From an uncultured Bacteroidales bacterium (GTDB taxonomy: Bacteria; Bacteroidota; Bacteroidia; Bacteroidales; Bacteroidaceae), in contig CADBXO010000005.1 in the NCBI GenBank assembly GCA_902798685.1, forward strand, positions 1 through 64,000: a stretch of 64,000 nt of DNA. Direction: 5' to 3'. A program made the translations under genes and the position numbers. The notes beneath the pieces are model-generated. The model was not told the DNA's origin and searched no databases. It worked only from the letters and a program-made list of their open reading frames with translations. This document shows positions 1 to 64,000 of this stretch, piece after piece. Every line of letters starts with the position of its first letter. The stretch's first letter is position 1.

Positions 1-531
1 ACATACAATCTGAGCCACCTGCTCAAGGAGCTCGGAGCAAGTGTGACAGTAGTTCGTAATGACAAGTTCCGCATTGAGGATCTGGAGCAGTTTGACAAGA
101 TTGTGCTCTCTCCGGGTCCCGGCATTCCCAGCGAGGCAGGTCTTATGCCTCAGGTTATCAAGGCGTATGCAGGACGCAAGCCCATCTTAGGCATCTGCCT
201 GGGACATCAGGCCATTGGCGAGGCATTCGGTGCCAAGTTGCTCAATATAGGTAATGTGGTACACGGAGTGGCTACTCCGGCACATCTCACGGCACAGGAT
301 TATCTGTTTGAGGGTCTTGCATCGGACCTTGAGGTAGGGCGCTACCACTCTTGGGTGGTCGATGACAAGGACCTTCCGCAGTGCCTTGAGGTGACCAGCC
401 GCAGCGATGACGGTTATATCATGTCCTTGAGACACCGCGAGTACGATGTACGCGGAATTCAGTTTCACCCCGAGAGCGTACTGACTCCACAGGGTAAGAC
501 AATAATCAATAATTGGTTGAATAACAAATAA
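1..531 (+). CDS. trpG: Anthranilate synthase component II (glutamine amidotransferase), 5' truncated by window edge
   Basis: This class I glutamine amidotransferase releases ammonia from glutamine for TrpE, which makes anthranilate from chorismate. The reading frame is open from the first base, so the gene begins outside the window; the first internal ATG or GTG is not the true start. Visible motifs are LSPGPGIPSEAG (oxyanion region), the nucleophile elbow GICLGHQ with the catalytic Cys, and QFHPESV with the catalytic His and Glu. The 176 residues present fit a stand-alone TrpG of about 190 residues lacking only a short N-terminus. It lies 13 nt upstream of trpD in an operon running G-D-C-F-A. 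In Bacteroidales trpB and trpE usually precede trpG, and they are expected just left of the window (inference). Confidence 0.95.
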   Translation, partial: TYNLSHLLKELGASVTVVRNDKFRIEDLEQFDKIVLSPGPGIPSEAGLMPQVIKAYAGRKPILGICLGHQAIGEAFGAKLLNIGNVVHGVATPAHLTAQDYLFEGLASDLEVGRYHSWVVDDKDLPQCLEVTSRSDDGYIMSLRHREYDVRGIQFHPESVLTPQGKTIINNWLNNK

Positions 532-544
532 ATAACATTGCTAT

Positions 545-1540
545 ATGAAACAGTATCTTTTGAAACTTATTGATGGTGCCACACTGACTCAGGAGGAGAC
601 ACACAGCATCATGCTCAACATTATTGACGGCAAGTACAACGATCAGCAGATTGCTGCACTGCTTATGGCTATCCAGTCACGCGGAGTAACTGTAGATGAG
701 CTTCTTGGTCTGCGCCAGGGCCTGCTGGAGACCGGTAAGCATATTGACCTGGATCAGGAAAACACTCTTGATATAGTAGGTACAGGCGGTGACGGCAAGA
801 ACACATTCAACATTAGCACCTGCTCGGCATTCGTGATTGCAGGAGCCGGCTACAAGGTAACCAAGCACGGAAACGGCGGCAGCAGCAGCGTAAGCGGCGC
901 CAGCAACGTGCTGCAGGAGCACGGAGTAAAGTTCACCGACAACCCCGATGTGCTGCGCCGTTCGCTCGATGAGGCAGGCGTATGCTACTTCCACGCACCG
1001 CTGTTTGCATACGGAATGAAGTTTGTGGGACCCACCCGCAAGGCTCTGGCAATCCCCACATGTTTCAACCTGCTGGGACCGCTTGTAAATCCCTGCCATC
1101 CTAAGAACTCGCTGCACGGAACCGCTACACAGGCCCAGTTGCGTCTCTATGTCAACATACACCAGCGCATTGGTGACAACTTTGGCGTTATTACAAGTTA
1201 TGACGGCTACGATGAGATTTCACTTACCAGCGGATTCAAGGTGGTTACAAACTACTACGAGAAGGTTTATACCCCCAAGGATATGGGTCTGGACTACATT
1301 TCACCCGAGGAGATTTTCGGTGGCGCAAGCATATCGGAGGCATCGGCCATATTTGACAGCGTGCTGAACGGAACATCAACCACCGCGCAGAAGAACGTGA
1401 TCATAGCCAATGCTGCCTGCGGTATAGGTATTATGGACCGCAATATGAGCATTGAGGACAGTGTGGCAATGGCACGCGAGTCACTGGAAAGCGGCCGTGC
1501 CCTGCAGGCATTCCGTAAATTCGTAGAAATCAATCAGTAA
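545..1540 (+). CDS. trpD: Anthranilate phosphoribosyltransferase
   Basis: TrpD transfers the phosphoribosyl group of PRPP to anthranilate, the second committed step of tryptophan synthesis. The 331-residue length is normal for the family. The glycine-rich PRPP/Mg loop GTGGD lies at residues 79-83, followed by NTFNIST and KHGNGG, which bind the ribose-phosphate and anthranilate. An N-terminal helical bundle precedes the nucleoside phosphorylase-like alpha/beta domain. The stop codon overlaps the trpC start as TAATG, which suggests translational coupling. It is not fused to trpG, unlike in enterobacteria. No frame damage is seen. Confidence 0.96.
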   Translation: MKQYLLKLIDGATLTQEETHSIMLNIIDGKYNDQQIAALLMAIQSRGVTVDELLGLRQGLLETGKHIDLDQENTLDIVGTGGDGKNTFNISTCSAFVIAGAGYKVTKHGNGGSSSVSGASNVLQEHGVKFTDNPDVLRRSLDEAGVCYFHAPLFAYGMKFVGPTRKALAIPTCFNLLGPLVNPCHPKNSLHGTATQAQLRLYVNIHQRIGDNFGVITSYDGYDEISLTSGFKVVTNYYEKVYTPKDMGLDYISPEEIFGGASISEASAIFDSVLNGTSTTAQKNVIIANAACGIGIMDRNMSIEDSVAMARESLESGRALQAFRKFVEINQ

Positions 1541-2331
1541 TGGCCGATATACTACAGGAAATAGTAGCCCATAAGCGGGTGGAGTTGGAGCAGCAGAAAG
1601 CGCTGGTTCCGCCCCGTGAACTATACGCCCGCGTGGAGCGCCTTATGGCCAACGGCATCCAGGAGCGCAGCATGAGCCGCGCCCTGGCCGACAGCCCTTA
1701 CGGAATAATTGCTGAATTCAAGCGCAAGAGCCCCTCAAAAGGCTGGATCCATGAGGATGCCAAGCCCATGGATGTGGTACCCATGTACGCAGCCGGAGGT
1801 GCATCGGCCCTTAGCATACTCACAGACAGAGAGTACTTTGGCGGAACCCTGGATTTTATCCCGCAGGTTCGTGCATCGGTTGATATACCTATTCTGCGCA
1901 AGGAGTTCATTGTTGATGAGTATCAGCTGTTTGAGGCGCGTAATGCCGGAGCAGACGCTGTATTACTGATTGCTGCAGACCTGAGCAAGGAGGAGTGCCG
2001 TACTCTTACACGCACTGCGCACGACCTTAAGCTTGAGGTGCTGCTGGAGATGCACAGCGAGCAGGAACTTGACTATCTGGAGTGTGATCCCGATATGGCG
2101 GGCATAAATAACCGCAATCTGGGCACTTTCCATACCGATGTGGCTAACTCATTCCGCCTGGCGGAGAAAATGTCTACAGAGGCCGTTAAAGTGAGCGAGA
2201 GCGGCATAAGCAATCCCGATACTGTACGCCTTTTGCGTGCAGCAGGATTCCGCGGATTTCTTATGGGAGAGTGTTTCATGAAAGAGGCTGACCCGGGCAT
2301 GGCTCTTAAACAGTTCATTGCAGCGATATGA
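1540..2331 (+). CDS. trpC: Indole-3-glycerol-phosphate synthase
   Basis: TrpC closes the indole ring: carboxyphenylamino-deoxyribulose phosphate is converted to indole-3-glycerol phosphate plus CO2 and water. The 263-residue protein has the expected TIM-barrel landmarks: EFKRKSPSKG (phosphate/substrate Lys region), ILRKEFIVDEYQ with the catalytic Lys, GINNRNLGTF, and VSESGI near the end of the barrel. It is monofunctional, because TrpF is a separate downstream gene. It overlaps trpD by one base and trpF by four bases (ATGA), typical of a co-translated operon. Confidence 0.96.
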   Translation: MADILQEIVAHKRVELEQQKALVPPRELYARVERLMANGIQERSMSRALADSPYGIIAEFKRKSPSKGWIHEDAKPMDVVPMYAAGGASALSILTDREYFGGTLDFIPQVRASVDIPILRKEFIVDEYQLFEARNAGADAVLLIAADLSKEECRTLTRTAHDLKLEVLLEMHSEQELDYLECDPDMAGINNRNLGTFHTDVANSFRLAEKMSTEAVKVSESGISNPDTVRLLRAAGFRGFLMGECFMKEADPGMALKQFIAAI

Positions 2332-2957
2332 TAATCAAAGTCTGTGGAATGCGTGACGCTCAGAATATCAGGGAGGTGGAGAGCCTTGGGCCTGATATGA
2401 TGGGGTTTATGTGCTGGAGCGGCAGCAAGCGTTATGTGAGCGACAGGCCCTATTATCTGCCCGATGTGTGCAGAGTGGGGGTCTTTGTCAATCCTACGGC
2501 CGATGAGGTTATGGAAAAGGTCCGTGAGTTGGGACTGAACCGCATTCAGCTGCACGGAACCGAGACTCCGCAGCTGTGCCGCATCATTCATAAGGCAACA
2601 GGACTTCCCATAATGAAAGCAGTCTCAATTGAATCACAGGATGATTTCAGCCTGTGCGGTGCATATGACCGAGCCGACGGAGTAGATATGTTCCTGTTTG
2701 ACACCAAGTGCAGCGGATGGGGCGGAAGCGGTCAGGAGTTTGACTGGAGCCTGCTGGAGGGTTATGACGGAAGCAATCCGTTCATTCTTGCCGGAGGCAT
2801 CGGCCCCGGTGCCGAAGAGAGGCTTGTAGAGATTGACCATCCCAAGTTCCGCGGAATTGACCTGAACAGCCTTTTTGAGACGGAGCCCGCATTCAAAGAG
2901 ATTTCAAAACTGAGTGTATTTATCAATAACATACGTAATTATGAACAGAATAAATAA
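2328..2957 (+). CDS. trpF: Phosphoribosylanthranilate isomerase
   Basis: TrpF carries out the Amadori rearrangement of phosphoribosylanthranilate between the TrpD and TrpC steps. The N-terminal KVCGM carries the catalytic Cys, and GVFVN, IQLHG, LFDTK...GGSGQEFDW and LAGGIGP follow in the order expected for this small TIM barrel. Its length of 209 residues is normal. The start ATG overlaps the trpC stop, and its 3' end overlaps the likely trpA start by 17 bases. The protein is encoded after trpC although the reaction precedes TrpC; this order is common in Bacteroidetes trp operons. Confidence 0.95.
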   Translation: MIIKVCGMRDAQNIREVESLGPDMMGFMCWSGSKRYVSDRPYYLPDVCRVGVFVNPTADEVMEKVRELGLNRIQLHGTETPQLCRIIHKATGLPIMKAVSIESQDDFSLCGAYDRADGVDMFLFDTKCSGWGGSGQEFDWSLLEGYDGSNPFILAGGIGPGAEERLVEIDHPKFRGIDLNSLFETEPAFKEISKLSVFINNIRNYEQNK

Positions 2958-3714
2958 GTTGTTCGCCGACAAGAAAAACGGCATTCTGTCACTCTATTTC
3001 TGCGCCGGACACCCGTCACTGGACAGCACCGCGCAGATTATCCGCACCCTTGAGAAGAAAGGAGTGGATATGATTGAGGTAGGTATTCCGTTCAGCGACC
3101 CCATGGCCGACGGTCCTGTAATCCAGGATGCCGCAACCAAGGCTCTTCGCAACGGTATGACGCTAAAACTGCTGTTTGAACAGTTATCCGGCATACTCAA
3201 GGATGTAAAGATGCCACTGGTTCTTATGGGTTACCTGAATCCCGTCTATCAGTACGGTTATGACGCTTTCTTCAAGAAGTGCAGCGAGACGGGCATTGAC
3301 GGCGTAATCATTCCGGACCTGCCGTTCAACGATTATTTGAACCAGGTCAAGCCCGTTGCCGATAAGTACGACGTGCGTATCATCATGCTCATCACACCCG
3401 AGACCAGCGACGAGCGCATCCGCTTTATCGACGACAACACCGACGGATTCATCTATATGGTGAGCTCTGCCGCCACAACCGGTGCACAGAAGGAGTTTGA
3501 CCTTAAGAAGCAGGAGTATTTCAACCACGTGAACGGAATGGGACTCAAACACCCGCGCATGATTGGATTCGGAATAAGCAACAAGCAGACCCTGGAGAGT
3601 GCTCAGGCCAATGCCGCCGGATGCATAATAGGCAGTAAGTTTGTGCAGTTGCTGGAGCAGTTTGGCAATGCAAATGATGCCTTTGATGCTCTAAATGATG
3701 CTCTGCAGAAATAA
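2941..3714 (+). CDS. trpA: Tryptophan synthase alpha subunit
   Basis: TrpA cleaves indole-3-glycerol phosphate to indole and glyceraldehyde-3-phosphate and passes indole to TrpB. The catalytic Glu is in IEVGIPFSDP and the catalytic Asp in MADGPVIQ; GYLNPVYQYG, PDLPFND and GFGISN complete the barrel signature. I chose the ATG giving MNRINKLFADKK (257 residues) over an upstream in-frame codon that would add nine residues lying inside trpF. No trpB follows, so the beta subunit must be encoded elsewhere, presumably at the operon's 5' end. I see no convincing intrinsic terminator between trpA and the tRNA downstream. Confidence 0.95.
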   Translation: MNRINKLFADKKNGILSLYFCAGHPSLDSTAQIIRTLEKKGVDMIEVGIPFSDPMADGPVIQDAATKALRNGMTLKLLFEQLSGILKDVKMPLVLMGYLNPVYQYGYDAFFKKCSETGIDGVIIPDLPFNDYLNQVKPVADKYDVRIIMLITPETSDERIRFIDDNTDGFIYMVSSAATTGAQKEFDLKKQEYFNHVNGMGLKHPRMIGFGISNKQTLESAQANAAGCIIGSKFVQLLEQFGNANDAFDALNDALQK

Positions 3715-3772
3715 AAACGTTATTTCTTGCAAAAAATAGGTCAAGAAGTGTGCGATTGTAGAAATAAAACAG

Positions 3773-3780
3773 TACCTTTG
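3773..3780 (+). promoter_or_regulatory. Bacteroidetes -7 box upstream of tRNA-Arg
   Basis: The sequence TACCTTTG matches the TAnnTTTG consensus exactly. It lies 36 nt before the mature 5' end of the tRNA, a plausible distance for a short tRNA leader. No clear TTTG is visible at the -33 position. Confidence 0.55.
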
Positions 3781-3816
3781 CACCGCTTTAAGAAATTAAA
3801 GCCAATCTAAAAGGAT

Positions 3817-3893
3817 GGTTCCGTAGCTTAACTGAATAGAGCATCTGACTACGGATCAGAAGGTTCCGGGTTTGAATCCCGGCGGAATCACCA
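3817..3893 (+). tRNA. tRNA-Arg, anticodon ACG
   Basis: A full cloverleaf can be drawn. The acceptor stem GGTTCCG pairs with CGGAATC (one G-U), the D-arm contains TAGCTTAACTGAATAGAG, and the anticodon stem TCTGA/TCAGA holds the loop CTACGGA with anticodon ACG. The T-arm is CCGGG-TTTGAAT-CCCGG. The discriminator is A and the terminal CCA is encoded, giving 77 nt. The ACG wobble A is normally deaminated to inosine by TadA and reads CGU/CGC/CGA. Confidence 0.95.
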
Positions 3894-3895
3894 GA

Positions 3896-3935
3896 AAACG
3901 GCTCCACAAATACTTGTGGGGCCGTTTGATTTTTG
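3896..3935 (+). terminator. Intrinsic terminator of tRNA-Arg
   Basis: A 13-bp stem (AAACGGCTCCACA with TGTGGGGCCGTTT, one G-U) with a loop of about 6 nt is followed by GATTTTT. It starts three bases after the tRNA CCA end. The remaining bases up to 4064 hold only AT-rich DNA with no feature I can support. Confidence 0.85.
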
Positions 3936-4064
3936 ACACAGAATGATCAGTTCCCTGTGTCATCCTTTCCGTCCGTCCCGTCTGCCAGTAGTAGAGTGAC
4001 ATTGGTTAATATCACAAATAATTTGACTACATTAGCAGAATAAAAAATCAATCAGTCAACAGTC

Positions 4065-4505
4065 ATGAAACAAGCTCTAGATTTCCTTAAATCTAACAAG
4101 GACATAGCCCTTGCAACAGTAGGCCTGGATGGCCGTCCCATGATACGTGCCTTCCAGATCATGAAGGCCGATGGCAATACCCTGTACTTCGCCACCAATC
4201 CCCGCAAGGCCATCTGGCAGGAACTCCAGGCTAACCCCGCAATAGAGCTGCTGGCTCTCAAAGGCAATATCTCAGTAAGAGTAGGGGGTGATGTCTCTTT
4301 CAGTGTCCCTGATGACCTGCAGCAGGAAATCTACAATACTAACCCCGTGCTCCAGCGCCTGTATCCCGATTATCGTTCCATGACATATTTCAGTATGGAG
4401 ATAGACCACCTGGACTATTACGACCTTACACCAACACCGCCCATACTCAGGCACTACGATAAGGAAAGTGGCCAATACCAAGACTTAGACCCACTGCGCA
4501 AATAG
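4065..4505 (+). CDS. Pyridoxamine 5'-phosphate oxidase-like flavin-binding protein
   Basis: This 146-residue protein has the split-barrel fold pattern of the pyridoxamine-phosphate-oxidase-like family: IALATVGLDGRPMIRAFQ, then TLYFATNPRKAIWQEL, then a central strand region ISVRVGGDV. Family members bind FMN or F420, and several small ones act on unknown substrates or (NimA type) reduce nitroimidazoles. Nothing in the sequence fixes the substrate. It is a single-gene unit, preceded by the tRNA terminator and followed by a bidirectional terminator shared with the convergent SGNH hydrolase gene. The sequence ATAATTTG about 40 nt upstream is a weak -7 candidate. Confidence 0.8.
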   Translation: MKQALDFLKSNKDIALATVGLDGRPMIRAFQIMKADGNTLYFATNPRKAIWQELQANPAIELLALKGNISVRVGGDVSFSVPDDLQQEIYNTNPVLQRLYPDYRSMTYFSMEIDHLDYYDLTPTPPILRHYDKESGQYQDLDPLRK

Positions 4506-4564
4506 CAGACCATTTTCAAACCAGAATTTAACTTGTATGTACATCAGTTCCCTGTGCTATATAG

Positions 4565-4604
4565 AAAAAAGAGAGGATGGCCAAGTGGTCATCCTCTCTT
4601 TTTT
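4565..4604. terminator. Bidirectional intrinsic terminator
   Basis: A nearly perfect 15-bp inverted repeat (AAAAAAGAGAGGATG with CATCCTCTCTTTTTT) surrounds a 10-nt loop. The A-tract on one side and T-tract on the other give a terminator on both strands, which suits its position between two convergent genes. Confidence 0.9.
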
Positions 4605-4646
4605 CTTCCATGTTGGTTTCAATTATTGGTTAGACTATGATTTGTT

Positions 4647-5303
4647 TTATTTGATAGCCTCCAGAAGTTGGTCGCAGATGCTCTTCATTCCGGCAATAGA
4701 GGGGTGTCCGTTCTGCTTGTCTATGTCATGGAGTTCTATCAGCTGTACGCCGCAGTGCTTGCAAACCTCACGCATTGACTCGTTGAATGTGTCGCGGAGT
4801 TCGGAGTTAAGGATTGAATAGAGTTGTGCCTTGGGGTATTGCTTCTTAAGCATATCAATCAGGCAAGCCATGGCCGGACGGAAATTCTTGCAGTCATCCT
4901 TGGTCCAGTCTGACCACTGATACTCTCCCAGAGGAGCATTGGCCCAAGCATCATTGGTGCCGCCAAATATGAAGATGATATCGGGATCACCCAGCCTGTC
5001 AACACGGGATATGAAATTGTTGCGTGATGCATCCATACGTCCGTAACCGGTTCCGCAGATGGTTGAGCCGCCCCATGAGTCATTCTTTTCAAGCTGATAT
5101 CCCTTGGCTTTGATATAGAGATCCCACCAAGTCTGGGATACCTCTGTTACATCATTACGGTCATTGGGGTAGAATGGGTTGTAGCCCTCGGGATTGACAC
5201 CCTGGAATGTAGAATAAGAGTCACCAAGTATAGATACTTTCTTGGTTTGTGCAGTTGCTGTCATTGATACAAGTGCCAGCAGAATAATAGTAAGTTTCTT
5301 CAT
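4647..5303 (-). CDS. Secreted SGNH/GDSL-family hydrolase
   Basis: A signal peptide (MKKLTIILLALVSMTATAQ) precedes a small SGNH hydrolase domain. Block I is LGDSYS with the nucleophile Ser at residue 29, block III is GGTND near residue 115, and block V is NGHPS with the catalytic His near residue 200. Such enzymes remove acetyl or acyl groups from polysaccharides or lipids; the substrate cannot be read from the sequence. It is the last gene of a minus-strand operon with the acyl-CoA ligase (17 nt gap) and the patatin protein, so lipid or acyl-ester turnover at the envelope is plausible (inference). Confidence 0.88.
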   Translation of the reverse strand: MKKLTIILLALVSMTATAQTKKVSILGDSYSTFQGVNPEGYNPFYPNDRNDVTEVSQTWWDLYIKAKGYQLEKNDSWGGSTICGTGYGRMDASRNNFISRVDRLGDPDIIFIFGGTNDAWANAPLGEYQWSDWTKDDCKNFRPAMACLIDMLKKQYPKAQLYSILNSELRDTFNESMREVCKHCGVQLIELHDIDKQNGHPSIAGMKSICDQLLEAIK

Positions 5304-5320
5304 AATCGTTTATATTTTAA

Positions 5321-6967
5321 TTATTTGTATAAGAATCTGCGAATAGACATCTTGGGTGTCTTCTCAAACGGTACGGGTTGGATTTCAACCTTTGCCAACT
5401 GACTGTAAACCGGCAACTGACGGTTTGAAGCCAGGCGTATGTTCTCAGGAATGCCGTCCTTGGCCTCATCATCCAGAAGAGCCTTGGCAATGGCCTGCTC
5501 GTCAAGATATACCAGAGCTACCAGCTTGCCGCCGCGGTCAACTACGACTGACTCAACAACGTAATCCTGGTTGTTGACAACTGCCTCAATCTCCTCGGGA
5601 TAGATATTCTGGCCTGAAGGACCCAGAATCATGTTTTTGGAGCGTCCGCGGATGAATATGTTGCCGTCAGCGTCCATGATACCAAGGTCACCGGTCTTGA
5701 GCCATCCGTCCTCAGTAAAGGCATTTGCGGTAGCCTCGGGATTATTGTAATAGCCGATGGTGATGTTCTCGCCACGGGCCTGAATCTCACCTACAGTGTG
5801 CTGGGGATCATCGGAATCAATACGTACCTCGGCTACATCGACGGGCTTGCCGCATGAACCGGGTACATACTTGGTCCAGTGCTCATAGGCCAGGAGAGGA
5901 CAGGCCTCGGTCATTCCGTAACCTACCAGATAGGGGAACTTTATCTTCTTGAAGATGCGCTCAACCTCGGGATTGAGTGCTGCTCCACCCATGATGAACT
6001 CCTCGCAGTTTCCGCCGAAAGCAGTTACGAGTCCGCCCTTTATCTTCTTGTAAATGATGCTGTTAATAATCGGAACATGAAGCAAGAACCTGATTGAGGG
6101 TTTGTCAATCATGGGCTTGATCTTGGACTTGTAGATCTTCTCCATTACCAGCGGAACGGTAATGAGCAGATAGGGCTTGACATCGGCAAAAGCTTTCATC
6201 AAAGCTGCCGGTGTGGGAGCCTTTCCAAGCCAGTAAATTGATGTACCGTTGCAAAGCGGATAGAGGAACTCGATTACAAGGCCGTACATGTGAGCCATTG
6301 GCAGCATTGAAACCATCTTGTCGCCTGCAGGTACATTACGCTGACTGAAGTCTACGTTGGCCGAGAAGTTTCGGTATGTAAGCATTACGCCCTTGGGATC
6401 ACCTGTTGAGCCTGATGTGTAGTTGATGGTTGAGAGGTCGTCCCAGTTATCGGTGGGGAATACAACGTCATCGGGACCGAATCCGTTAGGATATTTCTTC
6501 TCAAACAGCTCGTCGAGATGCTCAAAGGCATACTGTATCTTCTCATAGTTGCAGAACAGCAGCTGGAGGGTATTGACATCGAATACGGCGCGAACCTGGG
6601 GCATTGCCTCAGCATTCATCTTGGACCATTTGTCAGAATCGGTAAACAGGGCGATACTGCCTGAATGGTTTACCAGTCCCATTACACTCTCGGGCTTGAA
6701 ATCGGCCAGGATAGGTACGATTACGGTCTCATATGTGTTTACGGCCAGATAGGAGAATCCCCAGCGGGCGCCGTTCTGGGCGCACAGGGCTATGCGTTCG
6801 CCTTTCTGGATTCCGGCATATTCAAATACGATATGAAAGCGGGCGATTGAACGTGCCATCTGGGCGTATGTGAATGATTCACCACCGATGTTGTTCAATG
6901 CAGGTTTGTCCCAGTACTTGCGTGTTGCAGCCTGGAGCCTTTCGAGATAATGTGGATATTTCTCCAT
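5321..6967 (-). CDS. Long-chain fatty-acid-CoA ligase-like AMP-binding enzyme
   Basis: This 548-residue ANL-superfamily adenylating enzyme activates a carboxylic acid with ATP, very likely to acyl-CoA. The P-loop-like motif YTSGSTGDPKGVM lies at residues 183-195. GYGMTEACP (about residue 350), GWLKTGDLG and RGRSKNMIL follow, and the C-terminal lobe ends with KTPKMSIRRFLYK containing the catalytic Lys. The domain layout matches FadD-type long-chain acyl-CoA synthetases rather than amino-acid adenylation domains, since no carrier domain is present. It follows the patatin gene by 26 nt, so the pair could release and re-activate fatty acids. Confidence 0.9.
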   Translation of the reverse strand: MEKYPHYLERLQAATRKYWDKPALNNIGGESFTYAQMARSIARFHIVFEYAGIQKGERIALCAQNGARWGFSYLAVNTYETVIVPILADFKPESVMGLVNHSGSIALFTDSDKWSKMNAEAMPQVRAVFDVNTLQLLFCNYEKIQYAFEHLDELFEKKYPNGFGPDDVVFPTDNWDDLSTINYTSGSTGDPKGVMLTYRNFSANVDFSQRNVPAGDKMVSMLPMAHMYGLVIEFLYPLCNGTSIYWLGKAPTPAALMKAFADVKPYLLITVPLVMEKIYKSKIKPMIDKPSIRFLLHVPIINSIIYKKIKGGLVTAFGGNCEEFIMGGAALNPEVERIFKKIKFPYLVGYGMTEACPLLAYEHWTKYVPGSCGKPVDVAEVRIDSDDPQHTVGEIQARGENITIGYYNNPEATANAFTEDGWLKTGDLGIMDADGNIFIRGRSKNMILGPSGQNIYPEEIEAVVNNQDYVVESVVVDRGGKLVALVYLDEQAIAKALLDDEAKDGIPENIRLASNRQLPVYSQLAKVEIQPVPFEKTPKMSIRRFLYK

Positions 6968-6993
6968 ATTGTCAGTTACTTATGTTGTGTTAG

Positions 6994-9309
6994 TTAGTAT
7001 TCAAGGAACCATTCGTTAGGCATCAGTATACCAAGTGTCAGACCGAACATCGAAGCGTTGTTGCTTGATGTTGACAGGTCAACGAATGCGTTTAGGGAAA
7101 CTCTTTGATATTGTGCAACGAAGTTGAGCTCACCCATGATCTGTGTGCCGTTTAGCACCTTTCCGTACGCTGCCTGGCCATCCATATTGACAATGGGGCG
7201 GGTAGGCTGGAACAGATAAATCTCAGAACGCAGATGGAATATGCTGTTGATTATCCAGATTGGTTTGATTCCGGCTGCAAAGTATGAATTGGCAGCGAAA
7301 TCAGGGTCGAAAACGAACTTGCTGTTGACTGTAGGGCGGAAATTGCCCGCCTGCATCACTGATGCCTGGTAGTTGGTCGAGAAGTTTCTGGATGAATAAT
7401 AGGCCTCAAGCAGCGTTCCAAGAGTGAAATGCGGAGTAAAGTTGAAATAGTGCTCAAGGTGAGCCAATATCTGCAGCCATGAACGGTCTACCGAATGGTA
7501 TTCGGTCGAGAATACATTCTGAGGCCTGAACAGGTCATTCTCTGTGCCGATGAACGCACGGATTGTCTCTGAACGGCCGCTGGTGGGATACTGAACGGCA
7601 TTCAGGGTGTTACCGGTGAACATGACGGAACCTCCGAATATGTTGTGGCGGTTACAGTCATACTTGAAACTGCGGAAGTTGATCTCGCTGTTCTGCGAAT
7701 AGTAGTCCTTGTGATGTGCTACACCTATTGAGAATACCGTCTTGTAATTGTTCAGGAACGGACGTGACATCTTGACCTTTCCGAAGAACTCGATGGTCTT
7801 GTTGACAGCCGGATTGAACTTATCAGACGAGAATATGAACGCGCCTGAGCGGAAATAGTTCATATTGTTGTATCCTCCTTGAATTGACAGGGACATGGGG
7901 ATGTCTATGGCCATGTCGATTCGGGTGGTGAACTGGGCGTTGTTGTAAGATCTTCCGAACTGTCCCTCAAGCAGATATGACTCTGAAACCTCACCGATAT
8001 GGCTGTATGAGACCGATCCGTACAACTGGCTGGATACAGATGTGGACAGTCCGCCTCCGAAACTGAAGGTGGGGTGGTCATCCAGCTTGACATTCAGCTT
8101 GAGCGTAAAGGTCGAATCCTCTTTGGAGAAGTCCGTGGAGGGGATTATCTCACTTATGGCATCATCGGACAGGAGTTTGAAATATCCGTACTTGAAATTC
8201 TGGAATGAGAGTTCCCTGTCAACCGCGTTGAGCTCTTTCTTTATATAGCGCTGCTGTGCCTGATTCACTCCGTTGACCTCTACTTCACTGAATTTCAACT
8301 TGGGAATACGCTGTTTGAACTGTGAACGGCTGGTCTGGACTACAATGGAATCTCTTCTGGCTGTAGTCCTTGACTTGATGGAATCCATCAGAAGCATGGT
8401 GTTACGGTATCCCAGGGCCGATACCTCATTGATGAGGTGGAAATCCAGGAGTCCTACGCTTGTAAGGTCAAACTCAACCTTGACTCCCAGCTTGGGATCC
8501 AGGCTGTAGTCACTCTTCTGGATGATCATGCTGGTTACCTGACCCATGATGTCGAATTCATCAGGTATCTCTATTTCAGGCTCGCCGGGAGCGACTGCCA
8601 CAAGGCTTCCTATGATGAAGTCAGGATGGAAGTCGTTCACCATCACGTCTACAGGGAAGTTGTCGTAAATGCCTCCGTCATAAGCGATTATGGAATCTAT
8701 CATGATGGGGCGGAATACGAACGGGAATGACATCGACGCACGTACCGCATCACCCAAACGGCCCTTGGAGAGCACGATCGAGTTCTTGTTGAATACGTCC
8801 GATGCAACCGCCCTGAAGGGTACGAAAAGGTTGTCGAAATTATCTCCGCAGGCAGCCGATGCGCCTGAGAAGATATCCACGAACGCCAGATTCATCTGCA
8901 GAGGATCCACCAGGCTGTTGATCGTAGGACGAATCACTGTCATGGAGTCCCTGATGGCGACCTGTGCCGAGATGATTGAAGGAGTGGGAGGGCTCTGCTT
9001 GAAATAGAACTGATAGTTCATATCCCTGGCGCCCATATACCAGTTCTTGAAGTCATCAGAACTGATAAGAGCCTGCATCTCGTCGGGAGAGTATCCCATT
9101 GCATAGAGGGAGCCGATTACCGCACCCATGGATGTACCGGCGATATAATCGATAGGAATGCCGTTCTCCTCGAGAGCACGGATAACGCCGATATGTGCCA
9201 TGCCCTTTGCTCCGCCACCGCTGAGCACCAGGCCTACCGTTTGTGCGCTCAGTGTTGCCTGAAGCGACAAAAGGATGACAATCAACGATATAAATGCCCT
9301 TCTGAACAT
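6994..9309 (-). CDS. Patatin-like phospholipase with C-terminal outer-membrane beta-barrel
   Basis: A signal peptide (residues 1-22, ending SAQ) is followed by a patatin domain: GGGAKG at 31-36 (oxyanion loop), GTSMG at 58-62 with the nucleophile Ser60, and the DGG catalytic Asp motif in AYDGGIYDNFP. The second half (from about residue 330) begins with a POTRA-like stretch (KFSEVEVNGVNQAQQRYIKKEL) and continues as alternating beta strands rich in aromatic residues, as in Omp85/BamA-type barrels. This patatin-POTRA-barrel architecture is known for type Vd autotransporters such as PlpD and is common in Bacteroidetes. It probably sits in the outer membrane with phospholipase A activity. It is the first gene of a three-gene operon. 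Confidence 0.9.
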   Translation of the reverse strand: MFRRAFISLIVILLSLQATLSAQTVGLVLSGGGAKGMAHIGVIRALEENGIPIDYIAGTSMGAVIGSLYAMGYSPDEMQALISSDDFKNWYMGARDMNYQFYFKQSPPTPSIISAQVAIRDSMTVIRPTINSLVDPLQMNLAFVDIFSGASAACGDNFDNLFVPFRAVASDVFNKNSIVLSKGRLGDAVRASMSFPFVFRPIMIDSIIAYDGGIYDNFPVDVMVNDFHPDFIIGSLVAVAPGEPEIEIPDEFDIMGQVTSMIIQKSDYSLDPKLGVKVEFDLTSVGLLDFHLINEVSALGYRNTMLLMDSIKSRTTARRDSIVVQTSRSQFKQRIPKLKFSEVEVNGVNQAQQRYIKKELNAVDRELSFQNFKYGYFKLLSDDAISEIIPSTDFSKEDSTFTLKLNVKLDDHPTFSFGGGLSTSVSSQLYGSVSYSHIGEVSESYLLEGQFGRSYNNAQFTTRIDMAIDIPMSLSIQGGYNNMNYFRSGAFIFSSDKFNPAVNKTIEFFGKVKMSRPFLNNYKTVFSIGVAHHKDYYSQNSEINFRSFKYDCNRHNIFGGSVMFTGNTLNAVQYPTSGRSETIRAFIGTENDLFRPQNVFSTEYHSVDRSWLQILAHLEHYFNFTPHFTLGTLLEAYYSSRNFSTNYQASVMQAGNFRPTVNSKFVFDPDFAANSYFAAGIKPIWIINSIFHLRSEIYLFQPTRPIVNMDGQAAYGKVLNGTQIMGELNFVAQYQRVSLNAFVDLSTSSNNASMFGLTLGILMPNEWFLEY

Positions 9310-9329
9310 ATCTTCAATGCCTATATTTG

Positions 9330-9337
9330 CAAATATA
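9330..9337 (-). promoter_or_regulatory. -7 box for the patatin operon
   Basis: Read on the minus strand the sequence is TATATTTG, an exact TAnnTTTG match. It would place the transcript start about 14 nt before the patatin ATG. The same 16 bases form a perfect palindrome, so an identical -7 box faces the opposite direction. No -33 element is obvious. Confidence 0.5.
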
Positions 9338-9340
9338 TGT

Positions 9341-9376
9341 AAAAAAAAGGCACTGATGTACTCTCAGTGCCCTTTT
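9341..9376 (-). terminator. Intrinsic terminator of htpG
   Basis: On the minus strand GGCACTGA pairs with TCAGTGCC around a 7-nt loop, followed by eight T residues. It begins about 20 nt after the htpG stop codon and separates it from the patatin operon. Confidence 0.9.
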
Positions 9377-9395
9377 TAATATAAAAAGTAACTTA

Positions 9396-11444
9396 TTAGA
9401 TGAGTTCAACGCTGCGGCGTATGAATGCTGCCAGGGCTTCACCCTTAAGCATTCCGTTCTGCAACAGGGCCAGGTCAATGAGTTCATGGACAACCTTATT
9501 GCCTGCTGCATACTCAGTATAAATGCTTGATATTGAGTTTTCTGCCTCAGATATCTTAGAGTCGATATCCTTCATCTCGTCCTTCTCGGCCTGAGGTACA
9601 TCCTCATCCTTCTTGCCCTCACGTGCCTTACGCAGTTCTGACTGGCGCTCCTTAAGCGCATTCAGCTTGTCATCCTCAGGTTTAACCTTGGCGTCACATG
9701 CTGCACCGGCCTCCTCAAGCACCTTCTTGATAAGCTTGTGGTCCTTGTTCAGGATAACGGTGTACATATCGGGCATGTCACCGTAGAAGTTCATTCCGGG
9801 CTGGATTGCAGCCATATCCTTCATACGGCGCATATACTCGCTGCATGTTATCATGACGGGCAGTGAAGACTCGCCGAGAGACTGTGCATCAACGTGGAAA
9901 TCGGCCTTCTCGATCTTGGGCATCTGGCTGCTGAACACCTTGGTGATCATACGCAGCTGGCCTGCAGGCAGATCTACGTTCTTGACATCGTCCTTTGCAA
10001 TCAGATTGTCGATAGAGTCGCTGTCAACTCTCTGGAAACGGCTGTCATTGCCGAACTTCTGCTCCAGCATGCCTATTACAGGTACATCCAGCTGATTGTC
10101 CATGAGAAGTACGCTGTAACCCTTGTTCCTGGCGGCCTCGATGTATCCGTACTGCTCCTCACGGTTGGTGGCGTACAGATATATCAGGTTCTTGTTCTTA
10201 TCGGTCTGGTTAGCCTCAATGAGCTTCTTGTACTCCTCAAAGGTGAAGTACTTGCCGTCAGTATCCTTGAAGAGGGCAACCTTTTCCATCTTGCTGTAGA
10301 AATCCTCCTCTGTGAGCATTCCGTAATTGATGAAGAGCTTGACATCGTCCCATTTCTGCTCGAACTCCTTGCGGTCGTTCTTGAAGATTGATGTCAGACG
10401 GTCTGCAACCTTCTTGGTGATGTATCCGGAAATCTTCTTTACGTTTGAATCACTCTGCAGATATGAACGGGATACGTTCAGGGGTATATCGGGTGAGTCA
10501 ATCACACCGTGGAGCAGGGTGAGGAAGTCAGGTACGATACCCTCGACTGAATCAGTTACAAATACCTGGTTGCAGTATAACTGTATGCGGTTCTTCTGGA
10601 GATCCAGATTGGTCTTGATCTTGGGGAAGTAGAGGATACCTGTCAAGTGGAACGGGAAATCCACGTTCAGGTGTATCCAGAACAGGGGTTCGTCCTGCAT
10701 GGGATAGAGCTCACGGTAGAATGACTTGTAGTCCTCATCCTTGAGTTCGCTCGGGGTCTTGGTCCAGAGCGGCTCCACGTTGTTCATGATGTTGTCCTCG
10801 GCGGTCTCGACCTCCTTGCCGTCTTTCCACTCCTTCTTCTTGCCGCATGCAATGGGAACAGGCAGGAAGCGGCAGTATTTCTTGAGCAGGCCCTGGATGG
10901 CGGTCTCCTGCAGATACTCCTTGCTGTCATCGTCCAGATAGAGGATGATATCGGTTCCGCGGTCGGCCTTATCGGCATCGGACAGTTCAAATTCGGGTGA
11001 ACCGTCGCAGCTCCATTTTACAGCCTGAGCACCTTCCTGATAGGATTTTGTGATGATTTCAACCTTCTTGGAAACCATAAATGCGGAGTAGAATCCAAGA
11101 CCGAAGTGGCCGATGATGGCGTTTGCGTCGTTCTTGTATTTCTCAAGGAAATCATTGGCGCCTGAGAAGGCTATCTGATTGATATACTTGTCAATCTCGG
11201 CTGCGGTCATACCTATACCGCGGTCACTTACGGTGATGTTGTCCTTGTTAACGGTTACATGTACCGTAAGGTCACCCATCTCGCCCTTGAAATCGCCCTT
11301 TGAGGCAAGTGTCTTGAGTTTCTGGGTGGCATCAACTGCATTTGATACTATCTCGCGGAGGAATATCTCGCGGTCACTGTACAGGAACTGTTTGATGATG
11401 GGGAAAATGTTCTCGGTCGTTACCCCGATTGTACCTTTCTGCAT
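9396..11444 (-). CDS. htpG: Molecular chaperone HtpG (Hsp90)
   Basis: This is the bacterial Hsp90 homologue, an ATP-dependent dimeric cytosolic chaperone. The N-terminal GHKL ATPase is clear: LREIVSNAVDATQKL (Mg-binding Asn), VSDRGIGM, and the lid GHFGLGFYSAFMV. The middle domain contains PLNVSRSYLQSD with the catalytic-loop Arg, and the C-terminal dimerisation region carries the acidic/Lys-rich stretch REGKKDEDVPQAEKDEM. The 682-residue length is typical of Bacteroidetes. It is a single-gene unit, bounded upstream by the clpC terminator and downstream by its own. No heat-shock operator is visible. Confidence 0.97.
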   Translation of the reverse strand: MQKGTIGVTTENIFPIIKQFLYSDREIFLREIVSNAVDATQKLKTLASKGDFKGEMGDLTVHVTVNKDNITVSDRGIGMTAAEIDKYINQIAFSGANDFLEKYKNDANAIIGHFGLGFYSAFMVSKKVEIITKSYQEGAQAVKWSCDGSPEFELSDADKADRGTDIILYLDDDSKEYLQETAIQGLLKKYCRFLPVPIACGKKKEWKDGKEVETAEDNIMNNVEPLWTKTPSELKDEDYKSFYRELYPMQDEPLFWIHLNVDFPFHLTGILYFPKIKTNLDLQKNRIQLYCNQVFVTDSVEGIVPDFLTLLHGVIDSPDIPLNVSRSYLQSDSNVKKISGYITKKVADRLTSIFKNDRKEFEQKWDDVKLFINYGMLTEEDFYSKMEKVALFKDTDGKYFTFEEYKKLIEANQTDKNKNLIYLYATNREEQYGYIEAARNKGYSVLLMDNQLDVPVIGMLEQKFGNDSRFQRVDSDSIDNLIAKDDVKNVDLPAGQLRMITKVFSSQMPKIEKADFHVDAQSLGESSLPVMITCSEYMRRMKDMAAIQPGMNFYGDMPDMYTVILNKDHKLIKKVLEEAGAACDAKVKPEDDKLNALKERQSELRKAREGKKDEDVPQAEKDEMKDIDSKISEAENSISSIYTEYAAGNKVVHELIDLALLQNGMLKGEALAAFIRRSVELI

Positions 11445-11483
11445 ATCTTATGTTGTTTTATTGTTTTCTGTCCGATATAATAC

Positions 11484-11518
11484 AACAAAAATGCCAGACG
11501 GGTATCCGACTGACATTT
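11484..11518 (-). terminator. Intrinsic terminator of clpC
   Basis: On the minus strand AAATGTCAGTCGG pairs with CCGTCTGGCATTT (12 of 13 positions, including one G-U) around an ATAC loop, followed by TTTTTG. It lies between the clpC stop and the htpG start. Confidence 0.8.
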
Positions 11519-11554
11519 TGGCTGAACAGGGGTCTGTCTGTGACTCTCTGTCAA

Positions 11555-14074
11555 TTATTTTGTACCTACAGTGACTGTAAGGTCTGTTTTCTCAGGGTTG
11601 GTGTCGACCGTAAGGAGTGAACCTTCAGGGCAATCTCCGTCAATCATGACCTCGGCCAGTTTGTCCTCGACGTATGTCTGGATGGCACGCTTGAGCGGAC
11701 GGGCGCCGTATTCGCGGCTGTAACCCTTGTCAGCCAGGAATTCACGGGCTGTGTCAGTTACTGAAAGGGTGTAGTTCATACCTTCCAGACGCTTGATGAG
11801 CTGTGAAAGCTCAATTCCCACAATACGGCCTACAGACTCACGGTCAAGCTGGTTGAAGGTGATGATCTCATCGATTCGGTTGATGAACTCAGGGGCGAAT
11901 GACTTGTTCAGGGCCTTGCGGATGATATCCTGACGGGCCAGATCGGTGCCGGCCTCAGTTGTGCCGAATCCTATGCCGCGGCCATACTCCTGAATCTGAC
12001 GTGAACCCAGGTTGGAGGTCATTATAATAATGGTATTGCGGAAATCTACCGTACGGCTCTCGCTGTCGGTCAGACGGCCTTCATCCATTACCTGAAGCAG
12101 TATGTTGAATACGTCCTGATGGGCCTTCTCAATCTCATCCAGAAGGATGATGGAGTAGGGCTTGCGGCGTACTTTCTCGGTCAGCTGACCTCCGTCCTCA
12201 TAACCTACGTATCCGGGAGGCGCTCCAACCAGACGTGATACGGCGAACTTCTCCATGAATTCGCTCATGTCCACGCGTATCAGGGCGTCGCTGGTTCCGA
12301 ACATCTGCTCGGCAAGCTCTTTTGCAAGAAGTGTCTTACCTACGCCGGTGGGTCCCAGGAATAAGAACGAGCCGATAGGTTTGTTGGGATTTTTCAATCC
12401 TACGCGGCTGCGGCGGATAGCTCTTGAAAGCAGGTCGATGGCCGAATCCTGTGCAATGACTTTTGACTTGAGGGCAGGGGCAAGTCCCTTGAGACGTTCA
12501 CCCTCCTCACGCGCTATCTTCTGAACGGGGATGCCGCTCATCATTGAAACCACGGTGGCAATGCTCTCCTCGTCAACTGTCTCACGGTGACTCTTGAGTG
12601 ACTTCTCCCAGTCCTTGCGCATCTGATCGAGCTCACCTTCAAGCGCCTTCTCCTGATCGCGGAAACGGGCAGCAAGCTCAAAGTCCTGACGGTTTACTGC
12701 ATCATTCTTGCCTTCACGGGTAAAGTCTATCTGATGCTCCTTGTCCTCAATCTCCTTTGGAACAGAGAGATTGGACAGGTGTGTGCGTGAGCCGGCCTCA
12801 TCCATGACATCGATAGCCTTGTCGGGGAATGAGCGGTCGGTTATGTAACGCTGAGCCAGGGTGACGCAAGCCTTGAGGGCATCGTCAGTATAAGTCACAT
12901 TATGGTGCTCCTCATAACGGTCCTTGATATTCTCCAGGATCTGGAGGGTCTCATCGGCCGTAGTGGGTTCAACGAGTATCTTCTGGAAACGGCGCTCCAA
13001 TGCACCGTCCTTCTCGATTGATTTGCGGTACTCGTCAACGGTGGTTGCGCCGATGCACTGAACCTCGCCGCGGGAGAGGGCAGGCTTGAGCATGTTGGCA
13101 GCATCCATGGATCCGGGAGCGGAGCCTGCACCTATAATGGTATGGACCTCGTCAATAAACAGGATGATGTCAGGATTTTTCTTGAGTTCCTGGATTATGG
13201 AGCGGAGTCTTTCCTCGAATTGTCCGCGGTATTTAGTGCCGGCTACGACGGCTGCCATATCAAGCGCCAGGATGCGTTTGCCGAACAGCATGCGTGAAAC
13301 CTTGCGCTTTACGATACGCTGTGCAAGGCCTTCTACAATGGCCGATTTACCTACACCGGGGTCTCCTATGAGGATGGGGTTGTTCTTCTTGCGTCGGGTA
13401 AGAATCTGAGCCAGGCGCTCAATCTCTCTCTCACGTCCTACAACGGGATCCAGTTTGCCGTCCATGGCGGACTGTGTCATATCGGTGCTGAAACTGTCCA
13501 GAACAGGCGTGTTGCTGCCTGATTTTGCCGCTGTGGCCGTTCTGGAAGGCTTCTGCTTGCCTGCATCGGATGACATCGGTTCATCCTCGTCATCGTCCTC
13601 GTCGCTGTCAAGTCCCATGCCCATCTGTATCTCAGTCTGAGTACCGTTGAGCTGTGCCAGCAGGTTGCGGTAATCTACATTGTACATGGAGAGTATGTTG
13701 GCAGTCGAACTGGATCTGTCACGTGCTATGGCGAGCAGGAGGTGCTCAGTATCGACCTCTTCCTTTTTCTGGAGTCTGGCCTCGAGCATACTGATCTTGA
13801 GCAGACGTGTCACAGCCACCGAGAGGGCAATCTTCTCAATGGGGACCTTGTCTGTAACGTTGTCCTGGGGCATCTGGACGGCTTCCAGGCGCATACGCAG
13901 CTCAGACAGGTCAACACCCATCTCGGAGAGCAGCTGTACGGCTTTGTTCTGTCCGTCCCTGAGCATACCAAGCAGTATGTGATTGGCTGTAACTTCCGAA
14001 TGCATGAGGCGTTCCGCCTCCTCCTTGGAGAGTGATAATATGGTATTCAGTTTATCTGACAGTCGATATTCCAT
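11555..14074 (-). CDS. clpC: ClpC-type AAA+ ATPase
   Basis: This Hsp100 unfoldase feeds substrates to ClpP. I chose the start at MEYRLSDKL (839 residues): it matches the ClpC N-terminus, and a -7 promoter lies about 40 nt upstream, within any longer reading. Domains in order are two Clp-N repeats (about 1-150), an acidic linker with DSDEDDDEDE, AAA1 (GDPGVGKSAIVEG; LFIDEVHTI), a UVR-like middle segment (DFELAARFRDQEKAL) and AAA2 (GPTGVGKTLLAKEL; LLDEIEKAH). The ClpP-docking loop appears as IGF in GRGIGFGT. No clpP or mcsAB is adjacent. Confidence 0.95.
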   Translation of the reverse strand: MEYRLSDKLNTILSLSKEEAERLMHSEVTANHILLGMLRDGQNKAVQLLSEMGVDLSELRMRLEAVQMPQDNVTDKVPIEKIALSVAVTRLLKISMLEARLQKKEEVDTEHLLLAIARDRSSSTANILSMYNVDYRNLLAQLNGTQTEIQMGMGLDSDEDDDEDEPMSSDAGKQKPSRTATAAKSGSNTPVLDSFSTDMTQSAMDGKLDPVVGREREIERLAQILTRRKKNNPILIGDPGVGKSAIVEGLAQRIVKRKVSRMLFGKRILALDMAAVVAGTKYRGQFEERLRSIIQELKKNPDIILFIDEVHTIIGAGSAPGSMDAANMLKPALSRGEVQCIGATTVDEYRKSIEKDGALERRFQKILVEPTTADETLQILENIKDRYEEHHNVTYTDDALKACVTLAQRYITDRSFPDKAIDVMDEAGSRTHLSNLSVPKEIEDKEHQIDFTREGKNDAVNRQDFELAARFRDQEKALEGELDQMRKDWEKSLKSHRETVDEESIATVVSMMSGIPVQKIAREEGERLKGLAPALKSKVIAQDSAIDLLSRAIRRSRVGLKNPNKPIGSFLFLGPTGVGKTLLAKELAEQMFGTSDALIRVDMSEFMEKFAVSRLVGAPPGYVGYEDGGQLTEKVRRKPYSIILLDEIEKAHQDVFNILLQVMDEGRLTDSESRTVDFRNTIIIMTSNLGSRQIQEYGRGIGFGTTEAGTDLARQDIIRKALNKSFAPEFINRIDEIITFNQLDRESVGRIVGIELSQLIKRLEGMNYTLSVTDTAREFLADKGYSREYGARPLKRAIQTYVEDKLAEVMIDGDCPEGSLLTVDTNPEKTDLTVTVGTK

Positions 14075-14112
14075 TCTATTCCTTTTAGTTGGCCACGGGG
14101 ACCGATGTAATG

Positions 14113-14120
14113 CAAAGATA
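14113..14120 (-). promoter_or_regulatory. -7 box for clpC
   Basis: The minus-strand sequence TATCTTTG is an exact TAnnTTTG match and gives a 5' UTR of about 30 nt before the chosen clpC start. This excludes the longer in-frame start further upstream. No clear -33 element is seen. Confidence 0.55.
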
Positions 14121-14258
14121 ATCGGTTTTCGGGCCGTTAATACCTGTTTTTCCAATAAGATATCAACAAATCGCATGCCATTAATCAACTTATGCCATAA
14201 AGTCCGATGAGGTAGTGTAAAAACTTATTAACACCTTATTAAAAATACGCGCGTAAAG

Positions 14259-14289
14259 TTGCTTATAAAGTATTTTTGAAGTACTTTTG
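14259..14289 (+). promoter_or_regulatory. gyrA promoter with two candidate -7 boxes
   Basis: TTG at 14259-14261 is followed after exactly 20 nt by TACTTTTG, a full -33/-7 pair. A second perfect box, TATTTTTG, lies 11 bp upstream at 14271-14278. Either box would start transcription within about 5-15 nt of the first ATG of gyrA. Confidence 0.6.
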
Positions 14290-14297
14290 AGTGCTTT

Positions 14298-16874
14298 ATG
14301 GCAATAGTCCGTAAAGGTATTGTAGAAGACATAAAAAAGAAGACAAAATTGGAAAACCAGGACAGAATTATCAAGGTGAACATTGAGGAGGAAATGAAGT
14401 CCTCATACATTGACTATTCAATGTCAGTCATCGTGGCAAGAGCACTCCCGGATGCACGTGACGGCCTCAAGCCGGTACACCGTCGCATACTTTACAGCAT
14501 GATGCGTGACGGTAATACATCCGACAAGGGCTATCGCAAATCGGCCCGTACGGTAGGTGATGTGCTCGGACATTTCCATCCTCATGGTGACTCTTCAGTA
14601 TATGGTGCTCTTGTACGTCTGGCACAGGACTGGATAATGCGTTATCCGCTTGTTGACGGCCAGGGTAACTTCGGTTCAATTGACGGTGACAGCCCCGCTG
14701 CCATGCGTTACACCGAGGTTCGCCTGCGCAAGATGGGTGAGGAGATGATGCAGGACATCAACAAGAACACCGTTGACTTTGTTCCCAACTATGACAACAA
14801 GGAGGAGGAGCCTACGGTTCTTCCCGCAACCATCCCCAATCTGCTCGTTAACGGTTCATCCGGTATCGCAGTAGGTATGGCTACCAACATGCCGCCTCAC
14901 AACCTTACAGAGGTTCTGAACGGCTGCATGGCAATGGTTGACAATCCCGATATCACCGTTGATGAACTGATGCAGTACATCAAGGCTCCTGATTTCCCGA
15001 CCGGCGCATATATTTACGGTATCAGCGGCGTACGTGAGGCTTACGAGACCGGACGCGGCCGTGTTATCATGCGTGCCAAGACTGAGATCGAGGCCGGTGA
15101 GCAGCACGACAAGATCGTTGTAACCGAGATTCCTTACGGAGTAAACAAGGCAGAACTCATCAAGTTCATCGCAGAACTTGTTACAGATAAGAAGATTGAG
15201 GGTATCAGCAACGTAAATGACGAGTCAGACCGCGAGGGTATGCGTATCGTCATCGACGTTAAGCGTGACGCCAATGCAGGTGTTGTCCTGAACAAGCTGT
15301 TCAAGATGACCGCTCTGCAGACATCATTCGGCGTAAACAACATCGCCCTTGTAAAGGGACGCCCCAAATGCCTCAACCTGCGCGACCTTATCAAGTGCTT
15401 CATCGAGCACCGTCATGAGGTTGTAATACGCCGCACCAAGTTTGACCTTGAGGAGGCTAAAAAGCGCGCTCACATACTGGAAGGTCTGATCATCGCTTCA
15501 GACAACATCGATGAGGTAATCCAGATCATCAAGAAGGCCAAGACCCCGAATGATGCCATCCAGAACCTTATGGACCGCTTCGGTCTGGATGAGATCCAGG
15601 CCAAGGCCATCGTAGACATGCGTCTGCGTCAGCTCACCGGACTTATGCAGGATCAGCTGCATGAGGAGTACAATGAGGTTATGGCACGTATCGAGGAACT
15701 CCAGAGCATTCTGGATGATCCCGAGAAGTGCAAGCAGGTCATCAAGGATGAGATGCAGGCCATCATTGACAAGTACGGTGACGAGCGCAAGACTGAGATA
15801 GTATATGCAAGCGAGGAGTTCAATCCTGAGGACTTCTATGCCGATGAGCCCATGATCATCACAATGTCACACCTGGGTTACATCAAGCGTACCGCCCTTA
15901 CAGAGTACCGTCTGCAGGGCAGGGGTGGTGTAGGATCCCGTGGAAGCGACAAGCGCGACGAGGACTTCATCGAGCACATATTCACCGCAACTACACACAA
16001 CTACATACTCTTCTTCACACAGAAGGGACGTTGCTACTGGCTCAAGGTATATGACATTCCTGAGGGCGGCAAGACATCAAAGGGCCGTGCAATCCAGAAT
16101 ATGCTCAACATTGAGCCCGATGACGCCGTAAACGCTTACATAGCAATCAAGAACCTGGGTGACGTTGAGTTCACATCGAACCATTATCTGGTATTCTGCA
16201 CACAGAACGGCGTAATCAAGAAGACAATCCTCCAGGATTACTCACGTCCGCGTCAGAACGGTATCAACGCCATCAACCTCAATGAGGGTGACAAGGTTAT
16301 CAACGTTCTGCTTACTGACGGCAACAAGGAGATCATCATCGCCAACCGCAACGGACGTGCCATCCGCTTCAACGAGAGCACAGTACGTTCAATGGGCCGT
16401 ACATCAACCGGTGTACGCGGCATGACCCTTGATGAGGACGGTGAGGATCAGGTAGTAGGCATGATAGCTGTCGACGAGCAGCCTGAGGAGACCATCATGG
16501 TGGTTTCTGAGCAGGGCTACGGTAAGCGCTCAGAAATTGAGGATTACCGCAAGACCAACCGTGGCGGTAAGGGTGTCAAGACCCTCAACATTACGGATAA
16601 GACAGGCAAACTCGTTTCAATTCAGGCAGTTACTGATGACAACGACTTGGTAATCATCAACAAGTCAGGTATCACACTCCGTGTAAGCGTGGCCGATTTC
16701 CGCGTAATGGGACGCGCCACTCAGGGCGTAAGGCTCATCAACCTCGAGAAACGTAACGACCAGATAGGTTCGATTTGCAAGGTTGACAGCGAACCCGTTG
16801 AAGAGGACCTGCCGACAGAGGGTGGGGAGGAAACCGCTCCAGAGACCACTCCTGAGGTACCTGTAACCGAGTGA
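14298..16874 (+). CDS. gyrA: DNA gyrase subunit A
   Basis: GyrA is the DNA breakage-reunion subunit of gyrase. [20 protein letters not shown] opens the winged-helix core, [19 protein letters not shown] is the quinolone-resistance region, and AMRYTEVRL carries the catalytic Tyr. A C-terminal beta-pinwheel follows, with the GyrA box as NRGGKGVK. This is GyrA rather than ParC because of that box. The 858-residue frame starts with 17 residues not expected before the family start: a TTG codon at 14349, just before [15 protein letters not shown], matches the usual Bacteroidales N-terminus, and the promoter leaves almost no leader for the ATG. The true start is therefore uncertain. The acidic tail after about residue 835 is Glu/Thr/Pro-rich. 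Confidence 0.96.
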
Positions 16875-16934
16875 CTTTAACCGGAAGGAAATTGTAATAT
16901 ATTAATAATGTAAAACCTATTAAACTAATTCAAA

Positions 16935-18218
16935 ATGAAGAAGCTTATTTTTGTTTTGATCGCAGCTCTGGGAATGTCATGCACATCATACGCCCAGATG
17001 ACTGAGAAAGAGCTCAAGAAGGCCACCAAAGCCGCTCAGAAGGAGGTAAAGGAGGCTAAGAATGAATTTGAAAGAGACGACGTTCAGGATAAGAGAGGTG
17101 CTAAGCGTCTTATTGACAACGCCATGAAGAATGAACTGAACCAGAATTGGGATCAGACATGGCTTGTTGCCGCTGATATCTACCAGCACTTCTATTATCA
17201 GGAGAATACAAAGTCCTACACCATGGCTTATGATACCGTTGGTATGTATAAGCTGCTCACACAGTGGTATAAGTTTGCCATGAAGGCCGATTCTCTCCAG
17301 CAGATTCCCAATGCCAAGGGCAAGACTTTTGATGAGGCCAGAAAGAAGCATGCAAACGAGATCTACAGAACAATGAGTGACCTGATCCGCGGCGGTATCT
17401 TCTATTTCAATGACCACCAGGATTATCAGAAGGCTTATGAGCTGTTCGACACATACTTTACAATTGCCAACCATCCGATGCTGGTAAAGCAGACATCAGA
17501 GGATACAATCTTCCAGAAGTATGTTCCTATCTATTCATATTATCCTGCACTTGCAGCCTACAACATGGAGAAGTGGAACGACGTTCTCAAGTATGCTCAG
17601 GTTGCTACAGCTGACGAGGAGGTAGGAGAGACTGCTACTGAGATGATTTGCGACGCTTACGGCAACCTCCAGGATACCGTTAAGTGGCTGGAGACCCTTA
17701 AGAGTGGTCTTGTAAAGTATCCCACAGAACAGTATTACTATGGTAAGCTGCTCAACTACTACAACCTCAAGGGTGATCTTTCAGAACTCGAGGCATTCGT
17801 AAAGGAGATGATTGAAATCGATCCTGAGAAGGCTTACAACTACTACGTTCTTGGTTATGTATCACAGCAGAACAAGAATTACGATGCAGCTATAGCTCAG
17901 TATGAGAAGGCTATTGAGAAGGATGAGAAACTCTCAGACGCTTATTTCAACCTGGGTCTCTGCATTATGTTCCAGGCTTCTGATTTCATGGATTCAAAGA
18001 GCAACCTTGATTACCGTTCAAAGGCTTACAAGGATGCCATCAAGGAGCAGAAGGAGTACTACAAGAAGGCTCTTCCGTACTTCCTCAAGTATCGTGAACT
18101 CGAGGCTTCAGCAACTGAGAAATGGGCAATTCCTCTGCAGACCATTTATTATCAGCTGGATATGTCTAAGGAACTCAACGAGGTTGAGGCTCGCATGAAG
18201 GAGAAGGGCTTGCTCTAA
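16935..18218 (+). CDS. Secreted tetratricopeptide-repeat protein
   Basis: An N-terminal signal peptide (MKKLIFVLIAALGMSCTSYAQ) is followed by a Lys/Glu-rich helix (about 25-55) and then helical repeats. The clearest TPR units are in the second half (KAYNYYVLGYVSQQNKNYDAA; KLSDAYFNLGLCIMFQASD). The 427-residue protein is most likely periplasmic and a scaffold rather than an enzyme. The Cys in the signal region is not in a good lipobox context. It follows gyrA by 60 nt and has its own terminator. This looks like a widely conserved Bacteroidales protein, but I cannot assign a specific role. Confidence 0.85.
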   Translation: MKKLIFVLIAALGMSCTSYAQMTEKELKKATKAAQKEVKEAKNEFERDDVQDKRGAKRLIDNAMKNELNQNWDQTWLVAADIYQHFYYQENTKSYTMAYDTVGMYKLLTQWYKFAMKADSLQQIPNAKGKTFDEARKKHANEIYRTMSDLIRGGIFYFNDHQDYQKAYELFDTYFTIANHPMLVKQTSEDTIFQKYVPIYSYYPALAAYNMEKWNDVLKYAQVATADEEVGETATEMICDAYGNLQDTVKWLETLKSGLVKYPTEQYYYGKLLNYYNLKGDLSELEAFVKEMIEIDPEKAYNYYVLGYVSQQNKNYDAAIAQYEKAIEKDEKLSDAYFNLGLCIMFQASDFMDSKSNLDYRSKAYKDAIKEQKEYYKKALPYFLKYRELEASATEKWAIPLQTIYYQLDMSKELNEVEARMKEKGLL

Positions 18219-18248
18219 TCCGAATTGAAAATTGAAAATTGTAAATTA

Positions 18249-18280
18249 GAAAGGCTCCACGATGTGGGGCCTTTCTTTTA
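18249..18280 (+). terminator. Intrinsic terminator of the TPR gene
   Basis: GAAAGGCTCCAC pairs with GTGGGGCCTTTC around a 3-nt loop and is followed by TTTTA. It lies about 30 nt after the stop codon. Confidence 0.85.
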
Positions 18281-18371
18281 TAATCTTCTGAAGTGGGGTG
18301 TGCTTTAATTTTCGCTATTTAACATAATAGTTATTATGCAAAAAAATTGAGGGTTTCTTGCCGAAGAGACC

Positions 18372-18410
18372 TTATAAAGAAATAACCGACTGCTTTCGCT
18401 GCCGGCTATT
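18372..18410 (-). terminator. Probable terminator at the end of the Bat operon
   Basis: On the minus strand AATAGCCGGCAGC pairs with GCAGTCGGTTATT (12 of 13 positions, with G-U pairs), closed by a GAAA tetraloop and followed by TCTTTATAAG. The T-tract is weak, so it could instead act as a 3'-end stabilising hairpin. It lies about 50 nt beyond the last minus-strand gene. Confidence 0.55.
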
Positions 18411-18462
18411 ACTTCTATTCTCTCTGAGAATCCGATATTTGAATAAGATCTGTATCCTTGTC

Positions 18463-18723
18463 TTACTTTTTGGATTCTGCGATAATCTCAAGAGCTCTGT
18501 CAAGAACTGTCGTATCATCAAGAACAACACATCCGCCGTTTGGTCCCGGCTCTATGTGGAAACCTACTGCTGAACCTTGTTTGTAGTCTGTACCTCCGAA
18601 GAAGTTTCTTACTGTCTCTACGTCAAGATTCAGCTCGTCGGCAATTCTGTGAATGCTGCCCTCCGGAAGTTGCGCTTTAATCTGGCGCAGCTCATTGAAT
18701 GTGATTAATCTGGTCATAAGCAT
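18463..18723 (-). CDS. Small helix-turn-helix-like protein of unknown function
   Basis: This 86-residue protein (84 if the second ATG is used) has an N-terminal half that reads like a helix-turn-helix: FNELRQIKAQL, IHRIADELNLDVETVRNFF. The C-terminal half (GGCVVLDDTTVLDRALEII) is of unknown fold. It resembles small putative DNA-binding proteins of Bacteroidales, but I cannot name a family with certainty. It is the last gene after the PAP2 phosphatase (56 nt gap) on the Bat operon strand and may be co-transcribed. No target or ligand can be inferred. Confidence 0.7.
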   Translation of the reverse strand: MLMTRLITFNELRQIKAQLPEGSIHRIADELNLDVETVRNFFGGTDYKQGSAVGFHIEPGPNGGCVVLDDTTVLDRALEIIAESKK

Positions 18724-18779
18724 TAAAAATTAGGTGTATCAAAAATCAGTTTAAGTATATATCTCTCATTAAACAAAAA

Positions 18780-19487
18780 TCATGCCAGTCCCTGCGTTAT
18801 ACAGGATCCTATAAGTATTACCGAATATGTACCGAAAAGCACGCACATGAAGACGAAAACGTCACTGCGCATGAATCCTGTCCTTGTATATAAAAGGCTG
18901 GAATCATGGACATTACGACGGCTGTCCTTGCGTGTTAGCATGTAGAATATCCAGTACATCAGACTGCCTATAAGACTGCCTACAATGGCGCCTACCAGGA
19001 TATCTCCTGCAAAATGAACGCCCAGATAAGTTCTTATAAGTGAGTTGATTATAGCCCAAATACCGACGGCCAGACTGAACCATCTGTCCCTTACCAGCCA
19101 CATAAACAGGGCTGCCAGGCCGAATGAGTTGGCCGCATGGCCTGAAAAGAATCCGTAAAGTCCTCCACGATAGCCGTCTACGGTGTCTATCATATTGAGA
19201 ATATAAGGGTCACGTGTGGGTCTGAGCCTGTGGAAAAGCGGTTTGCAGACCGATGATGACAATTGGTCACACAGTGCGACAGTGACTGCTACCATGACCA
19301 GTACGAGAAGTAACTTTTTGGGATCTATGTTACGGATTAGCAGTAAAATGGCAAACAAAGCAAGCGGAATCCACACTAATGCTGAGGTATATATATTGGC
19401 CACACCATCCCAGAAAAGGGATTCGCTGCCATTTATTGACAGCGTGGCCAATCTGTCTGTCTCTATGAGACCCTGTAACTCAGTCAT
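18780..19487 (-). CDS. PAP2-family membrane phosphatase
   Basis: This is a polytopic membrane protein of the phosphatidic acid phosphatase type 2 superfamily. The three signature motifs are present in variant form: KPLFHRLRPTRDP (KxxxxxxRP), FSGHAAN (usual PSGH), and RTYLGVHFAGD (usual SRxxxxxHxxxD, with the catalytic His). About six hydrophobic segments surround them. Family members dephosphorylate lipid phosphates such as undecaprenyl pyrophosphate, phosphatidate or lipid A; the actual substrate is not evident. It lies 11 nt after batE, so it is probably part of the Bat transcript. Confidence 0.9.
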   Translation of the reverse strand: MTELQGLIETDRLATLSINGSESLFWDGVANIYTSALVWIPLALFAILLLIRNIDPKKLLLVLVMVAVTVALCDQLSSSVCKPLFHRLRPTRDPYILNMIDTVDGYRGGLYGFFSGHAANSFGLAALFMWLVRDRWFSLAVGIWAIINSLIRTYLGVHFAGDILVGAIVGSLIGSLMYWIFYMLTRKDSRRNVHDSSLLYTRTGFMRSDVFVFMCVLFGTYSVILIGSCITQGLA

Positions 19488-19498
19488 TCATATTCCGA

Positions 19499-20299
19499 TT
19501 AAATGATTTCCATTACGCTCACCGGTATCCAACCTGTATTTCCGTCCTCAAGTCTTATCTCCACCCACTCTTTCATGGAAGAATCAAGAATCTTAACCTT
19601 GCGTCCTTCATGAATGATGAACAGGTCTGTACCGGCGCTGGTGGGTGTACTCTTGACCGTAACACTCGGTGACATGATGATTGCGGTGTCACGCTCCTTG
19701 AGATTTCCCATCTGCGTTGTAGCGAAGATAAAAGATAAAATGGATAAAAGCAAGAAAATTATGCTAAAAGAGAAAGATAATTTTCGGATGCCTGATTTCT
19801 TTGAGAAGAGCAATATTCCGACAAGGAATATGGTCATAACGAACAGAAATACAGTCAGAACAGCCCATCCGTTTACGTCCAGGACAGCCAGAAGCTTCTT
19901 GAACCAGACTACTATAAACAATTGATTTACAGGCGTTACCTTATCAACTGTTTTAGTGCGGGCAAGCTCCAGATTGAATCTGATATCGGGATCTGACGGG
20001 TCAAGCAGATATGCACGCTCATAGTAAAGGATGGCCTTGGCAATCTCATCACGTTTGAGCCAGCAGTTACCCAGATTCATATATAAGGTGGCATTTACGC
20101 CCTGGTTCTCTATAACGTACTCGTAGATGCTGATGGCAGTCAGGTAATCACCTTGTATATATGCGCTGTCTGCATCAGACAATGTGGGAACGGCAGCTAC
20201 CTGAGCGGTATCGGCCGTCAGTCTTGTCATTCCGTCTTCATCCTGTGCATATGCCAGAACAGGAATAATGGCAATTAAGAGAGCTATTATCTTTTTCAT
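19499..20299 (-). CDS. batE: BatE-like protein (TPR plus SH3-like domain)
   Basis: A signal peptide (MKKIIALLIAIIPVLAYAQ) precedes TPR repeats (about 40-115; AYIQGDYLTAISIYEYVIEN, ATLYMNLGNCWLKRDEIAKA). Two transmembrane segments follow (about 138-160 and 170-190), then a C-terminal bacterial SH3-like domain (IIMSPSVTVKSTPTSAGTD ... WVEIRLEDGNTGWIP). This is the layout of BatE in the Bacteroides aerotolerance operon, with the periplasmic TPR and SH3 parts separated by the membrane. It starts 9 nt after batD. Its biochemical role is unknown; in B. fragilis the operon affects oxygen tolerance. Confidence 0.85.
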   Translation of the reverse strand: MKKIIALLIAIIPVLAYAQDEDGMTRLTADTAQVAAVPTLSDADSAYIQGDYLTAISIYEYVIENQGVNATLYMNLGNCWLKRDEIAKAILYYERAYLLDPSDPDIRFNLELARTKTVDKVTPVNQLFIVVWFKKLLAVLDVNGWAVLTVFLFVMTIFLVGILLFSKKSGIRKLSFSFSIIFLLLSILSFIFATTQMGNLKERDTAIIMSPSVTVKSTPTSAGTDLFIIHEGRKVKILDSSMKEWVEIRLEDGNTGWIPVSVMEII

Positions 20300-20308
20300 A
20301 CCTAAATG

Positions 20309-22174
20309 CTATTTAATGGTGTTTTCAATCTGACTGATTACACGTGCGGCCTCATCATACAGGCGGTCCATACGTCCGGTATCGTCACCGGGAGCGTAAC
20401 GTGCGAATTCACAGTCATCCAGGAGTCCGATTACCTGCTTGACAGGCTCCTCGGGCACATTTCTGCGCTTGAGGCTGGTCTCAATGTTCTCTTTGGAGAG
20501 ATCGGCTACAGGAATTGAAAGCTTGTCACCGAAGTATCCCAGAAGAGCACGCATCATCTCATCATAGAACTCATCCTTGCGGTTATCCTTCATCAGCTTA
20601 CGTGCCACCTTAAGGCGCTTTGTGGCTACTGAATTTGCCTTGCCGGCGCGAACCTTGGCCACGTTGGCGTTATCGGCCACACGTTTTCTGGATATTATTA
20701 CCAGTAATATCAGAATAAAGAGCGGCAGTGCCAGGCAGAGCCAGAACAGAAGTGATCCGAAGAACTGTGAGCTGTCAGACTTGAGCTTTGCGGGTGTTGC
20801 GTGGAAACGAACATCCTGACCTACGAACTTGAGATCCTCCTTGCTTACGTATGAGACAGAGCCCTGAGCCTCAGCTCCACCCTGCCCTCTGGCTACGTTC
20901 AGCGTGTATTCATCGGTCTTTACGGTCTTGTATGAACCGCTCTTGGGATCGAAATACTGGAACTCCAGCGAAGGTATGGTGTACTGGCCGGCATGACGCG
21001 GAATTACCAGATACTCATATACCTTATTACCTGTCTGACGGCCTCCCTTGATGGTGTATTTGTTATCAATCTTGGGATCGTAGATGTCAAAGTCCTGCGG
21101 GAACTTCATCTCGGGTGTCTTGATAAGCTTCAGGTTACCGGTACCTGACAGGATTACCCTGACTGTAACGGCGTCATTGGCAGTCACATCGGTGCTGCTT
21201 ATGGTCGAGCTTATGCTGAAATCACCTACACCGCCGTAGAATGAGCCTGTCTTGCCCTGCGGCAGCGGCTTTACATTGATCTTTATGGGACGTGAAGTAA
21301 GGTCCTTCTTTACCTCTACATATCTTGAGGAGTTGAAGAACATGTCGAATATGTCACCGCTGTTGTTCTCAACGCGCTGTGCTATAACGCCTTCAAACGG
21401 AGTTGCAGGTATCTCCAGCTCTCCTGAATGCTGCGGGAAGAGAACGTACTGGCTCCATACCATTGTCTGGTAATTGCGGCCGTTGTAATGCTCCAGATTG
21501 AACTCTTTCTGCTGCGGAAGCTCAACCTCCTGAACGTGGAAGTTCTTGAGATCAGGCATCTTGTTGCTCATGGTCTGCAGGTCAACTGACGGCAGCTTGT
21601 ATATCTTGAATGTCAGCAGAATGGCCTCCTGCTCGTAAACGGTAGTCTTATCGACGGTTGCAAGCATGAACAGGTCATCGTTTCCTACAGCGGAACTCTG
21701 GCCCGATGACGGTCTGGACTGGTTCTGGGTGCTCCCCTGCCCTTGTCCACCCTGGGCTTGCGATGCCTGGTCAGGCGGCAGCACCTTGATGGTCAGTTTG
21801 TTGGAGGTAAACTGCTTTCCTCCGGCCTTTATGGTTGCACCGTCCAACTCCACATCACCCTGCTCTGTGGCGACGACAATATACGTATAGGTAATAGTGG
21901 TGCTGTTCTCACTCTTTCCATTGATGATGGTATAACTGGATTGGGTAGATGTGTTGGGGCCTGAAAGAATCTGAAGGCTCTTCATATCAGGAGCGCGCAA
22001 CTCTTTTGCGTCACGTGTATTAATCTTATACGTGATCCTGAAACGTTCACCTACCGCTACGGCCTTGGGGGCCTGGGCGGTAAATGTCACATCCTGGGCA
22101 ATAACAGTTACTCCGGTCAGCATGATCAGCATGACCGAAAGCAAAAGTCCTTTTGTCTTGTTGAGTATATTCAT
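20309..22174 (-). CDS. batD: BatD family protein
   Basis: This 621-residue BatD homologue has an N-terminal signal peptide (TKGLLLSVMLIMLTGVTVIA). A long periplasmic region of repeated beta-sandwich-like segments follows, each starting like VTFTAQAPKAVAVGERFRI, with a low-complexity Gln/Ser/Gly linker (about 145-165). A single membrane span (FFGSLLFWLCLALPLFILILL) and a basic cytoplasmic tail close it. I used the ATG two bases after the batC stop rather than an upstream in-frame TTG. BatD-type proteins are thought to act with the VWA proteins BatA and BatB in a membrane complex (family knowledge). Confidence 0.9.
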   Translation of the reverse strand: MNILNKTKGLLLSVMLIMLTGVTVIAQDVTFTAQAPKAVAVGERFRITYKINTRDAKELRAPDMKSLQILSGPNTSTQSSYTIINGKSENSTTITYTYIVVATEQGDVELDGATIKAGGKQFTSNKLTIKVLPPDQASQAQGGQGQGSTQNQSRPSSGQSSAVGNDDLFMLATVDKTTVYEQEAILLTFKIYKLPSVDLQTMSNKMPDLKNFHVQEVELPQQKEFNLEHYNGRNYQTMVWSQYVLFPQHSGELEIPATPFEGVIAQRVENNSGDIFDMFFNSSRYVEVKKDLTSRPIKINVKPLPQGKTGSFYGGVGDFSISSTISSTDVTANDAVTVRVILSGTGNLKLIKTPEMKFPQDFDIYDPKIDNKYTIKGGRQTGNKVYEYLVIPRHAGQYTIPSLEFQYFDPKSGSYKTVKTDEYTLNVARGQGGAEAQGSVSYVSKEDLKFVGQDVRFHATPAKLKSDSSQFFGSLLFWLCLALPLFILILLVIISRKRVADNANVAKVRAGKANSVATKRLKVARKLMKDNRKDEFYDEMMRALLGYFGDKLSIPVADLSKENIETSLKRRNVPEEPVKQVIGLLDDCEFARYAPGDDTGRMDRLYDEAARVISQIENTIK

Positions 22175-22176
22175 AT

Positions 22177-22929
22177 TTACCAATCTTTTTCCAACGGTTT
22201 CTTAGGCTGAACCTTCATAAGCTGTTCCTGAACTCGTTCCTGAACCTCTTTTTCATCCTGCATTGCAGCTTCAAGAATCTGCTCGGCATTCTCCTGTGAC
22301 ATATCCTGAGGTTGCTCCTGTTGCTGCTGTTGCTGTTCCTGCTGCTGTTGTTGCTGTTGTTCCTGTTGCTGCTGTTCCTGTTGCTGTTCCTGCTGCTGTT
22401 CCTGTTGTTGCTCCTGCTGCTGTTGCTGTTGCTGTTGCTGTTGGTCCTTGAGCATACGCTGGGCAAGAATCATGTTGTAGCGGGTCTGATCATCCTGAGG
22501 ATTGTTGCGCAGAGCCTGTTTGTACGCCTCTACAGCCTTGTCAAACTGCTCGCACATGTGGTAAACCACGCCGGTGTTGTGATAGGTCTGGGCAAGGTCC
22601 TTCTTGCATTTCTCGAGCTCCTTGGGAGAAGCCTCAGGGTTATCCATCAGTTCTTTCTTCTTAGCTTCAAGGGCGCTGGCCATCTTACTGTACTGCTCAA
22701 CGGCCTCGTTAGGCTTCTGCTGAGCGGTATATGCGTTGCCCAGATTGTAGTATCCCTCAAGGAGTTCCGGATTCATATCCAAAGCCTTAAGGTAATTCTC
22801 CTCGGCCTTGATGAACAGGCTGTCCTCAAACAGATGGTTGCCCTTGCGTACGAACGAACGGTCCGAACGCTGTGCATACGCACCTGCAACGGAAGCTGTC
22901 AAAAGGCAGAACAACAATATCTTTTTCAT
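22177..22929 (-). CDS. batC: BatC-type TPR protein with long Gln/Glu tract
   Basis: The signal peptide MKKILLFCLLTASVAGAYAQ is followed by TPR units (AEENYLKALDMNPELLEGYY; AQTYHNTGVVYHMCEQFDKA). A 44-residue stretch made only of Gln and Glu follows, then a basic C-terminus (KVQPKKPLEKDW). Its place between batB and batD identifies it as BatC. The start overlaps the batB stop as ATGA. The polar tract is encoded by CAG/CAA and GAG/GAA triplets, so it is a trinucleotide-repeat region that may vary in length between strains. Probably periplasmic and a partner-binding scaffold. Confidence 0.88.
   Translation of the reverse strand: MKKILLFCLLTASVAGAYAQRSDRSFVRKGNHLFEDSLFIKAEENYLKALDMNPELLEGYYNLGNAYTAQQKPNEAVEQYSKMASALEAKKKELMDNPEASPKELEKCKKDLAQTYHNTGVVYHMCEQFDKAVEAYKQALRNNPQDDQTRYNMILAQRMLKDQQQQQQQQQQEQQQEQQQEQQQEQQQQEQQQQQQQEQQQQQQEQPQDMSQENAEQILEAAMQDEKEVQERVQEQLMKVQPKKPLEKDW
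22312..22443 (-). repeat. CAG/CAA trinucleotide repeat in batC
   Basis: Forty-four uninterrupted codons on the minus strand encode 37 Gln and 7 Glu, with single Glu codons breaking Gln runs of 10, 3, 3, 3, 4, 7, 6 and 1. Alternation of CAG and CAA makes it an imperfect microsatellite. Long antisense frames rich in Leu, Val or Ala come from it and are not genes. Confidence 0.95.
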
Positions 22930-23966
22930 TTCACTTTCTCCTCATCGGTTTTGAACAGACTGAAATTCCTGAGTCTGGGGTTACGGCTCTCGCAGATGAA
23001 TATCTCAAAGAGCAGTACTACCAGGATCATCCAGGCAATTATTGCAAACTGTTCGTCATATTCAGTATAGACTGTGCTCTCGACATCGGCCTTGGCCAGT
23101 TTGTCAATCTCCTTCTGAAGGGCCTTCTCGGCGGCATTTGAGTTGTCCACGTAGAAGTAGGCGCCCTTGCCTGCGGCTGCTATGTTGCGGCACATCTCCT
23201 CATTAAGGCGTGTAACCACCACATTACCCTCACGGTCCTTGCGGAACTCACCTCTCCTGTCACCCGGAATGGGAGAACCGGACGGCGAACCTACGCCCAT
23301 GACATAGACTATGTAGCCCTTCTCGGCTGCAGCCTGGGCAGCCTCAACGGCACCGCCTTCATGGTTCTCACCGTCAGTTATCACGATTATGGCCTTACCT
23401 ACTCCCTCATTTGGAGTAAAGCTGCGGGTTGCCAGTTCAATGGCGGTCTTGATATCGGTTCCCTGGCGTGTAATGAGTGCCGGGCTGATGGTATTGAGGA
23501 ATACCTTGGCCGATATGAAATCACTTGTGATAGGCAGCTGTACGAATGCGTCGCCTGCAAAGACGATAAGACCGATCTTGTCATCCTTGAACTGGTCAAC
23601 CAGATTCGAGATGATACGCTTAGACTTGTCAAGACGGCTCGGTGCGACATCATCGGCCAGCATTGAGTTGGATATATCCAGTGCAATGACTGTCTCGATG
23701 CCCTTGCGGGTTACGGTCTCCTGCTTGGAGCCGAACTGCGGTCTTGCCAGAAGGAAGCAGCATAGCGTATAGCATGCAAAGAGCAGCCAGAATTTGATGT
23801 TGGGGCGTGTTACGGATGCATCGGGCATGAGTTGTGCCAGCAGTTCCCTGTCGCCGTACTCCTCAAGTTTCCTGCGACGGCGTATGTTGGAGACCACATG
23901 TAATGCCACCAGCACCGGAACGAGTGCCAGCAGATAGAGATATTCGGGATTTGCGAACTTGAACAT
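22926..23966 (-). CDS. batB: BatB, von Willebrand factor A membrane protein
   Basis: This 346-residue VWA-domain protein has two N-terminal hydrophobic segments (LYLLALVPVLVALHVV; FWLLFACYTLCCFLLARP) and a C-terminal transmembrane helix (FAIIAWMILVVLLFEIFI). The MIDAS metal site is intact: ALDISNSM for DxSxS, with TRQGTD and ITDGENHEGG supplying the Thr and Asp. The VWA domain lies in the periplasm between the membrane segments. It is encoded 12 nt after batA and overlaps batC by four bases. The pair BatA/BatB is presumed to form a heteromeric complex. Confidence 0.92.
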   Translation of the reverse strand: MFKFANPEYLYLLALVPVLVALHVVSNIRRRRKLEEYGDRELLAQLMPDASVTRPNIKFWLLFACYTLCCFLLARPQFGSKQETVTRKGIETVIALDISNSMLADDVAPSRLDKSKRIISNLVDQFKDDKIGLIVFAGDAFVQLPITSDFISAKVFLNTISPALITRQGTDIKTAIELATRSFTPNEGVGKAIIVITDGENHEGGAVEAAQAAAEKGYIVYVMGVGSPSGSPIPGDRRGEFRKDREGNVVVTRLNEEMCRNIAAAGKGAYFYVDNSNAAEKALQKEIDKLAKADVESTVYTEYDEQFAIIAWMILVVLLFEIFICESRNPRLRNFSLFKTDEEKVK

Positions 23967-23978
23967 AGTGACTCCTTT

Positions 23979-24977
23979 TTATGGTATTGTACGCAGAACG
24001 GTCTGTTTGAGCAGGATCGAGAGCAGCAGTGAGAGCAGCAGTGCCAGCGCAAGCGGCTGATACTCCTCCTGGTTCTTGCTGAACTCCTTAACCTGCAGTT
24101 TGGTACGTTCCAGCTTGTCAATCTCTTCATAAACCTCCTTCAGCTTGCTGTTGCTGGTGGCACGGTAATACTGGCCGTTCGCAGTCTGGGCAATCTGTCG
24201 GAGAACATTCTCATCAATCTCGACGGCCACATTCACATACTGCTTGCCGAACGCGCCCTGAACGGGATACGGAGCAGTGCCGTTTGTTCCTACGCCGATG
24301 GTATAGACCCTGATGCCGAAACTCTTGGCCATCTCGGCGGCTGTCATAGGTGAAACCTCACCGCGGTTATTGGAACCGTCAGTAAGAAGTATTATGACCT
24401 TTGACTTGGCCTGGCTGTCCTTGAGGCGGCTTATGGCGTTGGCAAGACCCATTCCTATGGCTGTGCCGTCCTCAATGATACCCTTGGCGGCAATGTCACT
24501 GCTTACGTTCTGGAACATGTTCAGAAGCACTGCATGGTCAACTGTCATGGGGCACTGGGTGAAGGCCTCACCTGCGAATATGGTCAATCCGATATTGTCA
24601 TTGGGACGTCCGTTTATGAATTCCGATGCCACCTGCTTGGCTGCCTCGATACGGTTTGGCTTGAGGTCCTCGGCCAGCATACTGGTTGAGACATCGACGG
24701 CAAGCATGATATCGATACCCTCTATCTCTGTATCCTGCCAGCGGTCAGTCGTCTGAGGACGTGCCAGGATAAGGGAGAGCAGTACGATAGCTGCCATATC
24801 CAGTATGAACGGAACATGAATAAGGTAATATTTCCAGCTTTTTCTCATGCCGCCGTACATGGTCAATGTAGGCACCGACATGGCGGCACGTCTCTTGCGG
24901 CCTCTCAGAACATACCAGACGATGCAAGGTATGATGAGAAGCATCAGGAGCAGATAAGCGCTGTTTGCAAATGTCAT
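23979..24977 (-). CDS. batA: BatA, von Willebrand factor A membrane protein
   Basis: This 332-residue VWA protein has the same topology as BatB: two N-terminal membrane segments (YLLLMLLIIPCIVWYVL; FILDMAAIVLLSLILARP), a VWA domain with MIDAS motif AVDVSTSM, IIEDGTA and LLTDGSNNRGE, and a C-terminal hydrophobic helix (LALALLLSLLLSILL). A Lys/Arg cluster (RGRKRRAA) after the first segment fixes the cytoplasmic loop. It is a paralogue of BatB by tandem arrangement and shared motifs. It lies 12 nt after the preceding membrane-protein gene. Confidence 0.92.
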   Translation of the reverse strand: MTFANSAYLLLMLLIIPCIVWYVLRGRKRRAAMSVPTLTMYGGMRKSWKYYLIHVPFILDMAAIVLLSLILARPQTTDRWQDTEIEGIDIMLAVDVSTSMLAEDLKPNRIEAAKQVASEFINGRPNDNIGLTIFAGEAFTQCPMTVDHAVLLNMFQNVSSDIAAKGIIEDGTAIGMGLANAISRLKDSQAKSKVIILLTDGSNNRGEVSPMTAAEMAKSFGIRVYTIGVGTNGTAPYPVQGAFGKQYVNVAVEIDENVLRQIAQTANGQYYRATSNSKLKEVYEEIDKLERTKLQVKEFSKNQEEYQPLALALLLSLLLSILLKQTVLRTIP

Positions 24978-24989
24978 GACTGTTATTGT

Positions 24990-26066
24990 TTAGAAGAACA
25001 GATAATATATTTTCAATACCGCCAGCACAAAGAATGCCGTACCTGCCACTGCAATGACTATACCTGCAGTGAGCAGTGCGATACGTCCGCCCTTGCTGCG
25101 TTTCTCCTCAATGACCGTCTCCTCTACCTTGGGCTGAAGTTCCTCCTCGGATACCTCGATCTTGGTATCATTGACAAACTCCAGAGCATTGATCAGATTC
25201 TGGTCATTCTCGTTCAGCATAGGCTTGAACTTGGCGAACTTGACCATATCGGCCGTAGAAAGAAGGTCACGCAGTTCACTGAGCGACTCCTTGTCACGGC
25301 TCTCCTCCAGACGTTCCATAATCTCATATGATGTCATCTCGGTAGCGTTGAAACCGAAACGGTCATTGATATACTCACGCAGGATATCCGTCAACTGGGT
25401 ATAATAGCCCTTGGCATCCTCGCTGTGGGGACCGCCGGCCTGACGCAGCTCCTCAATTCCGTTAATGGCACGTACATGAGCCGGAACCTTGGGCTCGATC
25501 TTGATTCTCCTTATTATGGGCTTGTCGTCGCGGTATCTGAGAAGCAGATATATTGCCGCAACAATGGCAAGTGCCGCAAGAATCCAGTATAACGCAAGTC
25601 CTTTTACCTCATAGAACTTTACCGGAGTCTTCATGTTCTCCTTGGGACCGAATATCTCCTTGGCATTCTCCTCAGGGATATCATATGACATGAAAGCCAA
25701 TGCCAGACGGTTGGACTGATACTCCTCTCCATCTACCGTAACGGGTATGTATGGAATATAGATAAGAGCCGAATCAAAGCAAGTAACGGTGTAGTTGCGG
25801 GTAAGAACCATCCGCTGTCCGCCGTTCACGAACTGAGTATCGGTAGTTACGGGAGGAATTATCTCCAGACCTTTGACAATGGTATCGCGGTATGCGGGGA
25901 ATGCAACCGTCTTACCGGCGTCACAGGCGACCTCGACATGTATTCCGGTCTGCTGCCCTACCCACATCATCATAGAGTCCAGTTCTGCCTTCACAATGAC
26001 ATTCTGGGCCGATGACAACGCGGGAACAAGTCCCAGACACAGATATATAAGGAATCTTTTCATCAT
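24990..26066 (-). CDS. Bat-operon membrane protein of unknown function
   Basis: A protein of about 358 residues with a signal peptide (KRFLIYLCLGLVPALSSAQ), a periplasmic beta-rich region (KAELDSMMMWVGQQTGIHVEV ...), a membrane span (LYWILAALAIVAAIYLLLRY), a cytoplasmic helical domain (GIEELRQAGGPHSEDAKGYY) and a final membrane span (TAGIVIAVAGTAFFVLAVL). The layout resembles a small BatD-like protein, and the gene occupies this place in Bacteroidales Bat operons, but the function is unknown. I took the ATG that overlaps the DUF58 stop as TGATG; an upstream in-frame TTG is less likely. Confidence 0.8.
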   Translation of the reverse strand: MMKRFLIYLCLGLVPALSSAQNVIVKAELDSMMMWVGQQTGIHVEVACDAGKTVAFPAYRDTIVKGLEIIPPVTTDTQFVNGGQRMVLTRNYTVTCFDSALIYIPYIPVTVDGEEYQSNRLALAFMSYDIPEENAKEIFGPKENMKTPVKFYEVKGLALYWILAALAIVAAIYLLLRYRDDKPIIRRIKIEPKVPAHVRAINGIEELRQAGGPHSEDAKGYYTQLTDILREYINDRFGFNATEMTSYEIMERLEESRDKESLSELRDLLSTADMVKFAKFKPMLNENDQNLINALEFVNDTKIEVSEEELQPKVEETVIEEKRSKGGRIALLTAGIVIAVAGTAFFVLAVLKIYYLFF

Positions 26067-26935
26067 CAATTACGCTTTGCAAACAGTCCCATAAGGGCTT
26101 TTACATAATCCTGGTCAGTCCTGACTGATACTGAATCGACACTGCTGCGTGTCAGATAGTCCTGAATACGGGCGGTGTTCTCCTCAAACCACTTTCTGTG
26201 TGCGGCACGGACATTTGCAGATGATGTATCCACATACATCTCCTGTCCGCTTTCGGCATCGGTCAGTTTCATGAGTCCCACATCAGGCAGTTCCTCCATA
26301 CGTCTGTCATAGACACGTATAGCTACGACATCATGCTTGCGGTTTGCAATTGTAAGCGCATTCCTGTAGTCATGCGGATCAATGAAATCGCTCAGCAGGA
26401 ATGCCGTGCAGCGTTTCTTGACGGCTCCTGTAAGGAACTCCAGAGGAACGGTTATGTCAGTAGACTTACTCTCAGGCTCGTAGTTAAGGAGTTCGCGGAT
26501 CAGGTACAGGATATGCTTACGGCCCTTCTTGGGCGGTATGAACTTCTCAATCCTGTCACTGAAGAACACCAGTCCCACCTTATCATTATTCTCGATGGCG
26601 GCAAAAGCCAGTGTGGCGGCTATCTCGGTAACCATCTCACGCTTCATCATTACCTGCGTACCGAAGTTAAGACTGTCCGACACATCAACCATGAGCATAA
26701 CGGTAAGCTCACGCTCCTCCTCAAAGACCTTTGAGTAGGGTTTGTTCATGCGTGCGGTAACATTCCAGTCTATGTCGCGGGGCTCGTCACCGTACTGGTA
26801 CTCACGCACCTCGCTGAATGCCATTCCGCGTCCTTTGAATGCGGTATGGTATTGACCGGCAAAAATGTTACTGGACAGACCACGGGTCTTGATCTCAATT
26901 TTCCGGACCTTCGCTATCAGTTCACTTGTTTCCAT
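26066..26935 (-). CDS. DUF58 domain protein (VWA-like)
   Basis: This 289-residue soluble protein belongs to the DUF58 family that accompanies MoxR ATPases. The DUF58 signature is YGDEPRDIDWNVTARMNKPY. A VWA-like site reads MLMVDVSDSLNFG, with DYLTRSS near the C-terminus. DUF58 proteins are thought to be client or adaptor proteins of MoxR, possibly for metal-dependent complex assembly (family knowledge). It starts 26 nt after moxR and overlaps the next gene by one base. Confidence 0.9.
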   Translation of the reverse strand: METSELIAKVRKIEIKTRGLSSNIFAGQYHTAFKGRGMAFSEVREYQYGDEPRDIDWNVTARMNKPYSKVFEEERELTVMLMVDVSDSLNFGTQVMMKREMVTEIAATLAFAAIENNDKVGLVFFSDRIEKFIPPKKGRKHILYLIRELLNYEPESKSTDITVPLEFLTGAVKKRCTAFLLSDFIDPHDYRNALTIANRKHDVVAIRVYDRRMEELPDVGLMKLTDAESGQEMYVDTSSANVRAAHRKWFEENTARIQDYLTRSSVDSVSVRTDQDYVKALMGLFAKRN

Positions 26936-26961
26936 ACTAAACTGATTACAAGGTAGTTAAA

Positions 26962-27957
26962 TTAAGGTACTTCAACCTTGTTCAAGATACGGCTTACCAG
27001 CTCGTCCTGAGTTACGTTAGTAGCCTCAGCCTCATATGTAAGGCCGATGCGGTGACGCAATACATCATGTGCGATGGCACGTACATCCTCAGGTACTACA
27101 TAACCGCGACGCTTGATGAACGCATATGAACGTGCGGCAAGAGCCAGGTTGATTGATGCACGGGGTGAACCGCCAAATGAAATGAGTTCCTTAACCTCCT
27201 TGAGTCCGTATTTCTCGGGATAACGTGTAGCGAATACGATATCGGCAATATACTGCTCGATCTTCTCGTCCAGATATACCATATCAACCACCTTACGTGC
27301 CTCGATGATGTCATCAGTGCTCATAACGGGCTTTACGGTACCGATTTCATGGTGGATCTGCTGGTGGATGATCTTCTTCTCCTCCTCGATCTTGGGATAG
27401 TCAATGACAGCCTTGAGCATGAAACGGTCAACCTGTGCCTCAGGCAGCGGATATGTACCCTCCTGCTCTATCGGGTTCTGTGTAGCCATGACAAGGAAAG
27501 GCTTGGGAAGCTTGAATGTCTCACCGCCAAGTGTTACCTGACGCTCCTGCATGGCCTCGAGCAGAGCACTCTGTACCTTTGCCGGAGCACGGTTGATCTC
27601 ATCGGCCAAAATGAAATTGGCGAATACCGGGCCTTTCTTGGGAAGGAAGGACTCATCCTTCTGGCTGTAGATCATTGTACCTACAACATCGGCAGGCAAC
27701 AGGTCAGGAGTAAACTGTATACGGTTGAAACTTGCGTCAATAAGTGATGCAAGGGTCTTGATGGCAAGTGTCTTGGCCAGACCGGGCACACCTTCCAACA
27801 GTATGTGGCCATCTGAAAGAAGACCGATAAGAAGTGACTCTACAAGGTGTTTCTGCCCTACGATAACCTGATCCATACCGGCCATCAGGTTGGTAACGAA
27901 TGCGCTCTGTTTCTCTATGCGCTCATTCAGTTCCCTAATGTCAACGTTTTCACTCAT
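26962..27957 (-). CDS. moxR: MoxR-type AAA+ ATPase
   Basis: This 331-residue MoxR-family AAA+ chaperone is the first gene of the Bat operon. Walker A is EGVPGLAKTLAIKT, Walker B is ILADEINRAP, and sensor 1 is VMATQNPIEQEGTYPLPEAQ. The pore-loop-bearing insert and sensor 2 (GGSPRASINLALAARSYA) are present. MoxR proteins remodel VWA-domain partners, here most likely BatA, BatB and the DUF58 protein. A -7 promoter and a GC-rich hairpin precede it. Confidence 0.94.
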   Translation of the reverse strand: MSENVDIRELNERIEKQSAFVTNLMAGMDQVIVGQKHLVESLLIGLLSDGHILLEGVPGLAKTLAIKTLASLIDASFNRIQFTPDLLPADVVGTMIYSQKDESFLPKKGPVFANFILADEINRAPAKVQSALLEAMQERQVTLGGETFKLPKPFLVMATQNPIEQEGTYPLPEAQVDRFMLKAVIDYPKIEEEKKIIHQQIHHEIGTVKPVMSTDDIIEARKVVDMVYLDEKIEQYIADIVFATRYPEKYGLKEVKELISFGGSPRASINLALAARSYAFIKRRGYVVPEDVRAIAHDVLRHRIGLTYEAEATNVTQDELVSRILNKVEVP

Positions 27958-27983
27958 AAGATTATATTTATCAGTTAGTCAGT

Positions 27984-28015
27984 CCGTGCCCGTACCCTTT
28001 CGGGAACAGGCACGG
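27984..28015 (-). promoter_or_regulatory. GC-rich hairpin in the moxR 5' UTR
   Basis: On the minus strand CCGTGCC and GGCACGG form a 7-bp stem, with an inner CCC/GGG stem separated by an internal loop. It starts directly after the predicted transcription start and ends about 26 nt before the moxR ATG. There is no T-tract, so it is not a normal terminator; it may protect the 5' end of a 9-kb transcript. Confidence 0.5.
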
Positions 28016-28017
28016 CC

Positions 28018-28025
28018 CAAATATA
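28018..28025 (-). promoter_or_regulatory. -7 box of the Bat operon
   Basis: The minus-strand sequence TATATTTG is an exact TAnnTTTG match, about 61 nt upstream of the moxR ATG. A small inverted repeat, AGCCG-TTAT-CGGCT, lies 12 nt further upstream, roughly where the -33 element should be, and could be an operator. No TTTG is seen there. Confidence 0.5.
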
Positions 28026-28099
28026 TGACTATTTATCAGCCGTTATCGGCTAAAAAGGTTTAAATAGTATTGCTTTTATAATACCGTTAAACTTAATTG

Positions 28100-29029
28100 T
28101 TATTTGTTTGCCAGCTCAGGCACCTTGATCTGGGTACCAACAGGCAGCTTCTTGAATGACTTTGACTTAAGACCGTTGTACTTGGCGATATACGGCCACA
28201 GCTTCTTTGTACCGTAGTACTTGAGAGCGATGGTGGTAAGCATGTCACCCTTCTCCATCTTGTGAGTGGTCTTGGTGCCTACGATCTTGTAGTTTACTGT
28301 ATCTGCAACGGTAAAGAGCGGGAGAGCCTTCTCCTGGTCAGCCTTGATGAGAGCGAACTTGGCGGGCTCCTTCTTAGCGGGCTGAGCCTCGGGCTTCTTC
28401 TCTGGTGCAGGCTGTACTGCTGCGGGTGCCGGAGCCTTGGGCTTAACTTCCTTATCGGCCTTCTTCAAAGCCTTGCCGCCGAATACGGGCCAGAGCAGGA
28501 TAACGATCAGAGCAATTACGAGAATGGCGATGATGATCTTGATCCATGCACCGCATCCGCTCTTCTTCTCCTCTTCCTTCTTAACTTCTTTCTTACTCTC
28601 CTTGGGAGCCTTCTTGGGCTCATTTGCTTTACCTTTTTCCATACTGTCTGTTGTTATTTGTGTTGAATTTTCATTCTGTTCCATCTTATCGAGCTGTGCA
28701 GCCTGCTCCTCGCTGATTTCAACTGTTTCAAATGCAGCGAACGGTTTGTTGATACGCTCCTTGAGGTCTGCGTCAGGGATAAATGAGATTTTCTGATGAC
28801 CCTCGATGGTGAATCTCTCGCCTGAATTTACATTCACGCTCTCACGGTCCTCCATCTGGACAAGCTTGAAGGTACCAAGGCCCTTGACCTTGACAAGACC
28901 TTCAGAAAGCACACTCTGTGATATGATATCAAAGAAGTTCTTTACGAACTGCTCGGATGCGGCTTTTGACATTCCGCCAGCCTGTGACAGCAGGTCAGCA
29001 AGCTGAGAAAGATTAATCTTGTTATCCAT
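28100..29029 (-). CDS. HU-family DNA-binding domain fused to membrane anchor and LysM domain
   Basis: This 309-residue fusion begins with an HU/IHF-like domain (1-95: LSQLADLLSQAGGMSKAASE, VKVKGLGTFKLV, SGERFTIEGHQKISFIP). A Lys/Glu-rich segment (about 131-157) and one strong transmembrane helix (about 162-182) follow. Next come a Pro/Ala/Lys linker (about 191-225) and a C-terminal LysM domain (about 256-305: HKMEKGDMLTTIALKYYGTK ... LPVGTQIKVP). With positive charge before the helix, the HU part should be cytoplasmic and the LysM part periplasmic, so it could tether DNA to peptidoglycan (inference). It follows a plain HU gene by 8 nt in the ftsY-rimO operon. Confidence 0.9.
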   Translation of the reverse strand: MDNKINLSQLADLLSQAGGMSKAASEQFVKNFFDIISQSVLSEGLVKVKGLGTFKLVQMEDRESVNVNSGERFTIEGHQKISFIPDADLKERINKPFAAFETVEISEEQAAQLDKMEQNENSTQITTDSMEKGKANEPKKAPKESKKEVKKEEEKKSGCGAWIKIIIAILVIALIVILLWPVFGGKALKKADKEVKPKAPAPAAVQPAPEKKPEAQPAKKEPAKFALIKADQEKALPLFTVADTVNYKIVGTKTTHKMEKGDMLTTIALKYYGTKKLWPYIAKYNGLKSKSFKKLPVGTQIKVPELANK

Positions 29030-29037
29030 AGCCGTCC

Positions 29038-29310
29038 TTATTTAAGTTTCTCCTTAAGAATTGAACTGGGCTTGTAGGTCAGTACAAGTTTGGGCGGTAC
29101 GAGCATACGTACGCCTGTTGTCGGATTGACCGATACACGCTCATTCTTTTTCTTCACTTCAAGAACACCGAATCCGGAAAGACTCACGGAATCGCCGTTC
29201 TGCCATAGGTTCTCCATAACTCCGATAAGAGTCTGGATCTGTTCCGCAGCCTGTTCGGCCGACATCTGGCATTTGCCGGACAACTCTGTCAAAAACTGCT
29301 TGTTATTCAT
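29038..29310 (-). CDS. HU-family DNA-binding protein
   Basis: This 90-residue HU/IHF-like nucleoid protein has an N-terminal helical dimer part (KQFLTELSGKCQMSAEQAAEQ), the turn VSLSGFGVLEV, and the DNA-binding arm ending NPTTGVRMLVPPKLVLTYKP. It lacks the canonical RNPQTG arm tip but keeps NPTTG. It is a separate gene between rimO (20 nt gap) and the HU-LysM fusion (8 nt gap), and the two could form a heterodimer (inference). Confidence 0.92.
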   Translation of the reverse strand: MNNKQFLTELSGKCQMSAEQAAEQIQTLIGVMENLWQNGDSVSLSGFGVLEVKKKNERVSVNPTTGVRMLVPPKLVLTYKPSSILKEKLK

Positions 29311-29330
29311 TTATCGGTTAGTTTGGTTGA

Positions 29331-30626
29331 TTATTTCACTTCTCCATACAGGTCAAAGGCATCGGCCTCTGTAACCTTTACATTCACGAACTCGCCTATG
29401 GGCAGCTCCCTGTCGGCCTTTATAAGGACCTCGGGGTCAACCTCAGGTGAATCGAACTCAGTGCGTCCCACATAATACTCACCCTCCAGACGGTCAATCA
29501 TAGTCTTGAATGTCTTACCCACCTTTGATTCACTTATTAAGGCCGATATGTCCTGCTGCACGCGCATAAGGCGTGACAGGCGGGCCTGCTTGATTTCATC
29601 GGTGATATCGTCCTTGTAATGCAGGGCTGAGTATGTTCCGTCAACTTCACAATATGCAAATGCGCCCATGCGCTCAAAACGCTGTTCCTTTACAAAGTCC
29701 AGCAGCTGGGCGTAATCATCATCGGTTTCACCGGGGAAACCTACCATAAGCGTGGTGCGCAGATGTATTCCGGGAACCTCCTCACGTATGCGTGCCAGGA
29801 ACTCACGGGTCTGCTGAGCGGTAATATTGCGGTGCATACGCTTGAGTACCGGGTCGCTGATATGCTGCAGGGCTATGTCCATGTACTTGCACACATTGTC
29901 ACGCTCACGCATTACAGGCAGCAGATCAAACGGGAAGTTGTTGGGATAGCCGTAGTGCAGACGCAGCCACTCTACTCCGGGTATGTCTGATATACGCTGT
30001 ACAAGCTCTGCAAGCATAGGCTTATGGGCAATATCAGTACCGTAATATGTCAGGTCCTGTGCTATCAGCTGTATCTCCTTTACGCCTTTGGCAACCAGTT
30101 TGCGTGCCTCATCCAGTATATCCTCCTGACTGCGGGACTGGTATTTGCCGGTCATAAGGGGTATTGCGCAGTATGCACAGCCGCGGTTGCAGCCCTCTGC
30201 GATCTTGAGATAGGCATAATGGGAAGGCGTAGTAATGATACGGTCATTCTCGTATTCACCGTGCCATTTGCGGCCCATTTCCTTGAGGATACCGCCCCAG
30301 TCGAACTTGCCGTACCAGCCGTCAACCTCGGGAATCTCGGCCATAAGCTCCTTGTGGAACTTCTGTGATAGGCATCCCATTACATATATTTTGCCGATTT
30401 TTCCGGTCTTTTTGAGCTCTGCGCACTCCAGGATCATATTGATTGATTCCTCCTGTGCATCGCCTATAAAACCGCACGTATTGATGACCACGGTCTCAGC
30501 GCTGACCTTGTCAGGATCATGTCTCACCTTGAGGCCCTCAGCTCTGAATTGAGCTATAAGTTTCTCAGAATCAACAAGATTCTTGGAGCAGCCTAAAGTG
30601 ATTATGTCAACGCTGTTATGACGCAT
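29331..30626 (-). CDS. rimO: Ribosomal protein S12 methylthiotransferase RimO
   Basis: RimO is a radical-SAM enzyme that methylthiolates Asp88 of ribosomal protein S12. The N-terminal UPF0004 domain has LGCSKNLVDSE, INTCGFI and GCLSQK, giving the three Cys ligands of the auxiliary cluster. The radical-SAM motif is EGCNRGCAYCAIP (CxxxCxxC), and a TRAM domain closes the protein. LGCSKN rather than LGCQMN supports RimO over MiaB. I used the ATG giving MRHNSVDII (431 residues), one base after the ftsY stop, instead of an upstream codon inside ftsY. Confidence 0.96.
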   Translation of the reverse strand: MRHNSVDIITLGCSKNLVDSEKLIAQFRAEGLKVRHDPDKVSAETVVINTCGFIGDAQEESINMILECAELKKTGKIGKIYVMGCLSQKFHKELMAEIPEVDGWYGKFDWGGILKEMGRKWHGEYENDRIITTPSHYAYLKIAEGCNRGCAYCAIPLMTGKYQSRSQEDILDEARKLVAKGVKEIQLIAQDLTYYGTDIAHKPMLAELVQRISDIPGVEWLRLHYGYPNNFPFDLLPVMRERDNVCKYMDIALQHISDPVLKRMHRNITAQQTREFLARIREEVPGIHLRTTLMVGFPGETDDDYAQLLDFVKEQRFERMGAFAYCEVDGTYSALHYKDDITDEIKQARLSRLMRVQQDISALISESKVGKTFKTMIDRLEGEYYVGRTEFDSPEVDPEVLIKADRELPIGEFVNVKVTEADAFDLYGEVK

Positions 30627-30627
30627 G

Positions 30628-31587
30628 TTACTCGGCATTGAAGAGTGAATCAACAAATTCGGTCTTGTTGAACACCTGCAGATTATCTATTCCCTCGCCC
30701 AGTCCTACGTACTTTACAGGCACCTTGAACTGGTCTGAAATACCTATTACGACACCTCCCTTGGCTGTTCCGTCAAGTTTGGTGATGGCCAGCTGTGTGA
30801 CGTGTGTGGCCAGGGTGAACTGCTTGGCCTGCTCAAAGGCGTTCTGACCGGTGGAACCGTCCAAAACAAGCAGCACATCATCAGGAGCGCCCTCAACGAC
30901 CTTGTTCATCACGTTGCGTATCTTGGTAAGCTCATTCATCAGGCCTACCTTGTTGTGCAGACGGCCTGCGGTATCAATGAGAACCACGTCAACATCATTT
31001 GCCACGGCTGAGCTGAGAGTATCATATGCCACTGATGCGGGATCAGAACCCATCTCCTGTCTTATTACCGGAACATCAACCCTGCGTCCCCACTCCTGCA
31101 GCTGCTCTATTGCGGCGGCACGGAATGTATCGGCAGCACCCAGCATAACCTTGAGGCCGCGTTTCTTGAACTGATAGGCAAGTTTACCGATTGTAGTGGT
31201 CTTTCCCACTCCGTTCACGCCAACCACAAGCACAACGTACGGCTTGCGTCCTGCGGGAACGCCGAAAGGCTCCAGGCTGTCATCCGGATTGTTCTCCACG
31301 AGCAGGGCCGATATCTCATCACGCAGTATGGCGTTGAGCTCGGATGTGCCCATGTACTTGTCACGTGCCACACGCTCCTGAATGCGCTTTACGATCTTGA
31401 GAGTGGTCTCTACGCCTACATCGGACGTAATCAGGACCTCCTCGAGATTATCCAGCACCTCATCATCAACCTGTGATTTGCCTGCAACGGCACGTGCTAT
31501 CTTGGAGAACACTGAACTCTTGGTCTTTTCAAGACCTTTGTCCAGGACCTCTTTTTTATCTTTTGAGAAAAATGAAAACAAACCCAT
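30628..31587 (-). CDS. ftsY: Signal recognition particle receptor FtsY
   Basis: FtsY is the SRP receptor GTPase for co-translational membrane targeting. The 319-residue protein has a short N-terminal region (MGLFSFFSKDKKEVL), the helical N domain, and the G domain with GVNGVGKTTTIGKL (G1), DTFRAAAIEQL, LIDTAGR (G3) and TKLDGTAKGG (G4/G5). The start MGLFSFF was chosen because a promoter ends about 45 nt upstream and would lie inside any longer frame. It is first in an operon with rimO and two HU genes. Confidence 0.96.
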   Translation of the reverse strand: MGLFSFFSKDKKEVLDKGLEKTKSSVFSKIARAVAGKSQVDDEVLDNLEEVLITSDVGVETTLKIVKRIQERVARDKYMGTSELNAILRDEISALLVENNPDDSLEPFGVPAGRKPYVVLVVGVNGVGKTTTIGKLAYQFKKRGLKVMLGAADTFRAAAIEQLQEWGRRVDVPVIRQEMGSDPASVAYDTLSSAVANDVDVVLIDTAGRLHNKVGLMNELTKIRNVMNKVVEGAPDDVLLVLDGSTGQNAFEQAKQFTLATHVTQLAITKLDGTAKGGVVIGISDQFKVPVKYVGLGEGIDNLQVFNKTEFVDSLFNAE

Positions 31588-31632
31588 AAAAAACATTGAT
31601 GAATACGGCAAATCCTGGCCGTACCCAATGCG

Positions 31633-31663
31633 CAAAATTAAATAAATAAGGTGGAAAAAACAA
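31633..31663 (-). promoter_or_regulatory. ftsY operon promoter
   Basis: On the minus strand TTG is followed after 20 nt by TAATTTTG, a full -33/-7 pair. The transcript would start about 40 nt before the ftsY ATG and just after the terminator of the preceding ribosomal-protein operon. Confidence 0.65.
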
Positions 31664-31672
31664 TACTAAAAT

Positions 31673-31706
31673 AAAAAAGAAGAGTGACTCGAAAAAGCCA
31701 CTCTTC
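31673..31706 (-). terminator. Terminator of rpmB-rpmG-DUF4295
   Basis: On the minus strand GAAGAGTG pairs with CACTCTTC around a 12-nt loop, followed by six T residues. It lies 25 nt after the DUF4295 stop codon. Confidence 0.88.
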
Positions 31707-31730
31707 AATATTTATTTGTCAAGTATCTGC

Positions 31731-31877
31731 TTACTTGATAGCCTCCTTAAGCTGCTCGTCTGAAACGATCTGCTCGGTGAACATGTATGCACCGGTCTTA
31801 GGTGACTTAACCATCTTAATGACCTTGGCCATTGAGACCTTACCCTGACGCAGGGTAGCAACTACTTTCTTTGCCAT
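31731..31877 (-). CDS. DUF4295 family small basic protein
   Basis: This 48-residue open frame begins MAKKVVATLRQGKVSMAKVI and ends EQLKEAIK. The family is a Bacteroidetes-specific small protein nearly always encoded directly after rpmG, as here (12 nt gap). Its basic N-terminus and position suggest a ribosome-associated protein (inference from context); no function is established to my knowledge. It is too short for most ORF filters and easily missed. Confidence 0.85.
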   Translation of the reverse strand: MAKKVVATLRQGKVSMAKVIKMVKSPKTGAYMFTEQIVSDEQLKEAIK

Positions 31878-31889
31878 GGTTCTTACGTA

Positions 31890-32078
31890 TTACTTGATCT
31901 CACGATGGATTGTCATCCTCTTGAGAATGGGGTTATACTTCTTAAGTTCCAGTCTCTCAGGAGTGTTCTTCCTGTTCTTGGTGGTAATGTAACGGGAAGT
32001 GCCCGGCATACCGCTGTCTTTGTGCTCAGTGCATTCCAGGATAACCTGAACCCTGTTGCCTTTTACTTTCTTTGCCAT
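31890..32078 (-). CDS. rpmG: 50S ribosomal protein L33
   Basis: This 62-residue L33 has the family core [20 protein letters not shown], then [17 protein letters not shown]. Only one Cys is present (ECTE), so this is a zinc-independent (C-minus type) L33 lacking the two CxxC pairs. It lies 24 nt after rpmB and 12 nt before DUF4295. Confidence 0.95.
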
Positions 32079-32102
32079 AGTAGTATGAACTCCTTTCTGT
32101 TA

Positions 32103-32363
32103 TTACGCAATGATTCTGATGTCTTTCCAATCGCAATAACCGTTAGCGACTGCCTCCTTGAGGGCGGCATCAAGACCTTTCTTGTTAATGATTCTCAGGC
32201 CGGCAGCACTGAGTTTGAGGCTGATCCAGCAGTTCTCCTCAACATAGAAGAACTTCTTAGTGAACAGGTTAACATCAAATGTTCTCTTAGTTCTGCGCTT
32301 TGAGTGAGACACATTGTTGCCAACCATTGCCTTCTTTCCGGTGATCTGACAAATTCTTGACAT
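32103..32363 (-). CDS. rpmB: 50S ribosomal protein L28
   Basis: This 86-residue L28 starts [20 protein letters not shown] and continues [13 protein letters not shown], both diagnostic. The zinc CxxC pairs seen in some L28 proteins are absent. It is the first gene of a three-gene ribosomal operon with rpmG and DUF4295. Confidence 0.96.
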
Positions 32364-32410
32364 ATCTATCTGTTTTTATTCGTTTTTTGCTGTATTCTCA
32401 AAACAGGGTG

Positions 32411-32442
32411 CAAAATAACACATATTTTTTCATTCTGCCAAA
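32411..32442 (-). promoter_or_regulatory. rpmB promoter
   Basis: On the minus strand TTTG is followed after 20 nt by TTATTTTG, one mismatch from TAnnTTTG. The spacing equals that of other good promoters in this window. The 5' UTR would be about 40 nt. Confidence 0.55.
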
Positions 32443-32462
32443 CAAAACATCCTTTTTTTATG

Positions 32463-33491
32463 TTAAAGGCGCGTGTTGGAATAGATTGGAACGTCTATTC
32501 CGCAGAATTCCTTGTCCAAATACTTGAAATAGCCCGTGCAAGCTATCATGGCGGCGTTATCGGTGGTGTATGAGAAAGGCGGAATATAGACCTTCCAGCG
32601 GTAACGTCTGGCATGATCCTGGAACGCCTCGCGAAGTCCGGTATTGGCCGATACCCCACCCGCCACTGCAATGCGGTTTATGCCGGTATCCTTGGCCGCC
32701 TGACGCAGCTTCTTCATGAGTATCTCGACTATGGTACGCTCAAGTGATGCGCAAAGGTCCTCCTTGTGATGCTCTATGAAATCCGGATCCTCCTTGACCC
32801 AGTCACGCAGATTGTACAGGAACGATGTCTTGAGTCCGCTGAAACTGTAGTTGTATCCGGGAATATTGGGCTTGCTGAAGGTGTATGCCTTGGGATTTCC
32901 CTGACGTGCCAGGCGGTCGATTATCGGACCTCCGGGATAACCGAATCCCATTACTTTTGAGCACTTGTCCATGGCCTCGCCGGCAGCATCGTCGATAGTC
33001 TGTCCCAGAATCTCCATCCTGTTGTATGATTCCACCTTGACAATCTGTGAGTTACCGCCTGAAACCAGCAAACAGAGGAACGGGAACTCCGGAGCATTGG
33101 ATTCCTCACCCGGTTTGCGGATGAAATGGGCCAAAATGTGTCCCTGCAGATGGTTCACTTCAATCATAGGAATGTTCAGTGAACGGGCAAAGCCTTTGGC
33201 AAACGAAACACCCACCAGAAGTGAGCCCATCAGACCCGGACCACGTGTGAAAGCAACCGCGCTGAGCTGTCCGGCATCAATTCCGGCCCTTTTCAACGCA
33301 GTATCCACCACAGGAACGATGTTCTGCTGGTGAGCGCGCGAAGCAAGTTCAGGAACCACTCCGCCGTACTCCTCATGAACCTTCTGGCTGGCCACCACAT
33401 TGGACAGAAGTTCGCCGTTGCAGATCACTGCAGCCGACGTATCATCGCATGATGACTCAATACCTAGTATATAAATGTTATTATTATTCAT
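32463..33491 (-). CDS. tsaD: tRNA N6-adenosine threonylcarbamoyltransferase
   Basis: TsaD transfers threonylcarbamoyl from TC-AMP to A37 of ANN-decoding tRNAs. The ASKHA-fold protein of 342 residues shows IYILGIESSCDDTSAAV, VPELASRAHQQNI, the metal-binding HLQGHILAHF, LLVSGGNSQIV, VAGGVSANTGLR and TTDNAAMIA. The partners tsaB and tsaE are not nearby. It is a single gene, divergent from paaK, with its own -7 box. Confidence 0.97.
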   Translation of the reverse strand: MNNNNIYILGIESSCDDTSAAVICNGELLSNVVASQKVHEEYGGVVPELASRAHQQNIVPVVDTALKRAGIDAGQLSAVAFTRGPGLMGSLLVGVSFAKGFARSLNIPMIEVNHLQGHILAHFIRKPGEESNAPEFPFLCLLVSGGNSQIVKVESYNRMEILGQTIDDAAGEAMDKCSKVMGFGYPGGPIIDRLARQGNPKAYTFSKPNIPGYNYSFSGLKTSFLYNLRDWVKEDPDFIEHHKEDLCASLERTIVEILMKKLRQAAKDTGINRIAVAGGVSANTGLREAFQDHARRYRWKVYIPPFSYTTDNAAMIACTGYFKYLDKEFCGIDVPIYSNTRL

Positions 33492-33517
33492 CAGCCCATT
33501 TTTTTGCTTTCGGTCTG

Positions 33518-33525
33518 CAAAGTTA
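33518..33525 (-). promoter_or_regulatory. -7 box for tsaD
   Basis: The minus-strand sequence TAACTTTG matches TAnnTTTG exactly and lies 27 nt upstream of the tsaD ATG. On the other strand, TTATTTTG at 33540-33547 is a weaker candidate for paaK. Confidence 0.5.
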
Positions 33526-33579
33526 CCACAAATATTCTCTTATTTTGCACCAATTTGATTACTTACCTTACTTCATACT

Positions 33580-34881
33580 ATGATTTGGAACCAGAAACTG
33601 GAATGTATGTCGCGCGACGAGATGCGTGAACTGCAAAGTGAGAAACTCAAAAAGATCGTAGCACACGCCTACAACAACTCGCCTTTTTACAAAAAAAGAT
33701 TCGATGAACACGGTGTTCGTCCGGAAGACATCAAAAGTATTGACGACATTGTAAAGCTGCCCTTCACTGTCAAGCAGGACCTTCGCGACAACTATCCCTT
33801 CGGTATGATGTGCGTTCCTATGACTGACATCCTGAGACTGCACGCCTCATCAGGTACAACCGGTAAGCCTATCGTTGTAGGTTACACAGCAAAGGACCTT
33901 GACAACTGGTCAGAAGCTGTAGCCCGCTGCCTTTCAGCCTTCGGATTGGGCAGTGATGACCTGGTTCAGATATCATACGGATACGGCCTTTTCACCGGCG
34001 GTCTGGGCGCTCATGACGGCGTAACCAAGATTGGCGGTACCGTTATCCCTACAAGTAGCGGTAATACACAGAAACAGCTCCAGCTCATGCAGGATTTCGG
34101 TGCTACTGCAGTAGCCTGCACCCCCTCCTACGCCCTCTATATGGCTGAGGAGATCCGCAAGCAGGGACTCGATATCAAGAACTTCAAACTCAAGGTAGGT
34201 ATTTTCGGTGCAGAGCCCTGGACCGAGGCAATGCGTAAGGAACTTGAGGACAAGCTCCATATCCGCGCATACGACATCTACGGACTTACCGAGATAAGCG
34301 GACCCGGCGTAGGCGGCGAGTGCGAGTGCCAGAACGGCACACACCTCTGGGAGGATCTCTACTACCCCGAGATCATCGACCCGGTTACACTGCAGCCTGT
34401 TGAGCCCGGTCAGAAGGGTGAGCTTGTATTCACCACCCTTGACAAGTGGGGCATGCCTATGATCCGTTATCGTACACGTGACCTCACCTACCTCAATTAT
34501 GACAAGTGTGAGTGCGGCCGTACCGCAGTCCGCATGGGTAAGATCCTGGGCCGCAGCGACGACATGATGATCATCCGCGGTGTCAACGTATTCCCGTCAC
34601 AGGTTGAGTCCATCCTGCTTGAGTTCCCCGAGTACGAGCCCTACTTCCTCATTGAGGTTGACCGTATCAACAACACCGATACATTCGACATCCAGGTTGA
34701 GGTTAAGCCGGAGTTCTATACTGACCAGGTTAATGAACTGGTACGTCTGCGCCAGCGCCTGACTTCACGCATCCAGAGCGTCATCGGCATCCAGCCTGCC
34801 ATCAAGATAGTACAGCCCGGTACAATCGAGCGTTCAACCGGTAAGGCAAAGCGCGCCATTGACCACCGTAAATTCGAGTAA
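33580..34881 (+). CDS. paaK: Phenylacetate-CoA ligase
   Basis: This 433-residue ANL-family ligase converts aryl acids such as phenylacetate to CoA thioesters. The P-loop is LHASSGTTGKPIVVGYT. YGYGLFTGGLG, IFGAEPWTEAMR, YDIYGLTEISGPG and YRTRDLT match PaaK-type enzymes, and the C-terminal lobe has GRSDDMMIIRGVNVFPSQ. A CxC...CQN Cys cluster (GECECQ, KCECG) is also typical. In gut Bacteroidales PaaK often follows indolepyruvate ferredoxin oxidoreductase genes and serves aromatic amino-acid oxidation; those genes are not here. The ACT-domain gene follows by 21 nt. Confidence 0.93.
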   Translation: MIWNQKLECMSRDEMRELQSEKLKKIVAHAYNNSPFYKKRFDEHGVRPEDIKSIDDIVKLPFTVKQDLRDNYPFGMMCVPMTDILRLHASSGTTGKPIVVGYTAKDLDNWSEAVARCLSAFGLGSDDLVQISYGYGLFTGGLGAHDGVTKIGGTVIPTSSGNTQKQLQLMQDFGATAVACTPSYALYMAEEIRKQGLDIKNFKLKVGIFGAEPWTEAMRKELEDKLHIRAYDIYGLTEISGPGVGGECECQNGTHLWEDLYYPEIIDPVTLQPVEPGQKGELVFTTLDKWGMPMIRYRTRDLTYLNYDKCECGRTAVRMGKILGRSDDMMIIRGVNVFPSQVESILLEFPEYEPYFLIEVDRINNTDTFDIQVEVKPEFYTDQVNELVRLRQRLTSRIQSVIGIQPAIKIVQPGTIERSTGKAKRAIDHRKFE

Positions 34882-34902
34882 TAACCTTAAACATCACCTA
34901 AT

Positions 34903-35301
34903 ATGCTTATCAGACAGATCTCTGTATTCCTTGAGAATGAAAAGGGCAAGTTTGCCGAGATAGCAAGGCTCCTTGGCAACAACGGTATCAACATGAAGGC
35001 TTTTACCGTTTCTGAGACACAGGATTTCGGTATTGCACGTATAATTGTTGAGCGCGACCAGATTGAGCGCGCATTCAACCTTATAAAGGCTAATTCATAC
35101 GCCGTTACAATGACTCATGTGGTATATCTAGAGTGCGCTCACAAGCCCGGCGCTATGGCTGAAGCTATGGAACGCCTGTCAGCAGCAGGTATTTCAGTGG
35201 AGTATATGTACGCTTTCGCAGACTCTTCATCAGAGTTCTCACGCGTCATCATCCGCCCCGACAATACCGAGCTCGCAAACCAGATTATACAGGAATTATA
35301 A
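34903..35301 (+). CDS. Tandem ACT-domain protein
   Basis: This 132-residue protein is built of two ACT domains: residues about 1-65 (LIRQISVFLENEKGKFAEIA, NNGINMKAFTVSE) and about 70-132 (VVYLECAHKPGAMAEAMERL, ISVEYMYAFA). ACT domains bind amino acids. It has no enzymatic domain and is coupled to paaK, so it may sense an aromatic amino acid or help regulate aromatic acid metabolism (inference). It ends about 37 nt before the tRNA-Ser promoter. Confidence 0.9.
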   Translation: MLIRQISVFLENEKGKFAEIARLLGNNGINMKAFTVSETQDFGIARIIVERDQIERAFNLIKANSYAVTMTHVVYLECAHKPGAMAEAMERLSAAGISVEYMYAFADSSSEFSRVIIRPDNTELANQIIQEL

Positions 35302-35338
35302 AAAATGTTTCGGGCGCTTGAAGTACCTGTTTTTTGTG

Positions 35339-35346
35339 TACTTTTG
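35339..35346 (+). promoter_or_regulatory. -7 box for tRNA-Ser
   Basis: TACTTTTG matches TAnnTTTG exactly, with a TTG 18 nt upstream. It lies 12 nt before the mature tRNA 5' end. Confidence 0.6.
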
Positions 35347-35358
35347 CACCCGAATTCA

Positions 35359-35446
35359 GGAAAGATGCCAGAGTGATCGAATGGACCGGACTCGAAATCC
35401 GGCGTACGGCCTAGCCGTACCGTGGGTTTGAATCCCACTCTTTCCG
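35359..35446 (+). tRNA. tRNA-Ser, anticodon CGA
   Basis: The 88-nt type II tRNA has acceptor stem GGAAAGA/TCTTTCC and anticodon stem CCGGA/TCCGG with loop CTCGAAA (anticodon CGA, reading UCG). The long variable arm contains TACGGC-CTA-GCCGTA, and the T-arm is GTGGG-TTTGAAT-CCCAC. The discriminator is G, as for serine tRNAs, and CCA is not encoded. Confidence 0.95.
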
Positions 35447-35447
35447 C

Positions 35448-35480
35448 AAAAATGGCTACCCTTTTGGGCAGCCATTTTTA
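35448..35480 (+). terminator. Intrinsic terminator of tRNA-Ser
   Basis: AAAAATGGCTACCC pairs with GGGCAGCCATTTTT around a TTTT loop (13 of 14 positions). It starts one base after the tRNA. Confidence 0.9.
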
Positions 35481-35504
35481 CGTAAAGAGTGGGAAAACCT
35501 TTTT

Positions 35505-35587
35505 TAGTTTGCTCCGCAAACGCGCTCACTCCGTTCGCTTGGCGGCCCTCCGGGACCGCGGTCTCGTTCGTCGCCTCACTCGCTCCA
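35505..35587. repeat. GC-rich intergenic element with internal near-repeats
   Basis: The stretch between the tRNA-Ser terminator and the next promoter is much richer in GC than its surroundings. It contains alternating CTCACTC / CGTTCG words (GCTCACTCCGTTCGCT, GTCTCGTTCGTCGCCTCACTCGCTC) and a hairpin GCGGCCC-TCC-GGGACCGC. It encodes nothing convincing on either strand. It may be a repetitive extragenic element or the remnant of a tRNA-adjacent insertion. Confidence 0.45.
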
Positions 35588-35683
35588 ATACTATAGAACC
35601 TGCGTAATGGGCTTTGTGTTTTCTTAACTAAATTGTTGATAAAAGGGAACCTTTTACAAATATGTGATTTCGGATAGAAATTG

Positions 35684-35691
35684 TAATTTTG
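35684..35691 (+). promoter_or_regulatory. -7 box for the PurF-like gene
   Basis: TAATTTTG matches TAnnTTTG and gives a 5' UTR of about 28 nt. No TTTG is visible at -33. Confidence 0.5.
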
Positions 35692-35725
35692 CGGCCAGAA
35701 TACTAAACACATTTCTCTATAGCAA

Positions 35726-37162
35726 ATGGGCGGATTTTTTGGAGTCGTCTCGAAAGCGAGATGCATCAATGATCTTTTTTACGGTACTGATTATCAGTCA
35801 CATCTTGGAACAAGCCGCGCCGGTATGGTAACCTATCACCCTGATCTGGGTTTCAAGCGCAGCATACACAACCTTGAAAACGATTATTTCAGAAGTAAGT
35901 TTGAATGCGAACTTGACCGTTTCTGCGGCGGAAGCGGTATCGGTGTTATCAGTGATACCGATGCACAGCCCATGCTGATGAACAGTCACCTGGGCCGATT
36001 CGCCCTGGTTACCGTTGCCAAGATCAACAACAAGGAAGAGATTTGTGAGAAGCTGCTTGCCGAGAACATGCACCTGAGCGAGTTCAGCAGCGGCAAGATC
36101 AATATCACAGAACTCATAGCTCTGCTCATCATTAAGGGCAAGGATTATGTTGACGGCATTGAGAATGTCTACAAGACAATCAAGGGATCCTGCTCCATGC
36201 TTCTTCTTACCGAACAGGGAATCATTGCTGCCCGCGACTCATGGGGACGTACTCCTATCGCATTAGGCCAGAAAGACGGAGCAATAGCCGTCACAACAGA
36301 GACTACGGCATTCCCCAACCTGGGATATGAGACAAAACTGCACATGGGCCCCGGCCAGATAATCAGGATCACTGAGAACGGCTATGAGGAACTGCGCAAG
36401 CCCAATAAGAAGAACCAGATATGCTCATTCCTTTGGGTTTATTACGGATTCCCCACCAGTTGCTACGAGGGCCGAAATGCAGAGGATGTCCGTAACGAAC
36501 TTGGACGCGTTATGGGACGCGATGATGATGTCGAGGTCGATGGCGCATGCGGTATCCCCGACAGCGGTCTCGGTATGGCCGTAGGTTATGCCGAGGGTCA
36601 CAAATGTCCCTATGTAAGAGCCGTTGCCAAGTACACTCCCACATGGCCCCGTTCTTTCATGCCTACCGATCAGGAGAGACGTAACCTTGTGGCTAAGATG
36701 AAGCTTATCTCAAACAAGGATATTCTCAACGGCAAGCGTCTGGTATTCTGCGATGACTCAATCGTACGCGGCACACAGCTCAAGGATAACTCACGTGATT
36801 TCTACGCATCTGGCGTAAAGGCCGCACATATGAGAATCTCTTGCCCGCCGCTTATCTACAGCTGCCCGTTTGTAAACTTCTCGGCCAGCAAGAATGACCT
36901 GGAGCTGATTACACGTCGTATCATTCAGGACTTTGAGGGTGAGAATCCCAGCCAGGAGACACTCAAGAAGTATGCTACCACAGGCACACCTGAATATGAG
37001 AAGATGGTTCAGGAAATAGCTAAGCGTTTGCAGCTTACTACACTGAAATTCACTTCATTGGAGGCATTGGTTAAAGCCATCGGCCTACCCAAGGAAAGCA
37101 TCTGCACACACTGCTTCGACGGCAGTTCCTTCTACACCTTGGAAGAGCAGAACGAACAGTAA
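35726..37162 (+). CDS. Amidophosphoribosyltransferase-like protein lacking the N-terminal catalytic Cys
   Basis: This 478-residue PurF paralogue has an Ntn-hydrolase-like N-terminal half and a PRTase-like C-terminal half. It starts MGGFFGVVSK where real PurF has CGxFG, so the glutaminase nucleophile is replaced by Gly. Other glutaminase-site segments are partly kept (HLGTSRAGM; NSHLGRFALV). The PRPP motif VFCDDSIVRGTQ is intact, as are four Cys in positions matching the Fe-S ligands (NQICSF, SCPF, CTHCF). A canonical purF lies 6 kb away. It may use free ammonia, bind PRPP for regulation, or act with an unknown amide donor. Its own promoter precedes it. Confidence 0.85.
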   Translation: MGGFFGVVSKARCINDLFYGTDYQSHLGTSRAGMVTYHPDLGFKRSIHNLENDYFRSKFECELDRFCGGSGIGVISDTDAQPMLMNSHLGRFALVTVAKINNKEEICEKLLAENMHLSEFSSGKINITELIALLIIKGKDYVDGIENVYKTIKGSCSMLLLTEQGIIAARDSWGRTPIALGQKDGAIAVTTETTAFPNLGYETKLHMGPGQIIRITENGYEELRKPNKKNQICSFLWVYYGFPTSCYEGRNAEDVRNELGRVMGRDDDVEVDGACGIPDSGLGMAVGYAEGHKCPYVRAVAKYTPTWPRSFMPTDQERRNLVAKMKLISNKDILNGKRLVFCDDSIVRGTQLKDNSRDFYASGVKAAHMRISCPPLIYSCPFVNFSASKNDLELITRRIIQDFEGENPSQETLKKYATTGTPEYEKMVQEIAKRLQLTTLKFTSLEALVKAIGLPKESICTHCFDGSSFYTLEEQNEQ

Positions 37163-37166
37163 AATA

Positions 37167-37201
37167 GTACAAAAGGGGTCTGTCCCCTTTTGTATCATTT
37201 T
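37167..37201. repeat. Palindromic element A, also a terminator
   Basis: TACAAAAGGGG pairs perfectly with CCCCTTTTGTA around a TCTGT loop and is followed by TCATTTT. It sits between convergent genes and overlaps the stop codon of the minus-strand 81-residue gene. It shares its sequence with two other palindromes in the window. Confidence 0.75.
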
Positions 37202-37445
37202 AAAGCATATTCTCCAGGACGGCAACCGCATGGGTTATGTCGTCCTGGAATTTTTTATGGTCTTTGAGGTAATCCGGACGTCCCTGAGAGAGCAGTGACA
37301 GGAGTTCGGGATTGATCTGATCGGCATAGTCCCCTATTATCATCTCGATGTCATCCTTCTGCCAATCCAGAGTTGAGTGCTCATAGACTCTGAGTTTCTG
37401 GTGCAGAAAGGCGTAGGCGGTCTCTATGCTGTCTTTAGTTATCAT
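37200..37445 (-). CDS. Small protein of unknown function after DUF4250
   Basis: An 81-residue acidic helical protein starting MITKDSIETAYAFLHQKLRV. I chose the ATG overlapping the DUF4250 gene by 11 nt; a longer frame from further upstream would lie wholly inside that gene. Residues 21-70 alternate hydrophobic and charged residues (HSTLDWQKDDIEMIIGDYAD) without a recognisable motif. It is the last gene of the S46-sirtuin-DUF4250 group. I do not recognise it. Confidence 0.65.
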   Translation of the reverse strand: MITKDSIETAYAFLHQKLRVYEHSTLDWQKDDIEMIIGDYADQINPELLSLLSQGRPDYLKDHKKFQDDITHAVAVLENML

Positions 37446-37635
37446 AGCCTTCGGGGCGGAACTGTTTCTGGTCTTCACTGTAGACGTATCCTTGGCCCTT
37501 GAGATAATCTTTGAGTTCCTGAGGGTCGCGGTCAAAATTGATGCACAGTGATTCAAGGGTATCAAATTCCTCGTCACGGAGGAGCATGTTTATGCTTGAT
37601 ACTAGTATTGCGGGGTCTTTTGGCAGGTATTCCAT
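37435..37635 (-). CDS. DUF4250 family protein
   Basis: This 66-residue protein matches the DUF4250 pattern: N-terminal MEYLPKDPAILVSSINMLLRD, then a Leu-rich helix (FDTLESLCINF) and a C-terminal KGQGYVYSEDQKQF. The family has no known function. The start overlaps the sirtuin stop as TAATG, so the two are probably translated together. Confidence 0.75.
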   Translation of the reverse strand: MEYLPKDPAILVSSINMLLRDEEFDTLESLCINFDRDPQELKDYLKGQGYVYSEDQKQFRPEGYDN

Positions 37636-38345
37636 TATTCTGAAATCATTTCGCGGAACTTTCGCATTCCGGCTGTAGCTACTTCTTTAATGTGTATTAC
37701 TTCGCTGACATGAGCGGCAGCGGCAGGATCCGGATCGATCATGTATATTTTGCATCCTGCGGGAGCATAGTGGTAGAGTCCTGCAGCAGGATAAACCTGC
37801 ATTGAGGTTCCTACTATGAGCAGGATATCGGCCGTACTAACGGCATCGGCGGCTTTCTGGAGGTTGGGAACCTGCTCGCCGAACCAGACAATGTGCGGAC
37901 GCAGCTGAGAGTTGTGAGGGCCTCCCTTATCGCCTATATTGATGGCTTTGTAGCCGATGTCCTGCACGTAACGCTCGCTCCACCAGTCCATATCGGTATA
38001 TGTATCCTGGGGACGGACCTTGGTAAGCTCTCCGTGCAGATGTATGATATTGGTACTGCCGGCGCGCTCATGAAGATTATCGACATTCTGTGTGACCACC
38101 GTCACGTCATAATCCTTTTCAAGCTCAGCAACGATTCTGTGAGCCTCATTGGGCTCTACTGTTGCCAGCTGGGCGCGGCGTTCATTGTAGAAGCGCAGAA
38201 CGCGTGCAGGATCGCGATACCAGCCGTCAATGGTGGCAACGGCCTCTACAGGCTCGTTGTCCCATAGGCCGTTACCGCCACGGAATGTGGAGATACCGCT
38301 CTCAGCGCTTATGCCGGAGCCGCTCAGTACTACTATTCTTTTCAT
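37635..38345 (-). CDS. Sir2-family NAD-dependent deacylase, Zn-ligand-less type
   Basis: This 236-residue sirtuin removes acetyl or acyl groups from lysines using NAD+. The Rossmann part shows VLSGSGISAESGISTFRGG, TQNVDNLHERAG and the catalytic His in IHLHGEL. LRPHIVWFGEQVPN and IVGTSMQVYPA complete the NAD site. The usual two CxxC zinc pairs after the catalytic His are absent: TKVRPQDTYTDMDWW occupies that place. It overlaps the S46 peptidase gene by four bases (ATGA) and DUF4250 by one. Confidence 0.92.
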   Translation of the reverse strand: MKRIVVLSGSGISAESGISTFRGGNGLWDNEPVEAVATIDGWYRDPARVLRFYNERRAQLATVEPNEAHRIVAELEKDYDVTVVTQNVDNLHERAGSTNIIHLHGELTKVRPQDTYTDMDWWSERYVQDIGYKAINIGDKGGPHNSQLRPHIVWFGEQVPNLQKAADAVSTADILLIVGTSMQVYPAAGLYHYAPAGCKIYMIDPDPAAAAHVSEVIHIKEVATAGMRKFREMISE

Positions 38346-40324
38346 TTTACTATGTTCATCTCATCGAGCAGATAGCCGGCACCGCCGAACTTATCCATCA
38401 TCCAGAGCACGTAGCGGATGTCAACGCAGATGCAGCGCTGCAGCTCAGGCTCAAAGATGACGTCACCGCTCATAGCCTCCCAGTTGCCGTCAAATGCAAG
38501 GCCGATAAGGTTACCCTCGGCATCCATTACGGGGCTTCCTGAGTTACCGCCGGTAATATCAAGGTTGGTAAGGAAGCATACGGGTACATCACCGTCGGGA
38601 CCGGCATACTGGCCGAAATCACGGGCCTCAAAGAGCTCTTTCTGACGGACGGGAACGCGGAACTCATAGTTGGTGGGATCCTCCTTGTCAATTACACCCT
38701 GCATTGATGTGTAATATGTGTACTTCTTGCCCTCCTTGGTGGTATAACCCTGAACGGTTCCGTATGTGAGACGGCACGTTGAGTTGGCGTCAGGATATGA
38801 TTTTGCACCCTTTGTCCACTTCATAAGGCCTTCAGTATAGAGAGTTGATGCAGGATAAAGCAGTGCATACTCACCTGCCGGGAAAGATCTTGAGATACGG
38901 TTGCGCAGTTCAACCAGTCTGGAGTTCAGCTGACGTGCGGGATCATCGGCCAGAGAGTCTGCATTGGCTGCGCTAAGCTTTTCGGGATCAGTGTATACGC
39001 TGTATTCGAACAGAGTGTCCACATTGATGTCTGAAAGGTCAAGTGAATCCTTGGCGTTTGCGTTATCCGCATAGAACTTGATCATGGCCTTGGTAATGTC
39101 GCGGTCAAGTGATGCGCTGTAGTTGCGGTAGAATGACTCTCTGCTCGCTTCATTCATGGTTGCAAGCCTGAGGAGTTCAATATTGCCCAGACTCTCGCTG
39201 TAAACGGCATTGCGGATATTGTACTCGGTTGATGCCTGTACAGCCTTCTCAATATCTGAAATGGCATTTGCGTACTTGGCAGCACGTTTGGGTTTGGCAT
39301 TCACCCACTCCATGAAATCGGCCTCTTTCTGACGCTGGCGCTCAATTACATCCAGATCAGCGAAGCACTCCCTCATTCCCTGCCATTTCTTCCAGCCGTT
39401 GGCCGATGAGGCATACTTGTTGGCATACTGGAGTCCGATGGTATCGTTGGAGCGCATTCCCTGCCACATTACGTCCTGACGGACCGTGCGGGCTGCAATG
39501 CGTACATCCTGAACCTCCATCATCTGCTCCAGCTGTGCGGCAGTCTGGAAACGCTGAGTGCGGCCGGGATAACCCATTATCATGGCGAAATCGCCCTCTT
39601 CCATACCCTTGAGTGATATGGTCAGGAACTTCTTGGGACGCAGGGGAATATTCTCCTCACTGTAATCAGCAGGTTCTCCGTCGGGACCGGTATAGACACG
39701 GAACATTGAGAAGTCACAGGTGTGACGGGGCCACATCCAGTTATCTGTCTCACCGCCGAACTTACCGGCCGATGCAGGAGGAGCACCTACAAAACGAACA
39801 TCGCGATATATCTTGTTTACTATAAGATAGCGCTGGTTGTCATTGTAGAAACCTGTCTGCTGTACCTGACACTCGGTATCCTTGTCTGTGATCTTTTGAA
39901 TCAGGGCTTCAACCTTACTATCTTTCATGCCGGTTATATCAATCATGCTCTGAAGGAATGTAACCGTAAGACCCGGTACTGGGATCTCCTCTTCACGGCT
40001 CATTGCCCAGAAACCGTCCTCCAGATAGTTGTGCTCGGGAGTTGACAGTCCCTGAATGCTTGAATAGCCGCAATGGTGGTTGGTTACCAGAAGACCGTAT
40101 TCTGAGATGATCTCGGCTGTACAACCGCCTCCAAAGTGTACCACGGCATCCTTGATTGAGGCTTTCTTTTCATTGTAAATTTCTGATGCACTGATCTTGA
40201 GTCCCAGTTTCTTCATATCGGACTCATTCATCTTCTTGATTGTGGGGAGCATCCACATACCTTCATCGGCTCTGACCGATGAAACTGCCATAAGCAGGGC
40301 AAGTAAAACTATTGACTTTTTCAT
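38342..40324 (-). CDS. S46 family dipeptidyl-peptidase, DPP7-like
   Basis: A periplasmic serine exopeptidase that removes dipeptides from oligopeptides. The signal peptide is MKKSIVLLALLMAVSSVRA. The catalytic His is in VTNHHCGY (about residue 84) and the nucleophile Ser in GGNSGSPVMD. The residue 18 positions after that Ser is Gly (AFDGNWE), matching DPP7; DPP11 has Arg there (Arg673 in P. gingivalis), so a broad hydrophobic specificity is more likely than Asp/Glu. At 660 residues it is shorter than the roughly 710-720 of the P. gingivalis enzymes. It heads the operon with the sirtuin. Confidence 0.92.
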   Translation of the reverse strand: MKKSIVLLALLMAVSSVRADEGMWMLPTIKKMNESDMKKLGLKISASEIYNEKKASIKDAVVHFGGGCTAEIISEYGLLVTNHHCGYSSIQGLSTPEHNYLEDGFWAMSREEEIPVPGLTVTFLQSMIDITGMKDSKVEALIQKITDKDTECQVQQTGFYNDNQRYLIVNKIYRDVRFVGAPPASAGKFGGETDNWMWPRHTCDFSMFRVYTGPDGEPADYSEENIPLRPKKFLTISLKGMEEGDFAMIMGYPGRTQRFQTAAQLEQMMEVQDVRIAARTVRQDVMWQGMRSNDTIGLQYANKYASSANGWKKWQGMRECFADLDVIERQRQKEADFMEWVNAKPKRAAKYANAISDIEKAVQASTEYNIRNAVYSESLGNIELLRLATMNEASRESFYRNYSASLDRDITKAMIKFYADNANAKDSLDLSDINVDTLFEYSVYTDPEKLSAANADSLADDPARQLNSRLVELRNRISRSFPAGEYALLYPASTLYTEGLMKWTKGAKSYPDANSTCRLTYGTVQGYTTKEGKKYTYYTSMQGVIDKEDPTNYEFRVPVRQKELFEARDFGQYAGPDGDVPVCFLTNLDITGGNSGSPVMDAEGNLIGLAFDGNWEAMSGDVIFEPELQRCICVDIRYVLWMMDKFGGAGYLLDEMNIVK

Positions 40325-40342
40325 ATCTGATTGTTAGTGATG

Positions 40343-40373
40343 CAAATTTAGTATTATTTTCCTACCTTTACAA
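40343..40373 (-). promoter_or_regulatory. Promoter of the S46 peptidase operon
   Basis: On the minus strand TTG is followed after 20 nt by TAAATTTG (exact -7). The 5' UTR would be only about 12-15 nt. On the plus strand the overlapping TACCTTTA is a near-match for the divergent esterase gene, so the two promoters share DNA. Confidence 0.6.
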
Positions 40374-40394
40374 TCAACAAATGAATTGACAGTC

Positions 40395-41363
40395 ATGAAA
40401 AGGACGTTCAAGCTATTCATAACTATACTGTTCTTATTCAGCCTTGCCCTTCCGTCAAAGGCCCAGTTCCAGTTGCCTGAATGTAAAACCTATGAGTTCG
40501 CAAAAAGGGACTCAGCACTCCATCTGGATGTATATAAGCCGGAAAATCCGCGTCAGGACAGAGCGGCTGTCATAGCCCTATTCGGCGGCGGTTTCTTTAG
40601 CGGTGCCCGCAACAACAGGGAGATGAAACAGGTGGCTCAGGCTCTTCTGGAACGCGGATTCACGGTCATCTCAATTGATTACAGACTTGGATTCCAGGAT
40701 AAGGAGATGGTTGCCAGCCACAGTTCACTGTTCAAGCTGACAGAACTCTTCCAATACTGCATTGACATTGCCACCGAGGATTGCGCCGCAGCTGTTGCCT
40801 GGACATGCTCCAATGCCGGAATGCTGGACATCGACCCGTCCAGAATCATACTCACCGGCAGTTCTGCCGGAGCCGTATCGGTCCTTCAGATGGATTATTG
40901 CCGCGCCAATTCACTCAAGCAGGCAGCCGTATTGCCCGAAGGATGGAAACCGGCAGCAGTAATACCCTATTCCGGCGGTATAATGTGCCACAAGCGCGAC
41001 CTTAAATACAAGACAGCCCCCGCTCCTACCATGCTCATGCACGGCAAGAAGGATAAGATCGTGAATTACAAGAGTTTCGGACTGCCGCTTTCATCCAAAC
41101 TGTTCGGCTCAAAAAAGATAAACAAGGCCATGAACCGTCAGGATATACCGCATTGGTTCATCAGTTTTGAGGATGTAGGTCATGAGGTGGCAATCTGGCT
41201 GCCCGGTTCAACAGACCTGTTCTGCTCATTCGTTGACATGGCTCTGGCCGGACGAACCACAACCCTTGAGGCCGATATTACCGACTCAGACCTCAAGCCC
41301 GCAAAATGGGCACAGATAGGCATCCTGCAGCTTTACGGTGGCGGCGGTCCCAGAAAGAGATAA
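40395..41363 (+). CDS. Secreted alpha/beta-hydrolase (carboxylesterase-like)
   Basis: This 322-residue protein has a signal peptide (FKLFITILFLFSLALPSKA) and an esterase domain. The oxyanion motif is FGGGFFSGA (a variant of HGGG), the nucleophile elbow is LTGSSAGAV, and the C-terminal GHEVAIW supplies the catalytic His; an Asp in HGKKDKIVN is a candidate acid. It belongs with BD-FAE/carboxylesterase-like alpha/beta hydrolases; the substrate (acetylated or feruloylated glycans, or others) is not determined. I used the ATG at MKRTFKLF rather than a TTG nine bases upstream. Confidence 0.85.
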   Translation: MKRTFKLFITILFLFSLALPSKAQFQLPECKTYEFAKRDSALHLDVYKPENPRQDRAAVIALFGGGFFSGARNNREMKQVAQALLERGFTVISIDYRLGFQDKEMVASHSSLFKLTELFQYCIDIATEDCAAAVAWTCSNAGMLDIDPSRIILTGSSAGAVSVLQMDYCRANSLKQAAVLPEGWKPAAVIPYSGGIMCHKRDLKYKTAPAPTMLMHGKKDKIVNYKSFGLPLSSKLFGSKKINKAMNRQDIPHWFISFEDVGHEVAIWLPGSTDLFCSFVDMALAGRTTTLEADITDSDLKPAKWAQIGILQLYGGGGPRKR

Positions 41364-41384
41364 ACCTTACAACACTGACCTTAT

Positions 41385-42353
41385 ATGAAGATTGGAATTA
41401 TTGGTGCCGGCTGGATAGCCGACAAGATGGCCGAGACACTCACAGGCCTTGACAGTTCAATGAAGTATGCCATTGCAGCCCGTGATCTGGAACGCGCTCA
41501 GGAGTTCGCAAAGCATTGGGGATTCCAGAAGGCCTACGGCTCATACAAAGAGATGGTCGAGGATCCTGAGGTAGACCTGGTTTACGTTGCCACTCCCCAC
41601 TCCCACCACTTTGAACACGCCAGCCTGGCCATCAACGCCGGCAAGCCCGTCCTCTGCGAGAAGGCATTCACTGCCAATGCACGTGAGGCCGATGCCCTGC
41701 TCAATCTGGCTCACAAGAAAGGAATCTTCATTACTGAGGCTATCTGGACACGCTATATGCCGCTCTCCATGAAGGTAAAGGAGCTGCTCGACTGCGGTGC
41801 CATCGGCCAGCCACGTCTTCTTAACGCAAGCCTTTGCTATATGATGGAGTTCAAGGAGCGCATCCTGCGTCCCGACCTTTGCGGCGGCGCGCTTCTGGAC
41901 CTTGGAGTCTACAGCATCAACTTCTGCCGTATGTACTTTGGGGCCGATATCATCAATGAGAGCACAAACTGCATCAAGAGCGATACCGGAATGGATATGC
42001 ACAACTCAATAAGCTGGTCATACCGTGACGGAAAGATTGCAAACATCCAGTCCAGCACACTCTGCCTTTGCGGTCGTCTGGGCCAGATATGCGGCACCGA
42101 GGGCTATCTGATTGTAGATAATATCAACTGCCCCGAGCGCATAACGGTCTATAACGATTACAAGCCTACGGCTGTCTTTGAAAAGCCTTCGACACAGATA
42201 ACAGGATACGAGTATCAGGTGATAGCCTGCAAGGAAGCCCTTAAGAACGGCTGGCTGGAATCACCGTACATGCCTCATCAGGAGACCCTTGACATCATGA
42301 AAGTCATGGATTCCCTCCGCAAGAAATGGGGTGTCGTATATCCGATGGATTAA
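41385..42353 (+). CDS. Gfo/Idh/MocA family oxidoreductase
   Basis: This 322-residue NAD(P)-dependent dehydrogenase has a Rossmann N-terminus (MKIGIIGAGWIADKMAETL), VYVATPHSHHFEHA, and the EKAFTAN motif (E-K-x catalytic Lys) typical of the family. The C-terminal alpha/beta domain includes GGALLDLGVYSINF. Members oxidise sugars, inositols or trans-dihydrodiols; the substrate is unknown. It follows the esterase gene by 21 nt. Its stop codon overlaps, on the opposite strand, the stop of the FNT gene. Confidence 0.9.
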   Translation: MKIGIIGAGWIADKMAETLTGLDSSMKYAIAARDLERAQEFAKHWGFQKAYGSYKEMVEDPEVDLVYVATPHSHHFEHASLAINAGKPVLCEKAFTANAREADALLNLAHKKGIFITEAIWTRYMPLSMKVKELLDCGAIGQPRLLNASLCYMMEFKERILRPDLCGGALLDLGVYSINFCRMYFGADIINESTNCIKSDTGMDMHNSISWSYRDGKIANIQSSTLCLCGRLGQICGTEGYLIVDNINCPERITVYNDYKPTAVFEKPSTQITGYEYQVIACKEALKNGWLESPYMPHQETLDIMKVMDSLRKKWGVVYPMD

Positions 42354-42958
42354 ACCTTCTCCTCGCCTATCATTATAAAGCGATAGAGGTTGCAGCCTAT
42401 GAAGTTGCCGATAACCAGGCAAACATAGAGCAGCAGCACGCTACCTAAGTTCTCCTTTATGAAACTGAAGGGAACTGTCAGGTAGTAGAAAGCATCTGCT
42501 ATGCAGTGCGGAAATCCGCACAGGATGAACATGGGGACTGCAAAGAGCAGCGGCAGCCACTGGTTACGGCGTGCAAACGTAACTGCTGTAGTCATCAGGA
42601 ATCCGCAACCGATTGCAAGCAGACCGGCTTTTACGGGGCCGATGGCCAGACGTCCGGCCAGGATCTTTTGGGCAGCCTCCTGCAGCGGCATGGGAGAAAC
42701 TCTGGCAAGCAGAGCCACCAGCAGACAACCTATGATATTTCCTACCAGGATAAGCAGCAAGTCACCCACCTGCCCCTTCTCAATGAAACCGGCAGTACCG
42801 GTATAGAGCTTGAGCTTGTAGCAAACCACGGTGATAAGACCGAAAGCGAACATGACGGCACCTACAACACCGCCCAATGCCAGAAAACCGAAACCTGCTA
42901 TTCCTATGCAGATTCCTGCCAGGATAGATGACTTTAAGATTGTACTGAACTTTCCCAT
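42350..42958 (-). CDS. Formate/nitrite transporter (FNT) family channel
   Basis: This 202-residue membrane protein has about six hydrophobic segments and FNT-type features: SSILAGICIGIAGFGFLAL at the start, KLYTGTAGF (the TM2 break motif LYTG) and the central CGFPHCIADAFYY, where FNT channels have GFEHSVAN with the pore His. FNT channels move formate, nitrite, hydrosulfide or acetate. It is shorter than the usual 260-280 residues, mainly at the termini. I used MGKFSTILK; a longer frame would run back through the purF 3' hairpin. Confidence 0.82.
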   Translation of the reverse strand: MGKFSTILKSSILAGICIGIAGFGFLALGGVVGAVMFAFGLITVVCYKLKLYTGTAGFIEKGQVGDLLLILVGNIIGCLLVALLARVSPMPLQEAAQKILAGRLAIGPVKAGLLAIGCGFLMTTAVTFARRNQWLPLLFAVPMFILCGFPHCIADAFYYLTVPFSFIKENLGSVLLLYVCLVIGNFIGCNLYRFIMIGEEKV

Positions 42959-42990
42959 ATTCAAAGAATTATGGCGCAAAGTAAAGAAAA

Positions 42991-43023
42991 TAGTACCAAA
43001 CGGAACCGTCCCCAATGGTACTA
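42991..43023 (-). repeat. Palindromic element B at the purF 3' end, probable terminator
   Basis: On the minus strand TAGTACCA pairs with TGGTACTA across an interior that includes ACGG-TT-CCGT, followed by TTTTC. The first arm contains the purF stop codon TAG. Its sequence resembles elements A and C, so it is probably one of a dispersed family serving here as terminator. Confidence 0.65.
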
Positions 43024-44409
43024 CTTTTCAACAGCGTGACCGTAGAGGTTTGTGGGGTAATCACCGTTGAAGCAGGCGGTGCAGAGCTGGCACTTCTCCA
43101 TTGAGCGGCCGGAAGCTTTGTACAGGGCTTCAAGTGAGAGATAATAGAGCGAATCGGCTCCTATGTAGTCACGGATCTCCTCGACTGAATGCTTGGCACC
43201 GATAAGTTCCTCGTATGTGCCGGTGTCCACGCCGTAGTAGCAGGGATATGCGTACTTGGGGCTTGCTATGCAGACATGGACCTCGGTGGCTCCTGCCTCA
43301 CGCAGCATACGTACAATCTGACGCGATGTGGTTCCGCGAACAATTGAATCATCAATCAGAATCACACGCTTGCCGTTCACGATACTGCGCACGGGTGACA
43401 GCTTCATCTTGACACCCTTGTCACGAAGTTCCTGGGCCGGCTGGATGAACGTACGGCCTACGTATTTGCTCTTGAGCAGACCCATCTCATACGGAATGCC
43501 GCTGGCCTCAGCGTAACCCATTGCGGCGCTCAGGCTTGAATCAGGCACGCCTACAACGATATCAGCCTCAACAGGATGCTCCTCGTAAAGCAGGCGGCCA
43601 GAGAGCTTACGGAAAGAATGTACGTTGCAGCCCTCAATGTCACTGTCCGGACGTGCAAAATAGATGTACTCCATAACGCACATACGGTTGCTCTTGAGCT
43701 TTGAATAGTCATTGGAGCGTATGCCGTGATGATCTATTGATATAACCTCACCGGGATTAACGTCACGGATGAATTCGGCGCCGATGGCATCGAACGCGCA
43801 GGTCTCGCTTGCAACCACATAACCGTTGCCCAGCTTGGCAATTGAGAGCGGATGGAATCCGTACTTGTCACGGCAGGCATAGATGCGGTTGGGAGTCATT
43901 ATTACCAGTGAGAAGGCACCCTCAATCATATTCAGGGCGTTGATGATATTGACAATCCTGTCCTCCTCGCTGGGATCCTTCTTGATCAGATGGGCAAAGA
44001 GCTCACTGTCAGAGGTGGTCTGCAGCAGGCTGCCGCGACGTTCAAGATAATAGCGTAACTCCTTGGAGTTGATGATATTACCGTTGTGTGCTATAGCAAA
44101 GTTACCCGTGTAATGATGGAATGTGAACGGCTGGATGTTCTCCATTCCGCCCACATTGGTAGTCGGATAACGTACGTGGCCGATGGCTATGTTTCCGGTC
44201 AGTTCATCAAGATGCTTCTGGCCGAATATCTCAATCACCAGACCGGCGCCCTTGTGCAGGTGGAACTGCCCCTCTGAATCGGCCGATACTATACCGCAAC
44301 CCTGCTGACCTCTGTGCTGCAGGCTGTGCAGTGCATAATAGGCATACTGTGCGGCGTTCTCCACACCGTAGATGCCAAATACTCCACATTCGTGATGCAA
44401 TTCCTCCAT
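43021..44409 (-). CDS. purF: Amidophosphoribosyltransferase
   Basis: PurF makes phosphoribosylamine from PRPP and glutamine, the first step of purine synthesis. A short propeptide MEELHHE precedes the nucleophile Cys8 in CGVFGIYG. LQHRGQQGCG, GHVRYPTTN and HNGNIIN complete the glutaminase, and ILIDDSIVRGTTS is the PRPP motif. Four Cys in Fe-S ligand positions (MCVMEY, YPCYYG, CQLC) place it in the Bacillus-like cluster type. It is last in the gltB-to-purF operon, 10 nt after carB. Confidence 0.96.
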   Translation of the reverse strand: MEELHHECGVFGIYGVENAAQYAYYALHSLQHRGQQGCGIVSADSEGQFHLHKGAGLVIEIFGQKHLDELTGNIAIGHVRYPTTNVGGMENIQPFTFHHYTGNFAIAHNGNIINSKELRYYLERRGSLLQTTSDSELFAHLIKKDPSEEDRIVNIINALNMIEGAFSLVIMTPNRIYACRDKYGFHPLSIAKLGNGYVVASETCAFDAIGAEFIRDVNPGEVISIDHHGIRSNDYSKLKSNRMCVMEYIYFARPDSDIEGCNVHSFRKLSGRLLYEEHPVEADIVVGVPDSSLSAAMGYAEASGIPYEMGLLKSKYVGRTFIQPAQELRDKGVKMKLSPVRSIVNGKRVILIDDSIVRGTTSRQIVRMLREAGATEVHVCIASPKYAYPCYYGVDTGTYEELIGAKHSVEEIRDYIGADSLYYLSLEALYKASGRSMEKCQLCTACFNGDYPTNLYGHAVEK

Positions 44410-44419
44410 ATCCGGTTAT

Positions 44420-47400
44420 TTATACGTATTCGTCAATTCTCTTTATAGCCAGTCCGTCAACACCGATCTTGCAGAACGCATAGATGAATGCGCTTGCCTG
44501 ACGTGCGTTGGTAATGAGCGGAATGTTGAAGTCAACGGCTGTACGCCTGATCTGATATCCGTTCTGAAGCTCACGTGCTGTATTGTTCTTGGGGATATTG
44601 ATAGCCAGGTCAATCTTACCGCCGCGCATATAGTCAATTACGTTAGGCTTCTCCTCTGAATCCGGCCAGTGAAGCACCTCCTTGACGGTTATGCCGTTCT
44701 CCTCAAGGAACTTGGCGGTACCGCTGGTGGCGTACAGGTTATAGCCGTAATCACTGAGTATGCGTGCTGCATCCAGCAGGTCGATCTTGGACTTTGTCGG
44801 GCCCGATGAGAGCAGGACGCCCTTCTCCTTTGAAGGAACGCGAGTGCCTACAGATATCATACTCTTGAGCAGAGCCTCATGGTAGTTGTCACCTATGCAG
44901 GCAACCTCACCCGTTGAAGCCATGTCTACGCCCAGTATAGGATCGGCCTTGAGAAGACGTGCAAATGAGAACTGTGAGCACTTGACACCCACGTAGTCAA
45001 TATCGGCAAACGTCTTACCAAAGGGCTCAACCTCCTTGCCCAGCATGATCTCTGTAGCCATGCCGATGAAGTTGAACTTGGTGATCTTGCTTACGAACGG
45101 GAAGCTTCGTGAAGCACGCAGGTTACACTCGATAACCTTGATGCTGTTCTCCTTGGCCAGGAACTGTATGTTGAAGGGACCTGAGATGTTCAGGGCACCT
45201 GCAATCTTCTTGGATATCTTCTTGATCTGACGGATGGTCTCGTAGTAGAGCTTCTGAGCCGGGAATACCACGGTAGCGTCACCAGAGTGAACGCCGGCAA
45301 ACTCAATGTGCTCGCTGATGGCGTAGCACTTGATTACACCGTTCTGAGCCACGGCATCAATCTCAACCTCCTTGGCACGCTGAAGGAACTCGGTAACCAC
45401 AACGGGATGCTCCTGACTTACCACAGCTGCATTATTAAGGGCTGTCTCTAGCTCTGCACGGTCACTTACCACGCGCATTGCAGCACCTGAGAGCACGTAT
45501 GAAGGACGGATGAGCACAGGCAGACCCACCTCATCTACAAAACTCCAGATGTCATCCATGCTGGTAAGCTCCTTCCAACGCGGCTGGTCAATACCCAGAG
45601 AGTCACACATCTCGGAGAACTTCTGACGGTCCTCAGCCATATCGATTGACTTGGCCGATGTTCCCAGGATATTCACGCCCTCGTGGTCAAGCAGCAGCGC
45701 CAGGTTGTTTGGAATCTGTCCGCCGGTTGATACGATAACGCCCTTGGGAGCCTCCAGATCGCATATATCAAGTACACGCTCCAGTGTCAGTTCATCAAAG
45801 AACAGACGGTCACATGTATCATAATCGGTACTTACAGTCTCAGGATTGTAGTTGATCATCACTGAACGGTAACCCATCTCCTGAATCTTCTTTACGGCAG
45901 CCACACCGCACCAGTCAAACTCAACGCTTGAACCGATTCGGTAAGCACCGCTACCCAGAACAATTACGGACTTGCCGTCCTGCTCAAACTGAACATCGTT
46001 CTCTGAGCCGTTATAAGTCAGATAGAGGTAGTTGGTAAAGGCGGGATACTCACCGGCCAGCGTATCAATCTGCTTTACAACCGGCAGAATGCCCAGACCC
46101 TTGCGGTATTTGCGTACTGCAGCCTGTTTCTCATGCGGATTGAGCTTGTCACCGGCAATGGTGATCTTACCAATCTGATAGTCGCTGAATCCCATGCACT
46201 TGGCCTCACGCAGCAAGTCCTCGCTTACCTTCTCAAGACCTCCTGCAGCAGCCAGCTGCTCCTTAATATTGTGGATGTTTGCCAGACGGCACAGGAACCA
46301 CTTGTCAATCTTGGTAAGGTCATGCAGCTTGTCAACGGTATAACCCTGAGCAAATGCCTGCTCAATGGCCGGCAGACGACGGTCGGTAGGATTGACCAGC
46401 TCGGCCTCAATATCGGGAACGTTGACGTTGTTGCCAACGAATCCGTGCAGGCCCTGACCGACCATACGCATACCCTTCTGGATAGCCTCCTCAAAGGTGC
46501 GTCCTATTGACATAACCTCACCGACAGACTTCATTGAAGAGCCTATCAGACGTGAAACACCCTCAAACTTACCCAGGTCCCAACGAGGTATCTTACATAC
46601 CACGTAGTCCAGAGCGGGTTCAAAGCAGGCCGATGTAACCTTGGTTACAGAGTTGGGAATTTCATCCAAGCCATAACCCAGACCCAGTTTAGCAGCAACA
46701 AATGCCAGAGGATAACCTGTAGCCTTTGAAGCCAGGGCCGATGAGCGGCTCAGACGTGCGTTAACCTCAATCACGCGGTAATCATCAGAGTTGGGATCCA
46801 GAGCATACTGGACGTTGCACTCTCCTACTATACCCACGTGACGTATGATGTCGATTGCTATGCGGCGCAGCTTGTGGTACTCATGGTCGCTGAGTGTCTG
46901 TGACGGAGCCACAACCACACTCTCACCGGTATGGATACCCAGCGGGTCGAAGTTCTCCATGTTGCAGACCGTGATGCAGTTGTCATAACGGTCACGTACA
47001 ACCTCGTACTCAATCTCCTTCCAGCCCTTGAGTGACTCCTCGACCAGAATCTGCGGAGAATATGAGAATGCTGATGCTGCAACCTTCTTGAGTTCCTCAT
47101 CATTGGAGCAGAATCCTGAACCCAGACCGCCAAGTGTATAAGCGGCACGTACGATTACGGGATAACCTATCTCCTTTACAACCTTGAGGGCCTCCTCCAT
47201 ATTGTTGACAGCCTCACTGCGAGGTGTCTTGACGCCGATTGAGCGCATCATATCGGCAAACAGTTCACGGTCCTCAGTGTTGATGATGGCCTGAACCGGA
47301 GTACCCAATACCTTGATGCCGTATTTCTCCAGAATACCGCTCTGGTACAGCTCAACGCCGCAGTTCAGGGCTGTCTGACCGCCGAATGCAAGCATGATGC

Positions 47401-47644
47401 CGTCGGGATGCTCCTTCTGGATAACCTTCTCCACGAAAGCAGGAGTGATGGGCAGGTAATAGATGGCATCGGCCACACCCTCGGATGTCTGGACCGTAGC
47501 CACATTGGGATTTATAAGGATTGTGAACTTGCCATCCTCACGCAGAGCCTTGAGGGCCTGTGAACCGGAATAGTCAAACTCACCTGACTGACCTATCTTG
47601 AGTGCTCCTGAACCGAGCACAAGTACTCTCTTCACATCTTCCAT
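44420..47644 (-). CDS. carB: Carbamoyl-phosphate synthase large subunit
   Basis: This 1074-residue CarB makes carbamoyl phosphate for arginine and pyrimidine synthesis. Two homologous ATP-grasp halves are visible: KRVLVLGSGALKIGQSGEFD in the first and VIVLGSGAYRIGSSVEFDWC in the second. AYTLGGLGSGF and SYVLSGAAM mark the glycine loops, and a C-terminal MGS-type allosteric domain contains GYNLYATSGTAKFLEENG. Length and order are standard. It follows carA by four bases and precedes purF by 10, so glutamine-dependent pyrimidine and purine entry enzymes share a transcript. Confidence 0.97.
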   Translation of the reverse strand: MEDVKRVLVLGSGALKIGQSGEFDYSGSQALKALREDGKFTILINPNVATVQTSEGVADAIYYLPITPAFVEKVIQKEHPDGIMLAFGGQTALNCGVELYQSGILEKYGIKVLGTPVQAIINTEDRELFADMMRSIGVKTPRSEAVNNMEEALKVVKEIGYPVIVRAAYTLGGLGSGFCSNDEELKKVAASAFSYSPQILVEESLKGWKEIEYEVVRDRYDNCITVCNMENFDPLGIHTGESVVVAPSQTLSDHEYHKLRRIAIDIIRHVGIVGECNVQYALDPNSDDYRVIEVNARLSRSSALASKATGYPLAFVAAKLGLGYGLDEIPNSVTKVTSACFEPALDYVVCKIPRWDLGKFEGVSRLIGSSMKSVGEVMSIGRTFEEAIQKGMRMVGQGLHGFVGNNVNVPDIEAELVNPTDRRLPAIEQAFAQGYTVDKLHDLTKIDKWFLCRLANIHNIKEQLAAAGGLEKVSEDLLREAKCMGFSDYQIGKITIAGDKLNPHEKQAAVRKYRKGLGILPVVKQIDTLAGEYPAFTNYLYLTYNGSENDVQFEQDGKSVIVLGSGAYRIGSSVEFDWCGVAAVKKIQEMGYRSVMINYNPETVSTDYDTCDRLFFDELTLERVLDICDLEAPKGVIVSTGGQIPNNLALLLDHEGVNILGTSAKSIDMAEDRQKFSEMCDSLGIDQPRWKELTSMDDIWSFVDEVGLPVLIRPSYVLSGAAMRVVSDRAELETALNNAAVVSQEHPVVVTEFLQRAKEVEIDAVAQNGVIKCYAISEHIEFAGVHSGDATVVFPAQKLYYETIRQIKKISKKIAGALNISGPFNIQFLAKENSIKVIECNLRASRSFPFVSKITKFNFIGMATEIMLGKEVEPFGKTFADIDYVGVKCSQFSFARLLKADPILGVDMASTGEVACIGDNYHEALLKSMISVGTRVPSKEKGVLLSSGPTKSKIDLLDAARILSDYGYNLYATSGTAKFLEENGITVKEVLHWPDSEEKPNVIDYMRGGKIDLAINIPKNNTARELQNGYQIRRTAVDFNIPLITNARQASAFIYAFCKIGVDGLAIKRIDEYV

Positions 47645-47648
47645 AGCA

Positions 47649-48728
47649 TCATTTCTTTGAATAGTTCTTCATGTTTTCAACAAACAGACCGAACAGGTTG
47701 CCTGTATCGGTAGGTCCGCTCGATGCCTCAGGATGGAACTGGGTTGAGAAGAAAGGCTTTGTCTTATGCTTGATACCCTCATTGGTACCGTCGTTCAGGT
47801 TCTCGAACATACGCTCCCAGTCTGAAGGAAGTGTATTGTCATCGATGGCAAAGCCGTGGTTCTGTGATGTCACAAAGCACTTGTGAGTGCCCGGAATGCG
47901 TACGGTCTGGTTGTGACCGCGATGACCGTATTTGAGCTTGTATGTCTTGGCGCCTGCGGCAAGAGCCAGAAGCTGGTTGCCAAGGCAGATACCCATGATG
48001 GGACGGTCCTGCTGGAGAGCCTTGCGGATATGCTCAACGGTTACACCGCACATTGCAGGGTCACCGGGGCCGTTAGAGATGAACAGACCGTCATAATCCT
48101 CGTTTGAGAAGTCATTATCCCAAGGTACGCGCTTGATCTGAACGTCATAGTCAAGCAGGCAGCGCAGGATGTTGTTCTTCATTCCGCAGTCTACCATGAG
48201 CACCTTGTACTTGCCGTTTCCGTAGTGCTTGATCTCGGGGCATGAAACCTGAGCTACCAGGTTGTCCTTGTTGGGATCATAGAACGGAATATCCTCATCA
48301 CCGAATACTATCTTGCCCAGCATGGCGCCTTTCTCACGCAGACGCTTGGTAAGAGCTCTTGTGTCAATGCCGTAGATTCCGGGAACCTCCCACTTCTTAA
48401 GCCATTCACCAAGACTCTTGGCCGAGTCCCAATGGCTGTATTCAGCCGAATACTGAGAAATGACAAGAGCCGAACACTGAATTCTGTCCGACTCATAGAA
48501 CTTGGAAATGCCATTGACTACCTCGTCACCGGGAACTCCGTAATTGCCTATCAAAGGGAATGTAGGCACCAGGATCTGTCCCTTGTATGACGGGTCACTC
48601 AAACTCTCCGGATAACCGGTCATGGCTGTGTAGAAGACCAACTCGCCCGATACGGACTTCTCGTAGCCGAACGAGCGGCCACGGTACCGGGTACCGTCTT
48701 CAAGAATAAGAACTGCTTCTCTGTCCAT
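47649..48728 (-). CDS. carA: Carbamoyl-phosphate synthase small subunit
   Basis: This 359-residue CarA is the glutaminase subunit that feeds ammonia to CarB. The N-terminal CarA-specific domain begins LILEDGTRYRGRSFGYEKSV. The class I amidotransferase domain has the nucleophile in IMGICLGNQLLALAAGAKTY and the His-Glu pair in STQFHPEASSGP. It starts 9 nt after dapL and ends 4 nt before carB. Confidence 0.97.
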   Translation of the reverse strand: MDREAVLILEDGTRYRGRSFGYEKSVSGELVFYTAMTGYPESLSDPSYKGQILVPTFPLIGNYGVPGDEVVNGISKFYESDRIQCSALVISQYSAEYSHWDSAKSLGEWLKKWEVPGIYGIDTRALTKRLREKGAMLGKIVFGDEDIPFYDPNKDNLVAQVSCPEIKHYGNGKYKVLMVDCGMKNNILRCLLDYDVQIKRVPWDNDFSNEDYDGLFISNGPGDPAMCGVTVEHIRKALQQDRPIMGICLGNQLLALAAGAKTYKLKYGHRGHNQTVRIPGTHKCFVTSQNHGFAIDDNTLPSDWERMFENLNDGTNEGIKHKTKPFFSTQFHPEASSGPTDTGNLFGLFVENMKNYSKK

Positions 48729-48737
48729 CTATCTTTA

Positions 48738-49934
48738 TTACAATATCTTCTTTATTCTCTCCATGGCCTCGATGGTACGCTGTCGGTCAGCAAACGATGT
48801 TATGCGGAACCAACCTTCGCCGGCAGGACCGAATCCCGATCCCGGGGTAACCACTACCCCCGCCTCTCCAAGCAGCCTGTCAAAGAACTCCCACGAACTG
48901 ATGCCGCCCGGAGTCTGAGCCCAGATATAGGGAGCGTTCTCACCGCCCAGGGCTTTCAGGCCTGCCTCATTGAGGCTTTGACGAATTATGCGTGCCGTTT
49001 CAAGGTAATAATCTATTGTGGAGCGTATCTGTTTCTGACCCTCGGGTGTGTAGACAGCCAGCGCTCCGCACTGTGATATGTAAGATGCGCCGTTGAACTT
49101 GCAGCTCTGCCTGCGCTCCCACATTCCGTTCAGTGCAATCTTTCCGCCGTTACCGTCACTTACCTCAAGCTCGCGTGGCACTACCGTATAACCGCAACGT
49201 ACACCAGTGAATCCCGCTGTCTTTGAAAAACTTCGGAACTCAATTGCGCACTTCTTGGCTCCCTCAATCTCGTAGATTGAATGGGGAATTAGGGGATCAC
49301 GGATGAATGCTTCATAAGCGGAGTCGTACATAATCAGAGAACCGTTCTCCAAGGCATAATCGACCCACTTTTTGAGCTTGTCTCGGGTAATAACTGCACC
49401 CGTCGGATTATTCGGGTAGCAAAGATACACAATATCCAGCTTTTCTGTAGGGATATCGCCCGTAAATCCGTTCTCTTCATTGCAAATAATGTACTTGATG
49501 TTGAAACCGCGCATCAGGTTGGTATCGACATATACCGGATATACAGGATCGGTAATGCCAACCAGGTTATCTGAAGAGAGAATATCACCTATGTTACCGG
49601 TGTCGCTCTTGGCTCCGTCATTGATGAAAATGTCCTCGGCAGTGAGCTCTACGCCAAGGGGTGCATAATCACCTTTAACTATAGCTTCCCTGAGCCACTG
49701 ATAACCGCGCTCAGGGCCGTAACCGTGGAATGTGGACTTATCGGCACACTCGTCGACAGCCTTGTGCATGGCATCAATCACAGCGGGTGCAAGCGGACGG
49801 GTTACGTCGCCTATACCCATGCGGATGATGTCAGCCTCGGGGTGTTTCTCACTGAAAGCCGCAACTCTCTTGGCAATGTCAAGAAAGAGGTACCTCTGCG
49901 GCAGTTTTGCAAAGTTCAGATTAGCTTTTACCAT
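48738..49934 (-). CDS. dapL: LL-diaminopimelate aminotransferase
   Basis: DapL converts tetrahydrodipicolinate directly to LL-diaminopimelate using glutamate as amino donor, bypassing the succinylase or acetylase routes. The fold-type I PLP enzyme has [20 protein letters not shown] near the start, [11 protein letters not shown], and the PLP Lys in [17 protein letters not shown]. At 398 residues it is close to the family norm of about 410. Its start overlaps the dapF stop as TAATG, so the two consecutive DAP-pathway enzymes are coupled. Confidence 0.96.
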
Positions 49935-50770
49935 TATTCTGTAACAGTTCCGTCAAATACAAATTCGGCAGCACCGGTCATAAGGACCTCCTTAGTCTGG
50001 GGATCCCATTTGACATTCAGTGTACCGCCGTCCATTATCACATCACAACCGTCGGCATCAGTATATCCCTGCATGGCCGATGCAACCGCCGTAGCGCATG
50101 CACCTGTACCGCAGGCAAACGTAATGCCGCTGCCGCGCTCCCAGACACGCATACGGATGTGCTTGCGGTCAATCACCTGGGCGAACTCGATGTTGGCACG
50201 GTCCGGGAACATCTTATGATGCTCCATCAGAGGACCCACCTCCGATACTCTTGACTTCTCGGCATCCTTCACGAACATAACCAGATGCGGATTGCCCATA
50301 TCGATGGCTGAGCAAACGGTAGGACCTTCACCCACATTGAGTGTCTCGCCTACCAGCGTGCCTGAACCGTGATTCACCTTAAGCGGCAGACCCTGGCCCA
50401 TGTTTACGGTAACCATATCCACAGTACCGTCAGAGTCCAGATGCAGCTTGAGCACCTTTATTCCTGAAAGGGTCTCAAGCCTGATCTCGGTCTTATCGGT
50501 CAAACCCTTGTCATGAAGGAATTTACCGACACAACGCGCACCGTTTCCGCACATGCGTGCCTCAGAGCCGTCAGCATTGAAAATGCGCATGCTGAAATCG
50601 GCAATGGCTGACTTACCTATCATGATAAGTCCGTCTGAGCCGATGCCCTTACGGCGGTCACTCCAGCGTATGGAGAACTGCTCGGGATTGCTTATGGGGC
50701 ACTCCATGACATTGACATAGATGTAGTCATTGCCAAGGCCCTGCATCTTTGTGAAACGGATCACGCTCAT
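49934..50770 (-). CDS. dapF: Diaminopimelate epimerase
   Basis: DapF isomerises LL- to meso-diaminopimelate, the lysine and peptidoglycan precursor. The two catalytic Cys lie in [12 protein letters not shown] and in [14 protein letters not shown]. The start [16 protein letters not shown] was chosen because it lies one base after the gltD stop; a longer frame runs into gltD. The length of 278 residues is normal. Placing dapF and dapL inside a glutamate/glutamine operon is notable because the DapL donor is glutamate. Confidence 0.96.
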
Positions 50771-50771
50771 A

Positions 50772-52118
50772 TTACTTGTTTTTAAGGTATGCGTCAACCT
50801 GTGCGGCAGTCTCACGTCCGCTTGCCAGAGCCCTTACAACAAGGCTGGCACCGTTCTTGGCATCACCTGCCAGGAACACGTTCTCAGCGTACTGAGGATG
50901 CTCGGGCTTGAGGAATCCCATAGCCAGCAGCACCATGTCGCACTCAATGATCTCCTTGTTTCCGGTCAGTTTCATCTGAGGACGGCCGCCGTTAGGATCC
51001 GGTACCCACTCCACAGTCTCAACCTCAACGCCCTTAAGGTTACCCTTGCCGTCATCCAGGAACTTGTTTGATGTCAGGCACCAGCGACGCTCGCAACCCT
51101 CCTCATGGCTGGTTGTGGTCTTGAGGATGTTAGGCCACTGCGGCCAGGGTGTTGCGGGGTTGTAGCCGATTGGCGGCTTGGGCATGATCTCAATCTGGGT
51201 AACGCTTACGGCACCCTGACGATGGCATGTTCCGATGCAGTCACTGCCGGTATCACCGCCACCGATAACAAGTACCTTCTTGCCCTTGGCCGATACAGTC
51301 TCCTCGGGGGTGAACTGGAATCCGGCCAGACGCAGGTTCTGCTGGGTAAGCATCTGCAGTGCAAAGTATACGCCCTTGAGTTCACGTCCCGGAATCTTAA
51401 GGTCACGGGCGGTGGGTGTACCGTTTGATATGATGTATGCGTCAAAGCCCTCAGGAAGCTTGTTCAGGTCAACGGGGGTGTTGAACTTGAACTTGATTCC
51501 CTCCTGCTCCATGATCTCCATACGGCGGTCAATCACATACTTGTCAAGCTTGAAGTTAGGAATACCGTAACGGACCAGACCACCTGCTGAAGGCATCTTG
51601 TCGAACAGAGTCACCTCATAACCCAGGCAGTTCAGACGGACAGAAGCAGAGAGTCCGGCAGGACCTGCACCTATGATGGCAACCTTCTTTCCGTTGCGTG
51701 CGTATGTCTTTGGCTTGATATAACCCTCACGGTATGCATGTTCAATTATTGAGCACTCGTTCTCACGGATGGTTACGGGAGCATCGATGCAAAGGTTCAG
51801 CGCGCAGCTCTTCTCGCAGAGTGCCGGGCAGATACGGCCCGTGAACTCCGGAAAATCATTGGTGGCTGAGAGCAGCTTGTATGCCAGTTCCCACTTGCCT
51901 TTGTAAACGGCATCCTGCCATTCGGGCTGCTTGTTGCCCAGCGGGCATGCCCAGTGACAGAAGGGTACGCCGCAATCCATGCAGCGTGATGCCTGCAACT
52001 GACGGCTGCTGTCGTTCAGCGTCTGCTCAACCTCACTGAAGTCGGCTATTCTCTCATATACTGGTCTATGACCGGCGTCCTGTCTGGGTACGGTCAGGAA
52101 AGCTCTTGGATTTCCCAT
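50772..52118 (-). CDS. gltD: Glutamate synthase (NADPH) small subunit
   Basis: GltD passes electrons from NADPH through FAD and Fe-S clusters to GltB. The N-terminal ferredoxin-like domain has CMDCGVPFCHWACP and CPALCEKSC. The FAD Rossmann motif is VAIIGAGPAGLSASV, and the NADPH motif is VLVIGGGDTGSDCIGT. The tail LAGDAKNGASLVVRALASGR is typical of the family. The length of 448 residues is normal. It starts 19 nt after gltB and ends one base before dapF. Confidence 0.96.
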   Translation of the reverse strand: MGNPRAFLTVPRQDAGHRPVYERIADFSEVEQTLNDSSRQLQASRCMDCGVPFCHWACPLGNKQPEWQDAVYKGKWELAYKLLSATNDFPEFTGRICPALCEKSCALNLCIDAPVTIRENECSIIEHAYREGYIKPKTYARNGKKVAIIGAGPAGLSASVRLNCLGYEVTLFDKMPSAGGLVRYGIPNFKLDKYVIDRRMEIMEQEGIKFKFNTPVDLNKLPEGFDAYIISNGTPTARDLKIPGRELKGVYFALQMLTQQNLRLAGFQFTPEETVSAKGKKVLVIGGGDTGSDCIGTCHRQGAVSVTQIEIMPKPPIGYNPATPWPQWPNILKTTTSHEEGCERRWCLTSNKFLDDGKGNLKGVEVETVEWVPDPNGGRPQMKLTGNKEIIECDMVLLAMGFLKPEHPQYAENVFLAGDAKNGASLVVRALASGRETAAQVDAYLKNK

Positions 52119-52137
52119 AGTAGTGTCTCTTTAGAAT

Positions 52138-55100
52138 TTAGTAATCACGCTGAACATTATCAATCTTCTGCTGCAGCGCCTTCATACGCTCCTCCTGCAG
52201 GATACGGCGGTACTCGATAGGAGTAACCTGTATGAACTCACCTACATACTGAGCCCAGTTGTCAAGCATCTTCTTGGCCAATGCTGAGCCGGTATATTTG
52301 TAGTGCTTCTCAATCAGTCCGCGCAACTCGTCACGACCGGCCTTGTCCTCAATCAGGTCAAGCTCGATCATATCCATGTTGCAGTAGTAGTCAAAGTCAT
52401 GGTTCTTGTCCCAGACGTAAGCCAGACCGCCTGACATACCTGCGGCGAAGTTACGTCCTGTAGTACCCAGAACAACCACGCGACCGCCGGTCATATACTC
52501 GCAGCAGTGGTCACCTGCGCCCTCAACTACGGCTGTGGCGCCGGAGTTGCGTACAGCGAAACGCTCACCTGCACGACCGTTGATGAATATCTCACCGCTG
52601 GTGGCACCGTAAAGGATTGTGTTACCGGCTATGATGTTCTCAGATGCGTCAAACTTGCTCTCGACGGGCGGGCATATAGCGATGCGGCCACCTGAAAGGC
52701 CCTTTCCTACATAGTCATTAGCCTCACCTTCAAGTTTGAAGTTAACACCCTTCATAAGGAATGCGCCGAAGCTCTGTCCAGCCGATCCCTTGAACTTGAC
52801 GTTGATGGTGTTATCGGCCAGACCGTCATGTCCGTACTTGCTTGCTATCGCACCTGACAGCATTGCACCTGCGGCACGGTCAGTGTTGATTATATCGTAT
52901 GAAAGGTCAACCTTCTTGCCGTTCTCAATGGCATCGGTCGATGCCTTGATGATCTTCTGGTCAAGAATCTGACTCAGGTCATGCTTCTGATCCTCCTTCT
53001 TATAGAGGTCACCGTCTATCTTGGCCAACAGGCGGCTGAAGTCAAGACCGCGGGTCTTATCGTTGAACTTGGCGGTATCAATCTCGATAAGGTCTGTACG
53101 ACCTATGATATCCTCAAACTTGCGGAATCCCATATCGGCCAGCAGTTCCCTTACACCCTCTGCCATATACATGTAGTAGTTGATAAGGTACTGGCTGTGA
53201 CCGCGGAACTTGGCGCGCAGAGCGGGATCCTGTGTTGCAACACCTACAGGGCAGGCGTTTGTATGACACTTACGCATCAGCAAGCATCCCAGAACGATAA
53301 GCTGAGCAGTTCCGAATCCGAACTCGCCTGCACCCAGCAGAGCCATTGAAATGACATCACGCGGGGTCTTGAGCTGTCCGTCAACCTGAACCTCGATCTC
53401 CTTACGCAGACCGTTCAGAACCAGAGTCTGCTGAGTCTCGGAAAGGCCGATTTCAGGTGAGATACCTGCATAACGGATTGATGATGCGGGTGATGCACCT
53501 GTACCGCCCTCAGAGCCTGAGATAACCACCAGGTCAGCCTTTGCCTTGGCAACACCGGCTGCGATGGTACCTACTCCGCTCTCGGCAACCAGCTTGACGC
53601 TGATCTTGGCCTTGGGGTTCACGTTACGCAGATCATAGATCAACTGTGCCAGATCCTCGATTGAGTAGATGTCGTGATGAGGAGGAGGCGAAATCAGAGA
53701 AATTCCGGGAATTGAGTTACGTGTACGGGCAATGATCTCGTTCACCTTGAATCCGGGCAGCTGACCACCCTCACCCGGCTTAGCACCCTGGGCAATCTTG
53801 ATCTGGATCTCCATTGCGTTGACCAGATACTCGGCAGTTACACCGAATCGGCCCGATGCCACCTGCTTGATACGGCTGCTCAGTGATACGCCGTCCACAT
53901 CATTGTGGAAACGGTCGCTGTCCTCACCACCCTCACCGGTATTGCTGCGTGAGTCAAGAGTGTTAAGGGCAATTGCGATAGCCTCGTGAGCCTCCTTGCT
54001 GATGGCACCGAATGACATTGCTGCACCGATAAAGCGCTTGACGATGTTCTCGGCAGGCTCTACCTCATCAATAGAGATGGGGTTGCTCTTGAACTTGAAG
54101 TAGTTACGCAGGAACAGCGGCTCCTGACGGTCGTCAACGATAGAGCAGAATTCCTTGAATTTCTTGTAGCTTCCCAGACGGGTTGCAAGTTGCAATGTTG
54201 AAATGGCCTCAGGTGTCCATGCATGACGTATACCGTCCTTGCGGAATGCATATTGGCCTATGAACGGAAGCACATCATCGGTCTCGGTCTTGCCGAATCC
54301 CTGCTCCTGCATACGCTGGGCGTCCTTGCAGATACCCTCCAGAGTTACACCGCCTACGGTTGATGATGCTGTTCCGAAATACTTGGCCAGAAGCTCCTGG
54401 CTCAAGCCGATAGATTCAAATATCTTGGCACCGCGGTATGAACGTATGGTGCTGATACCCATCTTACTGAGTATCTTCTTAAGGCCCTTGTCGACGGCCT
54501 TGATGTAGTTGTTCTGAGCGGTCTCGTAGTCAAGTTGAATCTCTCCCTTCTTAACAAGATCGTCAATCACTGCAAATGCCATATAGGGGTTGACGGCACT
54601 TGCACCATAGCCCATAAGCAGAGCCACATGCATCACCTCGCGGATCTCACCGCTCTCAACGATAAGAGCAGTCTGGACACGCTTCTGGATTGATACAAGA
54701 TAGTGGTGAATTGCGCTGACGGCAAGAAGTGAAGGAATTGCGGCGTGTGTTTCGTCAATGCCGCGGTCGCTCAGGATAATGTAGTTGATACCTGCATCAA
54801 CTGACTTTTCGGCCTCATGGCAAAGATTTTCTATGGCTTCGGCCATACCCTTGGCACCTTTTGATTTCTCAAACAGGATGGGCAGGACCTCTGTATTGAA
54901 TCCCTTGTAACGGATGTTGCAAAGGGTATCGAGTTCAGTGTTGGTAAGAACCGGCTGCGGCAGACGTACCATCTTGCAGTGGCCCTCGCTGGGTGTAAGG
55001 ATGTTCATGCCTACGGCGCCGATGTACTCGGTCAGTGACATTACAAGCTCCTCACGGATGGGGTCGATAGGCGGGTTGGTAACCTGCGCAAACTGCTGTC

Positions 55101-56601
55101 GGAAGTAGTTAAACAGCAACTGAGGACGGTCAGAAAGGACAGCCAGCTGGGTATCGTTACCCATTGATGAAAGCGGCTCCTGTGCAGTCTGACACATAGG
55201 AACTATTATACGGTCGATATCCTCACGGGTGTAGTCAAAGGCACGCAGACGACGGCTGAACTCAGGCACATCATTCGCAGCCTTACGGCCGCTCTTAAGC
55301 TTACCCAGCTCTACACGTCCGGCACTGAGCCATCCGGCATAGTCAAGTTCGCTTGCAAGAGCATCCTTAACCTCGTTGTTACGGTAAATCTGACCGTTGT
55401 CAGTATCAATAAGGAGAATCTTACCGGGCTGCAGTTTACCCTTCTCCACTACCTTTGATGCATCAACCTGGATGCAACCAACCTCGGATGCCATAATCAG
55501 CATGCCGTCATCGGTAATAAGGTAACGTGCAGGACGCAGACCGTTACGGTCCAGCATACCTCCGGCGTAACGGCCATCAGTAAAGAGCATTGCGGCAGGA
55601 CCGTCCCACGGCTCCATAAGGATTGAATGGTACTCGTAGAATGCCTTCAGCTTGTCGCTTATGGGGTTCTTCTCATTGAATGACTCAGGAATCATCATGG
55701 CCATTGCATGAGGCAGAGACATGCCTGAACGCACAAAGAACTCCAGTGCATTATCGAACGATGCACTGTCGCTCATATCGGGCTGAACGATAGGATGAAT
55801 ATCGCTCACATCGCCCAGAGCCGGTGATGAAAGCACGCTCTCGCGGGCCTCCATCCAACCGCGGTTTCCGCGAATGGTGTTAATCTCACCGTTGTGAGCC
55901 AGCATTCGGAACGGCTGTGCAAGCGGCCATGTGGGGAATGTGTTGGTACTGAAACGGGAATGAACCATAGCAAGTCCGCTCGTAAAGAACGGACTGCTAA
56001 GATCCGGATAGTACTCACGCAACTGGGTTGATGTGAGCATTCCCTTATAGACCATTATGCGGCATGAAAGTGATACGATATAGAAATTACGGTCATCTAT
56101 ACGCTTCTCAGTGTGCTTGCGCACCTTATAAAGAAGAGTCTCCAGACCATCGGCCTCGGATGCACCGGTAATGAATATCTGAACTGTGCGCGGCTCGGTA
56201 GCACGTGCGGCTTCGCCCAGGATATTGCTGTTAACGGGTACTTCACGAACGTTGGTAAGTACAAGTCCCATCTTGGACGCCTCCTCACGGATAATGTCCA
56301 GATACTTGTCACCAAGGGCCTTGTCCTTGGGCAGGAATACGAGTCCTGTTCCGTAACTAAGGCGCTCAGGCACCGGGATACCCTGCAAGAGAATAAACTC
56401 GTGCGGTATCTGGAGTGTGATTCCGGCTCCGTCGCCCGACTTGTTGTCGGCAGCCTCGGCACCACGGTGCTTCATGTTCTCAAGCAGTGTAAGAGCGCTG
56501 TCAACAAGCTGGTGTGTCTTTCCCCCCTTAAGGTTGACCATCATACCTATACCACAGGCATCATGCTCATTCTGAGGGTCGTATAAACCGTATTTTTTCA
56601 T
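52138..56601 (-). CDS. gltB: Glutamate synthase large subunit
   Basis: This 1487-residue GltB transfers the glutamine amide to 2-oxoglutarate. The N-terminal glutaminase has the nucleophile Cys in NEHDACGIGMM after a propeptide of about 15 residues. The FMN/2-oxoglutarate barrel carries KPGEGGQLPG and HHDIYSIEDLAQLIYDLR, and the 3Fe-4S ligands lie in CLLMRKCHTNACPVG. The C-terminal GXGXG beta-helix has repeated units (AGNTILYGATSGEIFINGRA; GGRVVVLGTTGRNFAAGMSG). The length matches bacterial NADPH-type enzymes. It follows glnN by 64 nt. Confidence 0.97.
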   Translation of the reverse strand: MKKYGLYDPQNEHDACGIGMMVNLKGGKTHQLVDSALTLLENMKHRGAEAADNKSGDGAGITLQIPHEFILLQGIPVPERLSYGTGLVFLPKDKALGDKYLDIIREEASKMGLVLTNVREVPVNSNILGEAARATEPRTVQIFITGASEADGLETLLYKVRKHTEKRIDDRNFYIVSLSCRIMVYKGMLTSTQLREYYPDLSSPFFTSGLAMVHSRFSTNTFPTWPLAQPFRMLAHNGEINTIRGNRGWMEARESVLSSPALGDVSDIHPIVQPDMSDSASFDNALEFFVRSGMSLPHAMAMMIPESFNEKNPISDKLKAFYEYHSILMEPWDGPAAMLFTDGRYAGGMLDRNGLRPARYLITDDGMLIMASEVGCIQVDASKVVEKGKLQPGKILLIDTDNGQIYRNNEVKDALASELDYAGWLSAGRVELGKLKSGRKAANDVPEFSRRLRAFDYTREDIDRIIVPMCQTAQEPLSSMGNDTQLAVLSDRPQLLFNYFRQQFAQVTNPPIDPIREELVMSLTEYIGAVGMNILTPSEGHCKMVRLPQPVLTNTELDTLCNIRYKGFNTEVLPILFEKSKGAKGMAEAIENLCHEAEKSVDAGINYIILSDRGIDETHAAIPSLLAVSAIHHYLVSIQKRVQTALIVESGEIREVMHVALLMGYGASAVNPYMAFAVIDDLVKKGEIQLDYETAQNNYIKAVDKGLKKILSKMGISTIRSYRGAKIFESIGLSQELLAKYFGTASSTVGGVTLEGICKDAQRMQEQGFGKTETDDVLPFIGQYAFRKDGIRHAWTPEAISTLQLATRLGSYKKFKEFCSIVDDRQEPLFLRNYFKFKSNPISIDEVEPAENIVKRFIGAAMSFGAISKEAHEAIAIALNTLDSRSNTGEGGEDSDRFHNDVDGVSLSSRIKQVASGRFGVTAEYLVNAMEIQIKIAQGAKPGEGGQLPGFKVNEIIARTRNSIPGISLISPPPHHDIYSIEDLAQLIYDLRNVNPKAKISVKLVAESGVGTIAAGVAKAKADLVVISGSEGGTGASPASSIRYAGISPEIGLSETQQTLVLNGLRKEIEVQVDGQLKTPRDVISMALLGAGEFGFGTAQLIVLGCLLMRKCHTNACPVGVATQDPALRAKFRGHSQYLINYYMYMAEGVRELLADMGFRKFEDIIGRTDLIEIDTAKFNDKTRGLDFSRLLAKIDGDLYKKEDQKHDLSQILDQKIIKASTDAIENGKKVDLSYDIINTDRAAGAMLSGAIASKYGHDGLADNTINVKFKGSAGQSFGAFLMKGVNFKLEGEANDYVGKGLSGGRIAICPPVESKFDASENIIAGNTILYGATSGEIFINGRAGERFAVRNSGATAVVEGAGDHCCEYMTGGRVVVLGTTGRNFAAGMSGGLAYVWDKNHDFDYYCNMDMIELDLIEDKAGRDELRGLIEKHYKYTGSALAKKMLDNWAQYVGEFIQVTPIEYRRILQEERMKALQQKIDNVQRDY

Positions 56602-56652
56602 ATAATATTAAAACTTTCAATACCTTTTATTCAATTTCCAACTATCGTTTGA

Positions 56653-56686
56653 GAATTGTTGCTCATCAGTTGATGAACAACAATTC
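56653..56686 (-). repeat. Inverted repeat centred on the glnN stop codon
   Basis: GAATTGTTG and CAACAATTC flank TCATCA and TGATGA, giving 16-nt arms with a single mismatch (C opposite A) and a 2-nt spacer. The glnN TGA stop lies at the apex. No T-tract follows on the minus strand, so it is more likely an mRNA-processing or stability hairpin between glnN and gltB than a terminator. Confidence 0.7.
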
Positions 56687-58852
56687 ACGATACTTCGGCA
56701 GCGGCCACATATCATTGTCAACCACCTCCTCAAGCTTATCGATGGTCTTACGCAGCGGGAACAGAGACTCGGCAATATCGTGGTAAGCAAGAGCCTTCTC
56801 ATATTCGCCCTCAATTACGTTAGCCTTCTTGCGGGCCTCGACCATATCATCAACCTGAGTCTTGAGTTTGTTAACCAAATCAGAGATCTTGGTAACGAAT
56901 CCCATGCTTACAGCAGCCATATCCTTGTAGTTGTCACCGTAAACATCCTTCATAAGGTCGATGTTCTTGAGCAGCTTGGTCTGATACTCAAGTGCGGCAG
57001 GAATGATGTGGTTGATAGCCATACGACCTGTTACGCGGGCCTCGATCTGTACCTTCTTGGTATATATCTCCCACTTAACCTCGTTGCGGGCCTCAAGTTC
57101 CTTCTCGGTGTAAACACCCAGCTTGGTGAACAACTCGATAGCCTTGGGAGTGGTGAATGACTTGAACATCTCAGGAACGTTGGTCAGAGTATCCAGACCA
57201 CGCTTCTTGGCCTCAGCCTTCCACTCATCGGTATAACCGTTACCGTCAAAGCATACAACATCAATAATGCTCTTGATGATGGGCTTCAGGGTATCCATGA
57301 TGGCTATGTTCAGAGCCTTACCGGCCTTAAGTTCCTTGTCAACATCGGCCTTGAAGGCAATCAGCTGCTCGGCTACGGCTGCGTTCAGAGTGGTCATTGC
57401 ACCAGCGCAGTTTGCGCTTGAACCAACGGCACGGAACTCAAAACGGTTACCGGTGAATGCGAACGGTGATGTACGGTTACGGTCGGTGTTATCAACGAAT
57501 ATCTCAGGAATCTCAACCAGACCTACTGACTTACCCTTCTTGCCGGCAATCTCGATAGGAGTATCGGACGGAACCTCAAGCAGTTTCTTGAGCACGGCAG
57601 TCATTGTACGACCAAGGAAGGCCGATACGATGGCGGGAGGTGCCTCGTTGGCGCCCAGACGGTGAGCGTTGGTAGCGGTTGCGATAGAAGCCTTCAGGAT
57701 ATCGTTGTGCTTCTGTACGGCAGCCAGAACGTTTACAAAGAATGTAACGAACTGCAGGTTACCCATAGCATCCTTACCGGGAGCAAGCAGCAGTGTGCCG
57801 GTATCGGTACCCAGTGACCAGTTGTTGTGCTTACCTGAACCGTTGATACCATCGAACGGCTTCTCGTGGAACAGAACAACGAATCCGTGCTTGCGGGCGA
57901 TGCTGTTCATCACGTTCATCATCTGCTGGTTCTGATCGTTTGAAAGGTTGGTCTCACCGTAGATAGGAGCAAGCTCGAACTGGTTAGGAGCAACCTCGTT
58001 ATGACGTGTCTTAAGAGGAATACCCAGCTTGTAACCGGCAATCTCGATGTCGCGCATGAAAGCGGCAACACGTGAAGGAATGGCACCGAAGTAGTGGTCA
58101 TCCAGCTGCTGGTTCTTTGATGAGGCGTGACCCATCAGTGTGCGGCCTGTAAGCATCAGGTCAGGACGTGCTGCGTAGAGGTCCTCATCAACCAGGAAGT
58201 ACTCCTGCTCCCAACCCAGGTATGAGTATACCTTCTTTACTTTGGGATCAAACAGACGGCAGATAGGCAGAGCGGCGTCGTTTACAGCCTTCAGAGCCTT
58301 CTTAAGAGGAGTCTTGTAATCAAGAGCCTCACCGGTATATGAAATAAATACTGTAGGTATGCAGAGAGTGTCATCCTGTATGAACACAGGTGATGTAGGA
58401 TCCCATGCTGTGTAACCGCGGGCCTCGAAAGTGGCACGGATACCGCCGCTGGGGAATGATGATGCATCAGGCTCCTGCTGTGCAAGTGCTTTGCCGTCGA
58501 AAGTCTCGATCATACCGCCCTTGCCATCGTACTCCATGAATGAGTCGTGCTTCTCGGCAGTACCGTCAGTAAGCGGCTGGAACCAGTGTGTAACATGTGT
58601 TACTCCGTGCTCCATAGCCCAGGTCTTCATACCTGCAGCAACTCCATCAGCAGTCTTGCGGTCCAGAGGCTCGCCATTGTCAATGCAGTTCACAATAGCT
58701 TTGAAGGTCTTGTCATCAAGATACTTGCGCATCTTGTCACGGTTGAACACCAACTCACCGAAGTATTCGGAAGTCTTCACGGCGGGTGTCTCGACTACAG
58801 CAGCCTTCTTCTTGAAAGCATCCTGTATCACATCAAATCTAAGTTCACTCAT
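56666..58852 (-). CDS. glnN: Glutamine synthetase type III
   Basis: This 728-residue GSIII (GlnN type) makes glutamine from glutamate, ammonia and ATP as a large dodecamer. The length and motifs (MPHAMA-type catalytic regions replaced by GSIII forms) fit: VFISYTGEALDYKTPLKKAL, KTRHNEVAPNQFELAPI, HEKPFDGINGSGKHNNWSL, and HRLGANEAPPAIVSAFLG. GSIII is the main glutamine synthetase of Bacteroides (first described in B. fragilis). I used MSELRFDVIQ, where an in-frame extension would cross the leader hairpin. The 350-nt upstream gap holds a possible attenuator. Confidence 0.97.
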   Translation of the reverse strand: MSELRFDVIQDAFKKKAAVVETPAVKTSEYFGELVFNRDKMRKYLDDKTFKAIVNCIDNGEPLDRKTADGVAAGMKTWAMEHGVTHVTHWFQPLTDGTAEKHDSFMEYDGKGGMIETFDGKALAQQEPDASSFPSGGIRATFEARGYTAWDPTSPVFIQDDTLCIPTVFISYTGEALDYKTPLKKALKAVNDAALPICRLFDPKVKKVYSYLGWEQEYFLVDEDLYAARPDLMLTGRTLMGHASSKNQQLDDHYFGAIPSRVAAFMRDIEIAGYKLGIPLKTRHNEVAPNQFELAPIYGETNLSNDQNQQMMNVMNSIARKHGFVVLFHEKPFDGINGSGKHNNWSLGTDTGTLLLAPGKDAMGNLQFVTFFVNVLAAVQKHNDILKASIATATNAHRLGANEAPPAIVSAFLGRTMTAVLKKLLEVPSDTPIEIAGKKGKSVGLVEIPEIFVDNTDRNRTSPFAFTGNRFEFRAVGSSANCAGAMTTLNAAVAEQLIAFKADVDKELKAGKALNIAIMDTLKPIIKSIIDVVCFDGNGYTDEWKAEAKKRGLDTLTNVPEMFKSFTTPKAIELFTKLGVYTEKELEARNEVKWEIYTKKVQIEARVTGRMAINHIIPAALEYQTKLLKNIDLMKDVYGDNYKDMAAVSMGFVTKISDLVNKLKTQVDDMVEARKKANVIEGEYEKALAYHDIAESLFPLRKTIDKLEEVVDNDMWPLPKYRELLFIN

Positions 58853-58891
58853 AATTGTATTGTTTTGTGGTTTTTGTTCTTGTTTGTTATT

Positions 58892-58929
58892 AAAGACGAA
58901 AGGCCAGTCCAAGTGGGCCAGCCTTTTCG
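58892..58929 (-). terminator. Leader hairpin of glnN, possible attenuator terminator
   Basis: On the minus strand CGAAA...GGCTGG pairs with the ...GGCCTTTCG arm as an interrupted 13-bp stem with one bulged A, one mismatch and an ACTT loop. It is followed by TCTTTAAT, a weak T-tract. It lies 40 nt before the glnN ATG. Its 5' arm (GGCTGG) is complementary to CCAGCC at the end of the upstream leader ORF, which would form a competing antiterminator. Confidence 0.55.
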
Positions 58930-58960
58930 TTATGTTTAAAGATAAGTGTTGCCGATTGAC

Positions 58961-59068
58961 TTACTCCCCGGCTGGAGAGAGAATAGCCAAACAGCCGCAG
59001 ACATTACGCTTAGGATTGAAACCAACCTCCAGAGCATATCTGAAACCATATTCTATCAACACTTTCAT
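58961..59068 (-). CDS. Short leader ORF upstream of glnN
   Basis: A 35-codon frame starts MKVLIEYGFRYALEVGF and ends with the codons Ser-Pro-Ala-Gly-Glu-stop. It begins about 25-30 nt after a good promoter, with an A/G-rich sequence before the ATG. The final codons contain CCAGCC (able to pair with the downstream hairpin arm), and CGGCTG in the Cys-Gly-Cys codons can pair with the same segment. This is the plan of a translation-coupled attenuator. The peptide has no obvious run of a regulatory amino acid apart from a Cys-Gly-Cys, so what it would sense is unclear. It could alternatively be an independent small protein. Confidence 0.45.
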   Translation of the reverse strand: MKVLIEYGFRYALEVGFNPKRNVCGCLAILSPAGE

Positions 59069-59101
59069 ATCTTCGATCGTCTTTATGTATCAAAAACGAT
59101 G

Positions 59102-59109
59102 CAAAAGTA
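59102..59109 (-). promoter_or_regulatory. -7 box of the glnN operon
   Basis: The minus-strand sequence TACTTTTG matches TAnnTTTG exactly. Transcription would start near 59095, giving a leader of about 240 nt before glnN. No TTTG is found at -33. Confidence 0.6.
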
Positions 59110-59205
59110 CGAATAAATGTTGCAATTTGAAAACGATTCTCCATTATTTTTTCACAAAATGATATTAAAAAAATGTTATCTGCAGCAAACCGATATTTAA
59201 AAGGC

Positions 59206-60900
59206 TTATTTGTAGGCATTTTCATGTACACCCTTTACTGCACGACCGCTCGGATCGTTCAGTTTGCGGAAACTTGCATCCCATTTCAGAGCCTCAGCAG
59301 TAGAGCAAGCTACGCTTGGTACGCTGGGTACGCACATGGCTGCTGATGCGCTTGGGAAATGCTCCTCAAATATGCTGCGATAGTAATATTCCTCCTTGTT
59401 CATGGGAGTGTTGATGGGGAAACGCTCCTCGGCATGAGCCATCTGCTCATCGGTTACTGCGGCAGCGGTAATCTCCTTCAGAGTGTCAATCCAACTGTAA
59501 CCTACTCCATCGCTGAACTGCTCCTTCTGGCGCCATGCAACGCTCTCGGGCAACATATCGGCAAAAGCCTCACGAACCACACGCTTCTCAATCTCATGAC
59601 CCGGGCACATCTTAGCCTTGGGGTTCATGCGCATTGCAACATCCAGGAACTCCTTGTCCAGGAAAGGTACTCGGCCCTCAACGCCCCATGCTGCCAGTGA
59701 CTTGTTTGCACGCAGGCAGTCATAAAGGTGCAGTTTGGAGAGCTTACGTACAGTTTCCTCATGAAATGCCTGGGCATCGGGAGCCTTGTGGAAATAGAGA
59801 TAACCTCCAAATACCTCATCGGCCCCCTCGCCACTCAGCACCATCTTGATTCCCATACTGCGTATCACGCGGGCAAGCAGGTACATGGGAGTGCTGGCAC
59901 GTACCGTGGTAACATCATATGTCTCAATGAAGTATATCACGTCACGAATGGCATCCAGTCCCTCCTGGACTGTATAGTTGATTTCATGGTGTACTGTACC
60001 TATGTGTTCGGCAACCTCGCGAGCCTTAGCCAGATCCGGAGCACCCTTCAGACCAACTGCAAACGAGTGCAGACGCGGCCACCATGCCTCCTGCTGGTCA
60101 TCGGTCTCAACACGGCGTGCAGCGTTTTTCTTTGCTATGGCCGATATCACCGAACTGTCCAGACCGCCCGACAGAAGCACTCCGTAAGGAACGTCACACA
60201 TAAGCTGACGCTTTACGGCAGCCTCAAGGGCATCATGGAGTTCCTCTATGCTGGCGTCGTTGTCCTTGACAGCCTCATACTTGAACCAGTCACGGGTCCA
60301 CCAGCGCTCAATATGTCCGGTGCGGCTGCTCAGGAAATGTCCGGGCAGGAACGGCTCGTACTCAGGGCAGATACCCTCAAGAGCCTTCAGCTCGCTGGCT
60401 ACGCAGATATGTCCTTCCTTATCCTTGCCTATGTAAAGAGGAATAACGCCTATCGGATCACGGGCAATCAGGTATTCATCACGCTCGGCATCATAAAGAG
60501 CAAAGGCAAAAATACCGTTCAGGCGCTCCAGCATGCGGATAAAGTCCTCCTGGCTGCCGCCTGCACGAACTGCATCGCGGTAAAGCGCCAGGATAACCTC
60601 GCAGTCACTGCCGGTACTGAATGTGTATCGGCCCTCATACTCACGGCGTATTGCCTGATGGTTGTAAATCTCACCGTTAACGGCCAGCACCTGCAGACGG
60701 TCCTCACTGAACAGAGGCTGACCGCCCGACTGGGGATCGACAATACTCAAACGCTCATGAGCCAGTATGGCAGAGCCTCCGCACCAGATACCGCTCCAGT
60801 CCGGACCGCGATGACGAATCCTGCGACTCATTTCCAACGCACGCTGTCGTAACTGCTCTGACTGCTCCTTAATCCTGAAGATTGAAACTATTCCACACAT
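59206..60900 (-). CDS. asnB: Asparagine synthetase B (glutamine-hydrolysing)
   Basis: AsnB makes asparagine from aspartate, glutamine and ATP. Cys2 (MCGIVSIF) is the glutaminase nucleophile, with RHRGPDWSG and VNGEIYNHQ completing that half. The synthetase half has the PPi loop LLSGGLDSSVISAI and VLSGEGADEVFGGYLYFHKA. The 564-residue length is normal. It is preceded by a leader of about 230 nt with an Asn/Gln-rich frame and a strong terminator, so it is very likely controlled by attenuation. The downstream glnN gene has its own promoter. Confidence 0.97.
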   Translation of the reverse strand: MCGIVSIFRIKEQSEQLRQRALEMSRRIRHRGPDWSGIWCGGSAILAHERLSIVDPQSGGQPLFSEDRLQVLAVNGEIYNHQAIRREYEGRYTFSTGSDCEVILALYRDAVRAGGSQEDFIRMLERLNGIFAFALYDAERDEYLIARDPIGVIPLYIGKDKEGHICVASELKALEGICPEYEPFLPGHFLSSRTGHIERWWTRDWFKYEAVKDNDASIEELHDALEAAVKRQLMCDVPYGVLLSGGLDSSVISAIAKKNAARRVETDDQQEAWWPRLHSFAVGLKGAPDLAKAREVAEHIGTVHHEINYTVQEGLDAIRDVIYFIETYDVTTVRASTPMYLLARVIRSMGIKMVLSGEGADEVFGGYLYFHKAPDAQAFHEETVRKLSKLHLYDCLRANKSLAAWGVEGRVPFLDKEFLDVAMRMNPKAKMCPGHEIEKRVVREAFADMLPESVAWRQKEQFSDGVGYSWIDTLKEITAAAVTDEQMAHAEERFPINTPMNKEEYYYRSIFEEHFPSASAAMCVPSVPSVACSTAEALKWDASFRKLNDPSGRAVKGVHENAYK

Positions 60901-60943
60901 AGTATTTATTGTTTTTGTTATTTATTCGCCTTGCCGTTAGGAA

Positions 60944-60977
60944 CAAAAAAAAGACTGATCAAATTGACCAGTCTTTT
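60944..60977 (-). terminator. Attenuator terminator in the asnB leader
   Basis: On the minus strand AAAAGACTGGTC pairs with GATCAGTCTTTT (12 bp, one G-U) around an AATTT loop, directly followed by eight T residues in total. It lies 43 nt before the asnB ATG and downstream of the asnB promoter, so it would end transcription prematurely. Its 5' arm CTGGTCAA can instead pair with TTGGCCAG at 61018-61025, forming an antiterminator. Confidence 0.85.
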
Positions 60978-60989
60978 ATGTTTTGTTCT

Positions 60990-61103
60990 TTATATACCTG
61001 AATGATTAGCTTTCCCGCTGGCCAAAAGAAGTAACCATCCGAACCTGATTATTATTCTGGTTCTGATTCTGCTGGTTATTCTGATTATTATTGGCCTAGC
61101 CAT
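60990..61103 (-). CDS. asnB leader region with frame-shifted Asn/Gln codon run
   Basis: The only ATG with an A-rich upstream region opens a 37-codon frame (MARPIIIRITSRIRTRIIIR ...). In the -1 frame relative to that ATG, positions 61045-61092 read 16 consecutive codons for Asn (10) and Gln (6), followed by VRMVTSFGQRES and a stop at 61006-61008. That frame has a TAG two codons before the run and no start codon. The Asn/Gln run is far more sensible for an asparagine synthetase leader than the Ile/Arg-rich ATG frame. Either one base is missing or extra near the start (mutation or sequence error), or a ribosomal -1 slip joins the frames. Confidence 0.6.
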   Translation of the reverse strand: MARPIIIRITSRIRTRIIIRFGWLLLLASGKANHSGI

Positions 61104-61132
61104 CGATCTTGTTTTTTGCTAAATTTCAATCG

Positions 61133-61164
61133 CAAAATTACACACTCTATTTGGAACCACCAAA
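61133..61164 (-). promoter_or_regulatory. asnB promoter
   Basis: On the minus strand TTTG is followed after exactly 20 nt by TAATTTTG, the best full -33/-7 match in the window. The transcript would start near 61127, about 24 nt before the leader ATG. Confidence 0.75.
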
Positions 61165-61254
61165 GCATTTAGCAGGAAAATATCACTTTATCGCAATATT
61201 TTTTGCAGTGCTTACATTTTGCCACCTTTATATATAATAGAGTGTCATTTTGTC

Positions 61255-61296
61255 AAAATGATACAAATGGGGTCAGGCCCCAATTGTACCATCTTT
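61255..61296. repeat. Palindromic element C between asnB and mtgA
   Basis: The arms ATGATACAAATGGGG and CCCCAATTGTACCAT form an imperfect palindrome around a TCAGG centre. On the minus strand it ends CCCCATTTGTATCATTTT, nearly the same as element A. It lies between two divergent genes, upstream of both promoters, so it cannot be an ordinary terminator for either. The flanking bases 61165-61254 hold nothing further I can support. Confidence 0.7.
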
Positions 61297-61348
61297 ATCG
61301 GCAAGAATTGCGGACTTAAATATAATAACACATGTTTCAAGAAATGAG

Positions 61349-61356
61349 TAATTTTG
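61349..61356 (+). promoter_or_regulatory. -7 box for mtgA
   Basis: TAATTTTG matches TAnnTTTG exactly but ends only 9 nt before the chosen mtgA ATG, so the transcript would have almost no 5' UTR. No -33 TTG at the usual distance is seen. Confidence 0.45.
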
Positions 61357-61365
61357 CATCCGATT

Positions 61366-62031
61366 ATGAAGAAGCGCAAGTGGACATTCCGGCTGTTTGT
61401 AAGGCTCCCCCTACTCTTTATCGCACTGAGCTTTGCGCTGGTGCTGCTGTTGCGCTATGTTCCTATCAAATACACTCCGCTTATGCTTAAGCGTAGCATC
61501 GAGAACAGGAAATCGGACACATTCAAGACTCAGCACACATGGGTAAGCCTGGATCAGATATCACCCCAACTGTCCAAAGCTGTGGTTATGACCGAGGACC
61601 AGAAGTTCTATGACCACAAGGGTTTTGATTGGGAAGAGATCCGCAAGATGCGTGAGGACCACCTGAACAAAGGAACCAAACTGCGCGGCTGCAGCACCAT
61701 ATCGCAGCAGACCGCCAAGAACTTGTTCTCATTCGGCACCAGAACGGGCGCCAGAAAGGTCTGGGAGGCATATTGGACCGTCCTGATAGAATTACTCTGG
61801 ACCAAGGACCGAATCATGGAGGTTTACCTCAATATCATAGAGATGGGACCGGGCATTTACGGGGCCGAAGCAGCCGCCGAGCATTATTTCAAATGCCACG
61901 CCGACAAACTGACCCGCAGGCAGGCCGTATCCATAGCGATATGCCTACCCAACCCGCTAAGGAGTAACCCCACCAAACTCACTCCTTATCAGACAAGCCG
62001 TTGCAACCGTCTGTTGCAGCAGATGCAGTAA
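61366..62031 (+). CDS. mtgA: Monofunctional peptidoglycan transglycosylase
   Basis: This 221-residue GT51 enzyme polymerises lipid II into glycan strands. It has an N-terminal signal anchor (LFVRLPLLFIALSFALVLLL) and the GT51 motifs: VVMTEDQKFYDHKGFDWE with the catalytic Glu, GCSTISQQTAKNLFSF, KDRIMEVYLNIIEMGPGIYG and RRQAVSIAICLPNP. No penicillin-binding transpeptidase domain follows. I used MKKRKWTFR; a TTG four codons upstream lies inside the -7 box. Confidence 0.94.
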   Translation: MKKRKWTFRLFVRLPLLFIALSFALVLLLRYVPIKYTPLMLKRSIENRKSDTFKTQHTWVSLDQISPQLSKAVVMTEDQKFYDHKGFDWEEIRKMREDHLNKGTKLRGCSTISQQTAKNLFSFGTRTGARKVWEAYWTVLIELLWTKDRIMEVYLNIIEMGPGIYGAEAAAEHYFKCHADKLTRRQAVSIAICLPNPLRSNPTKLTPYQTSRCNRLLQQMQ

Positions 62032-62050
62032 AAAAAATGAACAATTGAAT

Positions 62051-62599
62051 ATGGAAGACCAGCTGTACTACAACATGTTCCAGGACCGCCTGGAAAGGGA
62101 ATTGCTCAAGTTATGTACCGATGCCGGAATGCTTGAAGGCATACTTTTAAGGTCCGATGACATCGACCTGAAATGGAAGGAACTTGCGCCGGAGTATATT
62201 GCCGACGGTGTGAAGGAGATAGCCGCCTACCCTACGGTTTCGGTTGCCTGGGCTGGTTATATCGGTATGGCTGTGGCTTGCTGGTGGAACCGCGATTGGG
62301 CAAAACTCAAGGGACAGCCTTACAGCGTTCTGCTTGGTCCCAACGGCTTTGACGACATGGATGACCACATCCTTAAAGACATTCTGGGCCTGCTTCCCGA
62401 TGGAAAACAAGCCCAGCAGATTACGTCTCTTATGCAGACCTGCGCCCAGACCGCAGTCACGTTTATACGTCAGGAGAAGATTGAGCCTCAGAGCCCCCGC
62501 GCCTTCTACGTCTACGCCCGCGCCGTACAGGTAATGTTCAGCATCGGCGCCGCAATAGAACTGCACCGCCTGGGCTACGAGATGAAGAAGCTCAAATAA
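62051..62599 (+). CDS. Conserved helical protein of unknown function
   Basis: This 182-residue cytoplasmic protein appears mostly helical: MEDQLYYNMFQDRLERELLK, then AYPTVSVAWAGYIGMAVACW with a moderately hydrophobic patch, a polar loop (GPNGFDDMDDHI) and a C-terminal helix (VQVMFSIGAAIELHRLGYEM). No known catalytic motif is visible. It follows mtgA by 19 nt and is probably co-transcribed. I used the ATG rather than an upstream TTG. I do not recognise the family. Confidence 0.75.
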   Translation: MEDQLYYNMFQDRLERELLKLCTDAGMLEGILLRSDDIDLKWKELAPEYIADGVKEIAAYPTVSVAWAGYIGMAVACWWNRDWAKLKGQPYSVLLGPNGFDDMDDHILKDILGLLPDGKQAQQITSLMQTCAQTAVTFIRQEKIEPQSPRAFYVYARAVQVMFSIGAAIELHRLGYEMKKLK

Positions 62600-62604
62600 G
62601 AATA

Positions 62605-62979
62605 TTACTTACTTCTGATCTCTTTTCCGAACGGAAGCAGTGCAGCTATGGCTATTTTGAAATGAGCCAGGCCCAGAGGTATTCCAATAATTGTAATGCA
62701 GAATACCAGGCCGCAAAGCGCATGCAGTATTGCAATCTCCCACCATCCTAGCAGTATCCAGAGGATATTGAATCCCATACCCAGGCAACTGGGCTCGTTG
62801 GGACGGTCACCAAGTTCCTTGCCGAACGGCCACAGTGCATATGCACCGATCTTGAACATCTGCAGTCCGAAAGGTATACCTACTATCGTTACACACATAA
62901 GCAGGCCTGCAACGAAATAAAGCAGACTTGTGGCAATGCCTCCAAGCAGGAGCCAAAAGATATTTCCTAATGCATTCAT
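62605..62979 (-). CDS. YccF domain inner-membrane protein
   Basis: This 124-residue protein is an internal duplication typical of the YccF (DUF307) family. Each half has a hydrophobic hairpin ending in IVGIPFGLQMFKIGAYALWPFGKE (residues about 30-55) or IIGIPLGLAHFKIAIAALLPFGKE (about 97-120). Four membrane segments are expected. The function is unknown. It is convergent with the preceding gene, with only a 5-nt gap between stop codons. Confidence 0.88.
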   Translation of the reverse strand: MNALGNIFWLLLGGIATSLLYFVAGLLMCVTIVGIPFGLQMFKIGAYALWPFGKELGDRPNEPSCLGMGFNILWILLGWWEIAILHALCGLVFCITIIGIPLGLAHFKIAIAALLPFGKEIRSK

Positions 62980-63036
62980 CTTGAAAAAGGTTTTTGCGAA
63001 ATTAGAGAAAATATCCTTTTATATTGTTATTATTTA

Positions 63037-63044
63037 TAAATTTG
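63037..63044 (+). promoter_or_regulatory. -7 box for the membrane AraC-type regulator gene
   Basis: TAAATTTG is an exact TAnnTTTG match, 50 nt before the ATG. A second partial match (ACCTTTG) lies closer to the gene. Confidence 0.4.
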
Positions 63045-63094
63045 TGACTTTAAATTCAAACTGAATTACTAGACTCAATAGGACCTTTGCAATC

Positions 63095-64000
63095 ATGGAA
63101 GTATCCATTACTATTGCTGTTTTTACCATATGCCTGACAGCATCCGTTATTTTCGGAGTCATACTCTGGCGTAAACGTAAAGATGTACCGGACAGGTCAC
63201 GTACTTTTCTATCCATATCACTTCTGTTACTCTGCCCGTTCCTGATATCATTCATTTCGTCGTTAAGCATAGGCAAAATACCTCCCATTCACTCAAAGCT
63301 CAATCCATTCATGAGCATAGGGGGACTATATGCCATATTGTTTATTCTGTATTATCCTGTCGAAGTAATCAGGCCAAGATGGTTAACAGGTTGGAAATTG
63401 CTTTTGCCGTTAACTCCTGCTATTCTCATATCCTTCCCCTTACTGTTTGGAATACAGTTTCACGATATCCAAACCTTTGGCGATATAAAGGAAAATATTA
63501 CCGACATAGACATTCTGATCAGACTGATCTCAATCTCATTGTTTATAATCATATCACTTTTTATTCTGATTATCCCGTTTAACTGGCGTAAATCAAGCGC
63601 AAGTAAAGCAATAATACGTCGCTATGTAATCTTATCGGAAATAACAAGTTTCCTGTTTTTGGCCGGTTGCCTGTCAGGAAGCCAGATGATTACAAACCTG
63701 AATGTTTTATGGGGCGTCTTCTTTATCTCCCAGCTCACTTATTATGAACTGGAACAAAGAGTGATCGCACCCCTAGATACGCAGGACCTGCCCGATGAAC
63801 CGGAACAGATTGCGTTTGAGGCCGATGACAACCAGCCCGATGACCTGTGGCAGCGCATCAATCATCAGATGGACAAACATGAGATATGGCGCAATCCCGA
63901 CGTTACAGTTGAGATGATGAGCCGCGCCGTAGGCACCAACCGCATATACGTAGCCGATTGCATACGCGAGCACACGGGATTAACCTTCAACGATTACCTG
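63095..64000 (+). CDS. 7-TM membrane protein with AraC-type helix-turn-helix, 3' truncated by window edge
   Basis: The frame is open from the ATG (MEVSITIAVFTICL) to the last base: 302 codons with no stop. About seven hydrophobic segments occupy residues 5-220 (for example LSISLLLLCPFLISFISSL, PFMSIGGLYAILFILYYPV, IRLISISLFIIISLFILIIP). An acidic linker (PDEPEQIAFEADDNQPDD) and then a helical domain follow: LWQRINHQMDKHEIWRNPDV, VEMMSRAVGTNRIYVADCIR, EHTGLTFNDYL. The last part matches the first helix-turn-helix of AraC/XylS regulators. It is probably a membrane-bound one-component regulator; the signal is unknown. The gene continues beyond the window. Confidence 0.8.
   Translation, partial: MEVSITIAVFTICLTASVIFGVILWRKRKDVPDRSRTFLSISLLLLCPFLISFISSLSIGKIPPIHSKLNPFMSIGGLYAILFILYYPVEVIRPRWLTGWKLLLPLTPAILISFPLLFGIQFHDIQTFGDIKENITDIDILIRLISISLFIIISLFILIIPFNWRKSSASKAIIRRYVILSEITSFLFLAGCLSGSQMITNLNVLWGVFFISQLTYYELEQRVIAPLDTQDLPDEPEQIAFEADDNQPDDLWQRINHQMDKHEIWRNPDVTVEMMSRAVGTNRIYVADCIREHTGLTFNDYL

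Follow-up and report, generated by a model that had tools for sequence, protein, structure and literature searches.

The asparagine synthase gene asnB lies on the minus strand of the window, the 64,000-nt stretch of DNA from an uncultured Bacteroidales bacterium (contig CADBXO010000005.1) that was analysed here. A sequence-only reading had placed before it a minus-strand promoter, 16 Asn/Gln codons (10 Asn and 6 Gln), the segment TTGGCCAG, a stop codon and a terminator with a T-tract, and all of these, with asnB itself, are found where that reading put them. The promoter motif was matched to what we take to be the Bacteroidota-type consensus. The features of the leader, in order of transcription, are as follows.

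61133-61164, minus strand: promoter, with TTTG at 61164-61161, a 20-nt spacer and the -7 element TAATTTTG at 61140-61133
60990-61103, minus strand: ATG-initiated leader ORF of the window, a frameshifted leader with Ile/Arg codons (MARPIIIRITSRIRTRIIIRFG...)
61045-61092, minus strand: uninterrupted run of 16 Asn/Gln codons (NNNQNNQQNQNQNNNQ), 10 Asn and 6 Gln
61000-61040, minus strand: predicted protector hairpin P3, with arms GGATGGTTA at 61040-61032 and TAATCATTC at 61008-61000 (RNAalifold consensus of 17 relatives)
61018-61025, minus strand: region 2, TTGGCCAG, ending 9 nt before the stop of the Asn/Gln frame
61008-61006, minus strand: TAA of the Asn/Gln frame
60945-60977, minus strand: intrinsic terminator, with a 13-bp stem (60977-60949) and an 8-T tract at 60952-60945
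60964-60971, minus strand: region 3, CTGGTCAA, candidate partner of region 2 (antiterminator) or of region 4 (terminator)
60960-60953, minus strand: region 4, GATCAGTC, in the terminator, pairing with region 3
59206-60900, minus strand: asnB, glutamine-hydrolysing asparagine synthase B (NF006949, 904.8 bits, cut-off 499), with its ATG at 60900

The 16-codon run is beyond chance: when the window was shuffled 60 times with its dinucleotides preserved, Asn/Gln codons never stood more than 5 in a row. The sole other window site with at least 9 Asn/Gln per 16 codons is a long glutamine-rich stretch at 22327-22467 on the minus strand, with QQQQEQQQ repeats in a frame that is open across the 70 codons shown. 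A small second terminator-like hairpin, TGGGGCCTGACCCCA, is found upstream of the asnB promoter at 61268-61282, also on the minus strand.

The window leader had been thought to translate the run, which its reading frame contradicts. A TAG at 61098-61096 closes the Asn/Gln frame, with a single codon, GCC, separating it from the run, and downstream of this TAG the frame contains no start codon. A different frame begins at the ATG at 61103, reads MARPIIIRITSRIRTRIIIRFGWLLLLASGKANHSGI and a stop, and ends at 60990; the run is out of frame with this ATG in the window and in frame with it in relatives. When aligned with three related leaders (L003, L005 and L023), which begin ATG GCT AGA ATT TTG GCA TAC ACC GCC AAT AAT AAT CAG..., the window is found to lack 16 nt just after ATGGCTAG, and it is because these are missing that its Asn/Gln frame has no start codon and its ATG reads Ile and Arg codons. 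The hexamer GGCCAA at the start of the run, proposed as region 1, is the deletion junction, and alignment A1 does not have it at this place in any of its 18 other leaders. The 16-nt gap could be a true allele or an assembly error.

It is highly unlikely that the window copy works as it stands, with the frameshifted ORF sensing Ile/Arg or with some non-standard route into the Asn/Gln frame. It is true that the ATG frame stays open across the run, with many ATA/AGA codons, and that the downstream RNA folds as in relatives, but the stop of that frame lies 16 nt past the usual position, so that a ribosome terminating there would leave region 2 uncovered, and the deletion is seen solely in the window among 20 genus asnB leaders and may itself be misassembly. 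The window's own asnB leader is probably broken and, barring misassembly as the cause of the gap, would be expected to have lost its response to Asn and Gln. The glnK-amtB leader in the same genome is intact.

In a search for AsnB, 37 of 61 genomes matched at E <= 0.001, with 22 same-genus genomes, the window's included, giving a good match (G018 is counted here though matched in two pieces). The genus assemblies are fragmented drafts. An Asn/Gln-rich frame and a terminator are present upstream of asnB in these close relatives, and 18 of 20 same-genus asnB leaders have an intact leader ORF, for example MAKVLAYANNNQNNQNQNQNNQVRMVTSFGQRES and a stop, the two others being that of G005, with a 1-nt insertion in the run, and that of the window. 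The proposal of a ribosome-stalling Asn/Gln attenuator before asnB, which the lack of such a frame or terminator in close relatives would have overturned, withstood this comparison and finds good support in relatives, while the copy from which it was drawn is frame-broken. A translatable short ORF with pathway-relevant codons, which the window copy lacks, is likewise found in leaders before glnK, glmS, pyrG and purF. In G033, asnB has no leader of its own but follows amtB, and a leader sits before the upstream glnK; the asnB of G019, with 319 nt of contig upstream, has no strong model match. On contig C40 of G018 (L193), both asnB and glnK are internally deleted, with partial matches and in-frame stops, and the leaders of both are intact, a state that reflects either decay of the genes or misassembly; the completeness of this genome is rated at 100%.

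The family to which these leaders belong is wider than asnB. R1, a covariance model made from the asnB leaders, picked up more copies within the genus, which are homologous leaders before other genes. With a combined model (R2), the 37 genus genomes gave 62 matches of at least 88.9 bits in 24 genomes, with the next match at 35.1 bits. By our assignment, 22 of the 62 precede glnK, 20 asnB, 13 glmS, 5 pyrG, 1 purF and 1 an unknown-glnK-amtB cluster. Since R2 was built from some of the same sequences, its scores are partly high by construction, which does not hold for the gap in scores or for the target genes. The next gene could be seen in 61 of the 62 cases and belongs to nitrogen or glutamine metabolism or to its operon; in the other (G020) the contig ends within the leader, which was assigned to glnK by its peptide. 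Gene identities come from family searches on representatives, in which the P-II protein fell below the NCBIfam cut-offs but above the Pfam cut-off. Typical leader peptides are MFIGFKNITTVQLNNNQQQNNQNQNNNQVPMVIPFDRSGM before glnK-amtB, MEGKVTYNCLSNQMNDKQNLNNNQVPVSPCCFTSRII before glmS and MESKVTYNCLSNQMNDKQNVNQNLNDNQVLNNCCCSSSRTM before pyrG. With members also preceding gltB and glnN, as described below, the asnB element of the sequence-only reading is one of a family.

Some members of the family depart from the common form. In G019 (C67, L188), a leader heads a three-gene cluster of a 232-amino-acid protein, with no match in NCBIfam (1e-15) or Pfam (1e-5), followed by glnK and amtB, both read by eye. 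In the same genome (C3, L369), a Gln-only leader, MMLKRVKYSQQPQQKQQDQHFQQVSAFFCCK, with a hairpin precedes a gene for a circularly permuted ATP-grasp protein (PF14403), which is not an obvious target of nitrogen control. At the glmS loci of G000 (the genome of the window), G018, G011 and G012, a terminator remains but no leader ORF has an Asn/Gln run, and the glmS leader ORF of G009 is shortened by an early stop (these run-less or shortened leaders being at loci L267, L265, L372, L386 and L378). At such glmS loci the sensor has been lost and the terminator kept.

Promoter elements lie before the leaders and not after them. Among 19 asnB leaders, a full promoter motif is found within 130 nt upstream in 17 and a -7 element in all 19 (in L007 at -107), and no -7 element lies between the terminator and asnB in any of the 19. 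Across the family, 59 of 61 leaders could be scored, the other 2 having no terminator or gene to score; in 58 of the 59 there is a -7 element ahead of the leader, and in 58 the stretch from terminator to gene is free of one, each count having its single exception in G018. The gap from terminator to gene is 8-75 nt outside G018. The leader frame is under purifying selection that is strongest in glmS, where pN/pS is 0.23 and the two remaining frames give 1.10 and 1.24 (12 leaders), followed by glnK at 0.45 versus 0.70 and 1.00 (21 leaders), and weakest in asnB, where the signal is weak at 0.62 versus 0.76 and 0.87 (17 leaders). A test on indel lengths in the leader ORF was dropped, as 26 of 254 pairwise gaps came out at 2 or 5 nt through alignment placement and the divisibility of the lengths is trivial by construction.

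Selection on the frame, together with conserved peptide ends (VRMVTSFGQRES, CCFTSRII), would also be expected if the ORF encoded a small Asn/Gln-rich protein that is functional in itself, ended by a terminator of its own, and asnB were transcribed separately. We regard this as improbable, given that a -7 element from which the gene might be transcribed separately is missing in the 58 of 59 cases above, that the run is common to the paralogous peptides and their C-termini follow the sequence of region 2, and that 61 of the 62 strong genus matches stand before a nitrogen or glutamine gene or its operon.

The architecture of the genus leaders, shown by comparing their sequences, is a promoter element, a short Asn/Gln ORF whose run mostly ends ...NNNQ or ...QNNQ, region 2 (core CCRG; in asnB inside a hairpin), and then region 3 (CYGG) and region 4, forming a terminator right before the gene. 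For 17 intact asnB leaders, RNAalifold gave four helices, P1 at the run start, P2 at the run end, P3 just after the run and P4 as the terminator. All 629 cells of P1-P4 are paired, and the covariation score of 0.089 is above all 500 shuffles (mean 0.056); the two double-sided pair changes are no excess over shuffles (181/500). P3 pairs GGAUGGUUA with UAAUCAUUC, with every cell paired and an outer pair that is GC in 10, UG in 4 and UA in 3 leaders. In the window it lies directly 3' of the Asn/Gln run and encloses region 2. The conserved predicted competitor of region 2 is this hairpin, rather than a region 1 at the start of the run as had been proposed. A pairing of regions 1 and 2 was considered in the 17 relatives, where TTGGY upstream of the run can pair with region 2 (95.1% of cells) and also takes part in a local hairpin with the run start; covariation does not separate these alternatives, and neither is the consensus competitor from folding.

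Compensatory changes, which the sequence-only reading had looked to as a check, are found in one helix of the switch and not in the other. In 27 paralogous leaders, the terminator (3:4) has 98.1% of cells paired, versus 88.5% when shuffled, and a covariation score of 0.437 versus 0.238, reached by 0 of 500 shuffles, although one of the five measures counted (further pair types) lies below the shuffles. Pairing of regions 2 and 3 hardly varies in the asnB leaders (96.6% of cells paired), and its four-pair core is formed in 27 of the 27 paralogous leaders, with no covariation beyond shuffles in that set (77.8% paired, shuffled mean 79.5%). The candidate antiterminator is conserved without covariation, and the terminators covary strongly. 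An intrinsic terminator stands between leader ORF and gene, the script finding none in 2 of 42 leaders, one of which is cut by a contig end. The geometry is constant in the 27 genus leaders, with 7-13 nt from the region 2 core to the stop and 23-29 nt from the run end to the core. This constant spacing in the genus, the conserved complementarity of regions 2, 3 and 4, and the promoter element that is found before the leader and not after the terminator all argue for the stalling attenuator.

Folding was modelled first with RNA on both sides of the ribosome and then with the 3' RNA alone, a simplification chosen after the first result. With the 5' RNA allowed to pair, mean P(2:3) was 0.21 for a ribosome on the last run codon, 0.40 for one on the first Asn and 0.13 without a ribosome, which is weak model support for a switch. 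With 3' RNA only, P(2:3) in 17 of 17 asnB leaders was 0.00 at the stop and averaged 0.95 (0.83-1.00) at the last run codon, falling at earlier stalls to 0.24 six codons before the run end, 0.60 ten before and 0.52 when the stall is at the first Asn. Even a ribosome at the stop left region 3 of these asnB leaders only 0.76 free on average before region 4 is made. In the 3'-RNA model all 27 leaders have a P(2:3) of 0.00 when the ribosome is at the stop, and 21 of them reach at least 0.72 when it is at the run end; switching is absent for five of six glmS leaders and the G019 leader. Given the peak in P(2:3) at the last run codons, the final and most conserved codons should be the sensors.

These features are consistent with a mechanism that would operate as follows. 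When Asn-tRNA and Gln-tRNA are charged, the ribosome would reach the stop and cover region 2, and the 3:4 helix would terminate transcription. When Asn or Gln is short, the ribosome would stall near the run end, opening the protector hairpin and freeing region 2, which would then capture region 3 and allow RNA polymerase to read into asnB. The same read-through may apply to glnK-amtB, glmS, pyrG, purF, gltB, glnN and amtB. The gene set, which combines ammonium uptake and assimilation with glutamine-dependent amidotransferases, fits a sensor of nitrogen status. Asparaginyl- and glutaminyl-tRNA synthetases (AsnS and GlnS) each pass the cut-off in 34 of the 37 genomes of the genus, so that the level of charging should reflect free Asn and Gln.

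In a variant of this mechanism that we hold to be possible but rather unlikely, Asn alone or Gln alone would be sensed and the other codon tolerated, as might be suggested by amtB leaders of a second bacterial family (below) that have Asn codons and no Gln, and by the G019 leader before the ATP-grasp gene, with Gln and no Asn codons. The genus asnB and glnK leaders, however, contain both Asn and Gln codons, and AAT AAT CAG at the end of the run is near-invariant across gene families, the exceptions in alignment A3 being one glmS and two pyrG leaders.

A riboswitch that binds a metabolite or tRNA, of the glutamine riboswitch or T-box type, could in principle do the sensing, with the ORF incidental. 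The complete pairing of P1-P4 in the 17 asnB leaders would suit such an RNA, and the cyanobacterial glnA RNAs control a similar gene set, as stated in part of the text of PMC2864571. We think it very improbable, as Rfam at the gathering score gave no match in the leader or in eight leader-bearing loci, and as little is common to all gene families outside the run, region 2 and the terminator. What is shared beyond these is limited to subsets, with the P3 5' arm common to asnB, purF and glnK, and NCLSNQMNDKQ or close variants common to glmS and most pyrG leaders. Rfam matched two tRNAs in the window and nothing else at the gathering score, with a single sub-threshold sRNA match near the window leader. 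The T-box covariance model had no match at the gathering score, nor at E up to 1 near the leader, and the Rfam models for glnA/Downstream-peptide and RF01692 had none to the elements described here.

Beyond the genus, the element is sparse. In 101 family genomes, R2 matched 33 at E <= 0.01 and 7 strongly (at least 58 bits), the latter being G000 and G018 of the genus and five genomes in three other genera, with leaders before glnK and asnB in G412, before glnK and gltB in G349, and before glnK in G342, G388 and G405. A glnK test on 121 genomes, of which 63 matched, covered 61 upstream regions from 60 genomes (G018, G417 and G429 left out; one region shortened to 143 nt where its contig ends), and an Asn/Gln leader with a terminator was found in 8 of the 61, showing that the element is patchy even within genera. 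Among 80 asnB loci, none of the 75 from outside the genus passed the test for an adjacent Asn/Gln leader ORF plus terminator (within 700 nt, plus strand); four of these had weak stop-to-stop stretches with 6-7 of 12 codons, and one non-genus asnB leader, that in G412, was found later. Spacing is also looser outside the genus, where by our reading of the sequences the stop follows the region 2 core by 2 to 31 nt or, in genus g196, precedes it by 5 nt; this slightly lowers confidence in the attenuator mechanism.

An order sample of 295 genomes brought up a second bacterial family with such leaders, in which G265 has Asn-rich leaders before glnN and amtB. Of 20 genomes of this family, 15 had a match at E <= 1e-4. 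Inspection of 14 further places gave 13 glnN/amtB leaders (genes by eye), 11 of them with a terminator by script, and one that is unrelated; several of the leader sequences are identical or near-identical. In the window, glnN lies downstream of asnB, and its region holds the following features.

58961-59068, minus strand: glnN leader ORF (MKVLIEYGFRYALEVGFNPKRNVCGCLAILSPAGE and a stop), with an architecture like that of the asnB leader and no Asn/Gln run; region 2, CCAGCC, at 58975-58970
58898-58926, minus strand: terminator-like hairpin AAAGGCTGGCC...GGACTGGCCTTT between the glnN leader and glnN, with a weak T tract
56666-58852, minus strand: glnN, type III glutamine synthetase (Pfam GSIII_N PF12437, 256.5 bits)
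52138-56601, minus strand: gltB, glutamate synthase large subunit (NF008730, 1736.7 bits)

A leader is present in 12 of the 19 genus loci in which a glnN start was found and in none of the other 7. Six of these 12 leaders have an Asn-rich segment, such as NAGNNNSGNWNR in L010. The terminator script accepted 0 of the 12 hairpins, we guess because the T tract is weak, which makes control of glnN less certain in the genus than in the second family.

Several other matches fell outside the family. Besides the window's genome, R1 matched seven genomes of the order (E 5e-5 to 9e-4), six of these matches resembling gene ends or a tRNA-adjacent terminator. The seventh, L153 (G320 C69, about 1521-1660 of the locus), is a Lys-rich short ORF, MKINKKYNKQKKILSGGQALLY, with a terminator before an amino-acid-kinase/ACT gene (PF00696, PF22468) that is aspartokinase-like, and may represent a Lys attenuator of a different family in the order. 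R2 matches in G261, G232 and G053 are gene-end terminators, a pattern match in G014 is due to chance, and the weaker R2 matches that were inspected (about 36 bits and below) were mostly gene-end terminators, the exceptions being a degenerate glnN leader, the run-less glmS loci, the Gln-only G019 leader and a Trp leader in G350. The last (C1, L275) is a Trp-codon leader, MYQNQNTYWWWRNSRPQTS, with a terminator before a trpB-like gene (by eye).

Taken as a whole, the analysis makes it likely that the element controls transcription by ribosome-mediated attenuation and that it belongs to a paralogous family forming a nitrogen regulon in Bacteroidales. Attenuators of the trp/his type, from Proteobacteria and Actinobacteria, similarly combine a short ORF of regulatory codons with mutually exclusive hairpins, which are predicted for the element here, and an intrinsic terminator, and have a stop placed so that the terminating ribosome covers region 2. 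In contrast to these, the element described here would sense Asn and/or Gln and is found, as paralogues, before many nitrogen operons in Bacteroidales. Asn/Gln-specific T-boxes of Firmicutes couple tRNA charging to termination by binding the tRNA directly, with no leader peptide. Both they and the elements here would tie tRNA charging to termination, but the T-box does so without a leader peptide. The Bacteroid-trp RNA motif is a trp leader. This motif (RF01692) is a further cis-regulatory motif of Bacteroidetes, as given in part of the text of PMC2864571, and is akin to the Trp-codon leader found here in a genome of the same bacterial family as the window; it differs from the Asn/Gln elements in having other genes, other regulatory codons and no RF01692 match to them. 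The glnA RNA and Downstream-peptide motifs of cyanobacteria precede similar genes, for PII, glutamine synthetase, glutamate synthase and ammonium transporters (excerpt of PMC2864571), but direct metabolite binding has been suggested for them and they have no Rfam match here.

As of 2010, leader-peptide systems had to the authors' knowledge been shown solely in Proteobacteria and Actinobacteria, ermC aside (PMC2965389, in excerpt). Other work reports sORFs in long 5' UTRs of B. thetaiotaomicron that are reminiscent of attenuation leader peptides (PMC7366714) and, for Flavobacterium, strong clues that amino-acid operons are attenuated through leader peptides (PMC9723704). An Asn/Gln attenuator is not described in the accessible parts of PMC2965389, PMC7366714, PMC9723704, PMC2864571, PMC5552732 or PMC4833913, nor is an Asn/Gln leader attenuator among the open-access literature matches listed, as judged from titles and abstract openings. 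The leader family looks like an undescribed regulon that was found through a broken copy.

How Bacteroidales adjust their nitrogen genes is poorly understood. In Prevotella ruminicola, large nitrogen-dependent changes of glnK, amtB, asnB, glnN-2 and gltBD have been reported, with the direction given inconsistently and no transcriptional regulator named in the sections available (PMC5552732). If the reading given here is true, Asn/Gln-codon attenuators in bacteria related to P. ruminicola would offer a direct and testable mechanism for the same kinds of genes. We lean modestly towards the broader picture of a putative whole nitrogen regulon built on leader peptides, without a dedicated transcription factor, in which charging of tRNA-Asn and tRNA-Gln would be the common read-out and the element would have been copied between operons (glnK-amtB, asnB, glmS, pyrG, purF, gltB and glnN) and lost or broken in single lineages, as for asnB in the window. 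Charging of tRNA would then be a general nitrogen signal, and the copying of one attenuator across operons a way to build a regulon. The rule of a leader run, a region 2 near the stop and a terminator before the gene can be used to find members in other genomes. The carriers are some largely uncultured Bacteroidales, in which a stalled ribosome probably switches the nitrogen genes on.
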